Shown piece by piece: positions 1 to 64,000 of a DNA stretch of 64,000 bases; within the stretch, counting starts at the first letter, position 1, and each line of letters starts with the position of its first letter. Position numbers and translations under genes: made by a program. Source of the stretch: Caldilineaceae bacterium (GTDB lineage Bacteria; Chloroflexota; Anaerolineae; Caldilineales; Caldilineaceae). Below the pieces are notes generated by a model, which made no database searches, was not told where the DNA came from, and worked only from the letters and a program-made list of their open reading frames with translations. Location: NCBI GenBank assembly GCA_022821585.1, contig JAJEDI010000055.1, positions 248,001 through 312,000 on the forward strand, given 5' to 3'.

Positions 1-10
1 CCGGGAAAAG

Positions 11-364
11 GTGGCCAAAAGGCAGCTTACGGGAACACTTGACGAACAGTGCAGTTTTCTCTACCAGCTCGCGCAGGAGAAAATGGGGGACGGCAACTAT
101 ACAGGCGCCGTCTATGCACTTAAAGAGATCGTCAGACACAAGCCTGACTATCGCGATGCAGCACAGCTCCTGGAGAAAGCCCGCCGGCACAAGAAGGCGC
201 AGTCATTTCGACTGATCATCTCTCTTGCCGGAGCAGCCCTGTTTGTTGGCATTGGCTCGACAGCAGGAGTACCCAACGATCTGTGGCTGTTCGTCCTGGC
301 ATTTGCCGGCCTGCTTGTCGGGTATGTGTTCGCCAACCTGATTCGACGTCAGGCAACGTCTTAG
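11..364 (+). CDS. small TPR-like two-helix membrane protein, possibly incomplete at the 5' end
   Basis: Hypothetical protein of 117 residues from a GTG codon. Residues about 10-60 look like one or two helical hairpins of the TPR kind (alternating Leu/Ala positions, 'NYTGAVYALKEI'), followed by a basic Arg/Lys patch and two hydrophobic segments at roughly 67-83 and 92-110. It would sit in the membrane with the helical part in the cytoplasm. No stop codon separates the GTG from the window edge, so the true start may lie upstream. It precedes nuoL by 69 bp on the same strand, so it may belong to the complex I operon, but it is not a known Nuo subunit. Function unknown. Confidence 0.6.
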   Translation: MAKRQLTGTLDEQCSFLYQLAQEKMGDGNYTGAVYALKEIVRHKPDYRDAAQLLEKARRHKKAQSFRLIISLAGAALFVGIGSTAGVPNDLWLFVLAFAGLLVGYVFANLIRRQATS

Positions 365-433
365 TCCTGGCAGAGTTTTACTGAACTGACTACGGAAGAC
401 TGTCCGGTTTCCATTTATTCTTGAGGCTCTTTT

Positions 434-2656
434 ATGGAAGGACTATTCAGCGTCACCTGGGTTGTGCCGATTCCCCCCTTCCTGGCATTCCTGGCGATCC
501 TGCTGTTTCTGAATAAGAACAAAAGGGGCAGCGCACTGACCGCGATTGGCTCCGCTCTCCTCAGTTGTGTTTTGGGTTGGGGAATCGCTTTTGCTTCTTT
601 CTTCAGTGACCATTTCGGCGATCACCCGGTTGACGAGGCGATTTACACGATTCCCACGGGCGCTACTGAATTTGTCATCGGCTACGCTGTGGACCCGTCC
701 AATGCCTTGATGCTTTTCATGGTGCCATTTCTGGTGTTGATGATATTCATCTACTCCAGTGGCTACATGAGTTTCCCACACCACCTTAAGGCAGAGCAGT
801 ACCCGACTGCCTACGCGCAGGGCAAAGATCCCCGTTACAGCCGCTTCATGGCCTACATCTGTCTGTTCGCAACAGGCATGCTCGGTCTGGTCGTCGCCAA
901 CAATCTGCTCCAGTTCTTTGTGTTCTGGGAAGTGATGGGACTGTGCAGCTACCTCTTGATCGGCTTCTGGTACGAGAAGGCGTCGGCAAGAGCGGCCGCG
1001 GTTAAAGCGTTCATCACCACCCGCATCGGCGATGCCCTCCTCATGATCGGCCTGATCCTGCTGTACGTCCGCAGCGAGCCGAGCAGCCTGCGCTTCAGCG
1101 AGTTGTTCACCGAGACAAACCTGGATCAGCTCGCACATTCGCTGGTCAACATTCCCCTCTTCGGCGAAGTCCACTGGATTTCCCTGATCGGCGTGCTCAT
1201 CTTCTGCGGCGCAATTGGCAAAAGTGCCCAGTTCCCGCTGCATATCTGGCTGCCGGATGCCATGGAAGGGCCCACACCTGTCAGCGCCATGATCCATGCG
1301 GCGACGATGGTGTCAGCCGGTGTCTTCCTTCTGGTCCGGATGTTCCCGATCTACAATTTTTCTCCCGAAGTCTCCGCTAGCACGCTGCAGTTCGTCGCCT
1401 TCATCGGCGCGTTTACTGCTCTGTTCGCGGCCACAATTGCCGTGGCCCAGTGGGACATCAAACGCGTGCTGGCCTACTCCACGATCTCTCAGTTGGGGTA
1501 TATGGTTGCCGCAATCGGCATGGGTGCATATGTGGCCGCGCTCTTCCACCTGTTGACCCACGCCTTCTTCAAGGCTCTCCTGTTCCTCGGTTCCGGCAGC
1601 GTGATTCACGGCGTGGAACACGGCTACCACCACGCCCATGAGCACGCCCACGACGACCACGGCGAGAGCCACACCGAACATATCGTCCGCCGCGCCGATG
1701 GCGTTCTCGATACCGAAGACGCGCAGGATATGCGCAACATGGGGGGCCTCCTGACCAGAATGCCCCGTACTGGGTGGACCTTCATCATTGGTGGTCTGGC
1801 CCTCTCTGGCTTCCCCCTGGTCACTGCAGGCTTCTGGTCGAAGGATGAAATTCTTGCCTTTGCCTGGGATGGCAGCCACCAGTGGGTATTCTGGACGCTG
1901 GCCCTGGCAGCTTTCCTGACCGCTTTCTATACAATGCGCCAGATCGGGCTGACATTCCTGGGCCGGGCGCGCACTGAAGGAGCCTCGCACGCACCGGAGA
2001 GCGTCGCCAGCATGACGACGCCACTGATACTGATCAGTTTCTTCGCCATCGTCGGCGGATGGGTGGGCATTCCCGATGCATTCCCTGTATTGGGCGGCAT
2101 CGTTCCCAACTGGATCGGGCACTTCCTCGAACCTTACATGAAGTACATGCACCTGTACCCACATCATCCGGACTTCAATTTCGTGCCGCTGGCAGTCTCG
2201 ATAGTGGTCGCGCTTGGCGGCCTCGGAGCAGGCTATCTGGTCTACGGACAGGGGCTTAGGGAAGGTCAGATCGATCCCGTCGCACGTATCCTCGGCCCGA
2301 TATGGTGGATGTGGCACCGCAAATACTGGATAGACGAATTGTACAACGGCACGATCGTGCTTTTCACCATGTGGCTGAGCCGGTTCCTGGCCCTGTTCGA
2401 TCGCGATTGGATTATCGACTGGTTCGTTAACGGCGTAGGCCGCATCGCCATCCGCATCGGCGACCTCTCTGCTGCCTTCGACAGGTTCGTCGTTGACGGC
2501 TTCGTAGATGGCGTCGGCTGGATCTCAGATCAGGCCGGCCACATTGCTCGCCTTCTGCAGGACGGCCGCGTGCAGACCTATCTGCTTTTCGGCATGTTGA
2601 TTCTGGCCGTGTGGCTGTTCTTGAACGTGCTGCCCATGATTCTCACCCTGGTATAA
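434..2656 (+). CDS. nuoL: NADH-quinone oxidoreductase subunit L
   Basis: Large antiporter-like membrane subunit of complex I that carries protons across the membrane during quinone reduction. The 740-residue product has the usual many hydrophobic helices, the conserved block '[19 protein letters not shown]' around residue 260, '[19 protein letters not shown]' near 375-392, and a long C-terminal region with the lateral helix and last membrane helix. ATG 434 has a GAGG ribosome site ten bases upstream. It heads a run nuoL-nuoM-nuoN in the order usual for nuo operons; the other subunits must lie upstream of the window. Odd: the loop after residue 392 carries ten histidines within 25 residues (392-416), described as a separate finding. 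Confidence 0.97.
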
Positions 2657-2749
2657 GGACCGTCGCCGCTTCGGGGCCATCCATTCGAACGGCAGCCGAA
2701 CCGATGGTCCTGTTATGCCTAAACCTAAACTCTGTTTGGAGACGGCTTC

Positions 2750-4348
2750 ATGGATTCACTTGATTCAATTGTCCTGACAATACTGCTCTTTTGGCCGCTG
2801 GTGGCAGCACTCTTGGTCATACTCCTTGGCCGCAGCGACAGCTTGATCAAGAAGGGCTCGATCTGGGCCAGTCTGCTCCCCCTTGGCCTCAGCATCTATC
2901 TGCTGTTTCAGTACGACTCCGGAACGGGAGGTATGCAGTTTGAGCAGGTCGCCAAGTGGATTCCGCAGCTCAACGCCGGTTACCATCTCGGCGTCGACGG
3001 GCTGAGCGTTCCTCTGATCTTCCTGACCACTTTACTCAGCACCCTGAGCCTTTACTATAGCGCCGGCGTAATCAACGAGCGTGTCAAGGAGTACTTCTTC
3101 CTGATGCACTTGCTGGAATTCAGCATGATCGGCGTCTTTTTGGCCTTGGACTACGTGCTCTTCTACGTCTTTTGGGAGATCAGCCTGGTTCCCATGTACT
3201 TCCTTATCGGAATCTGGGGCGGCGAGAACCGCGGCTACGCGGCAACCAAGTTCTTCATCTATACATTGGTGGGCTCTGTGGCGATGCTGCTGGCGATTCT
3301 GGGGGTCTACTTCGCAACAGGGACCTTCGACATCGTCGAAGCGGCGGCTGCCCAGCCCTTCGCCGGCAACCTGACTCTCGCCAGCTTGGCGTTCTGGGGC
3401 TTCTTCTTTGGATTCGCGTTCAAAGTGCCCAGCTTCCCCTTCCACACCTGGCTACCTGATGCCCATACTGAGGCTCCGACCGCCGGATCGGTCATTCTGG
3501 CCGGTGTCCTGCTGAAGTTGGGCGCCTACGGTATGCTGCGCATCATGTTGCCCAGCTTCCCGGAAGCGTCAGTCTACTGGGCCACCTGGATTGTGGGGCT
3601 CGGCGCAATCGCCATCGTCTACGGTGCTTTCGTATGTGTGGCTCAGACTGACCTGAAGCGCTTGATCGCATACAGTTCCGTCAGTCACATGGGCTACGTG
3701 ATGCTGGGGATCGGAGCCGCGGCCGCGGTAATGACCCCCGACGCTCTGGCCGGCGCCGTCAACCGCTTCGGCCTCAGCGCCCAGGCCATTCAGGACAGCG
3801 CTGCGATGGCTCTCAACGGTGCCGCACTTCAGATGTTCAACCACGGCATCATCACCGGCGCGCTGTTCTTCCTCGTCGGCATCATCTACGAACGGGCCCA
3901 TTCACGCGACCTGTCGAGATTTGGCGGGCTCGCCACCAAAACGCCCCACTTTTATGGCCTGATGTTGACGGCTGCATTCGCCAGTCTGGGGCTTCCCGGT
4001 CTGGCCGGTTTCTGGGCGGAGCTATTCACCTTCCGCGGGGCATTCGCCATCATGCCCTATTGGGCCGCCTTTGGCACGATCGGCATCGTCATCACGGCCG
4101 TCTACATTCTCTATCGCATCATCCAGAACGTCTTCCTGGGCGAGTATGACCCGAGCAAACTCTCACACTGGACAACGGTACAAGGCGAACATGCCGACGG
4201 CCCTACCGACATGGTCGGGTTTGAGAAGGTGACGATGTGGCCGTTGATTGTGGCAATGTTCCTGATCGGAATCTACCCAACGCCTCTGGTGAGCTACTTC
4301 AATCAGTCAGCGCGGGAACTGCTCGCTTTTGTGCAGAATCTCGTCTGA
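2750..4348 (+). CDS. nuoM: NADH-quinone oxidoreductase subunit M
   Basis: Second antiporter-like proton-pumping subunit of complex I (532 residues, normal length). Recognisable blocks are 'GVDGLSVPLIFLTTLL' near residue 83, 'FVFWEISLVPMYFLIGIWGG'-like sequence near 140-160 with the conserved glutamate of the proton path, and 'KVPSFPFHTWLPDAHTEAPT' near 225-243 with its lysine. About fourteen hydrophobic helices. ATG 2750 has GGAG eleven bases upstream. It follows nuoL by 93 bp and precedes nuoN by 94 bp, so the three are probably one transcript. Confidence 0.97.
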   Translation: MDSLDSIVLTILLFWPLVAALLVILLGRSDSLIKKGSIWASLLPLGLSIYLLFQYDSGTGGMQFEQVAKWIPQLNAGYHLGVDGLSVPLIFLTTLLSTLSLYYSAGVINERVKEYFFLMHLLEFSMIGVFLALDYVLFYVFWEISLVPMYFLIGIWGGENRGYAATKFFIYTLVGSVAMLLAILGVYFATGTFDIVEAAAAQPFAGNLTLASLAFWGFFFGFAFKVPSFPFHTWLPDAHTEAPTAGSVILAGVLLKLGAYGMLRIMLPSFPEASVYWATWIVGLGAIAIVYGAFVCVAQTDLKRLIAYSSVSHMGYVMLGIGAAAAVMTPDALAGAVNRFGLSAQAIQDSAAMALNGAALQMFNHGIITGALFFLVGIIYERAHSRDLSRFGGLATKTPHFYGLMLTAAFASLGLPGLAGFWAELFTFRGAFAIMPYWAAFGTIGIVITAVYILYRIIQNVFLGEYDPSKLSHWTTVQGEHADGPTDMVGFEKVTMWPLIVAMFLIGIYPTPLVSYFNQSARELLAFVQNLV

Positions 4349-4442
4349 TCAATGCAGCAACCGGCTGCTTGCTCCCCGTTCATGCTGGACCTGGGCGGTG
4401 GCAAGCAACCGGCAACCGAAACTGTTACATGGAGATTAGTCC

Positions 4443-5948
4443 GTGGGCGACTTAGGATATATCGCACCCGAAATCATACTTCTCATAGGCGGCCTGTTTA
4501 TCTTCTGCCTGGACCTGGCCTACGATCCCGGTGTGGGAAAGAAATCAGGGCTGAGCTACATGGCGTTGTCGGCCCTCTTCCTCACGGCCGCCCTGGTCGC
4601 CGCCGTATTGCAACTGAACATCTCCGACCCGGAAGCCGGGCCGAAGGTGGCCTACTCGATGATGACGATCGACAACTTCGGCAGCTTCATCAAGGTCACC
4701 ATTTTTTCCGGTATGATCCTGACCACGATCGCCGGCGGTCGCTACATGAACCGCCGCTCCGGTAATCAGGGAGAATTTTGGACCTTCTTCCTGATGGTCA
4801 GTCTGGCCATGAGTATTGCCGTCAGCGCCAACAATCTGGTCCTGGTCTATCTCGCCATCGAATTCCTTTCGATAACGAGCTATATGCTGGCCGGATTTTT
4901 GAGGGAGAACCGGCGCAGCAACGAGGCCGGTCTCAAGTACTTCCTATACGGGTCAATCGCTTCGGCGGTAATGCTGTACGGCATAAGCCTGCTTTACGGC
5001 GCGACAGGTTCACTCTACCTTCACGACATTGGCGCCGAATTCTCCGCGATTATCGGTGAAGCCACGGAGGTAAGCGGGCTGGCATTTGCCGCTCTGCCGG
5101 CAATGCTTCTGATTCTGGCGGGACTGGGGTTCAAGGCAAGCCTGGCGCCCTTTTACCAGTGGGCCCCCGACACCTACGACGGCTCGCCCACACCGGTCGC
5201 CACCTATCTATCCACCGCCTCCAAGGCCGCGGCCTTCGCGGTTCTGGCCCGCTTCTTTATCGTGGCCATGGCCTCGTTCGAAGTCAACTGGGTGCCTGTC
5301 CTGGCTGCTTTCAGTATCATCACCATGACGATGGGCAATCTGGCCGCGCTGCGACAGAACAGCGTCAAACGCATGATCGCGTATAGTTCCGTTGCCCAGG
5401 CCGGTTATATCCTGATGGGGTTGGTTGCCGTAACTTCCTCGTCGCCCAGTGCCATGGACGGGCTCAACGGCGTTCTGCTCTATCTGTTCGCCTATCTGTT
5501 TACCAACGTCGGCGCTTTTCTTGTCGTCATGGCGCTCGAAGAAACGGTCGACAGTACCCATATCAGCGCCTACAGGGGTCTGATCAAGCGGGCGCCCTGG
5601 CTGGCCGTCATGTTTACGATCTTCCTGCTCAGCCTGACCGGAATACCACTTACAGGGGGTTTCTTCGGAAAGTTCTACGTCTTCGGTGCCGCCATCCAGC
5701 GTCAGTACTTCTGGCTGGCCGGAATTGGTATGATCAATGCCGGTATCGCCGCCTTCTACTATTTGCGTGTGGTTAGGGAGATGTTCTTTACCAGCGAAGG
5801 CGAGGGCGATATCCTGGATGTGCCGATGGCGTTGCAGACCAGCCTCCTGATCTGCACGATCGCCACGCTCTGGATCGGCGTCTATCCCAGCGCGGTAATT
5901 GACTGGGTTAGCAACGCCTCAGTCCAGTTGCTTTCTGTCGTCCCGTAG
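4443..5948 (+). CDS. nuoN: NADH-quinone oxidoreductase subunit N
   Basis: Third antiporter-like subunit of complex I (501 residues). Diagnostic blocks are 'EFLSITSYMLAGFLRE' near residue 140, 'GFKASLAPFYQWAPDTYDGSPTPV' split around 228-250, and 'KRMIAYSSVAQAGYILMGL' near 309-327. The start is GTG 4443 with GGAG upstream; no ATG in frame fits as well. It is the usual last gene of a nuo operon, and a convergent gene begins only four bases beyond its stop, so transcription should end there. Confidence 0.96.
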   Translation: MGDLGYIAPEIILLIGGLFIFCLDLAYDPGVGKKSGLSYMALSALFLTAALVAAVLQLNISDPEAGPKVAYSMMTIDNFGSFIKVTIFSGMILTTIAGGRYMNRRSGNQGEFWTFFLMVSLAMSIAVSANNLVLVYLAIEFLSITSYMLAGFLRENRRSNEAGLKYFLYGSIASAVMLYGISLLYGATGSLYLHDIGAEFSAIIGEATEVSGLAFAALPAMLLILAGLGFKASLAPFYQWAPDTYDGSPTPVATYLSTASKAAAFAVLARFFIVAMASFEVNWVPVLAAFSIITMTMGNLAALRQNSVKRMIAYSSVAQAGYILMGLVAVTSSSPSAMDGLNGVLLYLFAYLFTNVGAFLVVMALEETVDSTHISAYRGLIKRAPWLAVMFTIFLLSLTGIPLTGGFFGKFYVFGAAIQRQYFWLAGIGMINAGIAAFYYLRVVREMFFTSEGEGDILDVPMALQTSLLICTIATLWIGVYPSAVIDWVSNASVQLLSVVP

Positions 5949-5952
5949 TTAT

Positions 5953-5978
5953 TCAGGGAGTAGGAGCATTCTCCCTGA
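5953..5978. terminator. hairpin between convergent nuoN and aldo/keto reductase genes
   Basis: Perfect 8-bp inverted repeat (tcagggag / ctccctga) with a 10-base loop, placed immediately after the nuoN stop and inside the last codons of the convergent reductase gene. It can act on both strands. There is no long T-run on either side, so a factor-dependent or weak terminator is more likely than a classical intrinsic one. Confidence 0.4.
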
Positions 5979-6975
5979 GCAGCCCCTCGACCTTCAGGTC
6001 ATTCCACAATTCTGCCGGAATTGGCCTCTGGAGCAAGTCGTAGTTCCCCTGTACATGAGCGACTTCGACCGCGCCTGGGATGATGGCCGACACGATCGGG
6101 TTGGCCAGCAGGAATTGCAACGCGGCGCACGGTAGTGGCGTCTGGTGTCGCTTGCAAATCAGCTCGATCCGTTCCGTTCGTTCCATCATCTCCTGCGAGG
6201 CCGGTGCGTAGAAGTACATGGCGCCCGGCACTGCGCCGGTGGCCAGAATCCCCGATGCGAACACCGCTCCGATAATGACGCTGATTCCCCTCTGCTCGCA
6301 CAGGGGGAACTCCTCCTCCAGCATCTCCTGCGTCAGCAGGTTATATCCATAGGCTACCAGAAAAAAGTCCAGGTCCACCAGGTCGAGGAAGCGTGGGATC
6401 ATCCCTAACTCATTGATGCCCGCGCCTACACCCTTGACCAACCCGTGACTGCGCAACTCCTCGAGCGCCCGCCATCCGCTCGTAAACAGCTGATTGAGAT
6501 AGGCGTTTACGCGGGCCTCGGTCTCGTAGAAGTAGAAGTCCAGGTCATGAATTACTAGCAGGTCCACATTGGGTAGGCTGAGCCGCTGCAGGCTGTCCTC
6601 GTAGGAACGCATGATGCCATCATAGCTGTAATCAACCGTGAATTCGAACGGCAGCGCCCCAATGAAGGGACCTGGGTCGAATGTTGCCGGGTCTCGCACC
6701 GGCCGGAATACACGCCCAACTTTAGTGGAGAGAACGAACTCATCACGCGGTTTCTGTCGCAAGAAGTGGCCGACTCGGTGTTCGCTCTTGCCGTTTCCGT
6801 AGAATGGGGACGTATCGAATAAACGTACGCCAACATCCCAGGCGGCCTGTAAAACGCCCTGGGCCGCGTCTTCGTCAAGCATGTCGAACAGATCGCCCAA
6901 CGGCGCCGTTCCCAACCCAAACTCGGTGACCATTATCCCGGTACTGCCAATTTCCCTCTGCGGAATGTTGTTCAT
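5953..6975 (-). CDS. aldo/keto reductase (D-threo-aldose 1-dehydrogenase-like)
   Basis: NAD(P)-dependent oxidoreductase of the aldo/keto reductase superfamily, 340 residues in a TIM barrel. The catalytic tetrad is visible: Asp in 'LFDTSPFYG', Tyr in the same block, Lys in 'LSTKVGR' and His in 'LVIHD'. The pattern 'DTSPFYGNGKSEHRVG' and the C-terminal 'SAIIPGAVEVAHVQGN' resemble bacterial D-threo-aldose/L-fucose dehydrogenases and pyridoxal 4-dehydrogenase, so oxidation of a sugar such as fucose or arabinose to the lactone is the best guess. ATG 6975 has an AGGAGG site. It stands alone, divergent from the methyltransferase gene downstream of 7.2 kb. Confidence 0.88.
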   Translation of the reverse strand: MNNIPQREIGSTGIMVTEFGLGTAPLGDLFDMLDEDAAQGVLQAAWDVGVRLFDTSPFYGNGKSEHRVGHFLRQKPRDEFVLSTKVGRVFRPVRDPATFDPGPFIGALPFEFTVDYSYDGIMRSYEDSLQRLSLPNVDLLVIHDLDFYFYETEARVNAYLNQLFTSGWRALEELRSHGLVKGVGAGINELGMIPRFLDLVDLDFFLVAYGYNLLTQEMLEEEFPLCEQRGISVIIGAVFASGILATGAVPGAMYFYAPASQEMMERTERIELICKRHQTPLPCAALQFLLANPIVSAIIPGAVEVAHVQGNYDLLQRPIPAELWNDLKVEGLLRENAPTP

Positions 6976-7070
6976 CGATCGCCCTCCTCGCGAAAAGTCG
7001 GCCCGAATCAGCGGTACATTCGAAACAAAGGCCCACCCATTTCAGGCAGCATTTCAAATTCTGTCTTGGT

Positions 7071-7100
7071 TTGAAACCAGCACTGCCTGTATGTTACTAT
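7071..7100 (+). promoter_or_regulatory. candidate promoter for the 7214 operon
   Basis: TTGAAA (7071-7076), an 18-base spacer and TACTAT (7095-7100) preceded by TG one base before, making an extended -10. It would give a leader of about 107 bases before the methyltransferase start. Motif matching by eye only. Confidence 0.42.
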
Positions 7101-7213
7101 GAAACTATCTCCTGATACCATTCCGCCCCGAAGGATGGAAATCTGGGCCGCTTTCGCTCACAATAAATGTACTCTTTGCCGCCGAGGCCGCTCAGCCACG
7201 GAGATATCAAATT

Positions 7214-8137
7214 ATGACCACCTCGGAAAGTACACCTCGTAGACGCCTAAAGGATACAAGCAAGACAGCCGTGCTGGTCGCGACCATCCGCGCTGTGCAT
7301 TTGCGCTGGCACGACCCACCTCACATTTTCGAAGACACCTACGCGTTGCAGATGCTGACGCCATTCTGGCATGCGGTCGCAAAGTTCAGGCCGCTCAAGT
7401 GGCTTGTCGGAGACGTGCTATTGGGCGTCTACCGTCCCGTTTACCCGGCAGTCGTACTACGTTCCCGTTATACTGAGGACCAGCTGGTCGAAGCAGTCGA
7501 GTCAGGCACCGAACAGTATGTGATACTCGGCGCGGGGCACGATACTTTCGCACTGCGGCGCAAGGATCTGGCGGACAAAGTGCGCGTCTTTGAAGTGGAT
7601 ACACCGAATACTCAGGACGTAAAGCGACAGAGCATTCTGAAGGCCAACGGGAGCATTCCCGCGAATCTCACCCTTGTACCGGTAAACTTTGAGGTCGACC
7701 GGTTGGATGAAGAACTCGAAAAAGCAGGCTTCGACTCCCAACAACCGGCGTTCTACTCCTGGCTCGGTGTAACGTACTACCTGACGCCTGAGGCAATTCG
7801 CGATACCCTGGACCGGATTGCACAACTGTCTGCACCGGGGAGCCGTATCGTCTTCGACTTTAAAATCGCCAAACACATGATGACCCGGGAATGGAGAACG
7901 CTGTGCGAAAAGATGGAAGGATTCGTGGCGCGCCGGGGTGAGCCCATGCTGACCGACTTTACGCCGCAGTCGCTGAGCGACATGATGGCCCGGCATGGCT
8001 ACACTGAGGTGGAGATGATGCCTCCCGAGGAGCAGCAGAAACGTTACCTGGCTGATCGCACCGACATCGAGCCTACAGCCTTCTTCCACTTTGCCCAGTT
8101 TTCGCTGGAGCCGCCGTCTGAAGAGGATGCGGAGTAA
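7214..8137 (+). CDS. class I SAM-dependent methyltransferase (leucine carboxyl methyltransferase / TIGR00027-like)
   Basis: Predicted methyltransferase of 307 residues resembling the PPM1/LCMT-like family common in soil bacteria. Features are 'SKTAVLVATIRAVH' at the N terminus, the SAM-binding glycine loop 'QYVILGAGHDTFALR' (about residues 97-111), the acidic residue in 'VFEVDTPNTQDVKR' near 128-141 and 'FYSWLGVTYYL' near 180. The methyl acceptor is unknown. It begins a same-strand cluster: the cupin gene starts five bases after its stop, so the two are probably cotranscribed. Confidence 0.85.
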   Translation: MTTSESTPRRRLKDTSKTAVLVATIRAVHLRWHDPPHIFEDTYALQMLTPFWHAVAKFRPLKWLVGDVLLGVYRPVYPAVVLRSRYTEDQLVEAVESGTEQYVILGAGHDTFALRRKDLADKVRVFEVDTPNTQDVKRQSILKANGSIPANLTLVPVNFEVDRLDEELEKAGFDSQQPAFYSWLGVTYYLTPEAIRDTLDRIAQLSAPGSRIVFDFKIAKHMMTREWRTLCEKMEGFVARRGEPMLTDFTPQSLSDMMARHGYTEVEMMPPEEQQKRYLADRTDIEPTAFFHFAQFSLEPPSEEDAE

Positions 8138-8142
8138 CGACT

Positions 8143-8784
8143 ATGGCACGCCCGCCCACGCACCAAGCTGACGAGTGGCTGCTCGACAATGCGCAGATGC
8201 GGCAATTCATCAGTGCGGTGAACACTACGCGGGCCCGCGAGTCGGACCCACGCAAGATCGTAGCTGCAGTCCGTCCGCAGTTCATCGATCTGCTGGCCGA
8301 CCAGGTGTGGCTGCCCCAGAAGTTCCAGCAGCCATCCGCTGACAGCGGTATGGGAGGCGGCATCGGCATGTGGCTGCTCTATCGGGCTGGCGATGGCGGC
8401 TTGGCATTTTCAGCTCTGGTCGTGCCGCCGGGCGCCCAGACTCCCGTACACGACCATCTGGCCTGGGGACTTGTGGGTCTCTACAAGGGCGAGCAGGAAG
8501 AAGAGGTCTTTACCCGCCAGGACGACGGCAGCACTGAATCGCACGCTAAGTTGACCCTCTCGGTGCGCCAAATGCTGCGGCCGGGCGACCTATACGAACT
8601 GTTGCCGGAAAACGACATCCATCGAGTGCGCACAACCAGCCCGGAAACGTCGGTGTCACTACATCTGTTGGGCAATGACAACGGCTGCATCTGGCGCCAC
8701 CGTTTCGACCCGGAAACTGACTCCGCCCAACCATTCCGCTCAGGATGGCTTAATGTGGAGTGCCGTGAAAACGAAACCGGCTGA
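8143..8784 (+). CDS. cysteine-dioxygenase-like cupin protein
   Basis: Small metal-dependent cupin (213 residues) of the predicted cysteine/thiol dioxygenase type. Two histidines of the metal site are in 'PVHDHLAWGLVGLYKGEQEEEVF' (about residues 103 and 105) and the third in 'NDIHRV' near 162; the arrangement H-x-H ... H is that of Fe(II) thiol dioxygenases. A likely role is oxidation of a small thiol or related carboxylate, but the substrate cannot be read from the sequence. It lies five bases after the methyltransferase gene and 158 bases before the aldolase gene, which suggests a shared small-molecule pathway. Confidence 0.75.
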   Translation: MARPPTHQADEWLLDNAQMRQFISAVNTTRARESDPRKIVAAVRPQFIDLLADQVWLPQKFQQPSADSGMGGGIGMWLLYRAGDGGLAFSALVVPPGAQTPVHDHLAWGLVGLYKGEQEEEVFTRQDDGSTESHAKLTLSVRQMLRPGDLYELLPENDIHRVRTTSPETSVSLHLLGNDNGCIWRHRFDPETDSAQPFRSGWLNVECRENETG

Positions 8785-8942
8785 CAGCGAGTCGCTCTGA
8801 AAAGCCTCCTTTTTTCGCACTTCCCATAAGTGAACTGGAGCACGTCCGTCTCATTCGCGCCGCGCGCGAAACACTTCGGCGGCAGACGCAGTTTACATAC
8901 GTCAGGAAGACCTCACTTTCCAGCTCGTACAGGAGATTACCA

Positions 8943-9824
8943 ATGGCCAACCGAGTCAATCGGGCGATCGAACTGTTGGAACAGGGCCAGCCCATCTACT
9001 ACAGCGGTGGGCATACAGGTCACGTGCTCACTCGCGAACAGGGCCGAACTGATGCCGCCATCTGGTCCGACTACATTAACGTGGGCATGGAGCACGGCTC
9101 CTTCAATATGGGAGGCCTGGAAAGTTACATGCAAGGACTTGTGGAAGGCGGACCGACCGCCAGCGGGCACCGCACGCCTACTGTGATCGTCGAGGCCCCG
9201 GTCGAAGGCATGGCGGCCGACATCGTGCGCTACAACGCCTGGCAATTCCGTCAGATTCTGGCGCGAGGCGTCCACGGAATCCTGCTCTGTCAGGCGGAGA
9301 CACCCGAAGCAGTCGCCGCATTTGTCGAGGCCTGCCGTTACCCGATCAACCGTATCGGCGTAGGAGCAGATTTGCAGGCGGGCAGGCGCGGCGTCGGTTC
9401 GGAGCCGACTGCGTCCGCAATCTGGGGTGTCGACTACGCAGACTATCTCGATAAAGCTGACCCCTGGCCCCTCAACCCAGAAGGCGAGCTGCTCCTGGGC
9501 CTTAAAGTCGAGTCGGCAGCCGCCCTGCCGCACATTGAGGAAATCCTGGCCGTCCCTGGAATCGGATTCGCGGAGATGGGGCCTGGCGACCTGAGTATCT
9601 CTCTGGGCTATCGCCGGCGCCCGCCGACTTTCCCTCCCGAAATGCAGGAGGCGAGCGATCGCGTGCAGGCGGCATGTGAGGCCAACGGCGTCGCCTTCCT
9701 CCAGCCGGCCAGCGCTGAGAATGTCGTCCAAAGAATCGATGCCGGCGTGCGTGTGATCGGCGGCCACAACCCGGAGACGGCCCGAATTGGCCGCGCCCAC
9801 ACCAAGCGGCAGATGCCTGTCTGA
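8943..9824 (+). CDS. HpcH/HpaI-family aldolase
   Basis: Class II pyruvate aldolase-like TIM-barrel protein (293 residues). The family blocks are visible: 'IVEAPVEGMAADIVRYNAWQ' near residues 80-100, 'ARGVHGILLCQAET' near 105-119, and the metal-binding segment 'KVESAAALPHIEEILAVPG' with Glu, followed by 'AEMGPGDLSISLG' with Asp. Relatives cleave 4-hydroxy-2-oxo acids such as 2,4-dihydroxyhept-2-ene-dioate to pyruvate or a related ketoacid plus an aldehyde. An AGGAG site precedes ATG 8943. The following gene is an amino-acid binding protein 75 bases on, so catabolism of an imported compound is possible. Confidence 0.85.
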   Translation: MANRVNRAIELLEQGQPIYYSGGHTGHVLTREQGRTDAAIWSDYINVGMEHGSFNMGGLESYMQGLVEGGPTASGHRTPTVIVEAPVEGMAADIVRYNAWQFRQILARGVHGILLCQAETPEAVAAFVEACRYPINRIGVGADLQAGRRGVGSEPTASAIWGVDYADYLDKADPWPLNPEGELLLGLKVESAAALPHIEEILAVPGIGFAEMGPGDLSISLGYRRRPPTFPPEMQEASDRVQAACEANGVAFLQPASAENVVQRIDAGVRVIGGHNPETARIGRAHTKRQMPV

Positions 9825-9899
9825 CACACTACCTTGGAATACGAAAGATTGCTGCCCGTACTTCATCCTCAAGTGTCAAGGAACTGGAATGGAGAATCC

Positions 9900-11534
9900 A
9901 TGCTAAAGCAATACGAGACGACTTTACGCACCGGTGTTGTATTCCTGCTGCTTACGCTTGCTCTGAGCGCCTGCGTCCCTGCCGCGTCTCCTCCGTCGGC
10001 GGGCGATACCGGAGCGCAATCTCAAGCCGCCGAATCAAGCGCGCCAACTGGCATGAAGAACGTAGTTTACGACAGTCTTCCTGATATGGATGGCGCGGAG
10101 ATAGTTGCGGTGACGGGCAACGACTACATACCGCTCAACTTCATCGACCCGGCCAGCGGCGAAGCCGTCGGCTGGGAATATGACGCGGTCAACGAGATCT
10201 GCCGCCGCCTCAACTGTGTTGTCAACTGGCAGGTCACCTCGTGGGAAGCGATGATCCAGGCGGTAGCCGAAGGCCAGTTCGATGTCGGAATGGACGGTAT
10301 AACGATCACGGCCGAACGCGCCGAAGTGGTGGACTTCTCGGACGCCTACATGACCAGCCAGCAATTCATGCTTGTCCGCGCCGACGAGGAACGATTCGAC
10401 ACTGCGGAAGCGTTTGCAGCGGATGGGTCGCTGTTGATCGGCGCGCAGGCGGGCACGACCGGCTTCTACACAGCCGTGTACGACATACTGGACGGCGATG
10501 AGTCGAATCCACGCATCCAGCTTCTGGACAACTTCGGGGCATCAGTGCAAGCACTGATCGCCGGCGACGTGGATATGGTGCTGGTCGATGCTGCCTCCGG
10601 TCGCGGCTATATCGGCGCCAACCCGGAAAAGCTCAAGATCGTGGGCGGGGCACTGGCGACCGAGGAGTTCGGCTTAATATTCACGCCTGGCAGCACTTGG
10701 ACCGCGCCTTTCAATGCAGCCATTCAGACGATGAAGGCCGACGGCTATCTGGACTATCTGAATACCCGCTGGTTCTTCCTCACAGATCCCAACGCCGCCG
10801 ACATTTATGACAGTCTGCCGGATCTGGATGGTGCAGAAGTAGTAGCTGTGACGGGCAACGACTACATACCGCTCAACTTCATCGACCCGGCCAGCGGTGA
10901 AGCCGTCGGCTGGGAATATGACGCGGTCAACGAGATCTGCCGCCGCCTTAACTGCGTGGTTAACTGGCAGGTTACTTCGTGGGAAGCGATGATCCAGGCG
11001 GTAGCCGAAGGCCTGTTCGATGTAGGCATGGATGGAATCACGATCACGGCCGAACGGGCCGAGGTGGTTGACTTCTCAGACGCCTACATGACCAGCCAGC
11101 AGTTCATGCTTGTCCGCGCCGAAGAGGAGCGATTCGACACGGCTGAAGCGTTTGCAGCGGATGGGTCGCTGTTGATCGGCGCGCAGGCGGGCACGACCGG
11201 CTTCTACACAGCCGTGTACGACATACTGGACGGCGATGAGTCGAATCCACGCATCCAGCTTCTGGACAACTTCGGGGCATCGGTGCAGGCACTGATCGCC
11301 GGCGACGTGGATATGGTGCTGGTCGATGCTGCCTCCGGTCGCGGCTATATCGGCGCCAACCCGGAAAAGCTCAAGATCGTGGGCGGGGCACTGGCGACCG
11401 AGGAGTTCGGCTTAATATTCACGCCTGGTAGCACTTGGACCGCGCCTTTCAATGCAGCCATTCAGACGATGAAGGCTGACGGTTACGACGAGTACCTGAA
11501 CGTCAAGTGGTTCTTCATGTACGATCCAAATTGA
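9900..11534 (+). CDS. lipoprotein with two tandem family-3 substrate-binding domains (amino-acid ABC uptake)
   Basis: Extracytoplasmic receptor for polar amino acids, 544 residues, about twice the usual length. The N terminus is a lipoprotein signal: hydrophobic 'VVFLLLTLALSAC' with the lipobox cysteine at residue 25, then a Ser/Pro/Ala linker. Two family-3 solute-binding domains follow at about 58-303 and 304-544, each with 'DYIPLNFIDPASGEAVGWEYD', 'DVGMDGITITAERAEVVDFS' and 'GAQAGTTGFYTAVYD'-like blocks. They are nearly identical to each other. ATG 9900 is preferred over an upstream TTG at 9834 because it places the signal peptide at the N terminus and has GGAG eight bases upstream. The permease gene follows; no ATPase gene is nearby. 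Confidence 0.92.
   Translation: MLKQYETTLRTGVVFLLLTLALSACVPAASPPSAGDTGAQSQAAESSAPTGMKNVVYDSLPDMDGAEIVAVTGNDYIPLNFIDPASGEAVGWEYDAVNEICRRLNCVVNWQVTSWEAMIQAVAEGQFDVGMDGITITAERAEVVDFSDAYMTSQQFMLVRADEERFDTAEAFAADGSLLIGAQAGTTGFYTAVYDILDGDESNPRIQLLDNFGASVQALIAGDVDMVLVDAASGRGYIGANPEKLKIVGGALATEEFGLIFTPGSTWTAPFNAAIQTMKADGYLDYLNTRWFFLTDPNAADIYDSLPDLDGAEVVAVTGNDYIPLNFIDPASGEAVGWEYDAVNEICRRLNCVVNWQVTSWEAMIQAVAEGLFDVGMDGITITAERAEVVDFSDAYMTSQQFMLVRAEEERFDTAEAFAADGSLLIGAQAGTTGFYTAVYDILDGDESNPRIQLLDNFGASVQALIAGDVDMVLVDAASGRGYIGANPEKLKIVGGALATEEFGLIFTPGSTWTAPFNAAIQTMKADGYDEYLNVKWFFMYDPN
10071..11532 (+). repeat. in-frame tandem duplication of 738 bp inside the binding-protein gene
   Basis: Two direct copies with a period of exactly 738 bp (246 codons), for example 'gacagtct' at 10071 and again at 10809. 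By hand count the first 339 bases of the unit differ at about 31 places between copies, nearly all at third codon positions, while the next roughly 330 bases (from 10410 and 11148) differ at only three places. Divergence rises again at the last codons. Confidence 0.95.
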
Positions 11535-11542
11535 TGCTAGTT

Positions 11543-11589
11543 CGAGCGCAAGGAGATCCGCTGACGACAGCCCCCGCTCCTTGCGCTCG
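11543..11589 (+). promoter_or_regulatory. strong intergenic hairpin between binding-protein and permease genes
   Basis: Perfect 13-bp inverted repeat (cgagcgcaaggag at 11543-11555, its complement at 11577-11589) with a 21-base loop, starting nine bases after the binding-protein stop. No T-run follows. Such intercistronic stems in uptake operons usually protect the upstream binding-protein mRNA or attenuate the permease, so that the receptor is made in excess; that role is inferred. Confidence 0.65.
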
Positions 11590-11612
11590 TAGTCAGACAT
11601 TACCTTGCACTC

Positions 11613-12470
11613 GTGACAGCAGTTGACGTTACGCAAGGCCATCCCCGGCGCTCGCTTGCCGATTACTTCGCTCGCCTGCCCTATTGGCTCCTGGTGGCAC
11701 TGCTACTCGGTGTGCTACTCCTCTGGAGCCTGTTAGCCGACGCAGATTACAATCTGATTTTCAACGCCGTATCTAAGGGTGTAGGCGTGACGCTCTACGT
11801 CTGCCTGACCTCCTTTGGTCTGTCGCTGTTTGTCGGCCTGGCCTTCGGCCTGGCGCGCGTCTCCCGCCAACGTCTGGTGTATGAAACGGCTTCCTTCTAC
11901 GTGGAGATCATCCGCGGCGTGCCGATGCTGGTGATTCTCTTCTATATTGCATTTGTGGGCGCACCGGGGCTGGTAGACCTGTTCAATTGGGCGGGTGGTG
12001 AACTGCAGGGGCTGGGATTCGGCTTCTTGGGAAAGCCGCTGGCCGAATTCAGCATTCGCCAACTCTCCTTCACCAGCCGCGCGATCCTGGCCCTGGTAAT
12101 CGGCTATAGCGCGTTCATAGCTGAGATCTTTCGGGCTGGCATCGAAAGCGTGGAACGGGGACAGATGGAGGCGGCGCTCAGCCTTGGCATGACCCGGGGC
12201 CAGGCCATGCGTCATGTGATATTGCCCCAGGCCGTCCGGCGCGTACTGCCGCCGCTGGGCAACGACTTCATCGCCATGCTAAAAGACTCGGCGCTTGTGT
12301 CCGTTCTGGGTGTTCAGGACATTACCCAGCTGGGCAGGCTTTATGCGACCAGCACGTTCCGCTTTTTCGAAACGTACAACGTCGTCGCCTTTCTCTACCT
12401 GGTGATGACGATAGGGCTTTCTCTGTTCGTACGTTACTGGGAGAGGCGCAACCAGCTCAATGAAGGATAA
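11613..12470 (+). CDS. polar amino-acid ABC transporter permease
   Basis: Membrane component of a His/Glu/Gln/opine-type ABC importer (285 residues). About five or six hydrophobic helices and the cytoplasmic EAA loop that docks the ATPase are visible ('[22 protein letters not shown]', around residues 185-206, followed by '[22 protein letters not shown]'). The start is taken as GTG 11613; no strong ribosome site precedes it, so a later start near the first helix is possible. It is downstream of the double-domain receptor, from which it should receive substrate. The ATP-binding subunit is not encoded next to it and must come from elsewhere. Confidence 0.9.
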
Positions 12471-12497
12471 AGGCGGACGGCACTCGCCGCCCGCCTT
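12470..12497. terminator. hairpin terminator between convergent permease and P-II genes
   Basis: An 11-bp stem with one mismatch (aaggcggacgg / ccgcccgcctt) and a 6-base loop starts at the last base of the permease stop codon. It lies between the permease gene and the convergent amtB/P-II transcript and can work from either side, though no long T-run is present. Confidence 0.5.
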
Positions 12498-12590
12498 CAG
12501 ATACACTCTTGGCAGGAACTGATCCTTTGTAAGTAAGACCGGGACGCCCTCGCCGATAGGATCCCTGAATGCCGCTATCGAGAAAACTTC

Positions 12591-12983
12591 CTAGCGGTCC
12601 TGATCTGTCTGGTGCTCGGAGATATCGATCTCGCCCTCATAAACGAGCGCGTCGTCGCCCTGTTCACCCGTGCTGATTCGAATGATGTTTTCCACGGGAC
12701 AGATGAAGATGGCGCCGTCTCCTTGTGTGCCGGTGGCCGCCGTCCTCTGAATGGTCGCCACTACCTGATCAACCTCGTCTTCGCTTACAACGAGATTCAT
12801 CTGGATCCGCGGCAAGGTGTCGACCACGTAAGTGCTGTGCCTTCCGGCAAGTTTGATCCCGCTCTGACGGCCGTGCCCCTGGACTTCGACAGTATCGATA
12901 GCGGGGACACCAATCTCAATCAGAGCCAGCCTGACACTGTCCAGCTTCTCATGTCGGATGTACGCCTCGATCTTTTTAAACAC
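12591..12983 (-). CDS. glnK: P-II family nitrogen regulatory protein (second copy)
   Basis: Trimeric nitrogen/energy sensor of 130 residues (usual P-II length about 112). It starts with 'KKIEAYIRHEKLDSVRLAL' and carries the nucleotide-binding 'TGTQGDGAIFICPVENIIRISTGEQG'. In the T-loop the tyrosine equivalent to Tyr51 is kept ('STYVVDTLPR'), while the position of Tyr46 is glycine. The C terminus is extended by about 18 acidic residues. GTG start at 12983 with AGGAG upstream. Third gene of amtB-glnK-glnK, 60 bases behind the first P-II gene. It probably binds and blocks AmtB or controls other nitrogen targets. Confidence 0.93.
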   Translation of the reverse strand: MFKKIEAYIRHEKLDSVRLALIEIGVPAIDTVEVQGHGRQSGIKLAGRHSTYVVDTLPRIQMNLVVSEDEVDQVVATIQRTAATGTQGDGAIFICPVENIIRISTGEQGDDALVYEGEIDISEHQTDQDR

Positions 12984-13043
12984 CGCTATTTCTCCTGTGT
13001 GTCAAGAGAAACTCTCACGTCCGCAAGGCAGGCGAGAGTCCCT

Positions 13044-13487
13044 TCAATCCTCTATTCTGTACTTCCTCTCCAGAAAGAAAGCAAAGAAATCGCTTAGATC
13101 AGGGGGCGGCGATAGCATTCCTTGAATGTCGATGTCTCCTTCATAGACCAACACGTCGGCGCCTTGCTCTCCCGTGCTGACCCTTACGATGTTGTCCACC
13201 GGACAGATGTATATGGCCCCATCGCCTTGCGTCCCAGTAGCGGCTTTCTTTCTGATTGCCTCTACGATCTGGGCAACGTCGTCCTCACTAACGACTACAG
13301 TCAAACGAAGACGTGGTAACGTATCGACAGAGTAGCTGCTGTGTCGACCGGCCAACCTTATGCCGGGCTGCCTGCCATGTCCCTGCACTTCCACCGTGTC
13401 GATGGCGGGAACGCCGATCTCCACCAGGGCTGACCTGACCTCAGTCAGCTTTTCGAGTCGAATGTAAGCCTCAACCTTCTTGAGCAT
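13044..13487 (-). CDS. glnK: P-II family nitrogen regulatory protein (first copy)
   Basis: P-II sensor protein of 147 residues, clearly paralogous to the neighbouring copy. The N-terminal 'KKVEAYIRLEKLTEVRSALVEIGVPA', the T-loop 'GRQPGIRLAGRHSSYSVD' (Tyr52 here is the Tyr51 position; position 46 is Gly) and the nucleotide block 'TGTQGDGAIYICPVDN' are visible. Gln40 of the ligand-binding 'RQ' is present. The C-terminal tail is about 35 residues longer than in E. coli GlnK and ends in an aromatic and charged segment ('FFAFFLERKY'). ATG 13487 has GAGGAG upstream. It follows amtB, the classic position for GlnK, which plugs the ammonium channel when nitrogen is plentiful. Confidence 0.93.
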   Translation of the reverse strand: MLKKVEAYIRLEKLTEVRSALVEIGVPAIDTVEVQGHGRQPGIRLAGRHSSYSVDTLPRLRLTVVVSEDDVAQIVEAIRKKAATGTQGDGAIYICPVDNIVRVSTGEQGADVLVYEGDIDIQGMLSPPPDLSDFFAFFLERKYRIED

Positions 13488-13536
13488 CGCTCATCTCCTC
13501 TCCATCGAAAGAGGAGTATGCCACTTTTCCAGAATT

Positions 13537-13562
13537 GGGTCGTGCCATTACCCGCACGACCC
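13537..13562. promoter_or_regulatory. hairpin between amtB and the first P-II gene
   Basis: Perfect 9-bp inverted repeat (gggtcgtgc / gcacgaccc) with an 8-base loop, 49 bases upstream of the P-II start on the minus strand. No T-run follows on the minus strand. It may set the ratio of channel to regulator through mRNA processing or partial termination. Confidence 0.5.
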
Positions 13563-13578
13563 TGTGGCAAGAAGGAGT

Positions 13579-13710
13579 CTAGGACTCTTCCCTTTCGCTA
13601 CCCTCGTCACTTTCGCTAGCTTCGACAGTCTCGCTGCCTTCGCTTTCTTCATAGCCTTCCGAACCTTCAAAATCTTCAATCCTTGCGCCTTCACTACCTT
13701 GCCTCGCTAG
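13579..13710 (-). other. in-frame acidic 43-codon extension behind the amtB UGA stop
   Basis: Directly after the amtB stop codon (TGA at 13713-13711) the same reading frame stays open for 43 codons, to TAG at 13579-13581. The encoded tail has 14 Glu, 2 Asp, 8 Ser and 6 Gly and only 3 Arg, with 'EGSEGYEESEGSE' in its middle. This composition is not random intergenic sequence. The stop context reads TGA-CTAG. It may be the remains of a longer AmtB tail cut by a recent nonsense change, or a tail reached by stop-codon readthrough. Confidence 0.6.
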
Positions 13711-14919
13711 TCACGCATAGGCGCGCTCGCCATGCTCGCTGATGTCCAGCCCAATCTCTTCTTCCTGCTCAGTGACCGCCAAGCCCCAGACTGCGTCCAG
13801 GATCTTGGTGAGTATGAACGTAATAATGTACGAGTATATGATCGTCACAATTACGGTCATCAACTGGATGCCGAACTGCGTAGGGTTGCCGTAGAAGAGG
13901 CCGTCTGTTCCGCCGACGGCTGCAGTCGCAAACAGGCCGGTTGCCAGCGCACCCCACGTGCCTGCCATCCCGTGACAGGCCCAAACGTCCAGACTCTCGT
14001 CCAACCCCTTCTTTTCGCGGAAGTCTATGCTGTAGTAGCTAACAGGCGCCGCAATTGCGCCGATCAAAAGCGCCGCCATCGGCGTGACGAAACCGGCCGC
14101 GGGCGTAATCGCGACCAGTCCCACAACAGCTCCTGTCACGATGCCCAGAACGCTGGGCTTGTTGTCTCGCCAGGACAAGAACATCCAGACTACCGCCGCC
14201 GCCGCCGCCGCCGTATTCGTGTTCACCAGCGCCTGCACAGCCAGACCGTCGGCTGCAAGGGCGCTCCCGCCGTTGAAACCAAACCAGCCGACCCACAGCA
14301 GGCCTGCCCCCAGGACGGTGAACGCGATGTTGTGCGGCTCGATCGCCACCTGTCCGAACCCCTTGCGCTTGCGGATTGCCATGGAAAACGCCAGCGCCGA
14401 GAAACCGGCCGTGATGTGGACGACCGTACCACCGGCAAAGTCCAGCGCGCCCCAGCGGGCAAAGATGCCGCCGCCCCAGGCCCAGTGGCACACCGGATCG
14501 TAGACGAGCGTCGCCCACAAGACCGCAAAGACCAGGTACACCTTGAAACGAATGCGTTCAACGAATGTCCCCGAGATCAGCGCGGGCGTGATTATGGCGA
14601 AGGTCATCTGAAATGCGGCAAACAGCAGATGGGGAATGGACAGACCTTCCAGTGCCTCCACACCCACATTGGAAAGACCAATGTAGTCGAGACCGCCTAC
14701 CAGTCCAGCGACGCTTGTGCCAAAAGCCAGGGTGTAACCAATGACAACCCACTGAATGCTGATGAGGCCAATCGTTATAAAACTGAGGTTGAGTGTTGAG
14801 AGGATGTTCTTCCGGCGTACCATCCCACCGTAAAAGAAGCCCAACGCCGGCGTCATCATCAGCACCAGTGCGGTGGCGACGATGATCCAGGCAGTATCTC
14901 CAGAATTGATGCCTTCCAT
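13711..14919 (-). CDS. amtB: ammonium transporter
   Basis: Ammonium/ammonia channel of the Amt/Rh family with eleven membrane helices, 402 residues. Key residues can be seen: 'YDPVCHWAWGGG' at the periplasmic site, first pore histidine in 'AGGTVVHITAG' and second in 'VWACHGMAGTWGALATG'. ATG 14919 is chosen because AGGAGGAG stands directly upstream; a longer frame to 15021 adds a stretch without helix character. It heads an operon with two P-II genes, the standard arrangement for ammonium uptake shut off by GlnK. Odd: the reading frame continues after its UGA stop as an acidic tail, described separately. Confidence 0.96.
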   Translation of the reverse strand: MEGINSGDTAWIIVATALVLMMTPALGFFYGGMVRRKNILSTLNLSFITIGLISIQWVVIGYTLAFGTSVAGLVGGLDYIGLSNVGVEALEGLSIPHLLFAAFQMTFAIITPALISGTFVERIRFKVYLVFAVLWATLVYDPVCHWAWGGGIFARWGALDFAGGTVVHITAGFSALAFSMAIRKRKGFGQVAIEPHNIAFTVLGAGLLWVGWFGFNGGSALAADGLAVQALVNTNTAAAAAAVVWMFLSWRDNKPSVLGIVTGAVVGLVAITPAAGFVTPMAALLIGAIAAPVSYYSIDFREKKGLDESLDVWACHGMAGTWGALATGLFATAAVGGTDGLFYGNPTQFGIQLMTVIVTIIYSYIITFILTKILDAVWGLAVTEQEEEIGLDISEHGERAYA

Positions 14920-15066
14920 ATGCGCGTCTCCTCCTGTTGCAGGCAATCCCTGCTGTCCGAACTGCTTTAGTGGGGTCAAATCGACTAAGAGGCCCCGTGC
15001 GGGAACCCCTTTGGCCAACAACTAATGATCGCCGAAACAGAGCCGGAAATCCTATAGTCATCCTGC

Positions 15067-15094
15067 ACAATAGAACGCCAACCTCAGTTGTAAA
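15067..15094 (-). promoter_or_regulatory. candidate amtB promoter
   Basis: On the minus strand TTTACA, 16-base spacer, TATTGT; five of six and four of six matches to the sigma-70 consensus. It gives a leader of about 140 bases before amtB. I see no sigma-54 -24/-12 element (GG-N10-GC) with good spacing here, but did not exhaust the possibility. Confidence 0.35.
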
Positions 15095-15181
15095 TGTTGC
15101 CCAACCTCCTTTTCAATCGCCCGGTCTGGTTCACCGTTTTCCTGAGCAATTTTCCGGCCTGGGATCGCCGCTTTTGTGAAG

Positions 15182-15211
15182 TTGGAAAATCAGGGGGCCT
15201 TTGACTACAAT
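15182..15211 (+). promoter_or_regulatory. weak candidate pdxS promoter
   Basis: TTGGAA, 18-base spacer, TACAAT, 124 bases before the pdxS start, in the 415-bp divergent region between amtB and pdxS. The remaining part of this intergenic stretch holds no gene that I can support. Confidence 0.3.
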
Positions 15212-15334
15212 AACAGAAATCAAAACCTAGCGCAAGAGGTTGAGCTGGATCAGGGATCCGCGTTTTTGGTTCACTCTTCACGCGCAGTATGAGACGATTC
15301 TGTCCTGTTGTGGCATCCAAGGAGACACAGACCC

Positions 15335-16252
15335 ATGAGTACAAAAAACGGTCAGCAGAGTGATGGTCAGGTGGAACGAGGAACATTTGCTGTCAAGGCC
15401 GGTCTGGCACAGATGCTTAAGGGCGGCGTCATTATGGACGTAGTGACGGCCGATCAGGCCCGCATCGCCGAAGAGGCAGGCGCCTGCGCTGTCATGGCCC
15501 TTGAACGCGTCCCCGCTGACATTCGCCAGGATGGCGGCGTTGCCCGTATGAGCGACCCGCGGCTCATCAAAGAGATCATGGCGGCCGTCACCATTCCGGT
15601 AATGGCGAAAGTTCGGATCGGACACTTTGTAGAAGCGCAGATTCTTGAGGCCCTGGGCGTCGACTACATTGACGAAAGCGAAGTCCTGACTCCTGCTGAC
15701 GAGAGCCATCACATCAATAAGCACAGCTTTACGATTCCCTTTGTATGCGGCTGTCGCAACTTGGGAGAGGCACTCCGCCGCATTGCCGAAGGCGCGGCGA
15801 TGATCCGTACAAAGGGCGAAGCGGGGACAGGCGACGTCGTTGAGGCAGTACGGCACGCCCGCAGCGTATACGGCGCGATTCGCCGCATCAGCAGGATGGA
15901 TGCCGACGAACTGTTCACCTACGCTAAGGACATTCAGGCACCTTATGACCTTGTGAAGGAGACTGCCGAGTTGAATCGACTACCCGTCGTGAACTTCGCA
16001 GCCGGTGGCGTGGCCACTCCGGCAGACGCGGCACTGATGATGCAGTTGGGCGTGGACGGTGTCTTCGTCGGCTCCGGCATATTCAAGAGTGACGACCCTG
16101 CCAAGCGTGCGCATGCCATTGTTCAGGCGGTCACGCATTTCAACGATCCGCACATTCTCGCAGAAGTGAGCGAAAACCTGGGCGCGCCGATGGTCGGCAT
16201 CAACGTAACCGAACTGTCCGAAGCCGAGAAGTTGGCAGAACGAGGATGGTAG
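15335..16252 (+). CDS. pdxS: pyridoxal 5'-phosphate synthase, synthase subunit
   Basis: Makes pyridoxal 5'-phosphate from ribose 5-phosphate, glyceraldehyde 3-phosphate and ammonia delivered by PdxT. The 305-residue protein shows the catalytic lysines in '[10 protein letters not shown]' and '[21 protein letters not shown]', '[19 protein letters not shown]', and '[18 protein letters not shown]' of the phosphate site. ATG 15335 follows AAGGAG; an upstream GTG at 15308 lacks this. PdxT is encoded 223 bases downstream, so this organism uses the deoxyxylulose-independent vitamin B6 route. Confidence 0.97.
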
Positions 16253-16287
16253 CGGGCGCGATGCCCGTAGTCAGCAAGCCTGTTAGT

Positions 16288-16324
16288 GACGGTGGCAGGA
16301 GAGCCTATCTCTCCTGTCACCGTC
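16288..16324 (+). terminator. strong hairpin between pdxS and pdxT
   Basis: A 15-bp stem with one G-U pair (16288-16302 and 16310-16324) and a 7-base loop, 35 bases after the pdxS stop. The 3' side is followed by 'ttcgatgcc', not a T-run. It may partly end transcription after pdxS so that synthase exceeds glutaminase, or stabilise the pdxS message. The rest of this 223-base gap has no gene. Confidence 0.5.
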
Positions 16325-16475
16325 TTCGATGCCTTCCTCCGCTGAGAGAACGTGAATCTTAGTGTGCAGCTCCTCCAGCGCTTTCTCTTAGCACCCGATC
16401 CCTTAGCGGACCTCCACCACTCTTTATCACAATCGTCGCAAGGACGTCCCTAATGAACCGATTGAGAATTGTGAC

Positions 16476-17102
16476 ATGAGCGAAGTTCGTCTAGGGGTCC
16501 TCGCGCTCCAGGGCGCCTTTCGCGAACACATCGCCATGCTGAAGCGCCTCAACGTCGAAGCCGCCGAGGTACGACTGGCACAAGAACTGGACGACCTGGA
16601 CGGACTCATCATCCCAGGCGGCGAGAGCACAAGTATGGGACTTGTGGCCGAGCGCTGGGGTCTGGTCGAGCCGTTGCGCCGGTGGGTCCAGAGAGGAAAG
16701 CCCACTTGGGGCACCTGCGCTGGTATGATTCTTCTGGCTGAGAACGCGACCGGCCAGAAACTCGGCGGTCAGGCTCTGATCGGCGGTCTTGACGTAACCG
16801 TCAATCGCAACTACTTTGGTCGCCAGGTCGACAGCTTTGAGGCCGATCTCGAAGTGCCTGCACTGGGAGATTCACCGTTCCACGCAGTATTCATTCGCGC
16901 TCCCGCCATTACCGCAGTTGCCCAAGGTATTGAGACTCTGGCCACCGTTGCTTCGCTGGGTGAAGAGACCGAGTCGGTAATCGCTGCCGTACGTAAAGGA
17001 CCGATCTTGGCAACAGCTTTCCACCCCGAACTCACTGACGACTTGCGCTGGCACCGCTATTTCGTGAAGGTCGTTACCGATTACAAGTCGTGCACCGGCT
17101 GA
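16476..17102 (+). CDS. pdxT: pyridoxal 5'-phosphate synthase, glutaminase subunit
   Basis: Class I glutamine amidotransferase that releases ammonia from glutamine for PdxS (208 residues). The family blocks are '[13 protein letters not shown]' at the N terminus, the oxyanion '[11 protein letters not shown]', the nucleophile cysteine in '[11 protein letters not shown]' near residue 85, '[11 protein letters not shown]' and the His-Glu pair in 'FHPELTDD' near 190. It follows pdxS on the same strand. No good ribosome site is seen before ATG 16476; 'gagaattgtgac' upstream is the best candidate. Confidence 0.96.
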
Positions 17103-17210
17103 CGGGGTGAAGAAGTAACGGACAGGGAAAACTGATAGCCGGCAAATCATGGTAGGCATCTTGGAGCCAAACTTTTCTCTCTCTGCTGGCGCCGCCGAAT
17201 TTGAACCGCA

Positions 17211-17250
17211 AAAAGAAGCCCGTGCAAGACTGTTATGTCTCACACGGGCT
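17211..17250 (-). terminator. intrinsic terminator of the DUF4013-like gene
   Basis: On the minus strand a stem agcccgtg / cacgggct, with an inner agac/gtct pairing, is followed by tcttttt. This is a good intrinsic terminator 42 bases after the stop of the membrane-protein gene. The same stem lies downstream of convergent pdxT but has no T-run on that side. Confidence 0.75.
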
Positions 17251-17292
17251 CTTGAATCCGAATCCGATGCTCTATCTCAGGTGTTTGTGCAC

Positions 17293-18297
17293 CTACTGGC
17301 TCTTCGGCTCTGCAGGTGGTTCATCCTCGTCAGGCTCCCCACCCTCCTCTGACGGGCCGTCTTCCTCTGACTGCCCATCCTCTTCAGGCTGAATCGCTTT
17401 GTCTGCCCCCTCCGACTCTTCTGACGCCGCTTCGGGTTCGACCGTTAACTCAGGATCCACTGGCGGCTCCGGCTCTACTTGTGGGTCGAACACCTCAGGC
17501 GGGACGACCTCGGCTGAGACATCCGTTTCTTCAACAGGTTCAGCTGCCCAGCCGGCATCGGCTTCCGCATCCGACATGGCTCCAACTTGGCTCATCCCCG
17601 CGCTCTCGCCGCTGACTCTCGCCAACTGACCGTACAGGTGACTTTGGAAGTAATAGACGATCAGCTGCGATAGTGGCACAGTCACAACCGCCCCGATTAC
17701 ACACAGAATCAGTCCCACAATGCTGCCGACCGTCGTGATGATCAAGCTGGCAATGACCGTGAGAATCGCGACAATCGCAACATTGCCTATATTTTCTCGG
17801 GTCCAATCCCAAATCTCGGACACCTGAAGGCCGTCGCTGATCGTTTCGTTCTTGGCAAAAGCGATAGTGAATCCAGGCTGAAAGACGAGGAAAGCCATGC
17901 CTACCAGAAACTGCAAACAAAGCGAACACAGTATGAATATCGCTCCTATGTCATCATCCACGTATCGGAAATTCTCCGAGACGACCACACCAATGATGAA
18001 CATGGGAACGGATACCAAGAGAATCGGCAGCGCCCACACGACGTAGACACAAACTAGCTTCACCCCGCGGACCAGATCATCGCCCCATCTGTCCCACTCC
18101 GGCAGGACAGGGTGAACATCGTCGCGCACATTTTGCAGCAGACGCACCAGGTAGCCGAACAAAATGAAGTAGCCTAGAGCGCCGATCAGCGCTACGAGGA
18201 GCAGTGAACTGATCAGCAGCAACCCGGTGCCGATGGCCGTCTTCTCGACCCAGCGTTCGTCCTCTGAAAAGTAAGTCAACGCTCGTCCGATATCCAT
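17293..18297 (-). CDS. DUF4013-like membrane protein with long acidic tail
   Basis: Predicted integral membrane protein of 334 residues. It starts with 'MDIGRALTYFSEDERWVEK', typical of DUF4013 proteins, followed by hydrophobic segments at about 20-50, 80-105, 115-140, 165-195 and 195-220 with the motif 'GYLVRLLQNVRDD...LPEWDRWGDD' between the first two. From about residue 245 the chain is non-membrane, poor in basic residues and rich in Glu, Pro, Ser and Asp, so probably disordered. ATG 18297 has AAGGAG upstream. Function is unknown in the family. It is alone between convergent pdxT and the neighbouring queG. Confidence 0.8.
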   Translation of the reverse strand: MDIGRALTYFSEDERWVEKTAIGTGLLLISSLLLVALIGALGYFILFGYLVRLLQNVRDDVHPVLPEWDRWGDDLVRGVKLVCVYVVWALPILLVSVPMFIIGVVVSENFRYVDDDIGAIFILCSLCLQFLVGMAFLVFQPGFTIAFAKNETISDGLQVSEIWDWTRENIGNVAIVAILTVIASLIITTVGSIVGLILCVIGAVVTVPLSQLIVYYFQSHLYGQLARVSGESAGMSQVGAMSDAEADAGWAAEPVEETDVSAEVVPPEVFDPQVEPEPPVDPELTVEPEAASEESEGADKAIQPEEDGQSEEDGPSEEGGEPDEDEPPAEPKSQ

Positions 18298-18345
18298 AGA
18301 TGTTCTCCTTATGTCGAAGACCCGGCGACGCAAGGCAGCTCAGGG

Positions 18346-19737
18346 TCAGGCGATGCGGCTATATACATCTCTACGCCTGCTACTGGCTAAAGTTTCATCC
18401 CCTCGCCCGAGGGCATTCCCTGCCTCCTCCCGTACCCGCGAGTCCTTCTCCGCGGCAAGGAGTGATTCCAGAAGGGCCGCGGCCCGAACGTCGCTGTGGC
18501 GGCGCAGCAGTTCGCCCAATCCCCAGGCAGCATGTCCTCGCGCCAGCGCAGAATCGTCAGTTGCAGCTGCCTCCAATCCTTCAAAAGCCGCCGGATCTCC
18601 CCAATTTCCAAGGGCGATGCAAACATTGCGCAGCATCCCGGACCGCCTCGCCCGCTTCAGCGGAGACCGCCCCCAGCGCTCCGCGAAAGCGCGCGGTTCA
18701 AGCCAGTATGGCATGCGGCGATCGAACCCCTCCAGCAAAGGCGGCGCCGTCCGCTCCTGTCTGGCCTCCAGCCCTCTCAGCAGCGGCGTTCGCTCCGCAA
18801 GCCGTTGATTCCAGGGACATACCTCCTGGCAAATGTCGCAACCGAATATCCGGTTCCCGAACAGGCGCCGCAACGATCGCGGAATCGGCTGGCGCGATTC
18901 GATTGTCCAAAATGAAATACAGCGTTGGGGGTCCAGATGAAATGGACCAATAAAGGCATCGGTCGGGCAGGCATCCAGGCAGCGCGTGCAGTGGCCGCAC
19001 GTGGCCAGCAGGAACTCACGGGCCTCTGCTTCCCTAATTTCGCGCTCGTTGCCCTGAAAATTCACTGGTGTCGGCCCGCTGCCCCGTTGCAACTGCCACG
19101 CCCCGTAGTCGCCCTTGGCCGACAAACCCGCTAGCGTTTCTTCCACACCTATGTCGTCGGAACGCACCGCGACCAGGTGTGGGTCAAAGGCCAGTTCCTC
19201 CGGTACCAGAAGTGTAGCCAGAAAGACCCAGCTGCCCCTCTCCGGGTGAATCGTACAGCAGTTCTTGCCTGTAAATCCGATTCCGGCCTTGTGCGCCCAG
19301 TCCCGCTCCAGCACAGGTCCCGTATCGACCAACCCCTTGCCCAAGGTCGAGCGGCCGGTACGGGCTCGCAACCAGCCGTCAAGCTCATATAGAAGCGGAC
19401 GAATAATCTCGTGATAGTCATCCCCCCAGGCATAGCTGGCGATGATGCCGCGCGACGGGTCGCCACGCACCTCCGGCGCCAGCTCAAAGCGATGATAGTC
19501 AACGCCCAGCACGATCAAAGAGCGGAAGGGAGGGCCCTCCTCAGCCAGCAGGGCCGGGCTCCGCCTTTTCTCCAGATTTCGCTCCAGGTATGCCATTTCT
19601 CCGGCCCGGCCCAGTCCGAGCCAGCGGGAAAAGAACTCTGCATGCGCCGCCTCGCCCACTTTGACAATTCGACAGAAGTCGAAACCAAGCCGGCGCGCCT
19701 CCTTCTTGAACGAAGCAGTCAAATCGTAGTCAGACAC
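18346..19737 (-). CDS. queG: epoxyqueuosine reductase
   Basis: Cobalamin- and iron-sulfur-dependent enzyme that reduces epoxyqueuosine to queuosine in tRNA, the last step of the pathway. The 463-residue protein has 'LIVLGVDYHR' and 'DTGPVLERDWAHKAGIGFTGKN' of the cobalamin domain, then two 4Fe-4S clusters: 'CGHCTRCLDACPT' near residues 247-259 and 'CDICQEVCPWNQ' near 310, then HEAT-like repeats ('ARGHAAWGLGELLRR') to the end. GTG 19737 with AAGGA upstream. About 40 extra residues ('DDIGVEETLAGLSAKGDYG...') stand before the first cluster motif, more than I recall for the family. No queA or tgt lies nearby. Confidence 0.95.
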   Translation of the reverse strand: MSDYDLTASFKKEARRLGFDFCRIVKVGEAAHAEFFSRWLGLGRAGEMAYLERNLEKRRSPALLAEEGPPFRSLIVLGVDYHRFELAPEVRGDPSRGIIASYAWGDDYHEIIRPLLYELDGWLRARTGRSTLGKGLVDTGPVLERDWAHKAGIGFTGKNCCTIHPERGSWVFLATLLVPEELAFDPHLVAVRSDDIGVEETLAGLSAKGDYGAWQLQRGSGPTPVNFQGNEREIREAEAREFLLATCGHCTRCLDACPTDAFIGPFHLDPQRCISFWTIESRQPIPRSLRRLFGNRIFGCDICQEVCPWNQRLAERTPLLRGLEARQERTAPPLLEGFDRRMPYWLEPRAFAERWGRSPLKRARRSGMLRNVCIALGNWGDPAAFEGLEAAATDDSALARGHAAWGLGELLRRHSDVRAAALLESLLAAEKDSRVREEAGNALGRGDETLASSRRRDVYSRIA

Positions 19738-19957
19738 GCGGAATTCCTTCGAGGAAATTCACGTTCAACCCCTGCACTCTACAGGCAATCGCACTGTTGC
19801 CTGGTCAAGTGCGAAGACTCAGTTTCGTGCCCCCGGGCCGGCCTCTATCAGTCTTGGCACTGGCGGTATGTGGCCGTTTGCCGGCCCTCCACCGGAAGCA
19901 GACGCATTCAACTTCACTCTTGGGGTTGGCGGAAAAGTCGCTCAGCAAGTCAGGCAC

Positions 19958-19986
19958 ATTATAATGGTAGCCAATCAGAGTATCAA
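19958..19986 (-). promoter_or_regulatory. near-consensus promoter for queG
   Basis: On the minus strand TTGATA, a 17-base spacer and TATAAT, the best sigma-70 match seen in the window. Transcription would begin near 19951 and give queG a leader of roughly 210 bases. The region 19738-19957 between holds no gene that I can support. Confidence 0.6.
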
Positions 19987-20002
19987 GAGGTAGGCACACT
20001 TG

Positions 20003-20525
20003 CGTGCATCCCAATGTTGGGGCAAACTTTCGTGTACCTCTGGAGGCACCCAATCCATGGTCACTTCCCATTCCAGTTTCCGCCAGAATAGGCGCCGTCT
20101 CTGACTACTATCTGCTGACTACTAACTACTGCAGTTCTGGGCGGTCGGGCCTTCGGCCCTCCGTTGTGCGGGGGCTCCGCCCCCGCAACGCCCCCGGCCA
20201 ACAACATGCCTCGTCGACCTGGTGTCGACATCAGTGACGGGTGCCCAAGCGAAAGTGTCTGGCCAGACCACGTCCCGCCAGTCCCATCAAATCCCCGTAG
20301 GTGCCGGCCTTGTGCCTGCCCTCGCATCCTCCCCAACTGACGGACTCCACCGTGCGGCCAAGCCTGACGCCTGCACTGCGACCCTCCCAAAGACGGTAAA
20401 CACTTCCAGTCACCGCTGGCTTGGATTCCCCGCCAGACTGTTCCCACCCCACATCTGGGATGTACCCACACCCAGATGATGGACCGACACAAGTCGTGGT
20501 GCCCGGCCGCACTCTTCCACGAAAA
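20003..20525. repeat. dispersed non-coding repeat, copy A
   Basis: About 0.5 kb of non-coding DNA that matches another stretch at 48282-48755 in the same orientation. Shared blocks include 'gcagttctgggcggtcgg', 'ggggctccgcccccgcaacg', 'aacatgcctcg', 'cgacctggtgtcga', 'tccccgtaggtgc' and 'ggccttgtgcctgccctcgc'. It contains two hairpins: gggcc-ttc-ggccc (20147-20159) and gcgggggc-tcc-gcccccgc (20168-20186) with a further outer pairing. The short open frames across it have no family resemblance. It occupies the 1.1-kb gap between queG and rpsO. I do not recognise a named element. Confidence 0.85.
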
Positions 20526-20696
20526 GATGCCTCAAATGACCATCCTGAGGCGTGCCTAAAGAGGGCCATTTACCCCTTTCCTTCCACCGCTCCCGCGCCC
20601 TGCCCCATCCCCTTCACCTAATGCGACTTCGCATTCCCCAGACCCCAACGCGACCATACGCAGGGGTCTTACGTATAGCGAGTTGAAGGAGAAAGT

Positions 20697-20746
20697 TTGG
20701 GAGTCATCCGTTCCTATGCTAAACTGATTCAGTACCGGCTGAATCA
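20697..20746 (+). promoter_or_regulatory. rpsO promoter with overlapping inverted repeat
   Basis: TTGGGA (20697-20702), 17-base spacer and TAAACT (20720-20725) with TG before it (extended -10). Starting at the last base of the -10 is a perfect 8-bp inverted repeat tgattcag / ctgaatca (20725-20732, 20739-20746) with a 6-base centre. The repeat covers the expected start of transcription and could be an operator or a 5' stem. The leader before rpsO would be about 140 bases. The rest of 20526-20874 shows no gene. Confidence 0.5.
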
Positions 20747-20874
20747 TGCGCCATGGTATTCCTGCGATGATTCGGCTCTCTTGACGCCGTTGGCGGCCCA
20801 CCGGAGAATGGTTACATGGTGATTTCACTTCAGAGATTCTCTGGTTCAATAGGAAAGGAGTTCAGGAGTACCAC

Positions 20875-21144
20875 ATGAGTATTTCGACGGAAGAAAAAAC
20901 AAAGATCATTGAGGAATACCGGACATTCGAACAAGACACAGGATCCCCGGAGGTGCAGGTCGCCCTCCTTACCACACGCATCAACGCCCTCACCGACCAC
21001 CTGAAAGCGCACAAACATGATGAAGGGTCGCGTCGAGGCTTGTTGAAGCTGGTCGGTCAACGCCGCCGCCACTTGGCTTACCTGGCAAGAAAGGATGTGA
21101 ACCGCTATCGTCAGCTTATTCAGAGGCTGGGACTACGCCGATAA
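20875..21144 (+). CDS. rpsO: 30S ribosomal protein S15
   Basis: Primary 16S rRNA-binding protein of the small subunit platform, 89 residues, full length. Typical sequence: '[28 protein letters not shown]', '[19 protein letters not shown]' and C-terminal '[12 protein letters not shown]'. ATG 20875 with CAGGAG upstream. It precedes pnp by 530 bases on the same strand, the conserved rpsO-pnp order. Confidence 0.98.
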
Positions 21145-21220
21145 TCGGCACGGATAGGGCGAATTGTAGTTACATTCTCCTATCACTCATGGATGCACTT
21201 GCCGGACAGCTACTGAAGTT

Positions 21221-21645
21221 ACAGCCTCTTAACCACATCACTGTAGGCTGTTCCCTGCTCCCGGCAGTTTAATATGTAGGTCGTGCTCGACGGCACGACA
21301 GAATGACAGAAAAATACGGCCACCAGCCGCTCGCATATGCATTTTGTGCTCAGTGCATTGTACTTGGCAGATTCTGCCACCGGGGTCCGGCATTGGAGAA
21401 TGGACCGAAGCCATCGCTGAAAGAGCCCACTGCGCTCGTGATCGAACGCTTCGATCCGTTCTCCAGTTCCGCACCTCGAATCAATGCGCAGAGAAGTCGC
21501 TTGGATGATACACACCGAGTAGCGTCGTCTGCCATTCAGACTAGCGACTTCGTGTGCGGGTGGCGGCAACGTCGAACGCGTTGCCGGTTCTGGAAGCAGC
21601 ACGAACCGGCGGCCCCACCTGCCCGCTCTGGCATTGTACAGAGCG
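21221..21645 (+). promoter_or_regulatory. structured rpsO-pnp intergenic leader with several hairpins
   Basis: The 530-base gap before pnp holds no convincing gene but four perfect short inverted repeats: acagcct/aggctgt (21221-21251), gtcgtgc/gcacgac (21280-21299), gccggttc/gaaccggc (21583-21610) and cgctctg/cagagcg (21624-21645), the last ending 29 bases before the pnp start. In E. coli a leader hairpin cut by RNase III lets PNPase control its own mRNA; a similar arrangement is plausible here but not shown. Confidence 0.45.
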
Positions 21646-21674
21646 GAGCAATACTCAATTCGAGGTGAACAAAG

Positions 21675-23924
21675 ATGGAACAACTCAGATTATTCGAAGG
21701 CGCCCAAACCTACACGACGACTTTGGGCGACAAACCGCTAAGTATCGAGACGGGCATCCTTGCCCAGCAGGCAGGGGGCGCCGTCACAGTCAGATGTGGC
21801 GACACCGTTATCCTCGCCACCGCAACGATGGATAAAGGGGTGAGGCCGGGAATCGGCTTCTTTCCTTTGACCGTCGATTTTGAAGAAAAACTCTACGCCG
21901 CCGGACGTATCCCCGGTAACCTCTTCCGCCGTGAAGGTCGGCCTAGTGAACAGGCAATTCTCCTCTGTCGCTTGGTGGACCGGCCGCTGCGCCCGCTCTT
22001 CCCAAAGGGTATGCGCAACGAAGTACAGATCATCCTCACAGCGCTCAGTTCGGATAACGAGCAACTGATCGACCCGCTGGCCATCATCGCAGCTTCTGCC
22101 GCCCTCGCCATCAGCGATATCCCTTGGGATGGACCGGTTGGTGCAGCTTCCATCGGCTATGTTGACGGCGAGCTGGTCGTCAATCCGACCGTTGCCGATA
22201 TGGAGTTGAGCACACTCGCTTTGCAGGTTTCCGGTACGGCAGACAACATCCTGATGGTGGAAGCCGGCGCCAGCGAGTTGCCCGAAGATATCATGCTCGA
22301 TGGGCTGAAACTGGCCTACGAATCTATGCAGCCAGCGATTCAGACGATTCAGCAGATGCAGGCAGACGTCGGGAAAGAGAAACACACCGACTTCCCTGTC
22401 TTTACCGCAGCCGAACACACCGTCGAACAGGTGAACCAGCTGGCGCGCGAAAAGGTTGCGGCAGCCGTGGCTGGAACCACTGAACGTGGCGAACGCAAGT
22501 CCCGCCTCGCCGAGATCCACGACGAAACCATGGAGGCCCTGGCCGAGCCGATCAGCTCAGGAGACGTCGAGTCCGGGGATGTGAACGAAACACTGGAAAA
22601 CCTCTACAAGGAAGCCGTACGCAGGCGCATCCTGGACGAAAGCGTACGCCCCGACGGCCGTGACCCCCAGACCATTCGCCCGATCCAGGTACAGGTAGGC
22701 AACATTCCCCGAGTCCACGGCAGCGGGCTGTTCATGCGCGGCGAAACGCACGTCCTGACTATCGCGACCCTCGGCACCCCTGGTGATGCCCAGCGCCTTT
22801 ACACGCTGCAGCCGGAGGAAGAGAAACGCTATATCCATCACTACAACTTCCCTCCCTATTCGACCGGCGAAGCCTACCCAATGCGCGGGCCAAAACGCCG
22901 CGAAATCGGTCACGGCGCCCTGGCCGAACGGGCTCTGCAAGCGGTAATTCCGGAAGACTTCCCCTATACACTGCGCTTGGTCAGCGAGGCTGTCAGCAGC
23001 AACGGCTCGACCAGCATGGGATCGGTCTGCGGCAGCACGCTTGCGCTCATGGACGCCGGTGTCCCCATTGACGCCCCTGTATCAGGTATTGCGATGGGCC
23101 TGGTGCAAGACCAGGATTCCGGCAACTACGTAGTTCTCTCCGACATCCAGGGCGTGGAAGATCATCTTGGCGACATGGACTTCAAAGTCGCCGGTAGCAG
23201 TCATGGTATTACCGCCCTGCAGATGGATCTCAAGATCAAGGGTCTGGACTTTGAAATCCTCCGTATCGCCCTGGAGCAGGCCCGCCAGGGGCGCCTTCAC
23301 ATTATGGAAAAGATGTTGGACGTACTTCCTGAATCCCGTGAAGAGCTAAGCCCCTACGCGCCGCGCATCCTCACTGTGAGCGTCGACCCGGAGAAGATCG
23401 GAAAGATTATCGGTCCGGGCGGCAAGACAGTTCGCGCCTTACAGGAACGCTACGAAGTTAAGATCGATATCGACGATGACGGTTCGGTCTTTATTTCCGG
23501 ACTGAACGGCCTTGCAGCCGAAGAGGCTCGCCGCGAAATCGAGTCACTGACCGAAGAGGTCGAAATAGGCAAGATCTACACGGGACAGGTGGTAAGAGTC
23601 GAAGCCTATGGCGCATTCGTCAACTTGCTGCCTGGTGTCGACGGGTTGGTGCATATCAGCCAGCTGGCAGACTATCGGGTCAACAACGTTGAGGAAATCG
23701 CCAACGTCGGCGATGAGCTCACGACCATGGTGATCGACATCGATCCTGCAGGCAAAATCAGGCTGAGCCGGCAGGCCGTATTGGAAGGCTGGAGTGCGGA
23801 GGAAGCTCGCGACCGCGACCGCGGCGGGCGCCGCGGCGGCGGCCGGGAACGCGAACGCGGTGGACGCGGAGGAAACCGCGAGCGCGACCGCAGCATGAGA
23901 AACGGGGGCCGCCCGCGCAGATAA
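21675..23924 (+). CDS. pnp: polyribonucleotide nucleotidyltransferase (PNPase)
   Basis: 3'-5' phosphorolytic exoribonuclease of RNA turnover, 749 residues. Two RNase PH domains flank an alpha-helical linker: '[11 protein letters not shown]' and '[15 protein letters not shown]' in the first, '[20 protein letters not shown]', '[21 protein letters not shown]' in the second (about 345-560). A KH domain follows with '[12 protein letters not shown]' near 576, then an S1 domain ('[26 protein letters not shown]'-like sequence near 640). The last 45 residues are Arg/Gly-rich (RGG-like), suggesting extra RNA binding. ATG 21675 follows GAGGTG. Downstream lepB begins 17 bases after the stop. Confidence 0.98.
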
Positions 23925-23941
23925 GAGGTGGTGGCCCGCCA

Positions 23942-24733
23942 ATGAGTCAGTTTGTAGGCTCATTCGTATCGATGAAGATGTCGACTCGAAACCAGGGGGA
24001 GCAACCTAGTCCTCAAGAGGTGTTGCCTGCCGATGACCGGCAGGCAGGCGCTCCCCCTGCAGAACGTCCTGGACAGCTCGGCCCTGCCCGGCTATTGGCG
24101 TCTGCTGGCTCCAACAACCCAACGGTCAGACAGCCCATACCCGAGTCGCAAAGCATGTCCACGGCCGCAGCCGTCCTTTCCGGACTGAAAGAAGCCCTGC
24201 AAATCGTTCTCCCTGCCATATTCCTGGCAGCGCTTATCCATCTCTTCCTTGCGCAAGCAACCATCGTGCGCGGCCAGAGTATGCAGCCCAGCCTCCGGCC
24301 TGAAGAACGGCTGATCATGGAGAAGTTGAGCTACTATTTTCATGCCCCGCGCCACAACGAAATAATCGTCCTCGATATGCCCGGGTCGCCGGCACTGATT
24401 ATCAAGCGCGTGGTAGGCCTTCCCGGAGAGACGGTTGAGATAAAGCAGGGCCGTATCCTGGTCAACGGGCGTGAAATGGCTTACACGAAGGCCGTCCAGG
24501 CGGGCACGGCCGCGCTCCTTTCAGGCGAAGACAGTCAGCCTGATCCAGGTTCCGGAGAGCTTCTTTACGACTACGGACCCGTCACACTGGCAGAGGACCT
24601 GTTCTTCGTACTGGGCGACAATCGGAAAAACAGCAACGACAGCCGCACCTTTGGACCGGTCCATCGCGATTACGTCAAGGGCCGCATTTGGGTGCGTTAC
24701 TGGCCTTTGACGAGATTCACGATTTACCGATAG
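23942..24733 (+). CDS. lepB: signal peptidase I
   Basis: Membrane-bound serine protease that removes signal peptides from exported proteins. The catalytic Ser is at about 113 ('VRGQSMQPSL') and Lys at about 155 ('IIKRVVGLPGETVEI'); the later box 'FFVLGDNRKNSNDSR' is also present. One membrane helix lies at about 83-104. With ATG 23942 the protein is 263 residues and has a Pro/Gln/Ala-rich N-terminal stretch of about 70 residues without family resemblance; an internal ATG at residue 72 would give a standard short form. I keep the long form because the frame overlaps nothing, but the start is uncertain. Confidence 0.92.
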   Translation: MSQFVGSFVSMKMSTRNQGEQPSPQEVLPADDRQAGAPPAERPGQLGPARLLASAGSNNPTVRQPIPESQSMSTAAAVLSGLKEALQIVLPAIFLAALIHLFLAQATIVRGQSMQPSLRPEERLIMEKLSYYFHAPRHNEIIVLDMPGSPALIIKRVVGLPGETVEIKQGRILVNGREMAYTKAVQAGTAALLSGEDSQPDPGSGELLYDYGPVTLAEDLFFVLGDNRKNSNDSRTFGPVHRDYVKGRIWVRYWPLTRFTIYR

Positions 24734-24818
24734 TCTGAAACGTTGATTTTGAGACGCGACGCCGGCGGTGGAGAAGCTGGCGGCCCGCATAGTGTGCTGA
24801 ACTGCAGCTCTTAGCGAT

Positions 24819-26624
24819 ATGAATACGAAAAGGTGGAGTACAACCACGAAGATAGTGGTATCGTCGCTTCTCGGCCTGCTGGCCGTGTTACTCCTCTACG
24901 CGTTCCGAGTGATGATCCAGCCGACGATCATCGCATTGCTGCTCACCTTCGTACTGTACCAGCCAGTGAGTTGGGTGCAGCAGCGAACCGGCTGGAGCCG
25001 TGCCACATCAATCGTTGCTGTCTATCTGCTGGTTATCCTCGTCCTGATAATTGGACCTATCATCTTCGTGCCCCGCGTGGTCACTTCAGTGGAATCGTTG
25101 CTCGTTCTCCTCGAGACCATGGTCACCGACATGCAGTCGGCTGCTCCGGGGCCCCTCCTTCCCATTTTCGGGTTCAACCTTGAAATCAACGATATTCTGC
25201 AACAGTTGGGCACTGTCATTCAAAACGTGCTGTCGCAGGCCGGCACCGGCGTCCTCGGCCTGGCCGCTACCTTTACAACCGGCGTCCTTACCACCATCTA
25301 TGTGCTTGTACTGGGCTTCTGGTTGCTCAAAGACATAATTAAGCTGCAGCGCATGGTGATGAACGCTCTACCGACCGAGTACCGGGACGATGTACAGCGC
25401 ATGACGCAGGAACTGGGCGAAATCTGGATGGCGTTTCTGCGCGGGCAGCTGGTACTGGGCCTTGTGGTCGGGTTCATGACCTGGATTATCATGTCCATTG
25501 TTGGCCTGCCCAATGCAGCGGCACTGGCGCTTCTCGCCGGCATTCTTGAGTTTCTGCCTACCGTGGGTCCTGGAATCAGCGGTGCGATCGGCACTCTTGT
25601 CGCGCTCCTGCAAGGTCCGACCTGGCTCTCAATTGGCAATATCCCCTTCGCCATCATCGTCCTCATCCTGTACGTCATCATCACGCAGGTCGAAAGCGTA
25701 TATCTCATTCCACGCCTTGTCGGGCGCCGCGTGCGCCTCCATCCTGCCGTCACATTCACAGGCATCATCAGCGCCGCTCTTGTCTTCGGAGTCCTGGGCG
25801 TACTTCTGATCACTCCGACAATTGCCAGCGTTCGCGCCCTCTTGGGCTATGTCTTCCGCAAACTGCGTGATCTGGAGCCATTCGAATCTCTGCAGCGGCA
25901 AAATGAGATCCAGATTCCCGGACTTATCGGCGGCCACTGGATTGAGGGCATTGTATTTGATCTCGATGGCACCCTGACCCATCTCGACTGGTCCCTGGCA
26001 ACCGAATTGGCCCGGCGGTTTGACCGGCTGGAGCGAATCTGGCCCGGCGACCGGCGTGAACAGTTTTTCCGTCGCTTTATGGCGTGGATGGAAGGGCCTT
26101 CACTCGCCGTCATTAGCCTCCTCACATGGCTCAGATTGCACGAAGACGCGCGCCGGCTTACGCATCGGATGCAACGTGTGCGCGGCTTCCCTCCCAGTGA
26201 AGCTCAGACATTGCGCGACGGCGTTCCCGAGTTGCTGATTGAGTTACGCCAGCAATACAAGGTGGCCCTGATCACGAACCGTTCGCGACGGGAGTTGGAT
26301 TCTTTCTACCAGCACGCTGAACTGCCCGATGACCTGTTTGACGCCGTCGTCACCAGGGACGATCTGCGTAAGCCCTCCCCCAACAGCGAGGGACTGTTGA
26401 AGGTGCTCGAGATTCTGAATCTTCCCGCTGACGCATGTCTGGTTGTTGGCGATACCGAACTGCAACTGCGCGTTGGCGAAGCGGTCGGCGCAGTGCAGGT
26501 TGGTCTCCTGTGCGGCATGGGTGCGACGCAGAACTTCAGCAATGCCGACCTGATCCTGGAAACACCGACAGACCTGATCGGCTACCTGAATCGCCCGCAG
26601 GTAATGGCGAAAATGTGGTCGTAG
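24819..26624 (+). CDS. AI-2E family membrane protein fused to a HAD hydrolase
   Basis: A 601-residue two-part protein. Residues 1-360 are a PerM/TqsA-type (AI-2E, formerly UPF0118) membrane protein: two N-terminal helices, a soluble loop, then 'FLRGQLVLGLVVGFMTW', 'GILEFLPTVGPGISGAIG' and 'LIPRLVGRRVRLHPAVT', all family hallmarks. Residues about 375-590 form a haloacid-dehalogenase hydrolase: motif I 'VFDLDGTLT' with Asp381 and Asp383, motif II 'ALITNRS' near 482-488, Lys518 in 'RKPSP' and motif IV 'VVGDTELQL' near 542. Both parts keep their key residues and there is no break in the frame. The hydrolase would lie at the cytoplasmic C terminus. Substrates unknown; a phosphatase linked to transport is a reasonable guess. 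Confidence 0.88.
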   Translation: MNTKRWSTTTKIVVSSLLGLLAVLLLYAFRVMIQPTIIALLLTFVLYQPVSWVQQRTGWSRATSIVAVYLLVILVLIIGPIIFVPRVVTSVESLLVLLETMVTDMQSAAPGPLLPIFGFNLEINDILQQLGTVIQNVLSQAGTGVLGLAATFTTGVLTTIYVLVLGFWLLKDIIKLQRMVMNALPTEYRDDVQRMTQELGEIWMAFLRGQLVLGLVVGFMTWIIMSIVGLPNAAALALLAGILEFLPTVGPGISGAIGTLVALLQGPTWLSIGNIPFAIIVLILYVIITQVESVYLIPRLVGRRVRLHPAVTFTGIISAALVFGVLGVLLITPTIASVRALLGYVFRKLRDLEPFESLQRQNEIQIPGLIGGHWIEGIVFDLDGTLTHLDWSLATELARRFDRLERIWPGDRREQFFRRFMAWMEGPSLAVISLLTWLRLHEDARRLTHRMQRVRGFPPSEAQTLRDGVPELLIELRQQYKVALITNRSRRELDSFYQHAELPDDLFDAVVTRDDLRKPSPNSEGLLKVLEILNLPADACLVVGDTELQLRVGEAVGAVQVGLLCGMGATQNFSNADLILETPTDLIGYLNRPQVMAKMWS

Positions 26625-27087
26625 AGCCGCGCACAGCCTTTTCGCAAACGCGCCGGAACCGGGCAGAAGCTGGCCTGCAAGACCAAGGCGAATACCCGAT
26701 ACTGAAAATTGCCTTGCACCAATAAAACGGCCGGCTCCGGCAATCGCTTCGCTTCTGCTCCTTCTCTGAACAGCAATTCCCCTTGACATCTGAATCGGAC
26801 GCTGTCAGCGAATTCTTGGGTAATTCCATACCCGGCGTGGTCCCTTTGCGAATTGCGTCAATCCCCCTTCCGAACTTGGATCGCTTTACTCCACAATTAC
26901 TTCCAGGTCGGGGCTATAGCATCCGAAAACCCGAAACCTGTGAATTTTCCGTCTGACTCCAACACTTCTCGCGCAAGTTGCGCTTTACGGAATGCACCAA
27001 TAGGCGTGATTTCAACGATTTGCACTCTAGCTCTGTTTTCTGGCCCACTCTGAGCGATACATCTTGGTGCCATAGTTCGGAGGAAAA
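26625..27087. other. intergenic region without a supported gene
   Basis: 463 bases between the AI-2E/HAD gene and the DUF2165 gene. A nested hairpin (attgcc ... ggcaat, 26708-26744, with gccgg/ccggc inside) could end the upstream transcript. Short open frames here have no recognisable family, start signals or composition bias. No tRNA is seen. Confidence 0.5.
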
Positions 27088-27582
27088 ATGTTCACAAGGT
27101 TATCGAAAATTGTCCTGGTATGGGCCATTGCGCTGCATACCTCACTCGTAGTGTTCAACAACCTCTCTGACTATGATTCAAACTACTGGTTCGTCGTTCA
27201 CGTCCTCAAAATGGACACGACTTTCCCTGACAACCAGGGAATGTGGCGGGCAATTGACCTGACTGCAGCACATCACTCGCTCTATTGGGTCATCATCCTC
27301 GTTGAAACAGCGGTCGCAGCGCTCTGTTGGTGGGGAGGACTGCGCCTTTTCCGCGCGAAAGACGACGCCAAAGATTTCAGTCAGGCCAAAGGCTTCGCAA
27401 TAGCTGGACTGACATTGGGAATCGTTCTGTGGTTTACGGGGTTTAACTCAGTCGGCGGGGAATGGTTCCTGATGTGGCAGTCGGATGTGTGGAATGGTCT
27501 TCAGTCTGCCTTCCGTCTCGTCGTCGTCTTCGGTTTCACCTTGCTCTATCTCGCCTTTCCGGACGTAGACCAGGATGCCTGA
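27088..27582 (+). CDS. DUF2165 family small integral membrane protein
   Basis: Predicted membrane protein of 164 residues with four hydrophobic segments (about 5-25, 67-85, 103-120, 138-157). The blocks 'LHTSLVVFNNLSDYDSNYWFVVHVL', with 'MDTTF' after it, and 'WFTGFNSVGGEWFLMWQS' are typical of DUF2165. Function in the family is unknown. ATG 27088 has GGAGG upstream. It is convergent with comEC, 67 bases away, and separate from the upstream gene. Confidence 0.85.
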   Translation: MFTRLSKIVLVWAIALHTSLVVFNNLSDYDSNYWFVVHVLKMDTTFPDNQGMWRAIDLTAAHHSLYWVIILVETAVAALCWWGGLRLFRAKDDAKDFSQAKGFAIAGLTLGIVLWFTGFNSVGGEWFLMWQSDVWNGLQSAFRLVVVFGFTLLYLAFPDVDQDA

Positions 27583-27649
27583 CCTAAGCCTAAGTGGGGC
27601 AACGTCGCACCTGAACCAGATGCTAAAGACGTTTGTTCACGACTCTTCC

Positions 27650-30307
27650 TCATTCCCAATCAGTTCGAATGGCAGTTGTCGCATCGCCCTTTTCAATCAG
27701 GTCGAGGACGGACCCCACTTCCGTCTCGACCCACATCAGTTGCCCGTCGCTCCAAATGTGGATACGTCCTTCTCGGTCATTGCGGAGAACTAGCCGCCCG
27801 TCCAGTATCTCCAGTACTTCAGAGTCCGGATGACCGTACCGGTTCTTAGCACCGACTTGGATCACCGCTACGCCGGGAGCGACTGCCTCGATAAAGCCTC
27901 TGCTGCTGCTGTGCTCGCTGCCATGATGTCCGACTTTGAGCACTTTTGCGGCAAGTGGCTGTCCTCCGCGCAGCAGCCGCTTCTCACTGGGCTGACCGGC
28001 ATCGCCCGTCAGCAGAACTGTGAACTCGCCGTAGACCAGCTTCAGGATCAGCGACCTCTCGTTCTTGTCATTCTCCTCAAAGTCCTGCAGTTCCCTTTCA
28101 GGCGGCGGCCACAACGCCCACAGCGCGACGCCGTCACCGAGATCCAGCCAGCCTCCCTGTTGAAGCCCTTCCACAGGTACATCTGCTTCCCTGAGGGCCG
28201 CCAGCCAGCTCTCTGAATCTTCGTGGCCGCGCGTGTTTTCACTAATAATAGCGTTGCCGATCCTGAGACGTTCAGGAAGGTCGGTCTGGCCGCCCACATG
28301 ATCCCAGTCGGGGTGAGTCACGATCGCGTAATCGATCTCCCGGTCCCAAAACGGCATGACCTCGCCCAGCTCCGCGAACAGCTGCTGGCTGTCATCGCCT
28401 CCATCGATCAGCAGCTGGCGTCCGCTCGGCGTCTGTATGAAAATGCCGTCTCCCTGTCCAATGTCAAGAAAGTGCACATGAAGCTGGCCGTCCGGCTGCG
28501 TCAAGGCGAACCACCACAACATCCCGGCAACCACCGCCATGGCGCCAAACATCCATGACGGGCTCGCGATGAAAGCGTCGCTCAACTTCCGCATTGACGG
28601 CGCCTCGTCGTGAGGCCGGGCGAAATATCGAACCATCCTACGCCACAGAAGCTTTGGGTAGCCTGAAATCGGTTCTCGCCAATACAGTCCGAGAATGGCG
28701 GCGTATGCGAGAGCCACGGCGCCGCCACCGAACCAGACTAACTCCACACTGGCGCCTCGAAAACTTGCGCTCCAATTCACGATGGCCGTAGTCCACCATA
28801 GACACACATATGGTATAAACAGCAACAACTGTGCCAGCTGCTCCAGGCCCGAGAGTCCAGCTACCAGAGCAAGACCGCCAAAGATCAGGATCCCGGGCTG
28901 TGCGGGTGCGATGAGGAGATTGGAGAGCAGACTGATCAAACTGAAACGACCAAAGTAGAACACAATCAGTGGGTATGTCGCTACGCTGGCCGCAACAGTC
29001 GCCAGCAGAGCATCGCGCAACAGCTCACCGACTGAATTGGGACTGAGAAAGATCGACGTGGAACCGCCCTGCAGTGCCCCCCACCGCCGCAGACCTCTTC
29101 CCAGCATGTTCCACAATGAACTGAAGCCTTCGGAAAGGGCAGGACCCAGCAAGATCAGGCCGACAGTGGCCGCACTGCTTAGCTGGAAACCCACGTCCCA
29201 GAGCATGAGGGGATTCCACAGTGTCATCATCCAGCACGCCGCGGCCAGGCTTACCAGTGCTGTGTTCTGACGACCAAGCACGGTTGCGATCACAAACAGC
29301 CCCCCCATCAAAGCCGCACGCATCACTGCCGCGTCGGCGCCTACAAGGAGCGTGTAAAGGGCAAGACCGCCCAGGGTCGGCCACAATGCGCCGCGTCGCC
29401 CAAACAGCCAGATGCCAAGACCCATCATCACACCCGTCACGATCGCCACATTGCTGCCACTGATCACGATCACATGGCTGGTGCCTGTGAGGTTGAACTT
29501 CTCGTACAGCTCTTCAGGTATTCCGGCTTCAATGCCAAGCAGCATTCCGCTGGCCAGCGCCGCGTACGGTTCCGGGAGCAGACGGTTCAAAAGCCTCTCC
29601 CCGCGAACGCGCATACCATAGACAAACTGAAGCAGGAACCCTCCGCGCGTCATCCCCGGCCGCGGTTCTACATGTGGCCGCAGCATCAGACTGTGAATCT
29701 GCTTGCGCGCCAGGTAGGCCCGGTAATCGAAGCCTTCGAAAACTGGCGGCTCCGTCAGCAGGCCTTTCACCCGTACGCTTTCACCGAAACGAAAACGGTA
29801 TTCAGCAGTCGTCTGAAGCCGCAGCCGCCCCTTTACCTTCTTTCTCTGGCCTTCGACCTCCACGGACTCCACTTCGATGTCCAACCGCTGCCGTCCATCC
29901 CCTGGAGTTGGATAGCTCGCCACGTAGCCGTCTGCGGTTGTCAACCGCCTGATGCCTTCCCCACTGTCCAGGTTATAGTAGGCGAGGTCGGTTGGCGCGG
30001 AGCAAGGCTGAGGCGGGTGCGAACCAAGACGCAAGATCCCACAAACTCCGGCCAGCACGACCGCGCCGGTGAACCAGGCAGTGAAGGTCCCGCGCGGCGG
30101 ATAAAAACCGGCCGAAGCAAGCCAGCGCATTGGCTCCGAAGAACGGGGGTTGAAGCTGGCGTCCATCCACAGACAGCCGCAGACAAGAGCCAAACAGGCG
30201 ATCCAGAAGTGGTCGCCGATGGTGCAGCCAAACCATCCCTGCTTCCAGAGAATCTGTCCGGCGGCTACGCCCAGGAGATAGGCTAAAGCAAGATATGGCA
30301 GTCTCAT
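27650..30307 (-). CDS. comEC: competence protein ComEC/Rec2 (DNA uptake channel)
   Basis: Membrane channel that carries single-stranded DNA into the cytoplasm during natural transformation, 885 residues from ATG 30307. The N-terminal helices and OB-like DUF4131 region (about 1-200) are followed by the Competence domain with many helices, including 'GTSHVIVISGSNVAIVTGVMMGLG' split around residue 275, and a C-terminal metallo-beta-lactamase domain with 'HFLDIGQGDGIFIQTPSG' and the metal motif 'VTHPDWDHVGG', plus 'KVGHHGSEHSSS'. The open frame extends to 30601 but that part lacks family character and overlaps the promoter region of the divergent oxidoreductase genes, so 30307 is preferred. No comEA or other competence gene is nearby. 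Confidence 0.93.
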   Translation of the reverse strand: MRLPYLALAYLLGVAAGQILWKQGWFGCTIGDHFWIACLALVCGCLWMDASFNPRSSEPMRWLASAGFYPPRGTFTAWFTGAVVLAGVCGILRLGSHPPQPCSAPTDLAYYNLDSGEGIRRLTTADGYVASYPTPGDGRQRLDIEVESVEVEGQRKKVKGRLRLQTTAEYRFRFGESVRVKGLLTEPPVFEGFDYRAYLARKQIHSLMLRPHVEPRPGMTRGGFLLQFVYGMRVRGERLLNRLLPEPYAALASGMLLGIEAGIPEELYEKFNLTGTSHVIVISGSNVAIVTGVMMGLGIWLFGRRGALWPTLGGLALYTLLVGADAAVMRAALMGGLFVIATVLGRQNTALVSLAAACWMMTLWNPLMLWDVGFQLSSAATVGLILLGPALSEGFSSLWNMLGRGLRRWGALQGGSTSIFLSPNSVGELLRDALLATVAASVATYPLIVFYFGRFSLISLLSNLLIAPAQPGILIFGGLALVAGLSGLEQLAQLLLFIPYVCLWWTTAIVNWSASFRGASVELVWFGGGAVALAYAAILGLYWREPISGYPKLLWRRMVRYFARPHDEAPSMRKLSDAFIASPSWMFGAMAVVAGMLWWFALTQPDGQLHVHFLDIGQGDGIFIQTPSGRQLLIDGGDDSQQLFAELGEVMPFWDREIDYAIVTHPDWDHVGGQTDLPERLRIGNAIISENTRGHEDSESWLAALREADVPVEGLQQGGWLDLGDGVALWALWPPPERELQDFEENDKNERSLILKLVYGEFTVLLTGDAGQPSEKRLLRGGQPLAAKVLKVGHHGSEHSSSRGFIEAVAPGVAVIQVGAKNRYGHPDSEVLEILDGRLVLRNDREGRIHIWSDGQLMWVETEVGSVLDLIEKGDATTAIRTDWE

Positions 30308-30449
30308 TCGGTCCGGCTTTTCCCCACGGCAGACTGGCACGGGGTGCTGACTTTCGAGGCCGTAAGTATCATACTCCACCCAGTGCCATTGAGCCGATCC
30401 GAAGTTGCGTGAAAGTCGATACGACCGTTTTTCGTCTCGTCTCATCTTA

Positions 30450-30458
30450 TGGTATAAC
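30450..30458 (+). promoter_or_regulatory. extended -10 promoter for the molybdenum hydroxylase operon
   Basis: TGGTATAAC, an extended -10 element, without a good -35 at normal spacing. The leader before the first gene would be about 110 bases. The divergent comEC gene starts 143 bases to the left. Confidence 0.4.
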
Positions 30459-30573
30459 TGAACCGATGTAGGCTCCTTGTGATTTTTCGAATTCCTCGTA
30501 ACCCAAAGCGGACTTCGATAAACTTTCCGCGCACAAAGATTCCAATACCCGAACCCATTGAGGAGGTAGTTCT

Positions 30574-31485
30574 TTGCAAGCATTTGATTTTGTAGCACCA
30601 ACTAGTGTGGACGAGGCTATCTCGGCCCTGGCTGCCGGTGGCGGAAGGGCCCGACCGCTGAGCGGGGGTACGGACCTGATTGCTCAGCTTCAGGAAGGGC
30701 GCCTTGCACTGGACACTGTCGTCGACTTGAAGCGAATTCCGGAGTTGATGGCGATCTCCATCAGCGGCGATGGCCTGACCCTGGGAGCATCGGTTGCCTG
30801 CCATTCGATCAACGCCAATCAGGCCATTCGAGACGCCTATCCGGCACTGATCGATTCGACTCACCTGATCGGTGGCACCCAGATTCAAGGTCGCGCCAGC
30901 CTCGGCGGCAACCTCTGCAACTCCTCTCCAGCCGCAGATTCGATTCCCAATCTCATCGCCCACAACGTCACCTGTCATATTGCCGGCCCCAACGGCCGCC
31001 GCTCGGTCGCAGTCGAAGATTTCTGTACGGCTCCTGGCCGGAACGTTCTCGAAATCGGCGAGTTCCTGGTCTCGCTCGAATTCCCCACGCCGCCCGCTAA
31101 CTTCGGCGCAGCCTATCTGCGCTTCATCCCGCGCAATGAAATGGATATTGCTGTCGTCGGCGCCGGCGCCTCTGTCGTCCTCAGCGATGACAAGAGCACC
31201 ATCCAGTCTGCTCGCGTCGCACTGGGCGCCGTCGCGCCAACGCCGCTGTTCGTGCAGGAGGCAGGCGACGCGTTGGCCGGTCAACCGGTCTCCGAAGAGA
31301 CACTGGCAAAGGCCGCCGACCTGGCCAAGGCCGCGGCAAGACCAATCAGCGACATGCGTGGAACGATTCCCCAGCGCAATCACCTGTCAGCTGTTCTGAC
31401 ACAACGCGCTCTGAGGATCGCTATCGACCGGGCACGAGGCACCAAAACTGTTGACGAATTGGGGAGACTGAACGGACATGGCTAA
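30574..31485 (+). CDS. molybdenum hydroxylase, FAD-binding subunit (XdhB/CoxM-like)
   Basis: Medium subunit of a xanthine-dehydrogenase-family enzyme that passes electrons from the iron-sulfur subunit through FAD. The 303 residues include the FAD-binding 'RPLSGGTDLIAQLQEG' near 29-44, 'IGGTQIQGRASLGGNLCNSSPAAD' split near 100-123 and 'RNEMDIAVVGAG' near 190. The start codon is TTG 30574, well supported by AGGAGG nine bases upstream. It overlaps the next gene by eight bases, and the three subunits follow directly on each other. Confidence 0.94.
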   Translation: MQAFDFVAPTSVDEAISALAAGGGRARPLSGGTDLIAQLQEGRLALDTVVDLKRIPELMAISISGDGLTLGASVACHSINANQAIRDAYPALIDSTHLIGGTQIQGRASLGGNLCNSSPAADSIPNLIAHNVTCHIAGPNGRRSVAVEDFCTAPGRNVLEIGEFLVSLEFPTPPANFGAAYLRFIPRNEMDIAVVGAGASVVLSDDKSTIQSARVALGAVAPTPLFVQEAGDALAGQPVSEETLAKAADLAKAAARPISDMRGTIPQRNHLSAVLTQRALRIAIDRARGTKTVDELGRLNGHG

Positions 31486-31951
31486 AAAGATCGCTGTAGA
31501 GACAACACTGAATGGTGAAGAGACTATTTTCCTTTGCGAGCCTCGTCAGACATTGCTGGAGGCGCTCAGAGACAATCTGGGGCTGATTGGCAGCAAGGAA
31601 GGCTGTGGCAATGGCAACTGCGGCGCCTGCAACGTGATCCTGGACGGCGTTCTCGTCAACTCATGTCTCGTGCTGGCGCCGGAGATCGAAGGCCGCTCCG
31701 TCGTGACAATCGAAGGTATCGCAGAAAATGGCGAGCTGCATCCTCTCCAGCAGAAGTTCCTCGAGCACGCCTCTCTGCAATGCGGCATCTGCACGCCGGG
31801 CTTTATCGTCTCTGCCAAAGCACTATTGGATGACAATGCCGACCCCAGTGAGCACGATGTCCGCCTCTGGCTGGCCGGCAATCTCTGCCGCTGCACAGGC
31901 TACGACAAGATCGTGCGAGCCGTTTTGGACGTGGCCGAAAACGACGCGTAG
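31478..31951 (+). CDS. molybdenum hydroxylase, 2Fe-2S subunit (XdhC/CoxS-like)
   Basis: Small electron-transfer subunit (157 residues) with two 2Fe-2S clusters. The plant-type cluster is bound by 'GCGNGNCGACNVILDG' with a later Cys in 'NSCLVLAPE' (about residues 40-66), and the second by 'QCGICTPGF' and 'NLCRCTGYDKI' (about 100-145). ATG 31478 overlaps the preceding FAD-subunit gene. Together the three genes encode a complete heterotrimer. Confidence 0.96.
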   Translation: MAKKIAVETTLNGEETIFLCEPRQTLLEALRDNLGLIGSKEGCGNGNCGACNVILDGVLVNSCLVLAPEIEGRSVVTIEGIAENGELHPLQQKFLEHASLQCGICTPGFIVSAKALLDDNADPSEHDVRLWLAGNLCRCTGYDKIVRAVLDVAENDA

Positions 31952-31969
31952 GGCCGAGGAGGAGATCAA

Positions 31970-34291
31970 ATGGCCGGTACGAAACAGAATGGAACTGGTA
32001 ATCTGTCCGCCAACGGTCAGAATGGCTATAAGGTCATCGGCACACGCCCTGTAAGGCCAGACGGTGTGGACAAAGTCACAGGCCGCGCCGTTTACGCTGC
32101 TGACGTGCAGATGACAGGACTGCTGCACGGCTTCGTCCTGCGCAGTCCGCACGCCCACGCAAACATTCGCTCCATCGACACCAGCAAAGCCGAAGCTTTG
32201 CCCGGCGTGCGCGCGGTCGTCACCGCCGCCGATCTGCCGGAGGCCCCAGACAGGGTAGAAGACCTGGGCGAAGGCGCCATCAACCTGAAATATCTGAGCG
32301 ATAACATACTCGCCCATGAGAAAGTTCTATACCACGGCCATGCCGTGGCTGCAGTGGCCGCGATCAACCCCCATATCGCTGAGGAGGCCGCCGCGCTGAT
32401 CGAAGTCGACTACGAACTGCTGCCCCCGGTGATGACCGTCGACGACGCGCTGGCAGAAGATGCACCGATTCTCCTGGAGACGCTGCGCACCGATTCCATG
32501 GGTGAAATCGGCACCGAGCAGACTAATCTGGCCTCCTTCTTCCGCCACCAGCGCGGCGACCTCGACGCCGGACTTGCTGGCGCACACCTGGTCGTCGACC
32601 GTACTTACCGCACCGAAACTGTCCACCAAGGGTACATCGAACCGCATGCCGCCACCGCCCTGCACAGCGCCGACGGCCAGATTACGATCTGGACCAGCAC
32701 TCAGGGCTCCTTCGCAGTGCGCGGGCAGGTCTGCGAGATCCTGAAGGTCCCGGTCTCGCGACTAAAGGTTGTTCCCACCGAGATTGGCGGCGGTTTCGGC
32801 GGCAAGATCAACGTCTATGTCGAGCCGGTCGCCGTTCTCCTTTCGGAGAAGGCCGGCCATGAACCTGTCAAGGTCATAATGAGCCGGGCCGACGTTCTGG
32901 CCGCAACAGGGCCCACTTCAGGTTCCAATATCCGCGTAAAGATCGGTGTCGATACCGACGGTAAAATCACTGCTGCCCTCGCCGAACTCTATTACGAGGC
33001 CGGCGCCTACCCCGGCTCACCTGTCGGCGCCGCAGCAAACGTGAGCTTGGCCCCCTACGCCATCGACAATCTTCAGGTGGACGGCTACGACATTATCGTC
33101 AACCGGCCGCGCAGCGCAGCCTACCGGGCGCCCGGCGGAACAAACGTTGCCTTTGCGGTTGAGAGCGTCGTCGACGAACTGGCCGAGAAACTGGGCATGG
33201 ACCCGGCTGAATTCCGCATCCTCAATGGGGCCAAAGAGAACGATCGCCGACCCGATGGCCTGCAGTACGCTCAGATTGGCCAGATTGAGACTGTGGAAGC
33301 CATCCGCGACTCGGACCACTACCAGTCGCCGCTCGAAGGCAAGTACCGAGGCCGCGGCATCGCTTCCGGCTATTGGAACAATTGGGGAGGCCAGTCCAGC
33401 GCGACCGCTGTCCTCAACCCCGATGGCACGGTCAACCTCAACGAGGCCTCCACCGACATCGGCGGTACTAGGGCCTCGATTGCCATGCAATTGGCTGAGG
33501 CGATGGATATCGAATATGAGCAGGTCAAGGCCCGCGTTGTGGATACTGACACCGTCTCCTACAACGATGTGACCGGCGGCAGCCGTACCACCTTCGCCAC
33601 GGGTCTGGCCGCCTACAACCTTGGCCAGCAGCTCCTGAAGGATATGAAGAGCCGGCTCGCCGATCAGTGGGAAGTTGCCTCTGCAGACGTACGCTACGAA
33701 GACGGCACCTTCAGCGCTGGCAGTGAAAGCGTTCCCTTCGTCGAGGCCGCTGGTCTCGTGCAGAGAGAAGAGCCCCTCATGGCCAGTTCGACCGTTCATC
33801 CGCAAGACTTCGGCCCAGGCTTCTCCACGCAGTGCGTCGACATCGAGGTCGATCCCGATACGGGCAAGATCACGATTCTCCGCTACACAATTGCCCAGGA
33901 CGTCGGTAAAGCGATACATCCTTCCTATGTCGAAGGACAGATGCAAGGAGGTGTCGCCCAAGGTATCGGCTGGGCCATCAATGAAGAGTATATCTACGAC
34001 GACGAGGGCCACCTTCTCAACGCCAGTCTGCTCGACTACCGTATGCCAACGGCCCTCGACCTGCCGATGATCGAGACGATTATGGTCGAGGTCCCCCACC
34101 CCGCGCACCCCTATGGTGTTCGCGGCGTGGGCGAGGTCAATATCGTGCCTCCTGCCGGCGCGGTCGCCAATGCAGTCTACCAGGCCACCGGCGTGCGCAT
34201 GGACAAGCTCCCTATCTCCCCGGCCAATCTCCTTGAGGCGATGTGGGCCAGGGAGGCAGAGGCAGCGGAACTGGTGCCAGGAGACGACTGA
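31970..34291 (+). CDS. molybdenum hydroxylase, molybdopterin-binding catalytic subunit (XdhA/CoxL-like)
   Basis: Large catalytic subunit, 773 residues, that binds molybdopterin cytosine dinucleotide or its relative and hydroxylates an aromatic or aldehyde substrate with water. Blocks: 'GRAVYAADVQMTGLLHG' near 34-50, 'IGGGFGGKINVYVEP' near 272-286, 'AAYRAPGGTNVAFAVES' near 384-400, and the active-site glutamate in 'GVRGVGEVNIVPPAGAVANA' near 720-739. The loop reads AYRAPG, not AYRCSFR of true aerobic CO dehydrogenase, so CO oxidation is unlikely. The substrate (purine, aldehyde or N-heterocycle) cannot be decided. GGAGGAG precedes ATG 31970. Confidence 0.95.
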   Translation: MAGTKQNGTGNLSANGQNGYKVIGTRPVRPDGVDKVTGRAVYAADVQMTGLLHGFVLRSPHAHANIRSIDTSKAEALPGVRAVVTAADLPEAPDRVEDLGEGAINLKYLSDNILAHEKVLYHGHAVAAVAAINPHIAEEAAALIEVDYELLPPVMTVDDALAEDAPILLETLRTDSMGEIGTEQTNLASFFRHQRGDLDAGLAGAHLVVDRTYRTETVHQGYIEPHAATALHSADGQITIWTSTQGSFAVRGQVCEILKVPVSRLKVVPTEIGGGFGGKINVYVEPVAVLLSEKAGHEPVKVIMSRADVLAATGPTSGSNIRVKIGVDTDGKITAALAELYYEAGAYPGSPVGAAANVSLAPYAIDNLQVDGYDIIVNRPRSAAYRAPGGTNVAFAVESVVDELAEKLGMDPAEFRILNGAKENDRRPDGLQYAQIGQIETVEAIRDSDHYQSPLEGKYRGRGIASGYWNNWGGQSSATAVLNPDGTVNLNEASTDIGGTRASIAMQLAEAMDIEYEQVKARVVDTDTVSYNDVTGGSRTTFATGLAAYNLGQQLLKDMKSRLADQWEVASADVRYEDGTFSAGSESVPFVEAAGLVQREEPLMASSTVHPQDFGPGFSTQCVDIEVDPDTGKITILRYTIAQDVGKAIHPSYVEGQMQGGVAQGIGWAINEEYIYDDEGHLLNASLLDYRMPTALDLPMIETIMVEVPHPAHPYGVRGVGEVNIVPPAGAVANAVYQATGVRMDKLPISPANLLEAMWAREAEAAELVPGDD

Positions 34292-34293
34292 GC

Positions 34294-34572
34294 GTGGCCA
34301 AAGTCTGGATTCCGCCGCTGCTGCGCTCGCTCACCGACGGTCAGCAGATCGTCGAAGCCGAGGGCGCATCGGTACGTGAGTTGGTCGCAGCCCTGGAGGA
34401 ACGTTTCCCGGGGATTGCCGATCGCATCATCGATGAAGGACGCATCCGGCCCGGCTGGACTGTTGCCGTTGACGGCGCCGTGCAAAATCGCGGCCTGCGC
34501 GCGGCCGTGGGACCGGACAGCGAAGTCCATTTCGTTCCCGCGATGACCGGCGGAAGTTCGGGCCGAATCTGA
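34294..34572 (+). CDS. MoaD/ThiS-like ubiquitin-fold protein
   Basis: Small beta-grasp protein (92 residues) starting at GTG 34294 with AGGAG upstream, two bases after the catalytic-subunit stop. It has the MoaD outline: 'VWIPPLLRSLTDG', 'SVRELVAALEERFPGIADRI', 'GWTVAVDGAVQN' and 'DSEVHFVPAMTGG'. Such proteins carry sulfur as a C-terminal thiocarboxylate for molybdopterin synthesis. Here the diglycine is not the last pair: five residues (SSGRI) follow it. Its position in the hydroxylase operon points to cofactor supply, but the tail is unusual and would need trimming or imply another role. Confidence 0.8.
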   Translation: MAKVWIPPLLRSLTDGQQIVEAEGASVRELVAALEERFPGIADRIIDEGRIRPGWTVAVDGAVQNRGLRAAVGPDSEVHFVPAMTGGSSGRI

Positions 34573-34647
34573 CCTGCCCAAAGAGTGAGACGGTCTCCTG
34601 GGCATTTCAGAGACCGCCCCGCTCCTGCCAAGTGATTTCATAATAGG

Positions 34648-34684
34648 AGACCCGGTAGCGACCGACCTGGCTGCCGGGTCTTTC
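34648..34684 (+). terminator. terminator of the molybdenum hydroxylase operon
   Basis: A 12-bp stem with one G-U pair (agacccggtagc / gctgccgggtct) and a 10-base loop, followed by a short T stretch. A weaker hairpin (tgccca ... tgggca then ttt, 34575-34607) stands just before it. Confidence 0.55.
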
Positions 34685-34796
34685 GATTGGACTCCGGGCC
34701 TGAGTCGGGCGCCAAACGCGTGGGTCCCGCTCAAAATCGAGATCTGGGGACCCGTCACCGCTACCGGAGCAACCCTGCCTTGAACTCACACACTTC

Positions 34797-36485
34797 ATGA
34801 CAAACGAGACTGAGCCGCCAAACAGCAAGAGGGACCAGATCAGCCTCGAGTGGTCACGCAAGCGTCTGACTGTCGAGCCCACCAACCCCCCTGCTACGCA
34901 ACTGGAATGCTACCCGCCGCGCAGCACCGGCGTGGGCAGAGCAGGACTCCTCCTCCATGGCGATAACTTCGATTCGCTCTCCTGGCTGCTGGCCAATGGC
35001 TATCGCGGCCGCGTCCGTCTGGTCTACTTGGATCCACCATATAACTCGAACCGCACCTATACCAGCCGTATTCGTCTCCGCGGTAAAGGGCAGCCCACCC
35101 TGGGCGAAGTCGCCGCATACGACGATGTCTGGCAACCGGGCGCATACCTCCAGTTTCTGGCAGACCGCCTGCTCCTCCTGCGCGAGCTGTTACACGAGGA
35201 CGGTACCCTCTGGTTGCACTGCGATCACCGCATGCAGGCACAGCTACTCCTCCTCCTGGCAGAGGTTTTCGGCTTTGAATCGCATCTCAATACTGTTTTT
35301 TGGCGTAGCCAGACGATGCGCGGGGCCAAAGTCCACGCCCGTTACTTTCCGCACAGTGCCCAGGCCATTCACATCTTCTGCAGCACGCCCAAAGGGCGTC
35401 CCACTTGGAATGCCCCCAAACGCGAGCTCGTCCTCACCGAGGAGGCCGCCGCCGCGCAGTATATGCGCGACGAACTCGGCTTCTTCCGCACATCCGACCC
35501 CGGTACATACAGCTTCGAGCGCCTGAAGGCTCTCTATGAAGAAGGGCGCCTCTACGCCCCGTTCGGCGGCGAGATCGTCGTCGATGAAAACGCGCAAAGA
35601 GTATTTGCGTCCAAGGGCGGAAACATTGGCGTCAAATACTACCTGAAGAAACGCGGGCGCAACCGCTACCTTCTCACGAGGCCGGTGGACAATCTCTGGG
35701 ACGACATCGCCGGGCTCGGCACCGTTCCCGGGGAGGATGAGAACTACCCTACCCAGAAGACCGAGAAGCTGCTGCAACGAGTCCTTGAGACCGCCTCTCA
35801 TCCCGGAGATCTGATTCTCGACCCTTTTGCCGGCTCCGGCACAACCTTGGCCGTCGCCCGCAAACTGGGCCGTGAGTGGATAGGTTGTGACAGTTCTTGG
35901 CTTGCCGTGCGTTCGGCAGCTTGCCGCCTGAGCCGGAACATCCATTCAGCAACTTCGGCCCCGTCAGTCGGTGTTGACTGCGCTAAACCCGGGCGAGGAG
36001 GCAAGGACGATGCCCCCCTTCACAAAGGCGGGTATCGCCTACTACGTGTCGGCGCTGGGGAATCCACGAAGGACGGCCCTCACCAATCTGGAACGACCGC
36101 GAGACCCAGCGCCAGGATCCGCTGCGAGCAAGCAGGCGGCCGGCTGACAGTTCGAATCGATGCGTTTCACAGCCCGCAGGTGGCCCGACTGACCGACGGG
36201 GCAAGGGTCTCGTTGCCCCGCGACTGGCGTGCGCAGGTGCGGGCAGTGCTAATCGATCCGGACTATTCCGGCGAATCACTTCAGGCAGCCCTGGTGGACG
36301 CACCCTTGGGCAAGAGCGGTCTTGTCGCAGGCATCTATACTTGTGACCAAGCCGTCAATTCCGGATTCCAGGAAAATGAACCCCCGCTGCAGAGAACTGT
36401 CGCCGTACTCATTGTCGACGTAGCTGGCCGCGAGCACCTCTTCCTGAACTCCGCAGGTGAAAATGGTCCCCTCCATTCAAACTGA
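34797..36485 (+). CDS. solitary DNA methyltransferase (beta-class, type III Mod-like)
   Basis: Site-specific DNA amino-methyltransferase of 562 residues, probably making N6-methyladenine. The catalytic motif 'VYLDPPYNSN' (DPPY at 79-82) comes before the SAM motif 'LDPFAGSGTTLAVARKLGREWIGCD' (about 341-365), the beta-class order found in type III Mod and related enzymes; 'LWLHCDHRM' lies near 140. The last 180 residues are not catalytic and may bind DNA or a partner. There is no restriction gene beside it, so it looks like an orphan or regulatory enzyme. It lies 114 bases before mutL. No clear ribosome site precedes ATG 34797, so the start is uncertain. Confidence 0.88.
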   Translation: MTNETEPPNSKRDQISLEWSRKRLTVEPTNPPATQLECYPPRSTGVGRAGLLLHGDNFDSLSWLLANGYRGRVRLVYLDPPYNSNRTYTSRIRLRGKGQPTLGEVAAYDDVWQPGAYLQFLADRLLLLRELLHEDGTLWLHCDHRMQAQLLLLLAEVFGFESHLNTVFWRSQTMRGAKVHARYFPHSAQAIHIFCSTPKGRPTWNAPKRELVLTEEAAAAQYMRDELGFFRTSDPGTYSFERLKALYEEGRLYAPFGGEIVVDENAQRVFASKGGNIGVKYYLKKRGRNRYLLTRPVDNLWDDIAGLGTVPGEDENYPTQKTEKLLQRVLETASHPGDLILDPFAGSGTTLAVARKLGREWIGCDSSWLAVRSAACRLSRNIHSATSAPSVGVDCAKPGRGGKDDAPLHKGGYRLLRVGAGESTKDGPHQSGTTARPSARIRCEQAGGRLTVRIDAFHSPQVARLTDGARVSLPRDWRAQVRAVLIDPDYSGESLQAALVDAPLGKSGLVAGIYTCDQAVNSGFQENEPPLQRTVAVLIVDVAGREHLFLNSAGENGPLHSN

Positions 36486-36581
36486 AGACCAGGCAGAACT
36501 TTCTGCCCGAACTTCGGCTGCACAATAGCGTCCTGTCGGCACCACTGTGAAGGCCTCCGCGCGAATGATCACGCGCAAAAA

Positions 36582-36600
36582 TGGTATACTTAGCAAACTA
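36582..36600 (+). promoter_or_regulatory. mutL promoter giving a leaderless mRNA
   Basis: TGGTATACT (36582-36590) is an extended -10. Transcription should begin about seven bases later, only two to four bases before the mutL ATG at 36600, and there is no ribosome site before that ATG. Confidence 0.5.
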
Positions 36601-38672
36601 TGGCCATTCAGCTGCTTTCCCAGGACGTAGCCGCCAAGATCGCCGCCGGTGAAGTGGTGGAACGCCCGGCAAATGTCGCCAAAGAGCTGATCGAGAACAG
36701 CCTCGATGCCGGCGCGACCGAGGTGCAAGTCGAGATCAGGGAAGGCGGACAGCGCCTTCTGCAGGTGACTGACGACGGGCACGGCATCTCCGCAGATGAG
36801 CTTCAGTTAGCTGTACAGCGGCACGCAACCAGCAAGCTGGACACCGCCGCCGACCTTGACTGTATCACCTCTTTCGGCTTCCGCGGTGAAGCCCTCTACA
36901 GTATTGCAGCGGTCAGCCAAATGACGCTCAGGAGTCGCCGCGCAGATGCCGAGTCCGGCCAGGAGTTGCGTATTGAAGGCGGAAAGGTCACCCGCAATCA
37001 ACCCGCCGGGCTGCCCGTCGGCACAGTCGTCACAGTCGAGAATATCTTTTTCAACACGCCTGCACGGCGCAAATTCCTGCGGCGTCCGGCAACGGAGGCC
37101 GGCAACATTGCAGCCATCGTCCAGCGCTACGCCCTGGCCTATCCCGCCTGCCGCTTCAAGCTCGTCACCGAAGGCAAGCTCTCCTTTTTCACCGAGGGCG
37201 CCGGCCGCGTCGACGAAGTGCTTGCCACAATTTACGGGCGGAACAATGCACAACAGATGATAGGCATAGGCCGTCTGCGCGAAGAAGGGGCAGCTCGCGA
37301 GCCGGGTGCTGCTCCCACCGAACAGGCAGGCGCCTTCTCGCGGGCGGAACAGCGGCCCGAAGAGGACGAAATCGATTTCATGTCAGAAGCCGCAGGCATT
37401 CCTGCTCCGGCGATTCAGCCGGCCGCCGGCCATTTGCATTCTGGCCAGGCGGCATCCACGTCATCTGCCCACTTCGAAGGCGTGAACGTCAGCGGCTACG
37501 TCAGTTCCCTGTCCCTCACACGCCCCACACGCGCCCAGATCAACCTCTTCATCAACAGGCGCTACGTCGAAGATCGAAGCCTCACCCATGCCGTTGTTCA
37601 GGCCTACCACACCTTGCTTCCGGTTGGCCGTTTCCCGCTAGCAGTGCTATTTGTCGAACTGCCTCCTTCCCAGGTCGACGTAAACGTACATCCGCGCAAG
37701 ACGGAGGTGCGTTTCGTCAACGCCAACAGGCTCTTCAGCACTGTCCAGCGTACCGTCCGCCGGGCGGTTATCGACAGCATTGGCGTACCGTCCGTGGAAC
37801 TGGGCGACGTGGGCGGACGACCCGCAGAATCAGGCTCCGATTGGCCCGGCCAAGACCCCGGACAACAAGATCCTGACCACCTGCGTCACACCTGCTGGTC
37901 TGCCCGTCGCCACGCGATTCTCAACGCCGGCGTCAATATACAGCCTGCAATGCCTTTCGAGCTTCCTGCCGCTGACCAGCCTGGCGTGTACCCACAATTA
38001 GGTGCGCCCGGCACGCCACCTGAAGATTCACCGCCTTCGGCTGCCCGTGAACCGGATTCGGCCCACCGTCACGACGAGGAGGCGCTGCCTCCGCTTCGTG
38101 TAGTTGGCCAAGCCGGGGCAACGTATGTTGTCGCCGAAGGGCCGGAGGGGCTGTATCTCATCGATCAGCACGCCGCCCACGAGAGGATTCTGTACGAAAA
38201 ATATATGGCCCAACGCCAAAGCGGCGGTACAGAAGGTGGCGTTGCCCGCCAGGGCCTGTTGACTCCGATCTCGGTCCATGTGGGCGATGCCCGCGCCGGT
38301 CTGGTGGCCCAACATTTGAACGCATTGAACGCAATCGGGTTTGGTGTCGAACATTTCGGCGGCGATACATTCCTTGTACGCGCCGTACCCGGAGTCCTGT
38401 CGAACCAGGATTCCGAACGCGCTCTCGATGAGATTGTGCAGGGCCTGGCGGAGAGCAGGGACCTCGTGGGGGAGGAGTTGGAGGCGCGCCTGGTCAAAAT
38501 GGTGTGCAAGCGAGCGTCAATCAAGGCGGGCCAGATTCTGAGCGACATCGAGATGAAGGAACTGGTGCGGCAGTTGGAAAAGTGCCGGGCCCCGCGCACA
38601 TGTCCTCACGGACGACCCACAATGCTGAAACTGAGCGCCGGCGAACTGGAGCGGGCCTTCAAACGGACGTAG
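36600..38672 (+). CDS. mutL: DNA mismatch repair protein MutL (endonuclease type)
   Basis: Mismatch repair ATPase and nicking endonuclease, 690 residues. The GHKL ATPase is clear: 'IAAGEVVERPANVAKELIENSLDAG' split around 15-39, 'DDGHGI' near 58, 'HATSKL' and 'TSFGFRGEALYSI' near 90-103. The C-terminal dimerisation domain carries the metal motif 'LIDQHAAHERILYEK' near 520-534, 'CKRASIKAG' and 'CPHGRP', so the protein should nick DNA itself, as in bacteria without MutH. Extra low-complexity stretches lie in the transducer domain (about 225-290) and in the linker (about 400-490). No mutS in the window. A DNA methyltransferase gene precedes it. Confidence 0.97.
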   Translation: MAIQLLSQDVAAKIAAGEVVERPANVAKELIENSLDAGATEVQVEIREGGQRLLQVTDDGHGISADELQLAVQRHATSKLDTAADLDCITSFGFRGEALYSIAAVSQMTLRSRRADAESGQELRIEGGKVTRNQPAGLPVGTVVTVENIFFNTPARRKFLRRPATEAGNIAAIVQRYALAYPACRFKLVTEGKLSFFTEGAGRVDEVLATIYGRNNAQQMIGIGRLREEGAAREPGAAPTEQAGAFSRAEQRPEEDEIDFMSEAAGIPAPAIQPAAGHLHSGQAASTSSAHFEGVNVSGYVSSLSLTRPTRAQINLFINRRYVEDRSLTHAVVQAYHTLLPVGRFPLAVLFVELPPSQVDVNVHPRKTEVRFVNANRLFSTVQRTVRRAVIDSIGVPSVELGDVGGRPAESGSDWPGQDPGQQDPDHLRHTCWSARRHAILNAGVNIQPAMPFELPAADQPGVYPQLGAPGTPPEDSPPSAAREPDSAHRHDEEALPPLRVVGQAGATYVVAEGPEGLYLIDQHAAHERILYEKYMAQRQSGGTEGGVARQGLLTPISVHVGDARAGLVAQHLNALNAIGFGVEHFGGDTFLVRAVPGVLSNQDSERALDEIVQGLAESRDLVGEELEARLVKMVCKRASIKAGQILSDIEMKELVRQLEKCRAPRTCPHGRPTMLKLSAGELERAFKRT

Positions 38673-38769
38673 CGCTAACAATCCTCTCTACTTCGCGAAG
38701 ACACCTGTCACGCTGTTCCATCTAAACACACAAAAAACCTGCTCGTTTTGTGTTGTGGACTCTTTGGTG

Positions 38770-38778
38770 TGCTATACT
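38770..38778 (+). promoter_or_regulatory. extended -10 promoter upstream of the YdjM-like gene
   Basis: TGCTATACT, nearly the same as the elements before mutL and the molybdenum hydroxylase genes, without a good -35 at normal spacing. Leader of about 85 bases before ATG 38871. Confidence 0.45.
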
Positions 38779-38870
38779 GAAAGGTGGCGCTCCAAAATTC
38801 CGCAACCATTTTGCGGGTTCCAACTGTATCCCCGTGCAGTTGGATGTCGGACGTCCTTTGTTGAAATCGG

Positions 38871-39410
38871 ATGTACCACGTGCTTCAATTCGCCGGCCTG
38901 GACGTACTGACTGTTGCGATTGGCTTCGCTTGCTTCGCTTTGGGGGCGTGGCTGGGAACCCTTTTCCCGGACATCGACAGATTCAGGTTTTTCCGCCTTC
39001 GCCACAGGTCAATCGTCACCCACAGCTTCCTGATGCCCGCCCTGTTATGGGCCGGCTTGGCCCTCACATCAAGTGAATGGGCCGAATGGCTGGTCACCGG
39101 ATTCGCGGCCGGCGTAGCCCTGCATTTGGCTTTTGACCTCTTTCCTGGAAAGTGGCGCGGCTTCGCCCTCGTAGACGTGCCAAAACTGGGGCGCTGCACA
39201 AGATCGCTCTCCACCATTCTGTTGTTCTCCAATCTCTTCTTGTGCGTGATCCTTTCCGTGTCCATCTTTCCTGAACATGGTCTTGCCGGTGTGCTCGCAT
39301 ACAGCGCCACACTCGCAGCCCTCTACTCTTACGGGATTTGGGCGAAAAAGGAACATTTCGCCGCCGGCCACCTGATGACCATACTTACTCTGGGCGGCGA
39401 CGCCCTTTAG
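38871..39410 (+). CDS. YdjM-like membrane-bound metal-dependent hydrolase family protein
   Basis: Integral membrane protein of 179 residues with about four or five hydrophobic helices. Residues 25-62 hold the family pattern of a small acidic and histidine-rich site: 'GTLFPDIDRFRFFRLRHRSIVTHSF', cited here in pieces as PDID, LRHR and THS. This matches the YdjM/DUF457 group annotated as membrane-bound metal-dependent hydrolases; the reaction is unknown. It has its own promoter and lies 37 bases before the trigger factor gene on the same strand. Confidence 0.7.
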   Translation: MYHVLQFAGLDVLTVAIGFACFALGAWLGTLFPDIDRFRFFRLRHRSIVTHSFLMPALLWAGLALTSSEWAEWLVTGFAAGVALHLAFDLFPGKWRGFALVDVPKLGRCTRSLSTILLFSNLFLCVILSVSIFPEHGLAGVLAYSATLAALYSYGIWAKKEHFAAGHLMTILTLGGDAL

Positions 39411-39447
39411 GCTCCTGCTATCAAGATATAATGAGAGGCAAGGTACG

Positions 39448-40938
39448 ATGACATTGACCGTTTCCACAGAACCATTGGAAAGCCGCCAACTCGCAATGAC
39501 AATCGAGGTTGCCGAAGAGCGCATCGATCAAGAGATGCGTAAGGCAGCCCGCAAAATCGCCCAACAGGTGCGCATTCCCGGCTTTCGCAAGGGCCGCGTG
39601 CCCTTCCATATCTTGCTTCAATTCGTGGGTCGAGAGGCGATCGTCAACGAGTTTGTCGACGAACTGGGCCAGGAGGTCTACAAGGAGGCACTCGAGCAGG
39701 AGGGGCTGGAGCCTTTCTTCGTAGGAAGTCTTGACAATGTTGACATGGAGCAGGCCGTTCGCTTCCACCTCACCATCCCTCTCCCGCCTGAGGTAAGTCT
39801 GGGTGACTATCGTGGCATGCGCGTTGAAGAAGAGGATGTCGAGGCCGACGAAGTACAGGTACAGGAACGCGTCCAGGCCATTCTCGAACAAAACGCCGAC
39901 TACGTTGAGGCCGACCGCCCCAGCCAGTACGGCGATTTGATGACAATCGATCTGAAGGGCGTCGCCCTGGATGACGACGGCAACGAAACCGAAACTGTCG
40001 TCTTCAACGAAGAAGACTGGGATGTAACCCCAGACCAGGAAAACCCGATGGAACCGGCCGGACTGGATGAGGAATTGGTGGGACTGACACCTGGCGAAGA
40101 AAAAAGTTTCGAGATCGCATGGCCGGAAGACAGTCCCAGCATGCACGCCGGCAGCACCGTCCGTTTTTCGGTACAAGTCCACAAGACGCAGGCTTTCGAA
40201 ACACCGGCTGAACTGACAGATGAGATCGCACAGAATTTCGGCCCCGACTTTGAGACCGCCGCAGACCTGCTCGACGACCTTCGTGAAAACGCCCTGCAGG
40301 AGGCCGCACAACAGGCGGAAAACGAACATGTCCAGAAAGTTCTGCAGGAACTGGTCGACATCAGCGACCTCGCCTATCCACCTGTAGCCGTGGACCTCGA
40401 AATCGACCGCCTGGTGCGCAATTTCGATATGCGAATCCGCCAGATGGGATTGCAGGGAATGGAGCAGTACCTGGAGATGTCAGGCCAGACGATTGAAGAC
40501 TATCGCGAATCGCTGCGCGAGGATGCCGAAAAGTCACTGCAGATCGAGTTGGCCTTGGCCGAGCTCTCAACGTGCGAAAAGCTGGCCGTCAGCGAAGAAG
40601 AGTTTGAAACACACATCGGCGAAGTGGCCGCCCCTCTGCCGGAGGACGCTGATGAGGAAGCGGTGAAGTCACGCAATGACATGCTCGAAATGATGCGGGC
40701 CGAACATAGCCGCCCACTCATCGAAAGCGAAATCCTCCGAGAAAAATCGGTCAACTTGCTCCTGGCGATCGCCCGCGGCGAAGAAATCCCCGAACCCGAA
40801 GAGGACGAGAGCGATTCCGAGGAGGATGAGCAGTCCACTGCCGAAGCCTCCACGCAAACAGCTGCAGCAGCCGAGTCCGAGCAGGGCGAAGAGGCGGATG
40901 AAGCTGAGGCAGCAACGGAAGAGTCCGCAGACGCCTGA
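39448..40938 (+). CDS. tig: trigger factor
   Basis: Ribosome-bound chaperone and peptidyl-prolyl isomerase, 496 residues. The ribosome-binding signature is in the N-terminal domain ('IPGFRKGRVPFHILLQFVGR' near residues 48-67), followed by the FKBP domain near 150-245 and the C-terminal arm domain to about 450. The last 50 residues are mostly Glu, Asp, Ser and Ala, an acidic disordered tail. ATG 39448 has AAGG upstream; a TATAAT at 39427-39432 suggests its own short-leader promoter. Followed by clpP and clpX, the common tig-clpP-clpX order. Confidence 0.97.
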   Translation: MTLTVSTEPLESRQLAMTIEVAEERIDQEMRKAARKIAQQVRIPGFRKGRVPFHILLQFVGREAIVNEFVDELGQEVYKEALEQEGLEPFFVGSLDNVDMEQAVRFHLTIPLPPEVSLGDYRGMRVEEEDVEADEVQVQERVQAILEQNADYVEADRPSQYGDLMTIDLKGVALDDDGNETETVVFNEEDWDVTPDQENPMEPAGLDEELVGLTPGEEKSFEIAWPEDSPSMHAGSTVRFSVQVHKTQAFETPAELTDEIAQNFGPDFETAADLLDDLRENALQEAAQQAENEHVQKVLQELVDISDLAYPPVAVDLEIDRLVRNFDMRIRQMGLQGMEQYLEMSGQTIEDYRESLREDAEKSLQIELALAELSTCEKLAVSEEEFETHIGEVAAPLPEDADEEAVKSRNDMLEMMRAEHSRPLIESEILREKSVNLLLAIARGEEIPEPEEDESDSEEDEQSTAEASTQTAAAAESEQGEEADEAEAATEESADA

Positions 40939-41102
40939 GAACGACGCAAACGAAAGTCTAATGCAGAATAGAGCGGACCCTACATTTCTCGTCGTTTTCA
41001 ACGATTACAATGCGCACTGTTCCAATCAGTCGGTCGGCCCCGCCGCCGGCTGAACCAGGGTCCGTATACGTCGATATCATCAGCCGAAAAGAGGAGTTTC
41101 CG

Positions 41103-41900
41103 ATGTTCAATCCTTTTGAAGAAAAGTTCTCGGCCCAGGGGTCGCAGCCACACAATCAAACGCAATCGAACGACTGGTCCAGCCTTCCCGGCAGCCAGTT
41201 TGGGACGGGCAGCCTTTCCCCGTCGAACATCGTTCCGATGGTAATCGAGAGTACTGGCCGCGGTGAGCGGGCCTATGACATCTACAGCCTCCTGCTGAAG
41301 GAGCGCATCATCTTTCTCGGTATGCCCCTTTCCGATCAGGTTGCCAATCTGATCGTCGCCCAGCTTCTCTATCTGAATTCCGAAGACCCGAATCAGCCGA
41401 TCCAGATGTTTATTCACAGCCCGGGCGGCCTCATTTACGCCGGCCTGGCCATCTATGACACCATGAAGATGATTCAGACCCCGATTCATACCTTCGCTGT
41501 CGGCGTTACCGCCAGCATGGGCACTGTACTGCTCTGCTCCGGCACTAAGGGCAAACGCTACGCTCTGCCCCACGCCACCATCCACATGCACCCCGCCGGC
41601 GGCGGCGCACAGGGCTACACCGAGGATGTGCGCATCGCCTTGAGAGAGCAGGAACGCCTTCAGACCCAGCTATTCCATATCGTGGGTCAACAGACCGGTC
41701 ACGACTGGCAGGAGATCGAAGAGATCTTCCAGCGCGACCGCTGGATGAACGCGATCGAAGCCCGCGACTTCGGCATCGTCGATGAGGTCCTCGGCGACAG
41801 CAGCGACATCGTCTCCGTCGTGGACGGTCGGGTAAACGTACCGAACGAAAACGGCACCGAGCCTGCTACCGAAGCGGCAGAAGACAAAAAGGACAAATAG
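41103..41900 (+). CDS. clpP: ATP-dependent Clp protease proteolytic subunit
   Basis: Barrel-shaped serine peptidase of the ClpXP protease, 265 residues. The triad is Ser138 ('GVTASMG'), His in 'TIHMHPAGG' (His163 by alignment) and Asp212 ('QRDRWM'). '[18 protein letters not shown]' marks the substrate groove. About 45 residues precede the core, longer than usual, and a Glu-rich tail of about 25 residues follows, so processing of the N terminus is possible. ATG 41103 is chosen because AGGAG is directly upstream; an open frame to 41010 lacks such a signal. clpX lies 136 bases downstream. Confidence 0.96.
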
Positions 41901-41959
41901 CACAGACTGGAGGATGAGGCAGCCGTATCTACAATTAGACTGGCTGCTCTCTCCGGGAA

Positions 41960-41996
41960 GCCGGAGGTCTCAAGTTTCGAATCCTGAGACCCCGGC
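41960..41996 (+). promoter_or_regulatory. clpP-clpX intergenic hairpin
   Basis: A 12-bp stem with a single bulged A (gccgg-a-ggtctca paired with tgagacc-ccggc) and a 12-base loop. No T-run follows. A second small hairpin acagga/tcctgt (42013-42030) covers the AGGA before clpX. The two could lower clpX translation or separate the two messages. Confidence 0.5.
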
Positions 41997-42036
41997 TGTG
42001 CCCTGACTGAGGACAGGAAAAGTATCCTGTAACGCG

Positions 42037-43539
42037 ATGAACGTATGCTCCTTTTGCGGCAACGAGGAATCAGAAGCCCAGCGTCTGATCGCCGGTGACG
42101 ATGATGTCCACATCTGTGACGAGTGTGTCCGCCTCAGTGCCGAAATCCTCGAAGAAGAAGGTGTAGGCGAAAGCGGAGTCTCAAGCAAGTCCGCTCAACT
42201 TGCTGCCAGGCGGGTGCCTAGTCCGCGCGAAATCGTCCAAAGCCTGAATCAATACGTAATCGGTCAGAATCGCGCCAAGAAGGTGCTGTCAGTCGCCGTT
42301 TACAACCACTATAAGCGGATATTCGGCAGCAGCCGCTCGGTCGGTCGAAGCTGGCGCGAGAGCCAGCCCGTGCACGAGCAGGACAACAGGGATCCCCCTC
42401 CCAGCCACGAAGCGGAATCCCCCCCCAAACACGACGTTCAGGACAGCCAGGAGGAGCAGGTCGAGCTTGCCAAAAGCAATGTACTCCTGATCGGCCCCAC
42501 CGGCAGCGGCAAGACCCTGATGGCGCAGATACTTGCAAGGCTTCTCGACGTTCCATTCACCATCGCCGACGCCACCAGCCTGACCGAAGCCGGATACGTA
42601 GGCGAAGACGTCGAAAGCCTTCTCGTCGGTCTGCTGCAGGCTGCCGACTGGGATGCCGACAGGGCCGCAAGCGGCATCGTCTACATCGACGAGATCGACA
42701 AGATCGCTCGCAAGGCAGGCGACAATCCCAGCATCACCCGTGACGTGAGCGGCGAGGGCGTTCAGCAGGCCCTGCTCAAGATTGTCGAGGGCACGACAGT
42801 CAACGTGCCGCCCACGACGGGGCGTAAACATCCCCACCAGGAGTTTATCCCCCTCGACACCCGCAATATCCTCTTTATTCTGGGTGGCGCATTCGTTGGG
42901 CTGGCCGAAATGGTGCGCAGAAGAATGCGCCGCCGCGCCGGCCTGGGATTCGTGGACGACGAATCGGAGTTGGATCCGATTGGCCGGCCAACGGAAGAGG
43001 ACCGAATCGACGAATCGCCGCTACCCGAAGGGCTGACCGAGCGTCAACGTGAACTGAAGATCCGCCGCCTCGAAAAAGAAGGGCGGGATGAGAGCCGCTT
43101 GCTGCAACAAGCAATGCCTGACGACCTGCTTCAATACGGCCTGATCCCGGAATTTGTCGGACGCGTTCCTGTTGTAGTCAGTCTGGATGCGCTCGACCGG
43201 GAAGTCCTGGTCGAGATTCTCACGCGTCCAAAGAACAGCATCGTCCGTCAGTTCCAGCAGCTCTTCGCGATGGACGAGGTGGAGTTGGAGTTTGAACCGG
43301 AATCACTCATGGCGGCCGCAACGCAGGCATATATGCGCCGCACCGGGGCCAGAGGGTTGCGTTCGATTGTCGAGGAAGCCCTGCTGGATGTAATGTACGA
43401 GATTCCCGGCCGCGAAGAGGTCGCCCGCTGTGTAGTAAGCCGCGAGGTCTTTGAAGACGGCGCGCTGCCCCGGCTTTACGGCGCCCAGGGTCAACAGGTT
43501 CTCTTCCCCAACGATCAAGAGCTCGACGCAGCCGCCTGA
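42037..43539 (+). CDS. clpX: ATP-dependent Clp protease ATP-binding subunit ClpX
   Basis: AAA+ unfoldase that recognises proteins and feeds them to ClpP, 500 residues against about 420 in most bacteria. The N-terminal zinc finger is 'CSFCGNEE...HICDECVRL'; Walker A '[11 protein letters not shown]', pore loop 'GYVGED', Walker B '[10 protein letters not shown]', 'GRKHPHQEF' and the arginine region '[13 protein letters not shown]' are all present. The ClpP-docking loop reads LGF in place of the usual IGF. The extra length is in two places: about 45 polar residues before the Walker A region (near 95-145) and about 50 charged residues just after the LGF loop (near 305-355). Confidence 0.95.
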
Positions 43540-43680
43540 TCACAACCCACTATCTTCGGCAAGCAGCGACGCCTGAATCGGGAACAGGCCTCCTGAGAAG
43601 GCGTCCGCTCAAGAACATGGAGTCTCCCCTACGATCGATTGATAGAGGAACTCCTGCGCTCACTTGTCCGACGGGGTCCC

Positions 43681-44775
43681 CTAGGCAAATTCCCGCAACG
43701 CGGCGATTATCTTGCGGTCGGGGACTGGGAAGGGAAGCTTTTCAATTTCGTCCAGCGTGGTCCAGCACCAGTCGGCCGCGCCAACCGCTTGCGGCTTTCC
43801 CGCAGTGATTCGCGCGTGGAACGCATCTAGCGTCATGCGGAAATGGGTAAACGCGTGCTCCACCGTCGCTACCCTTTCACCAACCTTCACCTCCACGCCC
43901 AGATTCTGGTCGACGGCGCGCCTCACACTCGCCTGAGAGTCCTCCTCCTCAGGCTCTCTTGCCCCGTTGGGAAAGGACCAGAGGCCGCCGAGAAGGCCCT
44001 TCTCAGGTCTCTGGCTGATCAGCACTCTTGACTGGCCGGGCACATCTTCCCAGATTATCGCGGCGACGAACTCAACATGGGGGACTTTCTGGCTCGGCGC
44101 CCGAACCGGCCTCAGCTCCTGAACGCCTCGCTCATGAGCCAGACAATAGGACTGCACCGGACAGCTGTCGCAAAGGGGACTGCGGCGCCTGCACACGAGG
44201 GCGCCCAATTCCATCAACCCTTCGTTCATGGCGCCGGGCGCAGACGCGGCCTCAACCATCTTTCGCGAAAGTCTCCACAGCCTGTTCTCAGTGGAACGGA
44301 GATCGATCCTCGCGTCTATATCCCACAAACGGCTGATGACCCGTTTTGCGTTGCCGTCGAGAAGTGGTTCATGCTGCCCGAAGGCCAGGCTGAGTATCGC
44401 ACCCGCCGTGTATTCGCCGATACCCGGCAGCGTAATCAGTTCGGCCCGAGTCTGCGGCAACCGACCGTCGAACTTCAAGACAACGATCTGCGCAGCTTTG
44501 TGCAGATTCCTTGCCCGGCTGTAGTAACCCAACCCCTCCCACAGCTTCAGGACCTCCTGTCGGTCTGCACCGGCAAGTGAAACCAGAGTTGGAAACCGCT
44601 CCATCCACCGGCTGAAATAGGCAGCAACAACGGACAGCCGCGTCTGCTGAGCCATGACCTCGCTGACCCAGACTGTGTACGGATCACGCGCCCCGGCCGG
44701 CTCCTCGCGCCAGGGCAGATCCCGCAGCTGCTGCCCTTGCCAGGCAGTCAGACGTTCTGCAATCTGTTGGTGCAT
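43681..44775 (-). CDS. mutY: A/G-specific adenine glycosylase
   Basis: Removes adenine opposite 8-oxoguanine, 364 residues. Catalytic Glu in 'SEVMAQQT' near residue 38-45, the helix-hairpin-helix 'LPGIGEYTAGAILSLAFG', catalytic Asp in 'LLDGNAKRVISR' and the 4Fe-4S ligands in 'CRRRSPLCDSCPVQSYC'. The C-terminal Nudix-like domain that recognises 8-oxoG is present ('LISQRPEKGLLGGLWSFP'). It is convergent with clpX and lies 51 bases behind the M42 peptidase genes on the same strand. Confidence 0.96.
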   Translation of the reverse strand: MHQQIAERLTAWQGQQLRDLPWREEPAGARDPYTVWVSEVMAQQTRLSVVAAYFSRWMERFPTLVSLAGADRQEVLKLWEGLGYYSRARNLHKAAQIVVLKFDGRLPQTRAELITLPGIGEYTAGAILSLAFGQHEPLLDGNAKRVISRLWDIDARIDLRSTENRLWRLSRKMVEAASAPGAMNEGLMELGALVCRRRSPLCDSCPVQSYCLAHERGVQELRPVRAPSQKVPHVEFVAAIIWEDVPGQSRVLISQRPEKGLLGGLWSFPNGAREPEEEDSQASVRRAVDQNLGVEVKVGERVATVEHAFTHFRMTLDAFHARITAGKPQAVGAADWCWTTLDEIEKLPFPVPDRKIIAALREFA

Positions 44776-44826
44776 ATGTGCCCGGATCTGTGGCTCGTTT
44801 TTCGATCAGCAAAACTGATCTACTGA

Positions 44827-45828
44827 CTAAGAGGGATACGCTCCGCTGAGGGCGTTCACCAGCAGGCGAACCGCGCCCAGAGCGTCGTTGTAGTCGGCCA
44901 CTTGCGAGGGGGTGTGGACGTAGCGGCAAGGAATGGAAACTGTGCCCGCGGGGACGCCGGCGCGGCTGACCTGCACCGCGGAGGCGTCGGTTGAGCCATA
45001 CTCCAACACCTCCAATTGGTAAGGTATGTCGTGGGCCTGCGCCGTGTCTTCTAGCCAGCCCCGTACCTTGGGATGGGAAATCATGCGCCGGTCCATGACC
45101 TTGATTGCTACGCCTTTCCCAAGCGCCACCTCCATCGGAGTCGCCTGGGGAAAGTCACCGGTGGCCGTAACATCGATAGCAAGAATGACCTCTGGCTCCA
45201 AGCCGTAGCCGGCGGTGGTGGCCCCGCGTGCACCCACCTCTTCCTGTACCGTAAAGACGGCTAGGATTTCGTGCGGAGAGCTTTCGAGCTCGCGCAGCGT
45301 CTCGATCAGCACCGCGCACCCGATCCGGTCATCGAGATTCGCAGCGAATAGTCTGTCCCCCACCGCACCGAAGCTACTCCGAAAGACCGCCGTATCGCCA
45401 ACCTGAACGCGCGCTCCTTCCCTGGACTCGGCGCCTACATCCAGAAATAACTTCTGCAGCGTAGGCCGTTCGCGCGCGAGTGGGGAGCCCTCCATACCGA
45501 ACGCGCCTTGGACGCCATTGGCAAAATGGACGCGGCTTCCAATAAGGGAGTTGATTAGAACTCCCCCCAAAGTGGTAAAGCGGCAGAAGCCCTGCGCGTC
45601 AACATGCGTCACCATCACGCCGATCTCGTCTATATGCGCAGCCAGCATGATCCGCCTGCCGCCTTCGCCGCTGACGGTCGGACGCTTCACCGCGATCAGG
45701 TTGCCGAGCCTGTCCGTCCGCACTTCATCGACCAGCCCGTCCAGATGGCTGCTGATCGCCTCGCGGATCCGCTCCTCCTGCCCGCTCGGGCCGAAGACAC
45801 TACACAACTCCTCGATCAAAGCTCTCAT
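44827..45828 (-). CDS. M42 family aminopeptidase (copy 1)
   Basis: Di-zinc or di-cobalt aminopeptidase of the TET/FrvX type, 333 residues, cutting single residues from short peptides. Metal and catalytic residues stand in 'MLAAHIDEIGVMV', 'LDDRIGCAVLIE', 'VQEEVGARGATTAGY' and 'AIDVTATGD'; the C-terminal His is in 'PCRYVHTPSQV'. ATG 45828 overlaps the stop of the next M42 gene by four bases (ATGA), so the two are translationally coupled. Third gene of the tandem set in transcription order. Confidence 0.93.
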   Translation of the reverse strand: MRALIEELCSVFGPSGQEERIREAISSHLDGLVDEVRTDRLGNLIAVKRPTVSGEGGRRIMLAAHIDEIGVMVTHVDAQGFCRFTTLGGVLINSLIGSRVHFANGVQGAFGMEGSPLARERPTLQKLFLDVGAESREGARVQVGDTAVFRSSFGAVGDRLFAANLDDRIGCAVLIETLRELESSPHEILAVFTVQEEVGARGATTAGYGLEPEVILAIDVTATGDFPQATPMEVALGKGVAIKVMDRRMISHPKVRGWLEDTAQAHDIPYQLEVLEYGSTDASAVQVSRAGVPAGTVSIPCRYVHTPSQVADYNDALGAVRLLVNALSGAYPS

Positions 45829-46847
45829 GCTTCACTCCGCTCGGGCCCCAACGGCCGGGCCAGGGGTCCTGATAACGCCTTGCTCATCAGCTCAATCGCA
45901 CTTTTCACGTCTGCCGGGTCCATCAGCGCCGCGGGGGTATGAATGTAGCGGCACGGCACCGCTACCGCCACTGCGGGCACGCCCTCGCGTGCCAGGTGAA
46001 TGGTTCCCACGTCCGTTCCCCCGACTCCGGGCTGCTTGATCTGCCAGGGAATGTTGTGGGCGGTCGCCGTCTCCGTCAGGATTCGGACAAGCCGCCGGTC
46101 GGCATGCGCGCTGCGGTCCATCACCGATATCGAAGGACCCTTTCCCAGCTCGGTCGTCGGGCTGAGGTCATCCTGTTTGGGAAGATCGTCGGCCACCGTG
46201 CCTTCAAGCGCTACCGCGACATCCGGCTCGACCGCGTAGGCGGCCACCCCGGCGCCGCGCAGTCCAATCTCTTCCTGGACCGTGAAGGCTCCGACAAGCT
46301 CACACGGGAAATCGCCTTTCATCAGCTCGGCCAGAATGAAGCAACCTACCCGGTCGTCAAATGACTTACCCTTCAGGAGCCGTCCGTACTCCTCATATTC
46401 GCTCTCGAAGGTAATCATGTCGCCCGGCGCGATACCCCCTGCGCCGCCGGTATCGATCAGGAGGTCGGAAATCGGCACGACGCGCTTTCCCGAACGGGCA
46501 GCATGCGGCGCACGCATGATGACACCGGGCACCGACTGCGCCCCGATTGTTACTCGTTTTCCCGGCAGAATTCGCGGATCGAGGCCGCCCACGCTGCGAA
46601 ACTTCACCGTACCGTCCGCATTGGTCCGCATGACCATCCCGCCCACCTCGTCCATATGCGCGGCGAGCATCACACGTTGTGTCCCCGCGGCGTCCGATCT
46701 CCCCTTGCGGACAATCAGGTTGCCGATCGAGTCGACCGTCAATTCCTCCACGTGCGCGGCCAGCTCCTCCCGCAAAATGGCCCGAACCTCGCTCTCATGT
46801 CCCGCAACCCCGCGGGCCCTGGACAGTTTCTCGAGCAGTTCATTCAT
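45825..46847 (-). CDS. M42 family aminopeptidase (copy 2)
   Basis: Second M42 peptidase, 340 residues from ATG 46847 (a TTG at 46871 would add eight residues). 'MLAAHMDEVGGMV', 'FDDRVGCFILAEL', 'VQEEIGLRGAGVAAYAVEPD' and 'VPCRYIHTPAAL' give the full metal-binding set. It differs clearly from its neighbours, so the duplication is old. In this group twelve subunits usually form a hollow tetrahedron; different paralogues can form mixed particles, which is worth considering here. Confidence 0.93.
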   Translation of the reverse strand: MNELLEKLSRARGVAGHESEVRAILREELAAHVEELTVDSIGNLIVRKGRSDAAGTQRVMLAAHMDEVGGMVMRTNADGTVKFRSVGGLDPRILPGKRVTIGAQSVPGVIMRAPHAARSGKRVVPISDLLIDTGGAGGIAPGDMITFESEYEEYGRLLKGKSFDDRVGCFILAELMKGDFPCELVGAFTVQEEIGLRGAGVAAYAVEPDVAVALEGTVADDLPKQDDLSPTTELGKGPSISVMDRSAHADRRLVRILTETATAHNIPWQIKQPGVGGTDVGTIHLAREGVPAVAVAVPCRYIHTPAALMDPADVKSAIELMSKALSGPLARPLGPERSEA

Positions 46848-46900
46848 GGCAGAAATCTTTGTGTGCGGCAAAACACGCCTGAATCGAATGCTTCCCGCAG

Positions 46901-47983
46901 CTACGACTCGCTGTCAAGCGCTAGGGCGGACAGGTCATCTGGCAGTTCACAGATCGTCTCGGCCAGCAGACGCGCGCTCCGGTCGATGTCCTTGAGGACG
47001 ACCGTCTCCGCCGGTGTGTGCATGTTGCGAATCGGAACCGAAATCAGCGCGGTCGGGATGCCTGACTGCGAGACCTGCATCGCCCAGGCGTCGGTGCCGG
47101 AGTTTCCCGGCAGTACCTCATTCGTATAGGGAATTTCGTCTCGTTCAGCCGCGTTAACGAGAAACTCTCTTAAAACGGGATGCATGTTCGGCCCCAGCCC
47201 GATGGCCGGTCCGCTTCCCATTGGCAGGGCCTCATCGGGTGATGCCCCCGGCTGCTCCGCGTACGTTACGTCGAGTGCGATCCCCACGTCGGGCGCCACA
47301 TGAAACGTCGCCGTCTTGGCCCCGCGCAACCCAATCTCCTCCTGCACCGTGACCACGGCCGCGACATCCCAACCGTGGCTGCGGCCCTGCAGAATGCGCA
47401 ACGCCTGCAGCAGAACGACGACCGACACGCGATTGTCGAAGGCTTTGCCGGTAGCGTGTCCGTTACCCAGACTATCGGCGCTGCGGCGGATCGAAATGAA
47501 ATCGCCTACCGATACGTGCTCTGCCAGCCTGTCGGCGGCCAGTCCCACGTCGATGAAAAGATCCGCTTGGGCAAAGGGTTTCTCCCGCTCCTCCATGGAG
47601 AGAACGTGGGGCGGCCTGCTGGCGATCAGTCCCGGCAAATCGGAGCGGCCGTGAACGGTAACTTCCTGGGCCGGCAATGCCCCCAGGTCTACGCCGCCAA
47701 CCGGCGCGAAACGCAGAAAGCCCTTCTCCAGCCGCGTGACGATCAGCCCGATCTCATCCATGTGCGCGGCCAGCATCACCCGCTTCCCGGACGAGTTGTG
47801 ACCGCGCCTGAGACCAGTCAGGTTACCCAGCGTGTCGGTATGCAGTTCATCAACGAGAGGGGCCAGATGGTCGCAGACACGGGCGCGAATCCGGTCTTCT
47901 TGTCCGCTGACGCCGGGGATCTCGCTCAACTCCTTCAGCAGCGAGAAGGTGTCAGTTTCAGGTGCCTTGTTTTCGCTGTTCAC
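46901..47983 (-). CDS. M42 family aminopeptidase (copy 3)
   Basis: Third M42 peptidase, 360 residues. Metal residues are in 'MLAAHMDEIGLIVTRLE', 'FDNRVSVVVLLQAL', 'VQEEIGLRGAKTATFHVAPD' and 'VPIRNMHTPAET'. The start is taken as GTG 47983, which shares one base with the stop of the zinc-ribbon gene (TAGTG), a coupled arrangement; a frame further upstream lies inside that gene. First M42 gene in transcription order. Peptide degradation for nitrogen or carbon is the probable role. Confidence 0.92.
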   Translation of the reverse strand: MNSENKAPETDTFSLLKELSEIPGVSGQEDRIRARVCDHLAPLVDELHTDTLGNLTGLRRGHNSSGKRVMLAAHMDEIGLIVTRLEKGFLRFAPVGGVDLGALPAQEVTVHGRSDLPGLIASRPPHVLSMEEREKPFAQADLFIDVGLAADRLAEHVSVGDFISIRRSADSLGNGHATGKAFDNRVSVVVLLQALRILQGRSHGWDVAAVVTVQEEIGLRGAKTATFHVAPDVGIALDVTYAEQPGASPDEALPMGSGPAIGLGPNMHPVLREFLVNAAERDEIPYTNEVLPGNSGTDAWAMQVSQSGIPTALISVPIRNMHTPAETVVLKDIDRSARLLAETICELPDDLSALALDSES

Positions 47984-48195
47984 TATCCGCCGGGGACCGC
48001 AAGCTGCGCGCACTGGCCAAAGAGAGGAAGCACAAAAATCAACCCGACCACAATCCAGACCCAGACAGGCATGCCGAGTATCATCAGGCGGCGCTTCGGC
48101 TTGTTCTCTACAGGTCGCGGCAATACAGCCTGGCAGCGCCAGCAGACTTCCTTGTCATCGGGATTCCAGGTTCCGCATTCGGTGCAGTCGGACAT
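47983..48195 (-). CDS. small zinc-ribbon protein with one membrane helix
   Basis: Protein of 70 residues. Four cysteines form a zinc ribbon (Cys4, Cys7, Cys18, Cys21 in 'CTECG' and 'CWRCQ'), then a basic 'KPKRRL' and one hydrophobic helix ('MPVWVWIVVGLIFVLPLFG'). It heads the M42 operon and its stop overlaps the start of the first M42 gene. A role as membrane anchor or regulator for the peptidases is possible but unproven. The start could also be an ATG six codons upstream. Confidence 0.7.
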   Translation of the reverse strand: MSDCTECGTWNPDDKEVCWRCQAVLPRPVENKPKRRLMILGMPVWVWIVVGLIFVLPLFGQCAQLAVPGG

Positions 48196-48281
48196 ACGGC
48201 TACCACGTGTCAATCTGGTCGAGAATGGCCTGCTTCATGCTAACACAGTTAAGAGGCGTGGGCAAACGGTTGCCCAAAATG

Positions 48282-48755
48282 TGTGCATCCCAAATAGGAC
48301 ATAATGATCGTATTCTTACTGTGGCAAGAAAGCCGCGTTCGATTCCAGTTTCAATCTCTCGCAACTGAGGCGCCGCCACTGAACACTGCAGTTCTGGGCG
48401 GTCGGCCGCAAGCGGCCTCCCTTGGGCGGGGGCTCCGCCCCCGCAACGCCCCCCCTCCTACAACATGCCTCGCCGACCTGGTGTCGATATTCGTAACAGG
48501 TGCCCAGTCGAAAGAGTGTCGCCAAGCAGCGTCCCCTCAGTCCCATGAATTCCCCGTAGGTGCTGGCCTTGTGCCTGCCCTCGCCCCCCCAGTCAACGGC
48601 CCCGAATATAAAATAGACCCATCACCTGCCCTGCGTCTCTCCCAAATCCGGTAAACAGATCCAGTCACCGCCGGCACGTATTCCCAGCCAGACCGTTCCC
48701 AGCCCAATACCAAGAATCATGCAAAATACGCAGTCTGCCCGAACTCTTCCCGAAC
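48282..48755. repeat. dispersed non-coding repeat, copy B
   Basis: Second copy of the element at 20003-20525, same orientation, with point changes and small gaps. The first hairpin here reads ggccg-caag-cggcc (48404-48417), different bases from copy A but again fully paired; the second, gcgggggc-tcc-gcccccgc (48426-48444), is identical. It lies between the zinc-ribbon/M42 operon and the ABC exporter genes. No gene is supported in 48196-48973. Confidence 0.85.
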
Positions 48756-48867
48756 TTCGACTGAGGCAGGCTGACTAGGGCTCGTTGACCTTTGGCTGAA
48801 CAGCGATCTGCGTGAGCAAAGTGCGGCTGATCCCCCTTTCACGCAAGGGAAATTGTAGTAGCCCTAC

Positions 48868-48947
48868 GTGTTCTTCGCGGCCCTTCGTGGCCCTTCGTGG
48901 ATAAAAGGTGTTCTTCGCGCCGCTTCGCGTGCCTTCGCGGATCGATC
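48868..48947. repeat. two 40-bp tandem repeats rich in TTCGCG
   Basis: Imperfect direct repeats at 48868-48907 and 48908-48947, both beginning gtgttcttcgcg and each made of smaller 10-base steps of the form cttcgYg. They lie 26 bases from the 3' end of the ABC permease gene and 113 bases from repeat copy B. No coding potential. Confidence 0.75.
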
Positions 48948-48973
48948 GGTCTTTCTTCTCACGAGATTCACGC

Positions 48974-49771
48974 CTACATCCGCACTTGAATCGCGCTGCC
49001 GCTCTCATAACGTCGCAGCCCACGGTAAAAAACAAAGACGGCCAGAACGAGGAAAACCGCGCCGCCGGCGCAGATCTGGGCTAGCTGCAACAGATCAAAC
49101 CTGCGCACAAACTCTGCCGGCAGTGCCCCGATGAAGGCCGCCGGAACCAGCGTAAACAGGAACAGCTTGGCTGTGCCGTCAAAGAGAGTAATCGGGTAGA
49201 GAGAGAAAGTGACAATCGCATTGAACGCGTGCCTCGTCAGCAGGCTTGTATTGCCAATCCAGAACGTAAGACTCTGTACCAGGACAAGAAAGGAGATGAG
49301 TACAACTATAGACGCCAGGCAGCCCAGCGTGAAGCGCAGTAACATCAGGCCCCCAAACGAACCGGAGAAGTAGATTGCGGCGCCAAAGCTGAACAGACCG
49401 TATGTGAAGTCCCCCGCTGATGACGCGTTGCTCCTGCTGGCCAGAGCATGCAGGAGAACGGGACGCGGCAGCGACAGATAGTAGTCCATCTGACCGTTGG
49501 CGATCAACGACGACAGTCGGACCGAATTCCCGAACAGGTATGTACCGGCTCCGAAACCGGTCGCGACGACGCCGAACAGGAACAGCATGTCAACCAGGTC
49601 CCAACCATTAATCTCTTCGAAGCGCGCAAAGAATATGATCCAGAAGACGAAATAGATGGCGTTGTTGAGCATCATTCCAATCACCTGCGTCAGGAATGAG
49701 ACACGGTACTCCATCGCGCTCAAAAGATTCGTCTTCCACAACGCCACAACAAATGAGAGCTGACGTCCCAT
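48974..49771 (-). CDS. ABC-2 type transporter permease (second permease)
   Basis: Integral membrane protein of 265 residues with six hydrophobic segments, resembling the COG3694-type permeases that pair with a second permease and an ATPase. 'LFLFGVVATGFGAGTYLFGN', 'LPRPVLLHALASR' and 'GTAKLFLFTLVPAAFIGALPAEF' are characteristic stretches. ATG 49771 follows the stop of the first permease gene by three bases. Last gene of a three-gene exporter operon; cargo unknown (related systems export drugs, lipids or peptides). Confidence 0.85.
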   Translation of the reverse strand: MGRQLSFVVALWKTNLLSAMEYRVSFLTQVIGMMLNNAIYFVFWIIFFARFEEINGWDLVDMLFLFGVVATGFGAGTYLFGNSVRLSSLIANGQMDYYLSLPRPVLLHALASRSNASSAGDFTYGLFSFGAAIYFSGSFGGLMLLRFTLGCLASIVVLISFLVLVQSLTFWIGNTSLLTRHAFNAIVTFSLYPITLFDGTAKLFLFTLVPAAFIGALPAEFVRRFDLLQLAQICAGGAVFLVLAVFVFYRGLRRYESGSAIQVRM

Positions 49772-49774
49772 GGC

Positions 49775-50629
49775 TCAACCCCCGTTTATGACCAGCCGCG
49801 CCACCACCCGGCGGTAGATCACCCAAACTATTCCGCCGACAACGGCCAGCCATATGCACTGCTGCAGGAAGACGTGCCCCAGCCGCGCCAGGCTCGGTTC
49901 GACGAACAGACGGGCCGGCCCGTATATGATCCAGGCGAACGGCAAATTGAGCGAGATCGTCTGCAGCCAGGCCGGGAAGAAATCAAGCGGAATCAGCACC
50001 CCGCCCAACAGCAGCAGGAACTTCTGGTAGATCCAGCGGAAGGCATTTGTTTCCTCGACAACAAACGCACTCAGGCCGATCAGCGCCGAAAAGCAGAAGT
50101 CCAGCAGCCAGGAAAGGACCACAGCCGCCCCTGCGAATATCCATCCCGCAATCCCCGGCGGCGGGCCTACCATCAGCCAGACAACTGCGCTACCAATCAG
50201 GAGGTTGCCGCCAAAGGCCAGAAGGCTGTCGCCCAGCCCGGAGGCGAAGTGATAGAGGATGAAATTGAACGGCTTGTTCAGCAAATAGGCGACGCTGCCA
50301 TCCTTCACCTGCTCCGAGAATGTCTCTGACAGGTCATGCTTGCTCAACATGACCGCCTCCGCCATCATCAGGTACCACATAGTGTCCGCCAACGTCAGCC
50401 CGGCGATAGAGCTCGCGCCCACCGCGCCGTACGTAACCCGCCACAGGTTCATGAAGATCCACATGAAGAGGACGATCAGCAGGCTTCGCCCCAGCAAGTC
50501 GATCGGGTAGGCAAGGCTGTTCAGCAACTGCGTGCGAAAGACGGCCCAGTATTTTCCGGCCACGGCCGCTGACGAATGTTCACGTACGCGACCTTCGCCG
50601 GTCAGAGCGCCTGCCTCCTTGCTACGCAC
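49775..50629 (-). CDS. ABC-2 type transporter permease (first permease)
   Basis: Membrane subunit of 284 residues with about six helices, similar to COG4587-type permeases. It includes 'IAGLTLADTMWYLMMAEAVMLS' and 'GGVLIPLDFFPAWLQTISLNLPF'. Start GTG 50629, two bases after the ATPase stop, with GGAGG upstream in the end of the ATPase gene. It should form a heterodimer with the next permease. Confidence 0.85.
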   Translation of the reverse strand: MRSKEAGALTGEGRVREHSSAAVAGKYWAVFRTQLLNSLAYPIDLLGRSLLIVLFMWIFMNLWRVTYGAVGASSIAGLTLADTMWYLMMAEAVMLSKHDLSETFSEQVKDGSVAYLLNKPFNFILYHFASGLGDSLLAFGGNLLIGSAVVWLMVGPPPGIAGWIFAGAAVVLSWLLDFCFSALIGLSAFVVEETNAFRWIYQKFLLLLGGVLIPLDFFPAWLQTISLNLPFAWIIYGPARLFVEPSLARLGHVFLQQCIWLAVVGGIVWVIYRRVVARLVINGG

Positions 50630-50631
50630 TT

Positions 50632-51618
50632 CTAAACCTCCGTACGCGCGTAAATGGCGCTGATCACTTCTTCGAGTGACGGCTCTGAAACCGTTACGTC
50701 AGCCAGGCTGCCCGCCGCCGCCAGGCCGCTGATCACCGGCTCCACCGGCGTGACCCGCGTGTCAAAGCGCATTTTGGCCCCGTATCGCCCCACCTTGACC
50801 ATCTCCACGCCCGGCAAGCTGAAGTCCGGCGCCAGCTGCTCGTTGTAGCGCACGTCGACAGTCTTGACCGTCAGATAGCGCCGCTTCAGGGCCGATACCT
50901 TGTCTCTATACACAATCTCACCGTGATTGACGATGATAACGCGCCTGCACAGCGTCTCGATGTCGCCGGCATCGTGACTCGTAAGCAGCACCCCTACGCC
51001 CTCCATATCGTTCATGCGCTGGATCGTCATGCGCAGCCGCTGCTTGGCCACCACGTCGAGACCGATCGACGGCTCGTCCAGCAGAAGAACGCGCGGCCGG
51101 TGCAGCAGCGAGGCCGCAACTTCACACCGCATGCGCTGGCCCAGCGACAGCTTCCGCACCGGCGTCTCCAGCAGCTCCTCTATCTCGAATGCCTCCGCCA
51201 GGAAGGAAATACGCCGCTTCAGAGAGCTGTCGTCGATTTCGTAGATCTTGCCGAACAGGTAAAACGTATCCACCGCCGGCAGGTGATACCACAGCTGAGG
51301 ACGTTGACCGAAGACCGAGCCGATCTGAAAGGCAAGGGCCTGGCGATCCTGCCAGGGCACATGGCCCAGTACGGCCGCCTCGCCGCTGCTTGGATGCAGA
51401 ATGCCCGTCAGAATCTTGATGGTGGTCGACTTGCCCGCACCATTGGGGCCGATGAAACCCAGCAGCTCACCATCCTCCATCTCGAACGAAAGCCCGCGCA
51501 CCGCCTCGATCGACTGGTATGTCGGCCGCCACAGCGCGCGCAGACTCCCCCGCAGACCGGCAGATTTGCGCTTCATTTGAAAGGTCTTACGCAGATCGCG
51601 TACTGATATAGCGGGCAT
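50632..51618 (-). CDS. ABC transporter ATP-binding protein
   Basis: NatA-like ATPase of 328 residues driving the two ABC-2 permeases. Walker A 'GPNGAGKSTTIKIL' near 56-69, signature 'KLSLGQRMRCEVAASLL' near 155-171, Walker B 'VLLLDEPSIGLD' near 177-188 and the His switch in 'LLTSHDAGDIE'. The signature reads LSLGQ, as in this group, instead of LSGGQ. About 75 C-terminal residues form an extra domain. First gene of the exporter operon, divergent from alaS. Confidence 0.93.
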   Translation of the reverse strand: MPAISVRDLRKTFQMKRKSAGLRGSLRALWRPTYQSIEAVRGLSFEMEDGELLGFIGPNGAGKSTTIKILTGILHPSSGEAAVLGHVPWQDRQALAFQIGSVFGQRPQLWYHLPAVDTFYLFGKIYEIDDSSLKRRISFLAEAFEIEELLETPVRKLSLGQRMRCEVAASLLHRPRVLLLDEPSIGLDVVAKQRLRMTIQRMNDMEGVGVLLTSHDAGDIETLCRRVIIVNHGEIVYRDKVSALKRRYLTVKTVDVRYNEQLAPDFSLPGVEMVKVGRYGAKMRFDTRVTPVEPVISGLAAAGSLADVTVSEPSLEEVISAIYARTEV

Positions 51619-51806
51619 ATTTCCGTGTCCGACCCGAATGACGACTGGACGACTTCAGTCCAAGCATACAGCTGGAAATGTCATCAAAGTTCCGACTTCG
51701 ACCCCTCCTGTGGCCATTATTAGCGCGGATCGCCATCATCACCAAGATGAAGACGGTATGAACTGAATGCGGACCCCGTGCGGTTTCCCTAAACGGCTCT
51801 GAATTT

Positions 51807-51814
51807 GCTAAAAT
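51807..51814 (+). promoter_or_regulatory. extended -10 promoter for alaS
   Basis: TG-C-TAAAAT (TG at 51806-51807, hexamer 51809-51814) without a good -35. Leader of about 82 bases before alaS. I see no T-box structure or T-box core sequence in this leader. Confidence 0.4.
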
Positions 51815-51902
51815 CGGCAGCAGTCCGTACGTCCGGAGGCATGGGATTAACTCCTGTCCTCATAACCGCGTTATTGTCTGTCCGAACCAAGCGAGGCGTC
51901 CG

Positions 51903-54602
51903 ATGAAAAGTCTTTCAACTTTCGAGATTCGAAAACTGTTTCTCGAGTACTTCGAGGAATTGAATCACCAGGTCGTCGACAGCAGTAGCCTCGTGCCTGC
52001 AGACGATCCGACGCTGCTTTTCGTCAATGCCGGTATGGTGCAGTTCAAGGACGTCCTCTTGGGCCTGGAAAAGCGGGGCTACAACCGCGCCACCACCTCC
52101 CAGAAATGCCTTCGCGTAAGCGGGAAGCACAACGATCTGGAAAACGTCGGCCCCAGCCCGCGGCATCACACTTTCTTTGAGATGCTGGGCAACTTCTCCT
52201 TTGGCGACTACTTCAAGCGTGATGCAATTCGATTTGCCTGGCATCTACTCGTCAATGAGTTGGGCCTCTCCCTCGACCGCCTCTGGTTCTCAGTCTATGT
52301 CGAAGACGACGAGGCCGAAGAACTCTGGAGAACTGTCGGCGCGCCGCCTGAACGCATACTGCGTTTCGGCAAAAAGGACAACTGGTGGGAGATGGGCGAT
52401 GTCGGCCCCTGCGGGCCCTGCTCCGAGATCCACTACTACTGGGGCGACCTTGAAGACCAGGTCGCGGACGGCGTCAACGTGGATGACGAATACCTGGAGA
52501 TCTGGAATCTGGTCTTCATGCAATATGAACAACGCGAGCCCGGCGGCGAACTCATCCCTCTCCCCAAGCCCAGCGTGGACACCGGCGCCGGCCTGGAACG
52601 ACTGGCCTCAATTCTGCAGGGCAAGGACAACAACTACGATACCGACGCCTTCACGCCCATCATGGATCGCATCCAGGAACTCCTCGGTCACTCTGACGAC
52701 CAGCGTCAGGAGCATCTGGTCGGCTACCGTGTCATCGCCGACCACGGCCGTTCCATCACTTTCCTGATCAGCGATGGTGTGATGCCGGGCAATGAGGGCC
52801 GCGACTACGTCGTCCGCATGATCCTGCGCCGCGCCGCCCGCTTCGGCAAGCTGATTGGATTCGAGGAGCCTTTCCTGGCCGAGATCTGCCGCATTGTCAT
52901 CGCCGAGTTCGGCGAGCACTACAGCGTGTTGCAGGCTAACGAGGACTTCATCGTGCAGACCGTAACTGCCGAGGAGGAACGATTTCAGCGTGCACTGACC
53001 ACCGGATTGTCTCTCCTCGAAGGCCTCATGGATCGTTTGCGCGCCGGTGAAACCCGTATCATACCTGGCGAGGACGCCTTCCGCCTCTGGGACACCTACG
53101 GCTTCCCCCTGGACATTACACGCGACGTGGCCCAGGAAAACGACTTCGAAGTCGACGAGGCCGGTTACCAGACTGCCCTCGAACAACAGCGCCGGCAATC
53201 AGGCAGCGACCAGCACTGCGCGACCGCCGATGTTTCCGTCTACGTGACCCTGCTGGAGGAACTGCGAGCCCGCGACCTTCTCGGCGCCGACGGCGTGCGC
53301 CAGCTGATCTACGAAGACGCCGAGGATGCCGAGACCACCGTCATCGGCCTGGTAAAGGACGGCCAGTCAGTCGACCAGGCGCACGCCGGCGACGAGGTCG
53401 AGCTCATCCTCCCCGAGACGCCCTTCTACGTCGAGAGTGGTGGCCAGGTCAGCGACACAGGCGAAATCGAATACTTCCCCGAAGAGTTGCAAAGACCGGT
53501 CTGGTCGGTACACGTCCATTCCATGCGGCGCCCGATTCCCGGCCTCACTATCCATGTGGGCGAGGTCGCGAGCGGCACGGTAAAGGTCGATGATCCCGCC
53601 TACGCTCTCATCGACACCGAACGCCGCTGGGACATCATGCGAAACCACACCGCCACCCATCTGCTTCACTCCGAGCTGCGCGGCCACCTGGGGGAGCATG
53701 TGCGCCAGAGAGGCTCCCTGGTGGCGCCCGACCGGCTGCGATTCGACTTTTCCCACCCGCAAGCCGTCAGTGCAGACCAGCTGCGTGCCATCGAGCAAGC
53801 CGCCAATCAGGCCGTACTTGCCAACTACCTCATCAAAGACCGCTGGACCGCCTTTGACCGTGCCGTGGCCGAAGGCGCGCTGGCCTTCTTTGAGGAGAAA
53901 TACGACGACACGGTACGCGTTATTTCGATTGGCGACGGCAGCGAAGCCGTCTCACAGGAGCTATGCGGCGGCACCCACGTGGGAACTACAGGCGAGATTG
54001 GTCCGTTTCTCATTACAAGTGAAGGTAGCAGCGCCGCCGGCGTGCGCCGCATCGAAGCGCTGACAGGACGCGCCGCCCAGGCCGTCTTGGCCGATCGACT
54101 GTCCGCGCTCGACACGGTCGCGGCCGGGCTGCGCGTACAACCGGAACAGACCGTGGAGGCAGTGCACCGGCTGCAAGAACAGAACCGCCAGCTTGAACGT
54201 GAACTGGAGCAGACACGCGCCAAGCTCAGCCGCCAGCAGAGCGAGACCCTGTTAGGCCATGCAGTGCGCCTGAACGGCCTCGCCGTCCTCGCCGAGCAGG
54301 TGGAAGCGAACGACGTCGATGCCCTGCGCCAGATGACCGACTGGTTCCGCGACAGGCTGGGCAGCAGCGTCGTCGTCCTCGGTTCAGTCATAAACGAAAA
54401 ACCGATGCTGGTGGCCGCGGCCACCGACGACGCCATCGAAAAGGGCATCCACGCCGGTAACCTGGTTCGTGACGCGGCCAGAATCGTTGGCGGCGGCGGC
54501 GGTGGGCGCCCCAACATGGCCCAGGCCGGCGGGCGTCACGCCGACAAACTGCCCGAAGCCCTGGGTCAGGTGGCCGGCTGGGTCGAGGCCAGCCTTGGCT
54601 AA
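51903..54602 (+). CDS. alaS: alanine-tRNA ligase
   Basis: Charges tRNA-Ala and edits mischarged serine or glycine, 899 residues. Class II core motif with 'FVNAGMVQFKDVLLG' near 41-55 and 'GPSPRHHTFFEMLGNFSFGDYFK' split near 85-105; the editing domain has 'NHTATHLLHSEL' near 580 and 'CGGTHVGTTGEIGPF' near 688; the C-terminal C-Ala domain ends in a glycine-rich 'GGGGGGRPNMAQAGG'. All length and motifs are normal. The next gene follows 60 bases on. Confidence 0.98.
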   Translation: MKSLSTFEIRKLFLEYFEELNHQVVDSSSLVPADDPTLLFVNAGMVQFKDVLLGLEKRGYNRATTSQKCLRVSGKHNDLENVGPSPRHHTFFEMLGNFSFGDYFKRDAIRFAWHLLVNELGLSLDRLWFSVYVEDDEAEELWRTVGAPPERILRFGKKDNWWEMGDVGPCGPCSEIHYYWGDLEDQVADGVNVDDEYLEIWNLVFMQYEQREPGGELIPLPKPSVDTGAGLERLASILQGKDNNYDTDAFTPIMDRIQELLGHSDDQRQEHLVGYRVIADHGRSITFLISDGVMPGNEGRDYVVRMILRRAARFGKLIGFEEPFLAEICRIVIAEFGEHYSVLQANEDFIVQTVTAEEERFQRALTTGLSLLEGLMDRLRAGETRIIPGEDAFRLWDTYGFPLDITRDVAQENDFEVDEAGYQTALEQQRRQSGSDQHCATADVSVYVTLLEELRARDLLGADGVRQLIYEDAEDAETTVIGLVKDGQSVDQAHAGDEVELILPETPFYVESGGQVSDTGEIEYFPEELQRPVWSVHVHSMRRPIPGLTIHVGEVASGTVKVDDPAYALIDTERRWDIMRNHTATHLLHSELRGHLGEHVRQRGSLVAPDRLRFDFSHPQAVSADQLRAIEQAANQAVLANYLIKDRWTAFDRAVAEGALAFFEEKYDDTVRVISIGDGSEAVSQELCGGTHVGTTGEIGPFLITSEGSSAAGVRRIEALTGRAAQAVLADRLSALDTVAAGLRVQPEQTVEAVHRLQEQNRQLERELEQTRAKLSRQQSETLLGHAVRLNGLAVLAEQVEANDVDALRQMTDWFRDRLGSSVVVLGSVINEKPMLVAAATDDAIEKGIHAGNLVRDAARIVGGGGGGRPNMAQAGGRHADKLPEALGQVAGWVEASLG

Positions 54603-54662
54603 GAGGCGCACAGACTGTGCCCGCCGCAACTGCAATCCTGACTCCAGGGTCGTGACATTCCG

Positions 54663-56264
54663 ATGGCAGAGATTCTGACCGTAGAACATGACATCCGAGT
54701 CGAAGCCCTGCGCCAGCAGTTGGCGCGCTTGGGACGTGGGCAGGTGGCAGTAGTCCTGCCTACAGGCTGCACGCACTTGGAAAGCCTGCCGCGGCTTCGC
54801 TTGCTGCAACATCAGTCCCAGCTTCAGGGCCAGGCGCTGGCGCTGGTGACGCGCGATAAGACCATCCGCCAGAACGCCAAACGGTTGGGCATACCAGTGT
54901 TTGGCAGCGAAGCCGCCGCTCGCTGGCGCCGTTGGGGCACAGCCGCCGCCGCGCCCCGCAACGATTCCAACCCCACCAGGACATGGCTCCCGGAGCCCCC
55001 GCACTGGCGCAGGGGAAACGGGTCGATCGATCCCAAACTGCGGGCGCGACCAAGCTTTGATCGGGTTCGTAGCCGCCGTATCCGTGCCACCAGGCGTTAT
55101 CAGGGTGGCACTCCTCTCTGGCTGCAGTTAATCGGATACCTGTTTGTCGGCCTCTTTCTGGTTACGTTTCTGAGCGGATTCGTCTACTACGTACTGCCCG
55201 CGGCCACGGTCACGCTTGTGCCCGGTCAACGCGCCCTTGAAACGACTGTAATTCTGACCGCCGACCCGCAGCTGGAAGCCTCCGACCTCGAACAGGGACT
55301 GCTGTCGGCCCGCCTGATCGAGACGACTGTTGAAGCAACTGGGACCGTAGCCACCACTGGCAGTGGCTGGTCTGAGGTGGATCTGGCTACGGGAAAAGTG
55401 GTCTTTACCAACCAGACGAACCGCACGGTGCGAATCCCGGCCGGCACGATCGTCTCCACCAGCACCGGCGACGACGTTGACTTCCGAATCCTTGAGGATC
55501 TCGAGATCCCCGGCCCCCTTGGTACGCAAGCCGAAGTTGAAATAGAGGCAACCGAGCCGGGGTTCCTCGGCAATGTCTCCAGCAACCTGATTACCACCGT
55601 CGCCGGCGGGCTGCGCACCCGCGTCCGTGTAACCAATCCGGAGGCGACCTCCGGCGGGGCCAATACCCGCGTACGCCTGGTCACGCAGGCCGACAGGGAC
55701 AGACTGCTTAGTCAGGTCTACAGCGGGATACGGGAAGTGGCCCATGAGAGGCTGTCGGTGGAACTGGGACCCGATGAATGGATGCCCGAAGACACCATCC
55801 TCACCTGGATTACCGCCCAGTTTTTCGATCAGTTTAACGATGAACCTGCCGACGAGCTCAACCTCACGCTCCGCGTGCTGATCCAGGGAAGCGTGATCAA
55901 CCGGTCAGAATCCGAAGAGGCCGCCATGGTGGCGTTACGCGCCGAAGTTCCGGAACGCGGCCAGCTCGTCGCGGAATCGATCAGATTCACGGTCGAACCC
56001 AACACGGTCGTTACCGGGCGCACGCTCCGCTACTCAATGACCGCCAGCGGAAACTACGTCATTCCTATCGAGGTAAGGGCCGTCAGCCGCGCCGTAACCG
56101 GGCTGAACACCGAGGAGGCTGCCCGTAGACTGCAGGAGGACTGGTTGCTGGCCAGGGAGCCGGAGTTCTACCAGGACCCCGCCTGGTTCGGCACGCTCCC
56201 CCAGATCGCCAGTCGCATCCAGGTTCGGGTCGAACTAAGCGAAGCTGCGCGCAGCGGGCAATAG
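54663..56264 (+). CDS. membrane-anchored baseplate-J/gp47-like protein
   Basis: A 533-residue protein. Residues 1-90 form a compact alpha/beta part ('QVAVVLPTGCTHLESL', 'ALALVTRDKTIRQNAKRLGIPVF'), then a basic, poorly ordered region, one membrane helix at about 157-180 ('LIGYLFVGLFLVTFLSGFVYYV'), and a long outer beta-rich part. In it 'GKVVFTNQTNRTVRIPAGTIVST' split near 242-262 and 'EVEIEATEPGFLGNVSSNLI' near 295-315 recall baseplate-J domains of phage tails, where such proteins are structural. No other phage gene is near. It sits before ruvX, overlapping nothing, probably cotranscribed. Function unknown; a cell-surface role is inferred. Confidence 0.65.
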   Translation: MAEILTVEHDIRVEALRQQLARLGRGQVAVVLPTGCTHLESLPRLRLLQHQSQLQGQALALVTRDKTIRQNAKRLGIPVFGSEAAARWRRWGTAAAAPRNDSNPTRTWLPEPPHWRRGNGSIDPKLRARPSFDRVRSRRIRATRRYQGGTPLWLQLIGYLFVGLFLVTFLSGFVYYVLPAATVTLVPGQRALETTVILTADPQLEASDLEQGLLSARLIETTVEATGTVATTGSGWSEVDLATGKVVFTNQTNRTVRIPAGTIVSTSTGDDVDFRILEDLEIPGPLGTQAEVEIEATEPGFLGNVSSNLITTVAGGLRTRVRVTNPEATSGGANTRVRLVTQADRDRLLSQVYSGIREVAHERLSVELGPDEWMPEDTILTWITAQFFDQFNDEPADELNLTLRVLIQGSVINRSESEEAAMVALRAEVPERGQLVAESIRFTVEPNTVVTGRTLRYSMTASGNYVIPIEVRAVSRAVTGLNTEEAARRLQEDWLLAREPEFYQDPAWFGTLPQIASRIQVRVELSEAARSGQ

Positions 56265-56277
56265 CCCGTTGGAGCAG

Positions 56278-56742
56278 ATGACCCCCCATTCCCACCCCGT
56301 AACTTCAGAACCATCTGGCAAGATTATTGCCCTGGACGTAGGCGACGCCCGCATCGGAATTGCCACCTGCGACCCACTGCGTCTCACCGTCCGCCCACTC
56401 ACAACCGTGCACCGTCGCAACCGCCGCATCGACTTCGACGCCCTCGCCAAGATCTACGCCGACGAGGAGGCCGTGCTGGTCGTCTGCGGGCTGCCCTACA
56501 ACATGGACGGTACCGAAGGTCCGCAAGCGCGCAGGATCCGCAACTGGGCGGCGCGCTTCACCCGCGCCCTGCGTAACATCCGCGCCGAGGACGTACCTTT
56601 GGTCTTCTGGGATGAGCGTCTCAGCAGCTTTGCCGCCGACGAGTGGATCGCCGAAAAAGGGCCGCACCCCGCCGGGCAGGACGCGATCGCCGCCGCGGTG
56701 ATTTTACGCAGCTATCTGGATGTTCAGAGGACCTGTCGATAG
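56278..56742 (+). CDS. ruvX: putative pre-16S rRNA nuclease / Holliday junction resolvase-like YqgF
   Basis: RNase-H-fold nuclease of 154 residues. 'IIALDVGDARIGIATCDPLRL' carries the first Asp, 'VVCGLPYNMDGTEGPQARRI' the second region, and 'LVFWDERLSSFAADEW' and 'GQDAIAAAVILRSYL' the last Asp of the metal site. The family matures 16S rRNA in E. coli. ATG 56278 is chosen; a TTG at 56269 would add three residues and sits closer to the stop of the preceding gene. It follows the baseplate-J-like gene by 13 bases. Confidence 0.93.
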   Translation: MTPHSHPVTSEPSGKIIALDVGDARIGIATCDPLRLTVRPLTTVHRRNRRIDFDALAKIYADEEAVLVVCGLPYNMDGTEGPQARRIRNWAARFTRALRNIRAEDVPLVFWDERLSSFAADEWIAEKGPHPAGQDAIAAAVILRSYLDVQRTCR

Positions 56743-56865
56743 CCAATCCCACGTGTCACGCGGAGTTTCTCGAATTGTTGTGGCTTTGCGCAAATGGGAA
56801 TCTGAGGAAGCTCCTAGCGAGACTCGGCCTCTTCAGCAAAGTACGTTCAAATTCGGGAGAAGTAC

Positions 56866-57288
56866 ATGACAATAAGCACGGACCACATCAGGCGCTGCAT
56901 ACAAACACTCAGGACCGCATGTGACGGGCTTGAGCGGCACGAGGCCGGCGATGTGATGTACGAAATCTACCGTGCGGCTTGCGTAAAGGAGTTTGAACTC
57001 GTACTGGAGCAGAGCGGGAGGCTGCTCAAGAAAAAGCTTCGGCCCTACTTTGCCAGTAACCGGCAAGCGGATCAGCTCACTTTCAATGATATTTTTCGCC
57101 ATGCCGCCAAGCACTGCCTGATCAGCGGCGACTCATGTGAACGCTGGCTGGAATATCGCGCAGTGCGCAATGTAACCGCGCACGAATGTCGCGAGCAGTT
57201 CACAGCAAGAACGCTGGAAATTCTGCCGCAATTTGTTGCTGACGCAGAGGAACTGGTCTATACAATCGAGGCGGGCCGGGATGACTGA
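56866..57288 (+). CDS. HEPN-domain protein (HI0074/HepT-like)
   Basis: All-helical protein of 140 residues of the nucleotidyltransferase substrate-binding (HI0074) family, the partner of the MNT protein encoded next. The family's RNase-like motif Arg-x4-His is visible as Arg101 and His106 in 'RNVTAHEC'. In active HepT toxins the pattern continues with x-Tyr, and that tyrosine is AMPylated by the partner; here position 108 is Cys. GGAG before ATG 56866. It overlaps the MNT gene by eight bases. Type VII toxin-antitoxin function is possible but the missing tyrosine argues for a variant. Confidence 0.85.
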   Translation: MTISTDHIRRCIQTLRTACDGLERHEAGDVMYEIYRAACVKEFELVLEQSGRLLKKKLRPYFASNRQADQLTFNDIFRHAAKHCLISGDSCERWLEYRAVRNVTAHECREQFTARTLEILPQFVADAEELVYTIEAGRDD

Positions 57289-57598
57289 CCGCCTCCGCCT
57301 GAAACTAAGGCATCGCCGCATGCTCGAGGACATCCTGCATGCCCACGTGCCGGAAGTCGAGGTATGGGCCTATGGCAGCCGCATCAGCGGTCGCAGTCAC
57401 GACGGCAGCGATCTGGACCTGGTCTTGCGCAGCCCGGAACTGAAAGAAATCCCGCTAAGAAAGCTCGTTGACTTGGAAGAAGCTCTGCGCGAGTCATCTC
57501 TTCCCTTTCTCATCGAAGCCCGGGACTGGGCGCGCTTGCCCGACAGCTTTCATCGCGAAATCGCTCGCGACTATGTTGTACTGGTAGGTCCGCCTTGA
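57281..57598 (+). CDS. MNT-domain nucleotidyltransferase (MntA-like)
   Basis: Minimal nucleotidyltransferase of 105 residues. The active-site pattern Gly-Ser ... Asp-x-Asp is in 'YGSRISGRSHDGSDLDLVL' (Gly32, Ser33, Asp44, Asp46). Members AMPylate or otherwise modify the partner HEPN protein and so act as antitoxins, or modify small molecules. ATG 57281 lies within the last codons of the HEPN gene, a coupled pair. Convergent with the glutamate dehydrogenase gene 21 bases on. Confidence 0.88.
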   Translation: MTDRLRLKLRHRRMLEDILHAHVPEVEVWAYGSRISGRSHDGSDLDLVLRSPELKEIPLRKLVDLEEALRESSLPFLIEARDWARLPDSFHREIARDYVVLVGPP

Positions 57599-57618
57599 CG
57601 GCCATACCTCAACGCAGG

Positions 57619-59091
57619 TTACGGATAGATACCCCTGTACTCTAGCGCATCCACGATTCGCTGTATGGCGATCGTGTAAGCTGCCGTCCTCAGGTCCTGG
57701 CCGGTCTGTAGAGTGATCGCCAGAACGTCGTCCAGGTTGTCCAGCAATTTTCTTTTCATCTGATGCCGGATCTCACTCTCGTCCCAGGAAAAGGCCTGCA
57801 GGTCCTGCACCCATTCAAAGTAACTGACCACCACGCCCCCGGCATTGCACAGAATATCCGGAATGATAAGGACCCCCTTGTCTTCCAGAATGCGGTCGGC
57901 TTCTGGCGTAGTCGGCCCATTGGCTCCCTCTGCGATGACTCGGGCGTTGATCCTGTCTGCGTTCTCTCTGGTAATCTGACCCTCCAGCGCCGCCGGAATC
58001 AGCACGTCTACATTCAGCTCCAGCAGCTCTTCGCCTGTCAGCGCGTCCGCACGCGGATAGCCGCCGACCGTCCCCGTCTCTTCAGCGTAATGTTTAAGAT
58101 GGCGCGGGTCCAGGCCGCGCTCGTCATATACTGCCCCGTTCACATCGCTGACGGCAACCACCTTCGCGCCCCGTTCGTGCATTGCCCGTGCAGCCCAGCT
58201 ACCGACATTGCCGAACCCCTGAATCGCAACCGTTGCATCTTCCAGGTGAAGCCCCATGCGCCGGCGCAGCATGGCCCGGGTTACGTATGTGATGCCTAAA
58301 CCCGTCGCGTACTCTCTCCCGGCGGATCCCCCCACAGCCAGCGGCTTCCCGGTCGTCACTGCCGGCACCGAATAACCCCGATTCATCGAATAGGTGTCCA
58401 TGACCCAGGCCATCACCTTCGCATCGGTTCCCACGTCCGGCGCCGGAATGTCCATCTCCGGACCAATAAAGAGACTGATCTCCGACGTGTAGCGCCGTGT
58501 CATCGCCTGCAGTTCCCTCTCCGACAGCTCCTTGGGGTTCACGACCACACCGCCCTTGGCTCCCCCGTAAGGCAGATTCATCAACGCGCATTTCCACGTC
58601 ATCCACATGGCCAGTGCCCGCGATTCGTCCAGGGTCACGTCGGGATGGTAGCGGATACCCCCTTTTGTAGGCCCCAACGCAGTATTGTGATGCACCCGGA
58701 ATCCGGTGAAATTTCGCATCGAGCCATCATCCATCACCACCGGAAAGTGCACGATCAATTCGCGGCGCGGCATACTCAGGTGTTCGCGCAGATCGTCGTC
58801 AAGATCCATGACGCTGGCGACGCGATTCAATTGTTCCTGGGCCACGGAGAATGCACTGGCGCGCTGAACAGCGTACGGCTGCTTTGACTCAGATTCCTTT
58901 TCTGTCGACTGGGAGCCCGAGGGCGGATTCTGCTTGGAGGAACCGCCTGATGGCGGAGACTGTGGATCGGTACTGGCAGGTGAAGGGTTCGAACCATTTG
59001 GCTCTTGTACAAGGGAGCGGGAACTGGCCTGACCTTCTGAGTTGCTCGCTTCCCGCTCCGCAGAATTCGAAACGTACCGTTTTTTCGTCAT
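57619..59091 (-). CDS. gdhA: glutamate dehydrogenase with a disordered N-terminal extension
   Basis: Interconverts glutamate and 2-oxoglutarate plus ammonium, 490 residues. The core starts near residue 95 with '[19 protein letters not shown]', then '[14 protein letters not shown]' (substrate lysine), '[12 protein letters not shown]' with the catalytic lysine, and the Rossmann motif '[21 protein letters not shown]'. '[18 protein letters not shown]' marks the C-terminal part. The first 70-80 residues are rich in Ser, Pro, Gly, Gln and Glu and should be disordered; this is not typical. ATG 59091 has GAGGGG upstream; a frame to 59127 adds 12 residues without a signal. Convergent with the HEPN/MNT pair. 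Confidence 0.95.
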
Positions 59092-59203
59092 CGAAAAACC
59101 CCTCTTTTGTTGTAAGCTCAGACGCAACTGTCTGAGTCGTGTATCGCTCCTGAATACAGGACTTCCCGCACAAGGCCCGCACGCTGGACTTCGCGAACCT
59201 GTT

Positions 59204-60028
59204 CTACTTCATCAGCCCTCCCAAAAACGTTGCCGTGCGCCTCGTCGCCTCTGCCGGCGTCATATCCCCGCCAAAGGCCTGGTGCATGGTGACGTAGCCG
59301 TCATAGCCTATCGTTCGCAAGCCGTCAAAAATAGCGGGAAAGTCGATGCCGCCGGGTGCGTCCAGGGGACGCAGCGTTGACATCACCGTGCCCCGCGTCC
59401 ACGTATCCATCGCTTGGACGCCGTCCGGCTCGGGCGTGTGGTTTTGCAGGTAAACGTTGAACAACCAGGGCTGGAACGCGCGCAGCGTGGACTCACCGTA
59501 CGTTTGGCCGCACAGGGCCAGATTGGCGGGCTCGTAGATAATGCCGAAATTGGGCCTGTCAACCTCTCTGAGCACCGCCACCGAACCCTCCACCGTCTCA
59601 AACAAGCTTCGCGTGTGGCTCTGATGCGCCAGTCGGATGCCCCGCTCGCCGGCCTCGTCGGCTGCCCGGCGCGCATGAACGATGTCCTCCTCCTTCTTCA
59701 TGCAGATCCGGATCAGATCCGCCCCCAGCGCCTCGGCCAGATCGAGTGAAGGTGTAATGCGCCGCAGGCTGTTCGGACCCTCTTCACTGTTTTCCGGGAC
59801 AGGGAAATCGGCAGTCACCATTGAGATGGTCAGGCCGTGTTCGTTTACCGTGCCCTTGACGCGTGCAGCCGCGCCCGCGGGGCTGTGGACGCCGACAACC
59901 GACGCACGCATACACAGGGCTTCGTATCCAGCGTCGGCCGCGATGCGCGCCAACGCCTCCAGTGGAATGGCGCTCTCGCGTTTGTTGCTGAAGCTCTCCG
60001 CGACCCGCACCGAAAGTGAAAGTTTCAT
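59204..60028 (-). CDS. sugar phosphate isomerase/epimerase family TIM-barrel protein
   Basis: Protein of 274 residues of the AP-endonuclease-2-like barrel fold, usually a sugar or inositol isomerase/epimerase. Candidate metal ligands are Glu in 'GIIYEPANL', His in 'LQNHTPEP' and the C-terminal 'YVTMHQAF', plus His in 'LAHQSHT'. Substrate unknown. ATG 60028; the predicted -10 (TATACT) ends eight bases before it, so the mRNA is probably leaderless. It is divergent from mtaB and on the same strand as gdhA. Confidence 0.82.
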
Positions 60029-60035
60029 AGCTTCG

Positions 60036-60064
60036 AGTATACCGGATCCCCGATTAATTGATAA
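60036..60064 (-). promoter_or_regulatory. promoter of the sugar isomerase gene, probably leaderless
   Basis: On the minus strand TTATCA, 17-base spacer, TATACT ending at 60036. The expected transcription start near 60029 is next to the ATG at 60028. Confidence 0.5.
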
Positions 60065-60084
60065 GAATGCTTCTGTGTTATCCT
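60058..60084 (+). promoter_or_regulatory. candidate mtaB promoter
   Basis: TTGATA (60058-60063), 15-base spacer, TG-T-TATCCT (hexamer 60079-60084) with the TG of an extended -10. It overlaps the -35 of the divergent isomerase promoter, so the two may compete. Confidence 0.38.
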
Positions 60085-60152
60085 GTCTCCACTAAAGGCC
60101 ATAAGCCATTGACGAAGGGCCGCCGCAGGCAACCAGCCACAAGCTCCAAACT

Positions 60153-61514
60153 ATGCGTGTATTTCTCGACCAACTGGGTTGCCGGCTCAACTTCAGCGAA
60201 AATAGCACACTCGCTAGCCGCCTCAACGCCGCCGGGCACCAAATCGTCGTTCGCCCCGAAGACGCCCACGTGATCGTGCTCAACACCTGTGCCGTCACGG
60301 CCCAGGCCGCACGCAAAAGCCGCCAGACTGCCCGCCACCTCAACAAGCGCAACCCTGACGCCCGTATCGCCATGACCGGCTGCTACGCCACGCTTGCTCC
60401 CCAGGAGAGCGCCGCTCTTCCCGGCGTCGAACTGGTAGCCGACAATCGTTCGAAGGAGATGCTGCACACCCTCCTCGAGCCCTGGAGCGCCGAGTTCTCC
60501 GATCCCCAGGATCTGGTCCGCATCCAGCCGCACGGTACCCCATTCTCGCCCGCGTCCCCTGAAGAGGAGAGCGGGCGCACGCGCGCCTTCGTCAAGGTCC
60601 AGGACGGCTGCCAGAATCGTTGTACCTTCTGTATCGTCACTGCCTTGCGCGGTGACAGCCGCAGCCGCACCACCGCCGACGTGGTAAAGGAAGTGCAGGC
60701 CCTCGTGGAGAACGGCTTCCGCGAAGCGGTCCTCACAGGTGTCCACCTCGGAGCTTACGGCAGGGACCTGCCGGGAAGCCAGCGGACCGATCTCAAAGAG
60801 TTGACCGCAGCCATCCTCACCCATACCGACATCGCCCGCCTGCGCCTCAGCAGCCTGGAGCCTTGGGAGTTGGCCGGCGGCTTCTTTGACCTCTGGCAGC
60901 GCTGGCCCGGCCGGCTCTGCCCCCACTTGCACCTGCCACTCCAGGCCGGTACCGACGCCCAGCTGCGCCGCATGGCCCGCCGCTGCACCGTTGCCAGCTT
61001 CCGTAAACTGGTGTCCGGCGCCCGCGCAGCCATCCCCGATCTGATCATCACCACCGATCTCATCGTCGGTTTTCCCGGCGAAACGGGGGCCGACTTTGAG
61101 GAAGGTCTGCGCTTCGTCGAAGAGATGCGCTTCGCCCACGCCCACATTTTCCCCTTCAGCCCCCGCGCCGGCACGGCCGCAGCCACCTTCGACGGACAGG
61201 TTCCAAAGACGGTCAAACAAGAACGTTCGCGACGCATGCACCAGGCAGTTGCCTGCACAGCCGAAATGGAAAGGAGAAGGTTTGTCGGCTCGGTTCGCCC
61301 GGTTTTGTGGGAGGGCAGCGGACAGCAGTTGACCGACCGGCCTGACACCCTTCTCTGGAGCGGCTTGACCGATAACTACCTGCGCGTCTCGGCCCAGGCC
61401 CTCGCGGCTCTTGACCTCACCAACCGGATCACCCCCGCACGCCTGGAAGAACTTCACGGCGAAACCATGTACGGCGAACCTCTGCTCCCTGAGGTTCGCA
61501 CTGCAGGCATTTAG
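60153..61514 (+). CDS. mtaB: tRNA t6A37 methylthiotransferase MtaB
   Basis: Radical-SAM enzyme that adds a methylthio group to threonylcarbamoyl-adenosine 37 of tRNAs reading ANN codons, 453 residues. The N-terminal cluster cysteines are in '[10 protein letters not shown]', '[10 protein letters not shown]' and 'MTGCYATL'; the radical-SAM CxxxCxxC is in '[10 protein letters not shown]' near 152-161; '[13 protein letters not shown]' and a TRAM-like C terminus follow. ATG 60153. The MFS gene follows 53 bases later. Confidence 0.94.
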
Positions 61515-61567
61515 AGACCCCGTCCAACAAGAATCCATTGGCCGCGTCGGCCTCCAAGGAGCATCTG

Positions 61568-62962
61568 ATGCCCACAGAATCGTCAGCCGGCCCCAATCAG
61601 TCCTCGGAGCACGCAGTGAAGCCGGGCAACCGCCGCGAGCAGGTCGGCTGGTACTTCTATGATTGGGCCAACTCGGCTTTTTCCACAACTGTCGGCTCCG
61701 TCTTCCTTGGTCCCTATGTTTCCAATCTGGCCGAACTTGCGGCAGGGCCCGACGGCATGGTCCGCCTCCTCGGAGTTCCAATTGCCCCTTATTCATTCTT
61801 GTCCTACTGCATCTCGATTTCTGTAATCTTGCAGGTGTTGTTCCTGCCAATTCTGGGGGCCATCGCCGACTATTCGAGCCTGCGCAAGAAGCTGATGCAG
61901 ATCTTCGCCTTTGCCGGCTCCTGGGCCACCATGTTCATGTTTTTTGTAACCGACCAGACTTGGTGGCTGGGAGGCATTCTCTTCATCTTCGCCAATCTCT
62001 GCTTCGGCGCGGCCATCGTCTTCTACAACGCCTTTCTTCCGGACATCGCCGAACCGGAGGACCGCGACCGCGTTTCGTCGGTAGGCTGGGCGCTCGGTTA
62101 TCTGGGAGGCGGCCTTCTCCTGACGCTCAATCTTGCCTTCTTCCTCATGCGCGACACCATCGGCATCGACTCCAGCCTGGCCGTTCGCATCAACCTGTTC
62201 TCCGGCGGGCTGTGGTGGTTCGGCTGGTCTTTTGTCACCTGGAGGCTGTTGCGTTCGCGCGACACCGCCAGAGACCTCCCGCCCGGTGAGACCTATCTGT
62301 CGACAGGTCTCAAACAGCTATGGGAGACCTTCCAGGAGACTGCAAAGTATCCCCATACAATCCGCTTCCTGATCGCTTACCTGCTGTACAACGATGGCAT
62401 CCAAACGGTGTTTGCGGTAGCAGCGGTATTTGCCGCAGCCCCGCTCCTGCAGGGCGGGCTGGAGATTGAGCAGGACGTCCTCACCATGGTTATTCTCATG
62501 ATTCAGTTTGTGGCCTTTGCCGGCGCACTCCTCTTCGGCAGGTTGGCGGTTCGCGTCGGCGCCAAGAAGGCCCTGATCATCGGTCTCATCGTCTGGACGG
62601 TCGTTGTGATCTACGCCTACCTGGGACTGCGAGGGGAGAGCCGTATCCTGGAGTTCTGGATTCTGGGAGCGTTCATAGCCCTGGTGATGGGCGGTACGCA
62701 AGCGGTCAGCCGCGGCCTCTTCGCCAACATGATTCCGCATGGAAAAGAGGCTGAATTCTTCTCCATTTACGAAGTCAGCGAACGCGGGACCTCCTGGCTG
62801 GGTCCGCTTGCATTCGGACTGGTCAACCAGTTCACAGGGAGCTTGCGCCCTGCGATAGTCTCGATCATTCTGTTCTTCGTGGTGGGGCTTGCACTGCTTT
62901 TGAGGGTGGATGTTCGTCGGGCTATCGCCGAATCGGGCAACAGGCCGCCGGCCGTTGTCTGA
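61568..62962 (+). CDS. MFS transporter of the UMF1 type
   Basis: Membrane transporter of 464 residues with about twelve helices, related to the Atg22/UMF1 branch of the major facilitator superfamily. Family hallmarks are 'GWYFYDWANSAFSTTVGSVFLG' split near 26-46, 'FLPILGAIADYSSLRKKLM' near 97-115, 'YNAFLPDIAEPEDRDRVSSVGWALGYLGGGLLL' in pieces near 155-187 and 'MGGTQAVSRGLFANMIP'. Substrate unknown; some relatives export amino acids. ATG 61568 with AAGGAG is preferred over a GTG at 61538. Confidence 0.9.
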   Translation: MPTESSAGPNQSSEHAVKPGNRREQVGWYFYDWANSAFSTTVGSVFLGPYVSNLAELAAGPDGMVRLLGVPIAPYSFLSYCISISVILQVLFLPILGAIADYSSLRKKLMQIFAFAGSWATMFMFFVTDQTWWLGGILFIFANLCFGAAIVFYNAFLPDIAEPEDRDRVSSVGWALGYLGGGLLLTLNLAFFLMRDTIGIDSSLAVRINLFSGGLWWFGWSFVTWRLLRSRDTARDLPPGETYLSTGLKQLWETFQETAKYPHTIRFLIAYLLYNDGIQTVFAVAAVFAAAPLLQGGLEIEQDVLTMVILMIQFVAFAGALLFGRLAVRVGAKKALIIGLIVWTVVVIYAYLGLRGESRILEFWILGAFIALVMGGTQAVSRGLFANMIPHGKEAEFFSIYEVSERGTSWLGPLAFGLVNQFTGSLRPAIVSIILFFVVGLALLLRVDVRRAIAESGNRPPAVV

Positions 62963-62984
62963 ACCGATCTGAAGTTAGCGCAAT

Positions 62985-64000
62985 CTACAGATCCCACTCA
63001 TAGACGTTCCCCGTCCGGGCATCGATAACTATCGTCTGGCCGTCAACCAGTTCGTCCCAGTTTCCGGTTGCCTGCAGGACCGCCGGAATCCCCAACTCAA
63101 CTGCAGCCAGCGCAGCGATGCTGTCTGGCGCCGACTCCGCCGTGATCAACCCCCCAGCATGGTAGACCAGCTCCATACTGACCTGGTTCAACTCCTCGGC
63201 CACCAGAATGTCCTGCGTCGTCATCATTCGGTGCTGCAATTCCTGGTCACTCAGGTCTTGCCCCGGCTTGAGCCGCACCACGCGACCGCTCATGCGTCGG
63301 TTGCCCACGCCCTGCCCGTGCATCAGCACCCTGGCGATGCGTCGAACTGTCATCAGGTTGGTTTCACCCGGAACGCCCCCAACCACACCGCCCGTCACGA
63401 CCGTTACATCCCCTTGCTGGACAAAGCCGGCGCGCAAGGCGATACGCACCGCGTCCTCCAGCATCTCGTCAATCGTGTTCATGCGCTGGCCCATCAAGGG
63501 GAATACGCCCCAGTAGAGGGCCAGCTGCCGGTAAACGAGATGGCTTGGCGTCACCGCGATGATCGGAACTGACGGCCGGAAGCGGGCCAGTTTCTTGGCC
63601 GTTGCGCCCCGGGCCGTGGGCGCAATGATGGCCGCGGCCCCCACATTCTGCGCTGTGTCCACCGTGGCCTGGCTGACCGCTTCCGCGACCGAAGGCGTGT
63701 CGCTGTCCCCTGAATCGGACTCCCCGTCGGCACCGGCCTTCAACGTGCCAAAGAAGCCGTCCACAGCCTGTCTCGACGGCCGGTAGTGCGGCTGCGTGAC
63801 GCTTCCCACCCGCTCCGCCTCCTTCGAAATACTCACCATCGTCTGAACGGACTGGACCGGATAGTTGCCGGCGGCCGTCTCGCCCGAAAGCATGATGGCG
63901 TCGCTGCCATCCAGCACGGCGTTTGCAACGTCGCTGGCTTCGGCACGCGTCGGACGCGGATTGCGAATCATCGATTCCAGCATCTGCGTCGCCGTGATAA
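62985..64000 (-). CDS. pyk: pyruvate kinase, C-terminal part (cut by window edge)
   Basis: Last 338 residues of pyruvate kinase, which makes ATP and pyruvate from phosphoenolpyruvate. The frame is open to the window edge and begins '[10 protein letters not shown]', part of the normal substrate region, followed by '[17 protein letters not shown]'. The end carries the extra PEP-utiliser-like swivel domain ('[31 protein letters not shown]') seen in some Firmicutes enzymes. An acidic Gly/Asp/Ser insert of about 15 residues lies near '[14 protein letters not shown]'. The N-terminal catalytic barrel lies outside the window. Confidence 0.95.

Follow-up and report, generated by a model that had tools for sequence, protein, structure and literature searches.

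The DNA analyzed here, which we call the window, is a stretch of 64 kb (positions 248001-312000 of contig C34) from a Caldilineaceae genome of 5.49 Mb in 102 contigs (G000). The PNPase of this genome shares 89% identity with that of uncultured Caldilineaceae OX638330.1, which places the host in this family of Chloroflexota. In the gap between queG (PF08331) and rpsO (PF00312), whose identities in the first-pass annotation are borne out by their Pfam families, lies a 466-bp element, copy A. A second copy, B, is found further along the window (Table 1). The two align over 327 bp at 78% identity and in the same orientation (E = 2.5e-68, blastn within the window), and all other window matches to A, besides itself, have E values of 0.5 or more. 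The long blocks that A had been said to share with 48282-48755 are real, and B extends from 48281 to about 48717. The span originally given for A, 20003-20525, does contain a true repeat, but its last 58 bp are flank, because the terminal repeats set the limits at 20002-20467. ORFs that overlap A (112, 143, and 226 aa) are mechanical and extend beyond the element.

Two hairpins had also been described, and both are as reported. GGGCC-TTC-GGCCC in A is exchanged for GGCCG-CAAG-CGGCC in B, and the second hairpin is identical in A and B. Just 3' of B, at 48870-48945, the window holds a run of CTTCGCGG/CTTCGTGG-type repeats; four patterns from this run occur one or two times each in 530 kb of G000.

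Table 1. Coordinates in the window of the element copies, their parts, and neighboring features
Feature	Position	Strand	Basis or remark
MITE copy A, 466 bp, in the queG/rpsO gap	20002-20467	+	Family-model alignment, limits by terminal repeats; uninterrupted site in G005 and in G012
Left terminal inverted repeat, reading GCGTGCATCCCAATGTTGGGGCAAAC in A and GGGTGCATCCCAAAATGGGGGCGAAC in the family	20002-20027	+	Copy alignment
Right terminal inverted repeat of A, reading inward GGGTACATCCCAGATGTGGGGTGGGA	20442-20467	-	Copy alignment
Left 8-bp target duplication of A, worn, GCACACTT; G005 empty site ACACCCGA	19994-20001	.	
Right 8-bp target duplication of A, worn, ACACCCAG	20468-20475	.	
Hairpin 1 (GGGCC-TTC-GGCCC in A); the family has two alternative forms	20147-20159	+	
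Hairpin 2, GCGGGGGCTCCGCCCCCGC, within the best conserved block of the element	20168-20186	+	
queG promoter, putative target: TTGATA (19986-19981), 17-nt spacer, TATAAT (19963-19958)	19958-19986	-	Consensus match only
queG (epoxyqueuosine reductase), downstream of the putatively targeted promoter	18346-19737	-	PF08331, PF13484
MITE copy B, older, worn right end	48281-~48717	+	Family-model match, positions 2-463; left junction shared with G006
Weak promoter-like site (TTGCCC, 17-nt spacer, TAGCAT; 8/12) beside the left end of B, at a distance of 15 bp	48237-48265	-	Consensus score

Ends, target duplications, and copy number

Miniature inverted-repeat transposable elements (MITEs) are short and gene-less, carry terminal inverted repeats, are flanked by target duplications, and are mobilized in trans. 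In the family of A and B, the element is 466 bp long, has no transposase gene, and ends in inverted repeats of 26-28 bp; target duplications of 8 bp and empty sites are present. The consensus of 48 copies from the same genome starts with GTGCATCCCAAAATGGGGGCGAAC and ends with GTTCCCACCCCAAATCTGGGATGCACCC, and the two versions of the inverted repeat are slightly unlike (AAAATGGGGG vs. GATTTGGGGT). Individual copies differ by insertions and deletions. When up to one mismatch is allowed, the 12-bp end GGGTGCATCCCA occurs 84+88 times in G000, compared with 7+5 times for the reversed control; a 16-nt end pattern occurs 83+75 times in G006 (0+0 for its control).

Target duplications at the ends, proposed early on as something to look for, are present. 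Across 37 complete elements, the mean identity of the flanks is 0.561 at a length of 8 bp, against 0.269 (sd 0.029) for exchanged flanks, and is 0.293 at 7 bp, 0.411 at 9 bp, and 0.259 at 10 bp. In 12 of the 37, the 8-bp flanks agree at seven or eight positions, with clean examples such as CTTTCCTC (L002) and GTTCAGAT (L062). The duplication of A itself is worn, its left and right versions matching at 4/8 positions.

Empty counterparts were found in relatives at three sites. The site of A is uninterrupted in G005 and G012. At C34:207.4 kb, AACCCTGA flanks the G000 insertion on both sides and occurs once in G012, where the site is empty. At C34:245.0 kb it is G000 that is empty, and G006 carries a copy between GTATCAAT and GTATCGAT. 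The left junction of B, on the other hand, is the same in G000 and G006, so B is an old, shared insertion.

A search of G000 with copy A, another check suggested at the outset, returned at least 47 matches in the best 40 of 279 candidates, and the same search with B at least 41 in the best 40 of 246. In 530.7 kb of G000, a profile search found 18 hits, which correspond to 16 loci (two split ones were joined; fragments are included) and, by extrapolation, to ~165 loci in the genome. Many contigs begin or stop inside a copy. All 17 genomes of the genus have matches to A at an E value of 0.01, unevenly spread (G007 and G016 have six each, the best with E values of 1e-14 and 2e-4, respectively). 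At 1e-5, a 161-bp stretch around the hairpins has matches in 16 of these 17 genomes and in none of 29 other genomes of the family Caldilineaceae. There is no match to A at 1e-5 among 72,556 plasmid and 50,697 phage records.

Spacing between element ends and promoters

Because A lies 15 bp from the -35 box of queG and a characteristic spacing has been published for the ISKra4 group, we tested all ends (no more than seven mismatches of 26, no more than three in the first 12, with 90 bp of flank). The promoters counted here are consensus matches rather than mapped transcription starts. For the first run, identical flanks were removed, leaving 221 ends, and the best promoter per flank was taken (spacers of 15-19, with a spacer penalty and a limit of 8.5). 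An outward promoter was found beside 66 ends, for 55 of them at 14-17 bp, whereas letter-shuffled flanks had a mean of 0.49 at 13-17 bp (maximum 3 in 100 shuffles). The same flanks contain only three inward promoters. In the second run, described next, inward promoters show no peak, with no more than three at any offset. Offsets in this control are measured starting at the far end of the flank, which leaves only the total and the flatness meaningful.

In the second run, any end that had a flank 12-mer in common with an earlier end was removed, and spacers of 16-18 were allowed without penalty. Here, 55 of 180 nonredundant ends face an outward-pointing sigma-70-like promoter that scores at least 9/12 and whose -35 box lies at 13-17 bp, compared with an average of 0.67 in nine other 5-bp windows. 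(That the count is 55 in both runs is a coincidence.) At this score the -35 box is most often 15 bp (27 ends) or 16 bp (19 ends) away, and offsets outside 13-17 bp have no more than two ends each. Ends typed as belonging to the 460-bp MITE account for 36/117 at 13-17 bp, against 0.44; the corresponding fractions are 4/16 for ends of a mini-MITE (see below) and 15/47 for ISKra4 ends. Only 0.1% of random genome positions have such a promoter, and it was found at 0/27 ends of IS982, a control transposon.

The left and right ends of the MITE are used alike (16/48 and 20/69, second run). Among 30 complete elements, a promoter scoring at least 8 is present on one side of 18, on both sides of three, and on neither side of nine. 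No promoter was seen at the C34:207.4 kb insertion, and the weak site beside B points toward an M42 peptidase gene (46901-48013). An ORF of at least 80 aa starts 55-400 nt on from 51/55 promoter-side ends and 70/88 other ends, a comparison of little weight given that some ISKra4 ends were counted as MITE ends and that the ORFs are mechanical. The promoter at C34:245.0 kb (TTGACA-18-TAGAAT) is also present in the empty site of G000. As promoters occur in the empty sites both there and at A, they preceded the insertions.

The region upstream of queG provides the most detailed comparison across genomes. The queG promoter pattern is present in 13 of 14 compared genomes (G002, G003, and G010 were left out), G016 being the one without it, and the 13 include G005 and G012, both of which lack the element. 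By eye, element-like ends precede this promoter at 15 bp in G000, 14 bp in G006, 17 bp in G015 (worn), and 21 bp in G004, and there are none in G005, G012, or G007. In G013 and G001, the hairpin block lies in the same interval upstream of queG. G000 and G006 carry the element at the site of A, and the nearer relatives G005 and G012 do not. A single ancient insertion before queG, precisely lost several times, is less likely than repeated insertion, because the nearest relatives are empty and the spacings differ. We therefore favor independent insertions at a recurrent target in G000 and G006, with spacings 1 bp apart. The two copies are 82% alike (their flanks are 55% and 63% alike), and we draw no inference from this about constraint on the hairpin block because two independent insertions of similar copies explain the value.

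Based on these patterns, the MITE would insert, in either orientation, at sites that lie ~15-16 bp upstream of the -35 box in sigma-70 promoters, duplicating 8 bp there. Targeting would depend on recognizing the promoter itself or the RNA polymerase bound to it, and landing upstream of promoters would spare genes, which could permit the high copy number. Such an insertion rule is unusual and, as far as can be read from the junction sequences, is well supported and fits the ISKra4 relatives. Insertion upstream of sigma-A promoters, with 13-17 bp to the element end, has been described for TnGBS/ISLre2 elements and for members of the ISKra4 group, and contact with RNA polymerase was proposed for TnGBS (Guerillot et al. 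2014; PMC3942029). A preference of ISLre2 and ISKra4 elements for positions 50-250 bp from the nearest gene has also been reported (PMC9208149). The MITE shares its end pattern and the 13-17-bp spacing with the ISKra4 group (p-MULT 4, Mutator-like DDE; Guerillot et al. 2014; PMC3942029), for which promoters on either side are described (PMC3942029) when the two ends are nearly complementary, as here. By eye, ISKra4 copies of this genus have duplications of 8-9 bp, similar to the 8 bp of the MITE. The MITE differs from the group in having no transposase gene and a length of 466 bp rather than ~1.45 kb; within the family, the lineages found here may belong to the ISKra4 group or to ISMich2. TnGBS/ISLre2 elements (p-MULT 3) likewise insert ~16 bp upstream of the -35 box, but they are autonomous and oriented, with the right end beside the promoter (PMC3942029), whereas the two MITE ends are used alike.

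The promoter spacing has already been published for ISKra4-group elements, and a MITE as such is an ordinary kind of thing: short, without genes, and with terminal inverted repeats and target duplications. A review of prokaryotic MITEs (PMC10969869) gave no hits for the terms ISKra4, ISLre2, IS256, Mutator, insertion specificity, or Chloroflexi. In the open-access literature searched, we found no report of promoter-spaced MITE insertion. Autonomous ISKra4/ISLre2/TnGBS elements are known to insert at a fixed distance upstream of promoters; the family described here would add a gene-less element of high copy number, which could spread without breaking genes and yet alter their upstream surroundings. 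The dozens of sequence-defined junctions form a natural set for studying how transposases find promoters. They may also serve as promoter finders in uncultured Caldilineaceae, as the end of the element often marks a likely -35 box.

ISKra4-family elements as candidate partners

An ISKra4-type transposase likely moves the MITE, judging by the element ends. An IS of the ISKra4 family (Mutator-like DDE) from the same genus would supply the transposase, and ISKra4-family elements of ~1.45 kb that are bounded by ends of the MITE form do occur in the genus. The closest correspondence is L281 (G004), whose right end matches the right end of the MITE at 22/22 positions and whose left end matches the left at 20/22, compared with 18/22 for opposite ends. 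Its protein pieces match NF033572 (E = 4e-36 and 2e-28). L283, for which the right end alone was seen, has 20 matches to the right end of the MITE and 18 to the left. In L292 and L286, the right end is closer to the left end of the MITE (20 and 21 of 22 vs. 18 and 19), and in L282 it is equally like both. The family likeness of the ends appears strong; an end-for-end likeness, clear in L281 and L283 only, depends mainly on L281.

No intact ISKra4 transposase with exactly the MITE ends was found among the 17 genomes of the genus. Copies with matching ends (in G002, G004, G007, G012, and G013) are broken or partial and fall under the NF033572 cut-off, and matches above the cut-off, present in four of the 17 genomes, have other end variants. 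The nearest copy above the cut-off with an unbroken frame is L276 (G009), with ends that start GGGTGCAGTCCAAATT. In G000, there are no NF033572 matches at 1e-8, and the G009 protein finds only five contig-end fragments of 26 residues each, near the end of the transposase. The fragments are located at the ends of C45, C77, C98, C99, and C101, with breaks ~140 bp inside the same ISKra4 end. Five such contig ends in G000 suggest a multicopy, recently active IS that collapsed in the assembly. The fragments continue into GGGTGCATCCCAAATTGTTTG ends, which represent a second ISKra4 lineage and fit a 102-bp mini-MITE better than the 466-bp MITE. Because assembly breaks inside repeats of this type, the cognate transposase may be missing from the G000 assembly rather than absent from the genome. 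Overall, the partner family seems well supported and the exact partner copy less so.

The 102-bp mini-MITE of G000 (e.g., C68:139821-139922) resembles the 466-bp MITE in its ends, which begin GGGTGYATCCCARATT. Unlike those of the 466-bp MITE, however, they fit L277 of the second ISKra4 lineage, at 15/16 and 21/22 positions. It is also present at L017 and L029, and at G000:C68:139821-140033 (L222), two mini-MITEs form a tandem pair that has TCAAGCGC on either side. G014 (L279, L288, L295, L300, L303, L305) and G011 (L278) contain a third ISKra4 lineage, which has GGGTGCATCCGAGATTTTTGCGAG ends and unbroken frames of 355 aa and adjoins MITE-like ends at several G014 loci.

The hairpin block and other readings

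The element is very probably a promoter-targeting MITE of ~466 bp, for which the likeliest supplier of transposase is an ISKra4-family IS that occurs in this genus and has almost identical ends. Of the three possibilities offered by the first-pass annotation, the nonautonomous mobile element is retained, based on terminal inverted repeats, 8-bp duplications, empty sites, and ISKra4-like ends, and the small RNA and the REP/BIME element are not. REPs are short palindromic units linked to RAYT transposases. The idea that such palindromes are involved here, with a RAYT transposase as the mover, would account for a dispersed element that is intergenic in the window and contains palindromes. However, REP units are given as 20-40 bp (PMC3733652), and a 466-bp unit with 26-28-bp terminal inverted repeats, 8-bp duplications, and ISKra4-like ends is unlike them; we consider this extremely improbable. 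There is even less to be said for mobilization by IS982, a candidate that arose because two family ends 1381 bp apart in G013 enclose an IS982 transposase (NF033520, E = 1.6e-58). Near-identical copies of this IS (e.g., L259, L270, L247) align only over ~248-1279 of the 1381-bp unit, so the IS982 is nested inside a MITE copy, and its own ends, AGGGCCTTATGCTAG, lack the promoter spacing (0/27). The nested structure refutes IS982 as the autonomous partner, and the chance that it moves the MITE is negligible. The unit is G013:C1:2260692-2262072 (L226), and the IS982-family element inside it has 11 matches in G013, which are 99-100% identical and have unbroken frames. It is also highly unlikely that proximity to promoters results solely from selection against insertions in genes, without targeting. 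In favor of that explanation, both A and B are intergenic, and nine of the 30 complete elements lack a recognizable promoter at either end, but it does not account for the sharp peak at 15-16 bp with no more than two ends at any offset outside 13-17 bp, the three inward promoters against 66 outward ones, or the IS982 ends.

The remaining alternatives concern the hairpins. The first-pass annotation had taken changed sequence with kept pairing as evidence of selection on structure. Over 51 copies, however, none of the five pairs of hairpin 1 is changed on both sides, and the covariation term from RNAalifold is -0.13 kcal/mol (11 pairs, one changed on both sides). The apparent compensation is a variant of the block in another register, seen in 11 of 58 tabulated copies (58 forms were tabulated out of 149 distinct hits, the others being outside the text patterns used). 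Most of the tabulated forms are GGGCC-N3/5-GGCCC and the 11 are GGCCG-CNNG-CGGCC; because the two forms are in different registers, their changes do not compensate column by column. In addition, B differs in this block from the G006 copy that shares its left junction. A family of structured noncoding RNA genes with hairpins under selection nevertheless has some observations in its favor. A folds better than shuffled sequences (z = -2.61 on one strand and -2.86 on the other), both-side changes occur in two of the eight pairs of hairpin 2 (one cell each), and the covariation score of the two hairpins, 0.019 vs. 0.010, is above all 500 shuffles, although related copies can give this result without structure. 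Also, 23 of 30 invariant columns over the 51 copies are in the hairpin block (positions 138-193). On the other side, no Rfam family reaches its gathering score in the window, a search of 19950-20600 up to an E value of 1 gave one meaningless Rfam hit, a consensus scan found no promoter-like site inside A, and empty sites, target duplications, and terminal repeats require no RNA. We regard this reading as very unlikely, which would take a tempting but unsupported structured RNA family out of consideration.

Conservation of the hairpin block could reflect conversion between copies, subfamily mosaics, or function. The block is also found at otherwise poorly matching places, and G015 copies have the ends and the block in common while other parts differ. 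It is possible, but unlikely, that the family serves throughout the genus as an upstream module with a regulatory or insulating role, its hairpin block having been taken into service upstream of many promoters. If so, the ~165 copies in G000 would put the same GC-rich block upstream of promoters, repeatedly that of queG, and the block would be best conserved, even in worn copies, because it blocks read-through or supercoiling, for instance, or binds a protein.

Two minor observations were made in other genomes of the genus. At G015:C1:5106061-5107146, the hairpin block occurs at five listed places in steps of 201 bp with one gap of 402 bp, possibly a tandem array of part of the element. At G016:C1:636731-638947, a PNPase match contains one in-frame TAG, which indicates either a sequencing error or a broken gene.
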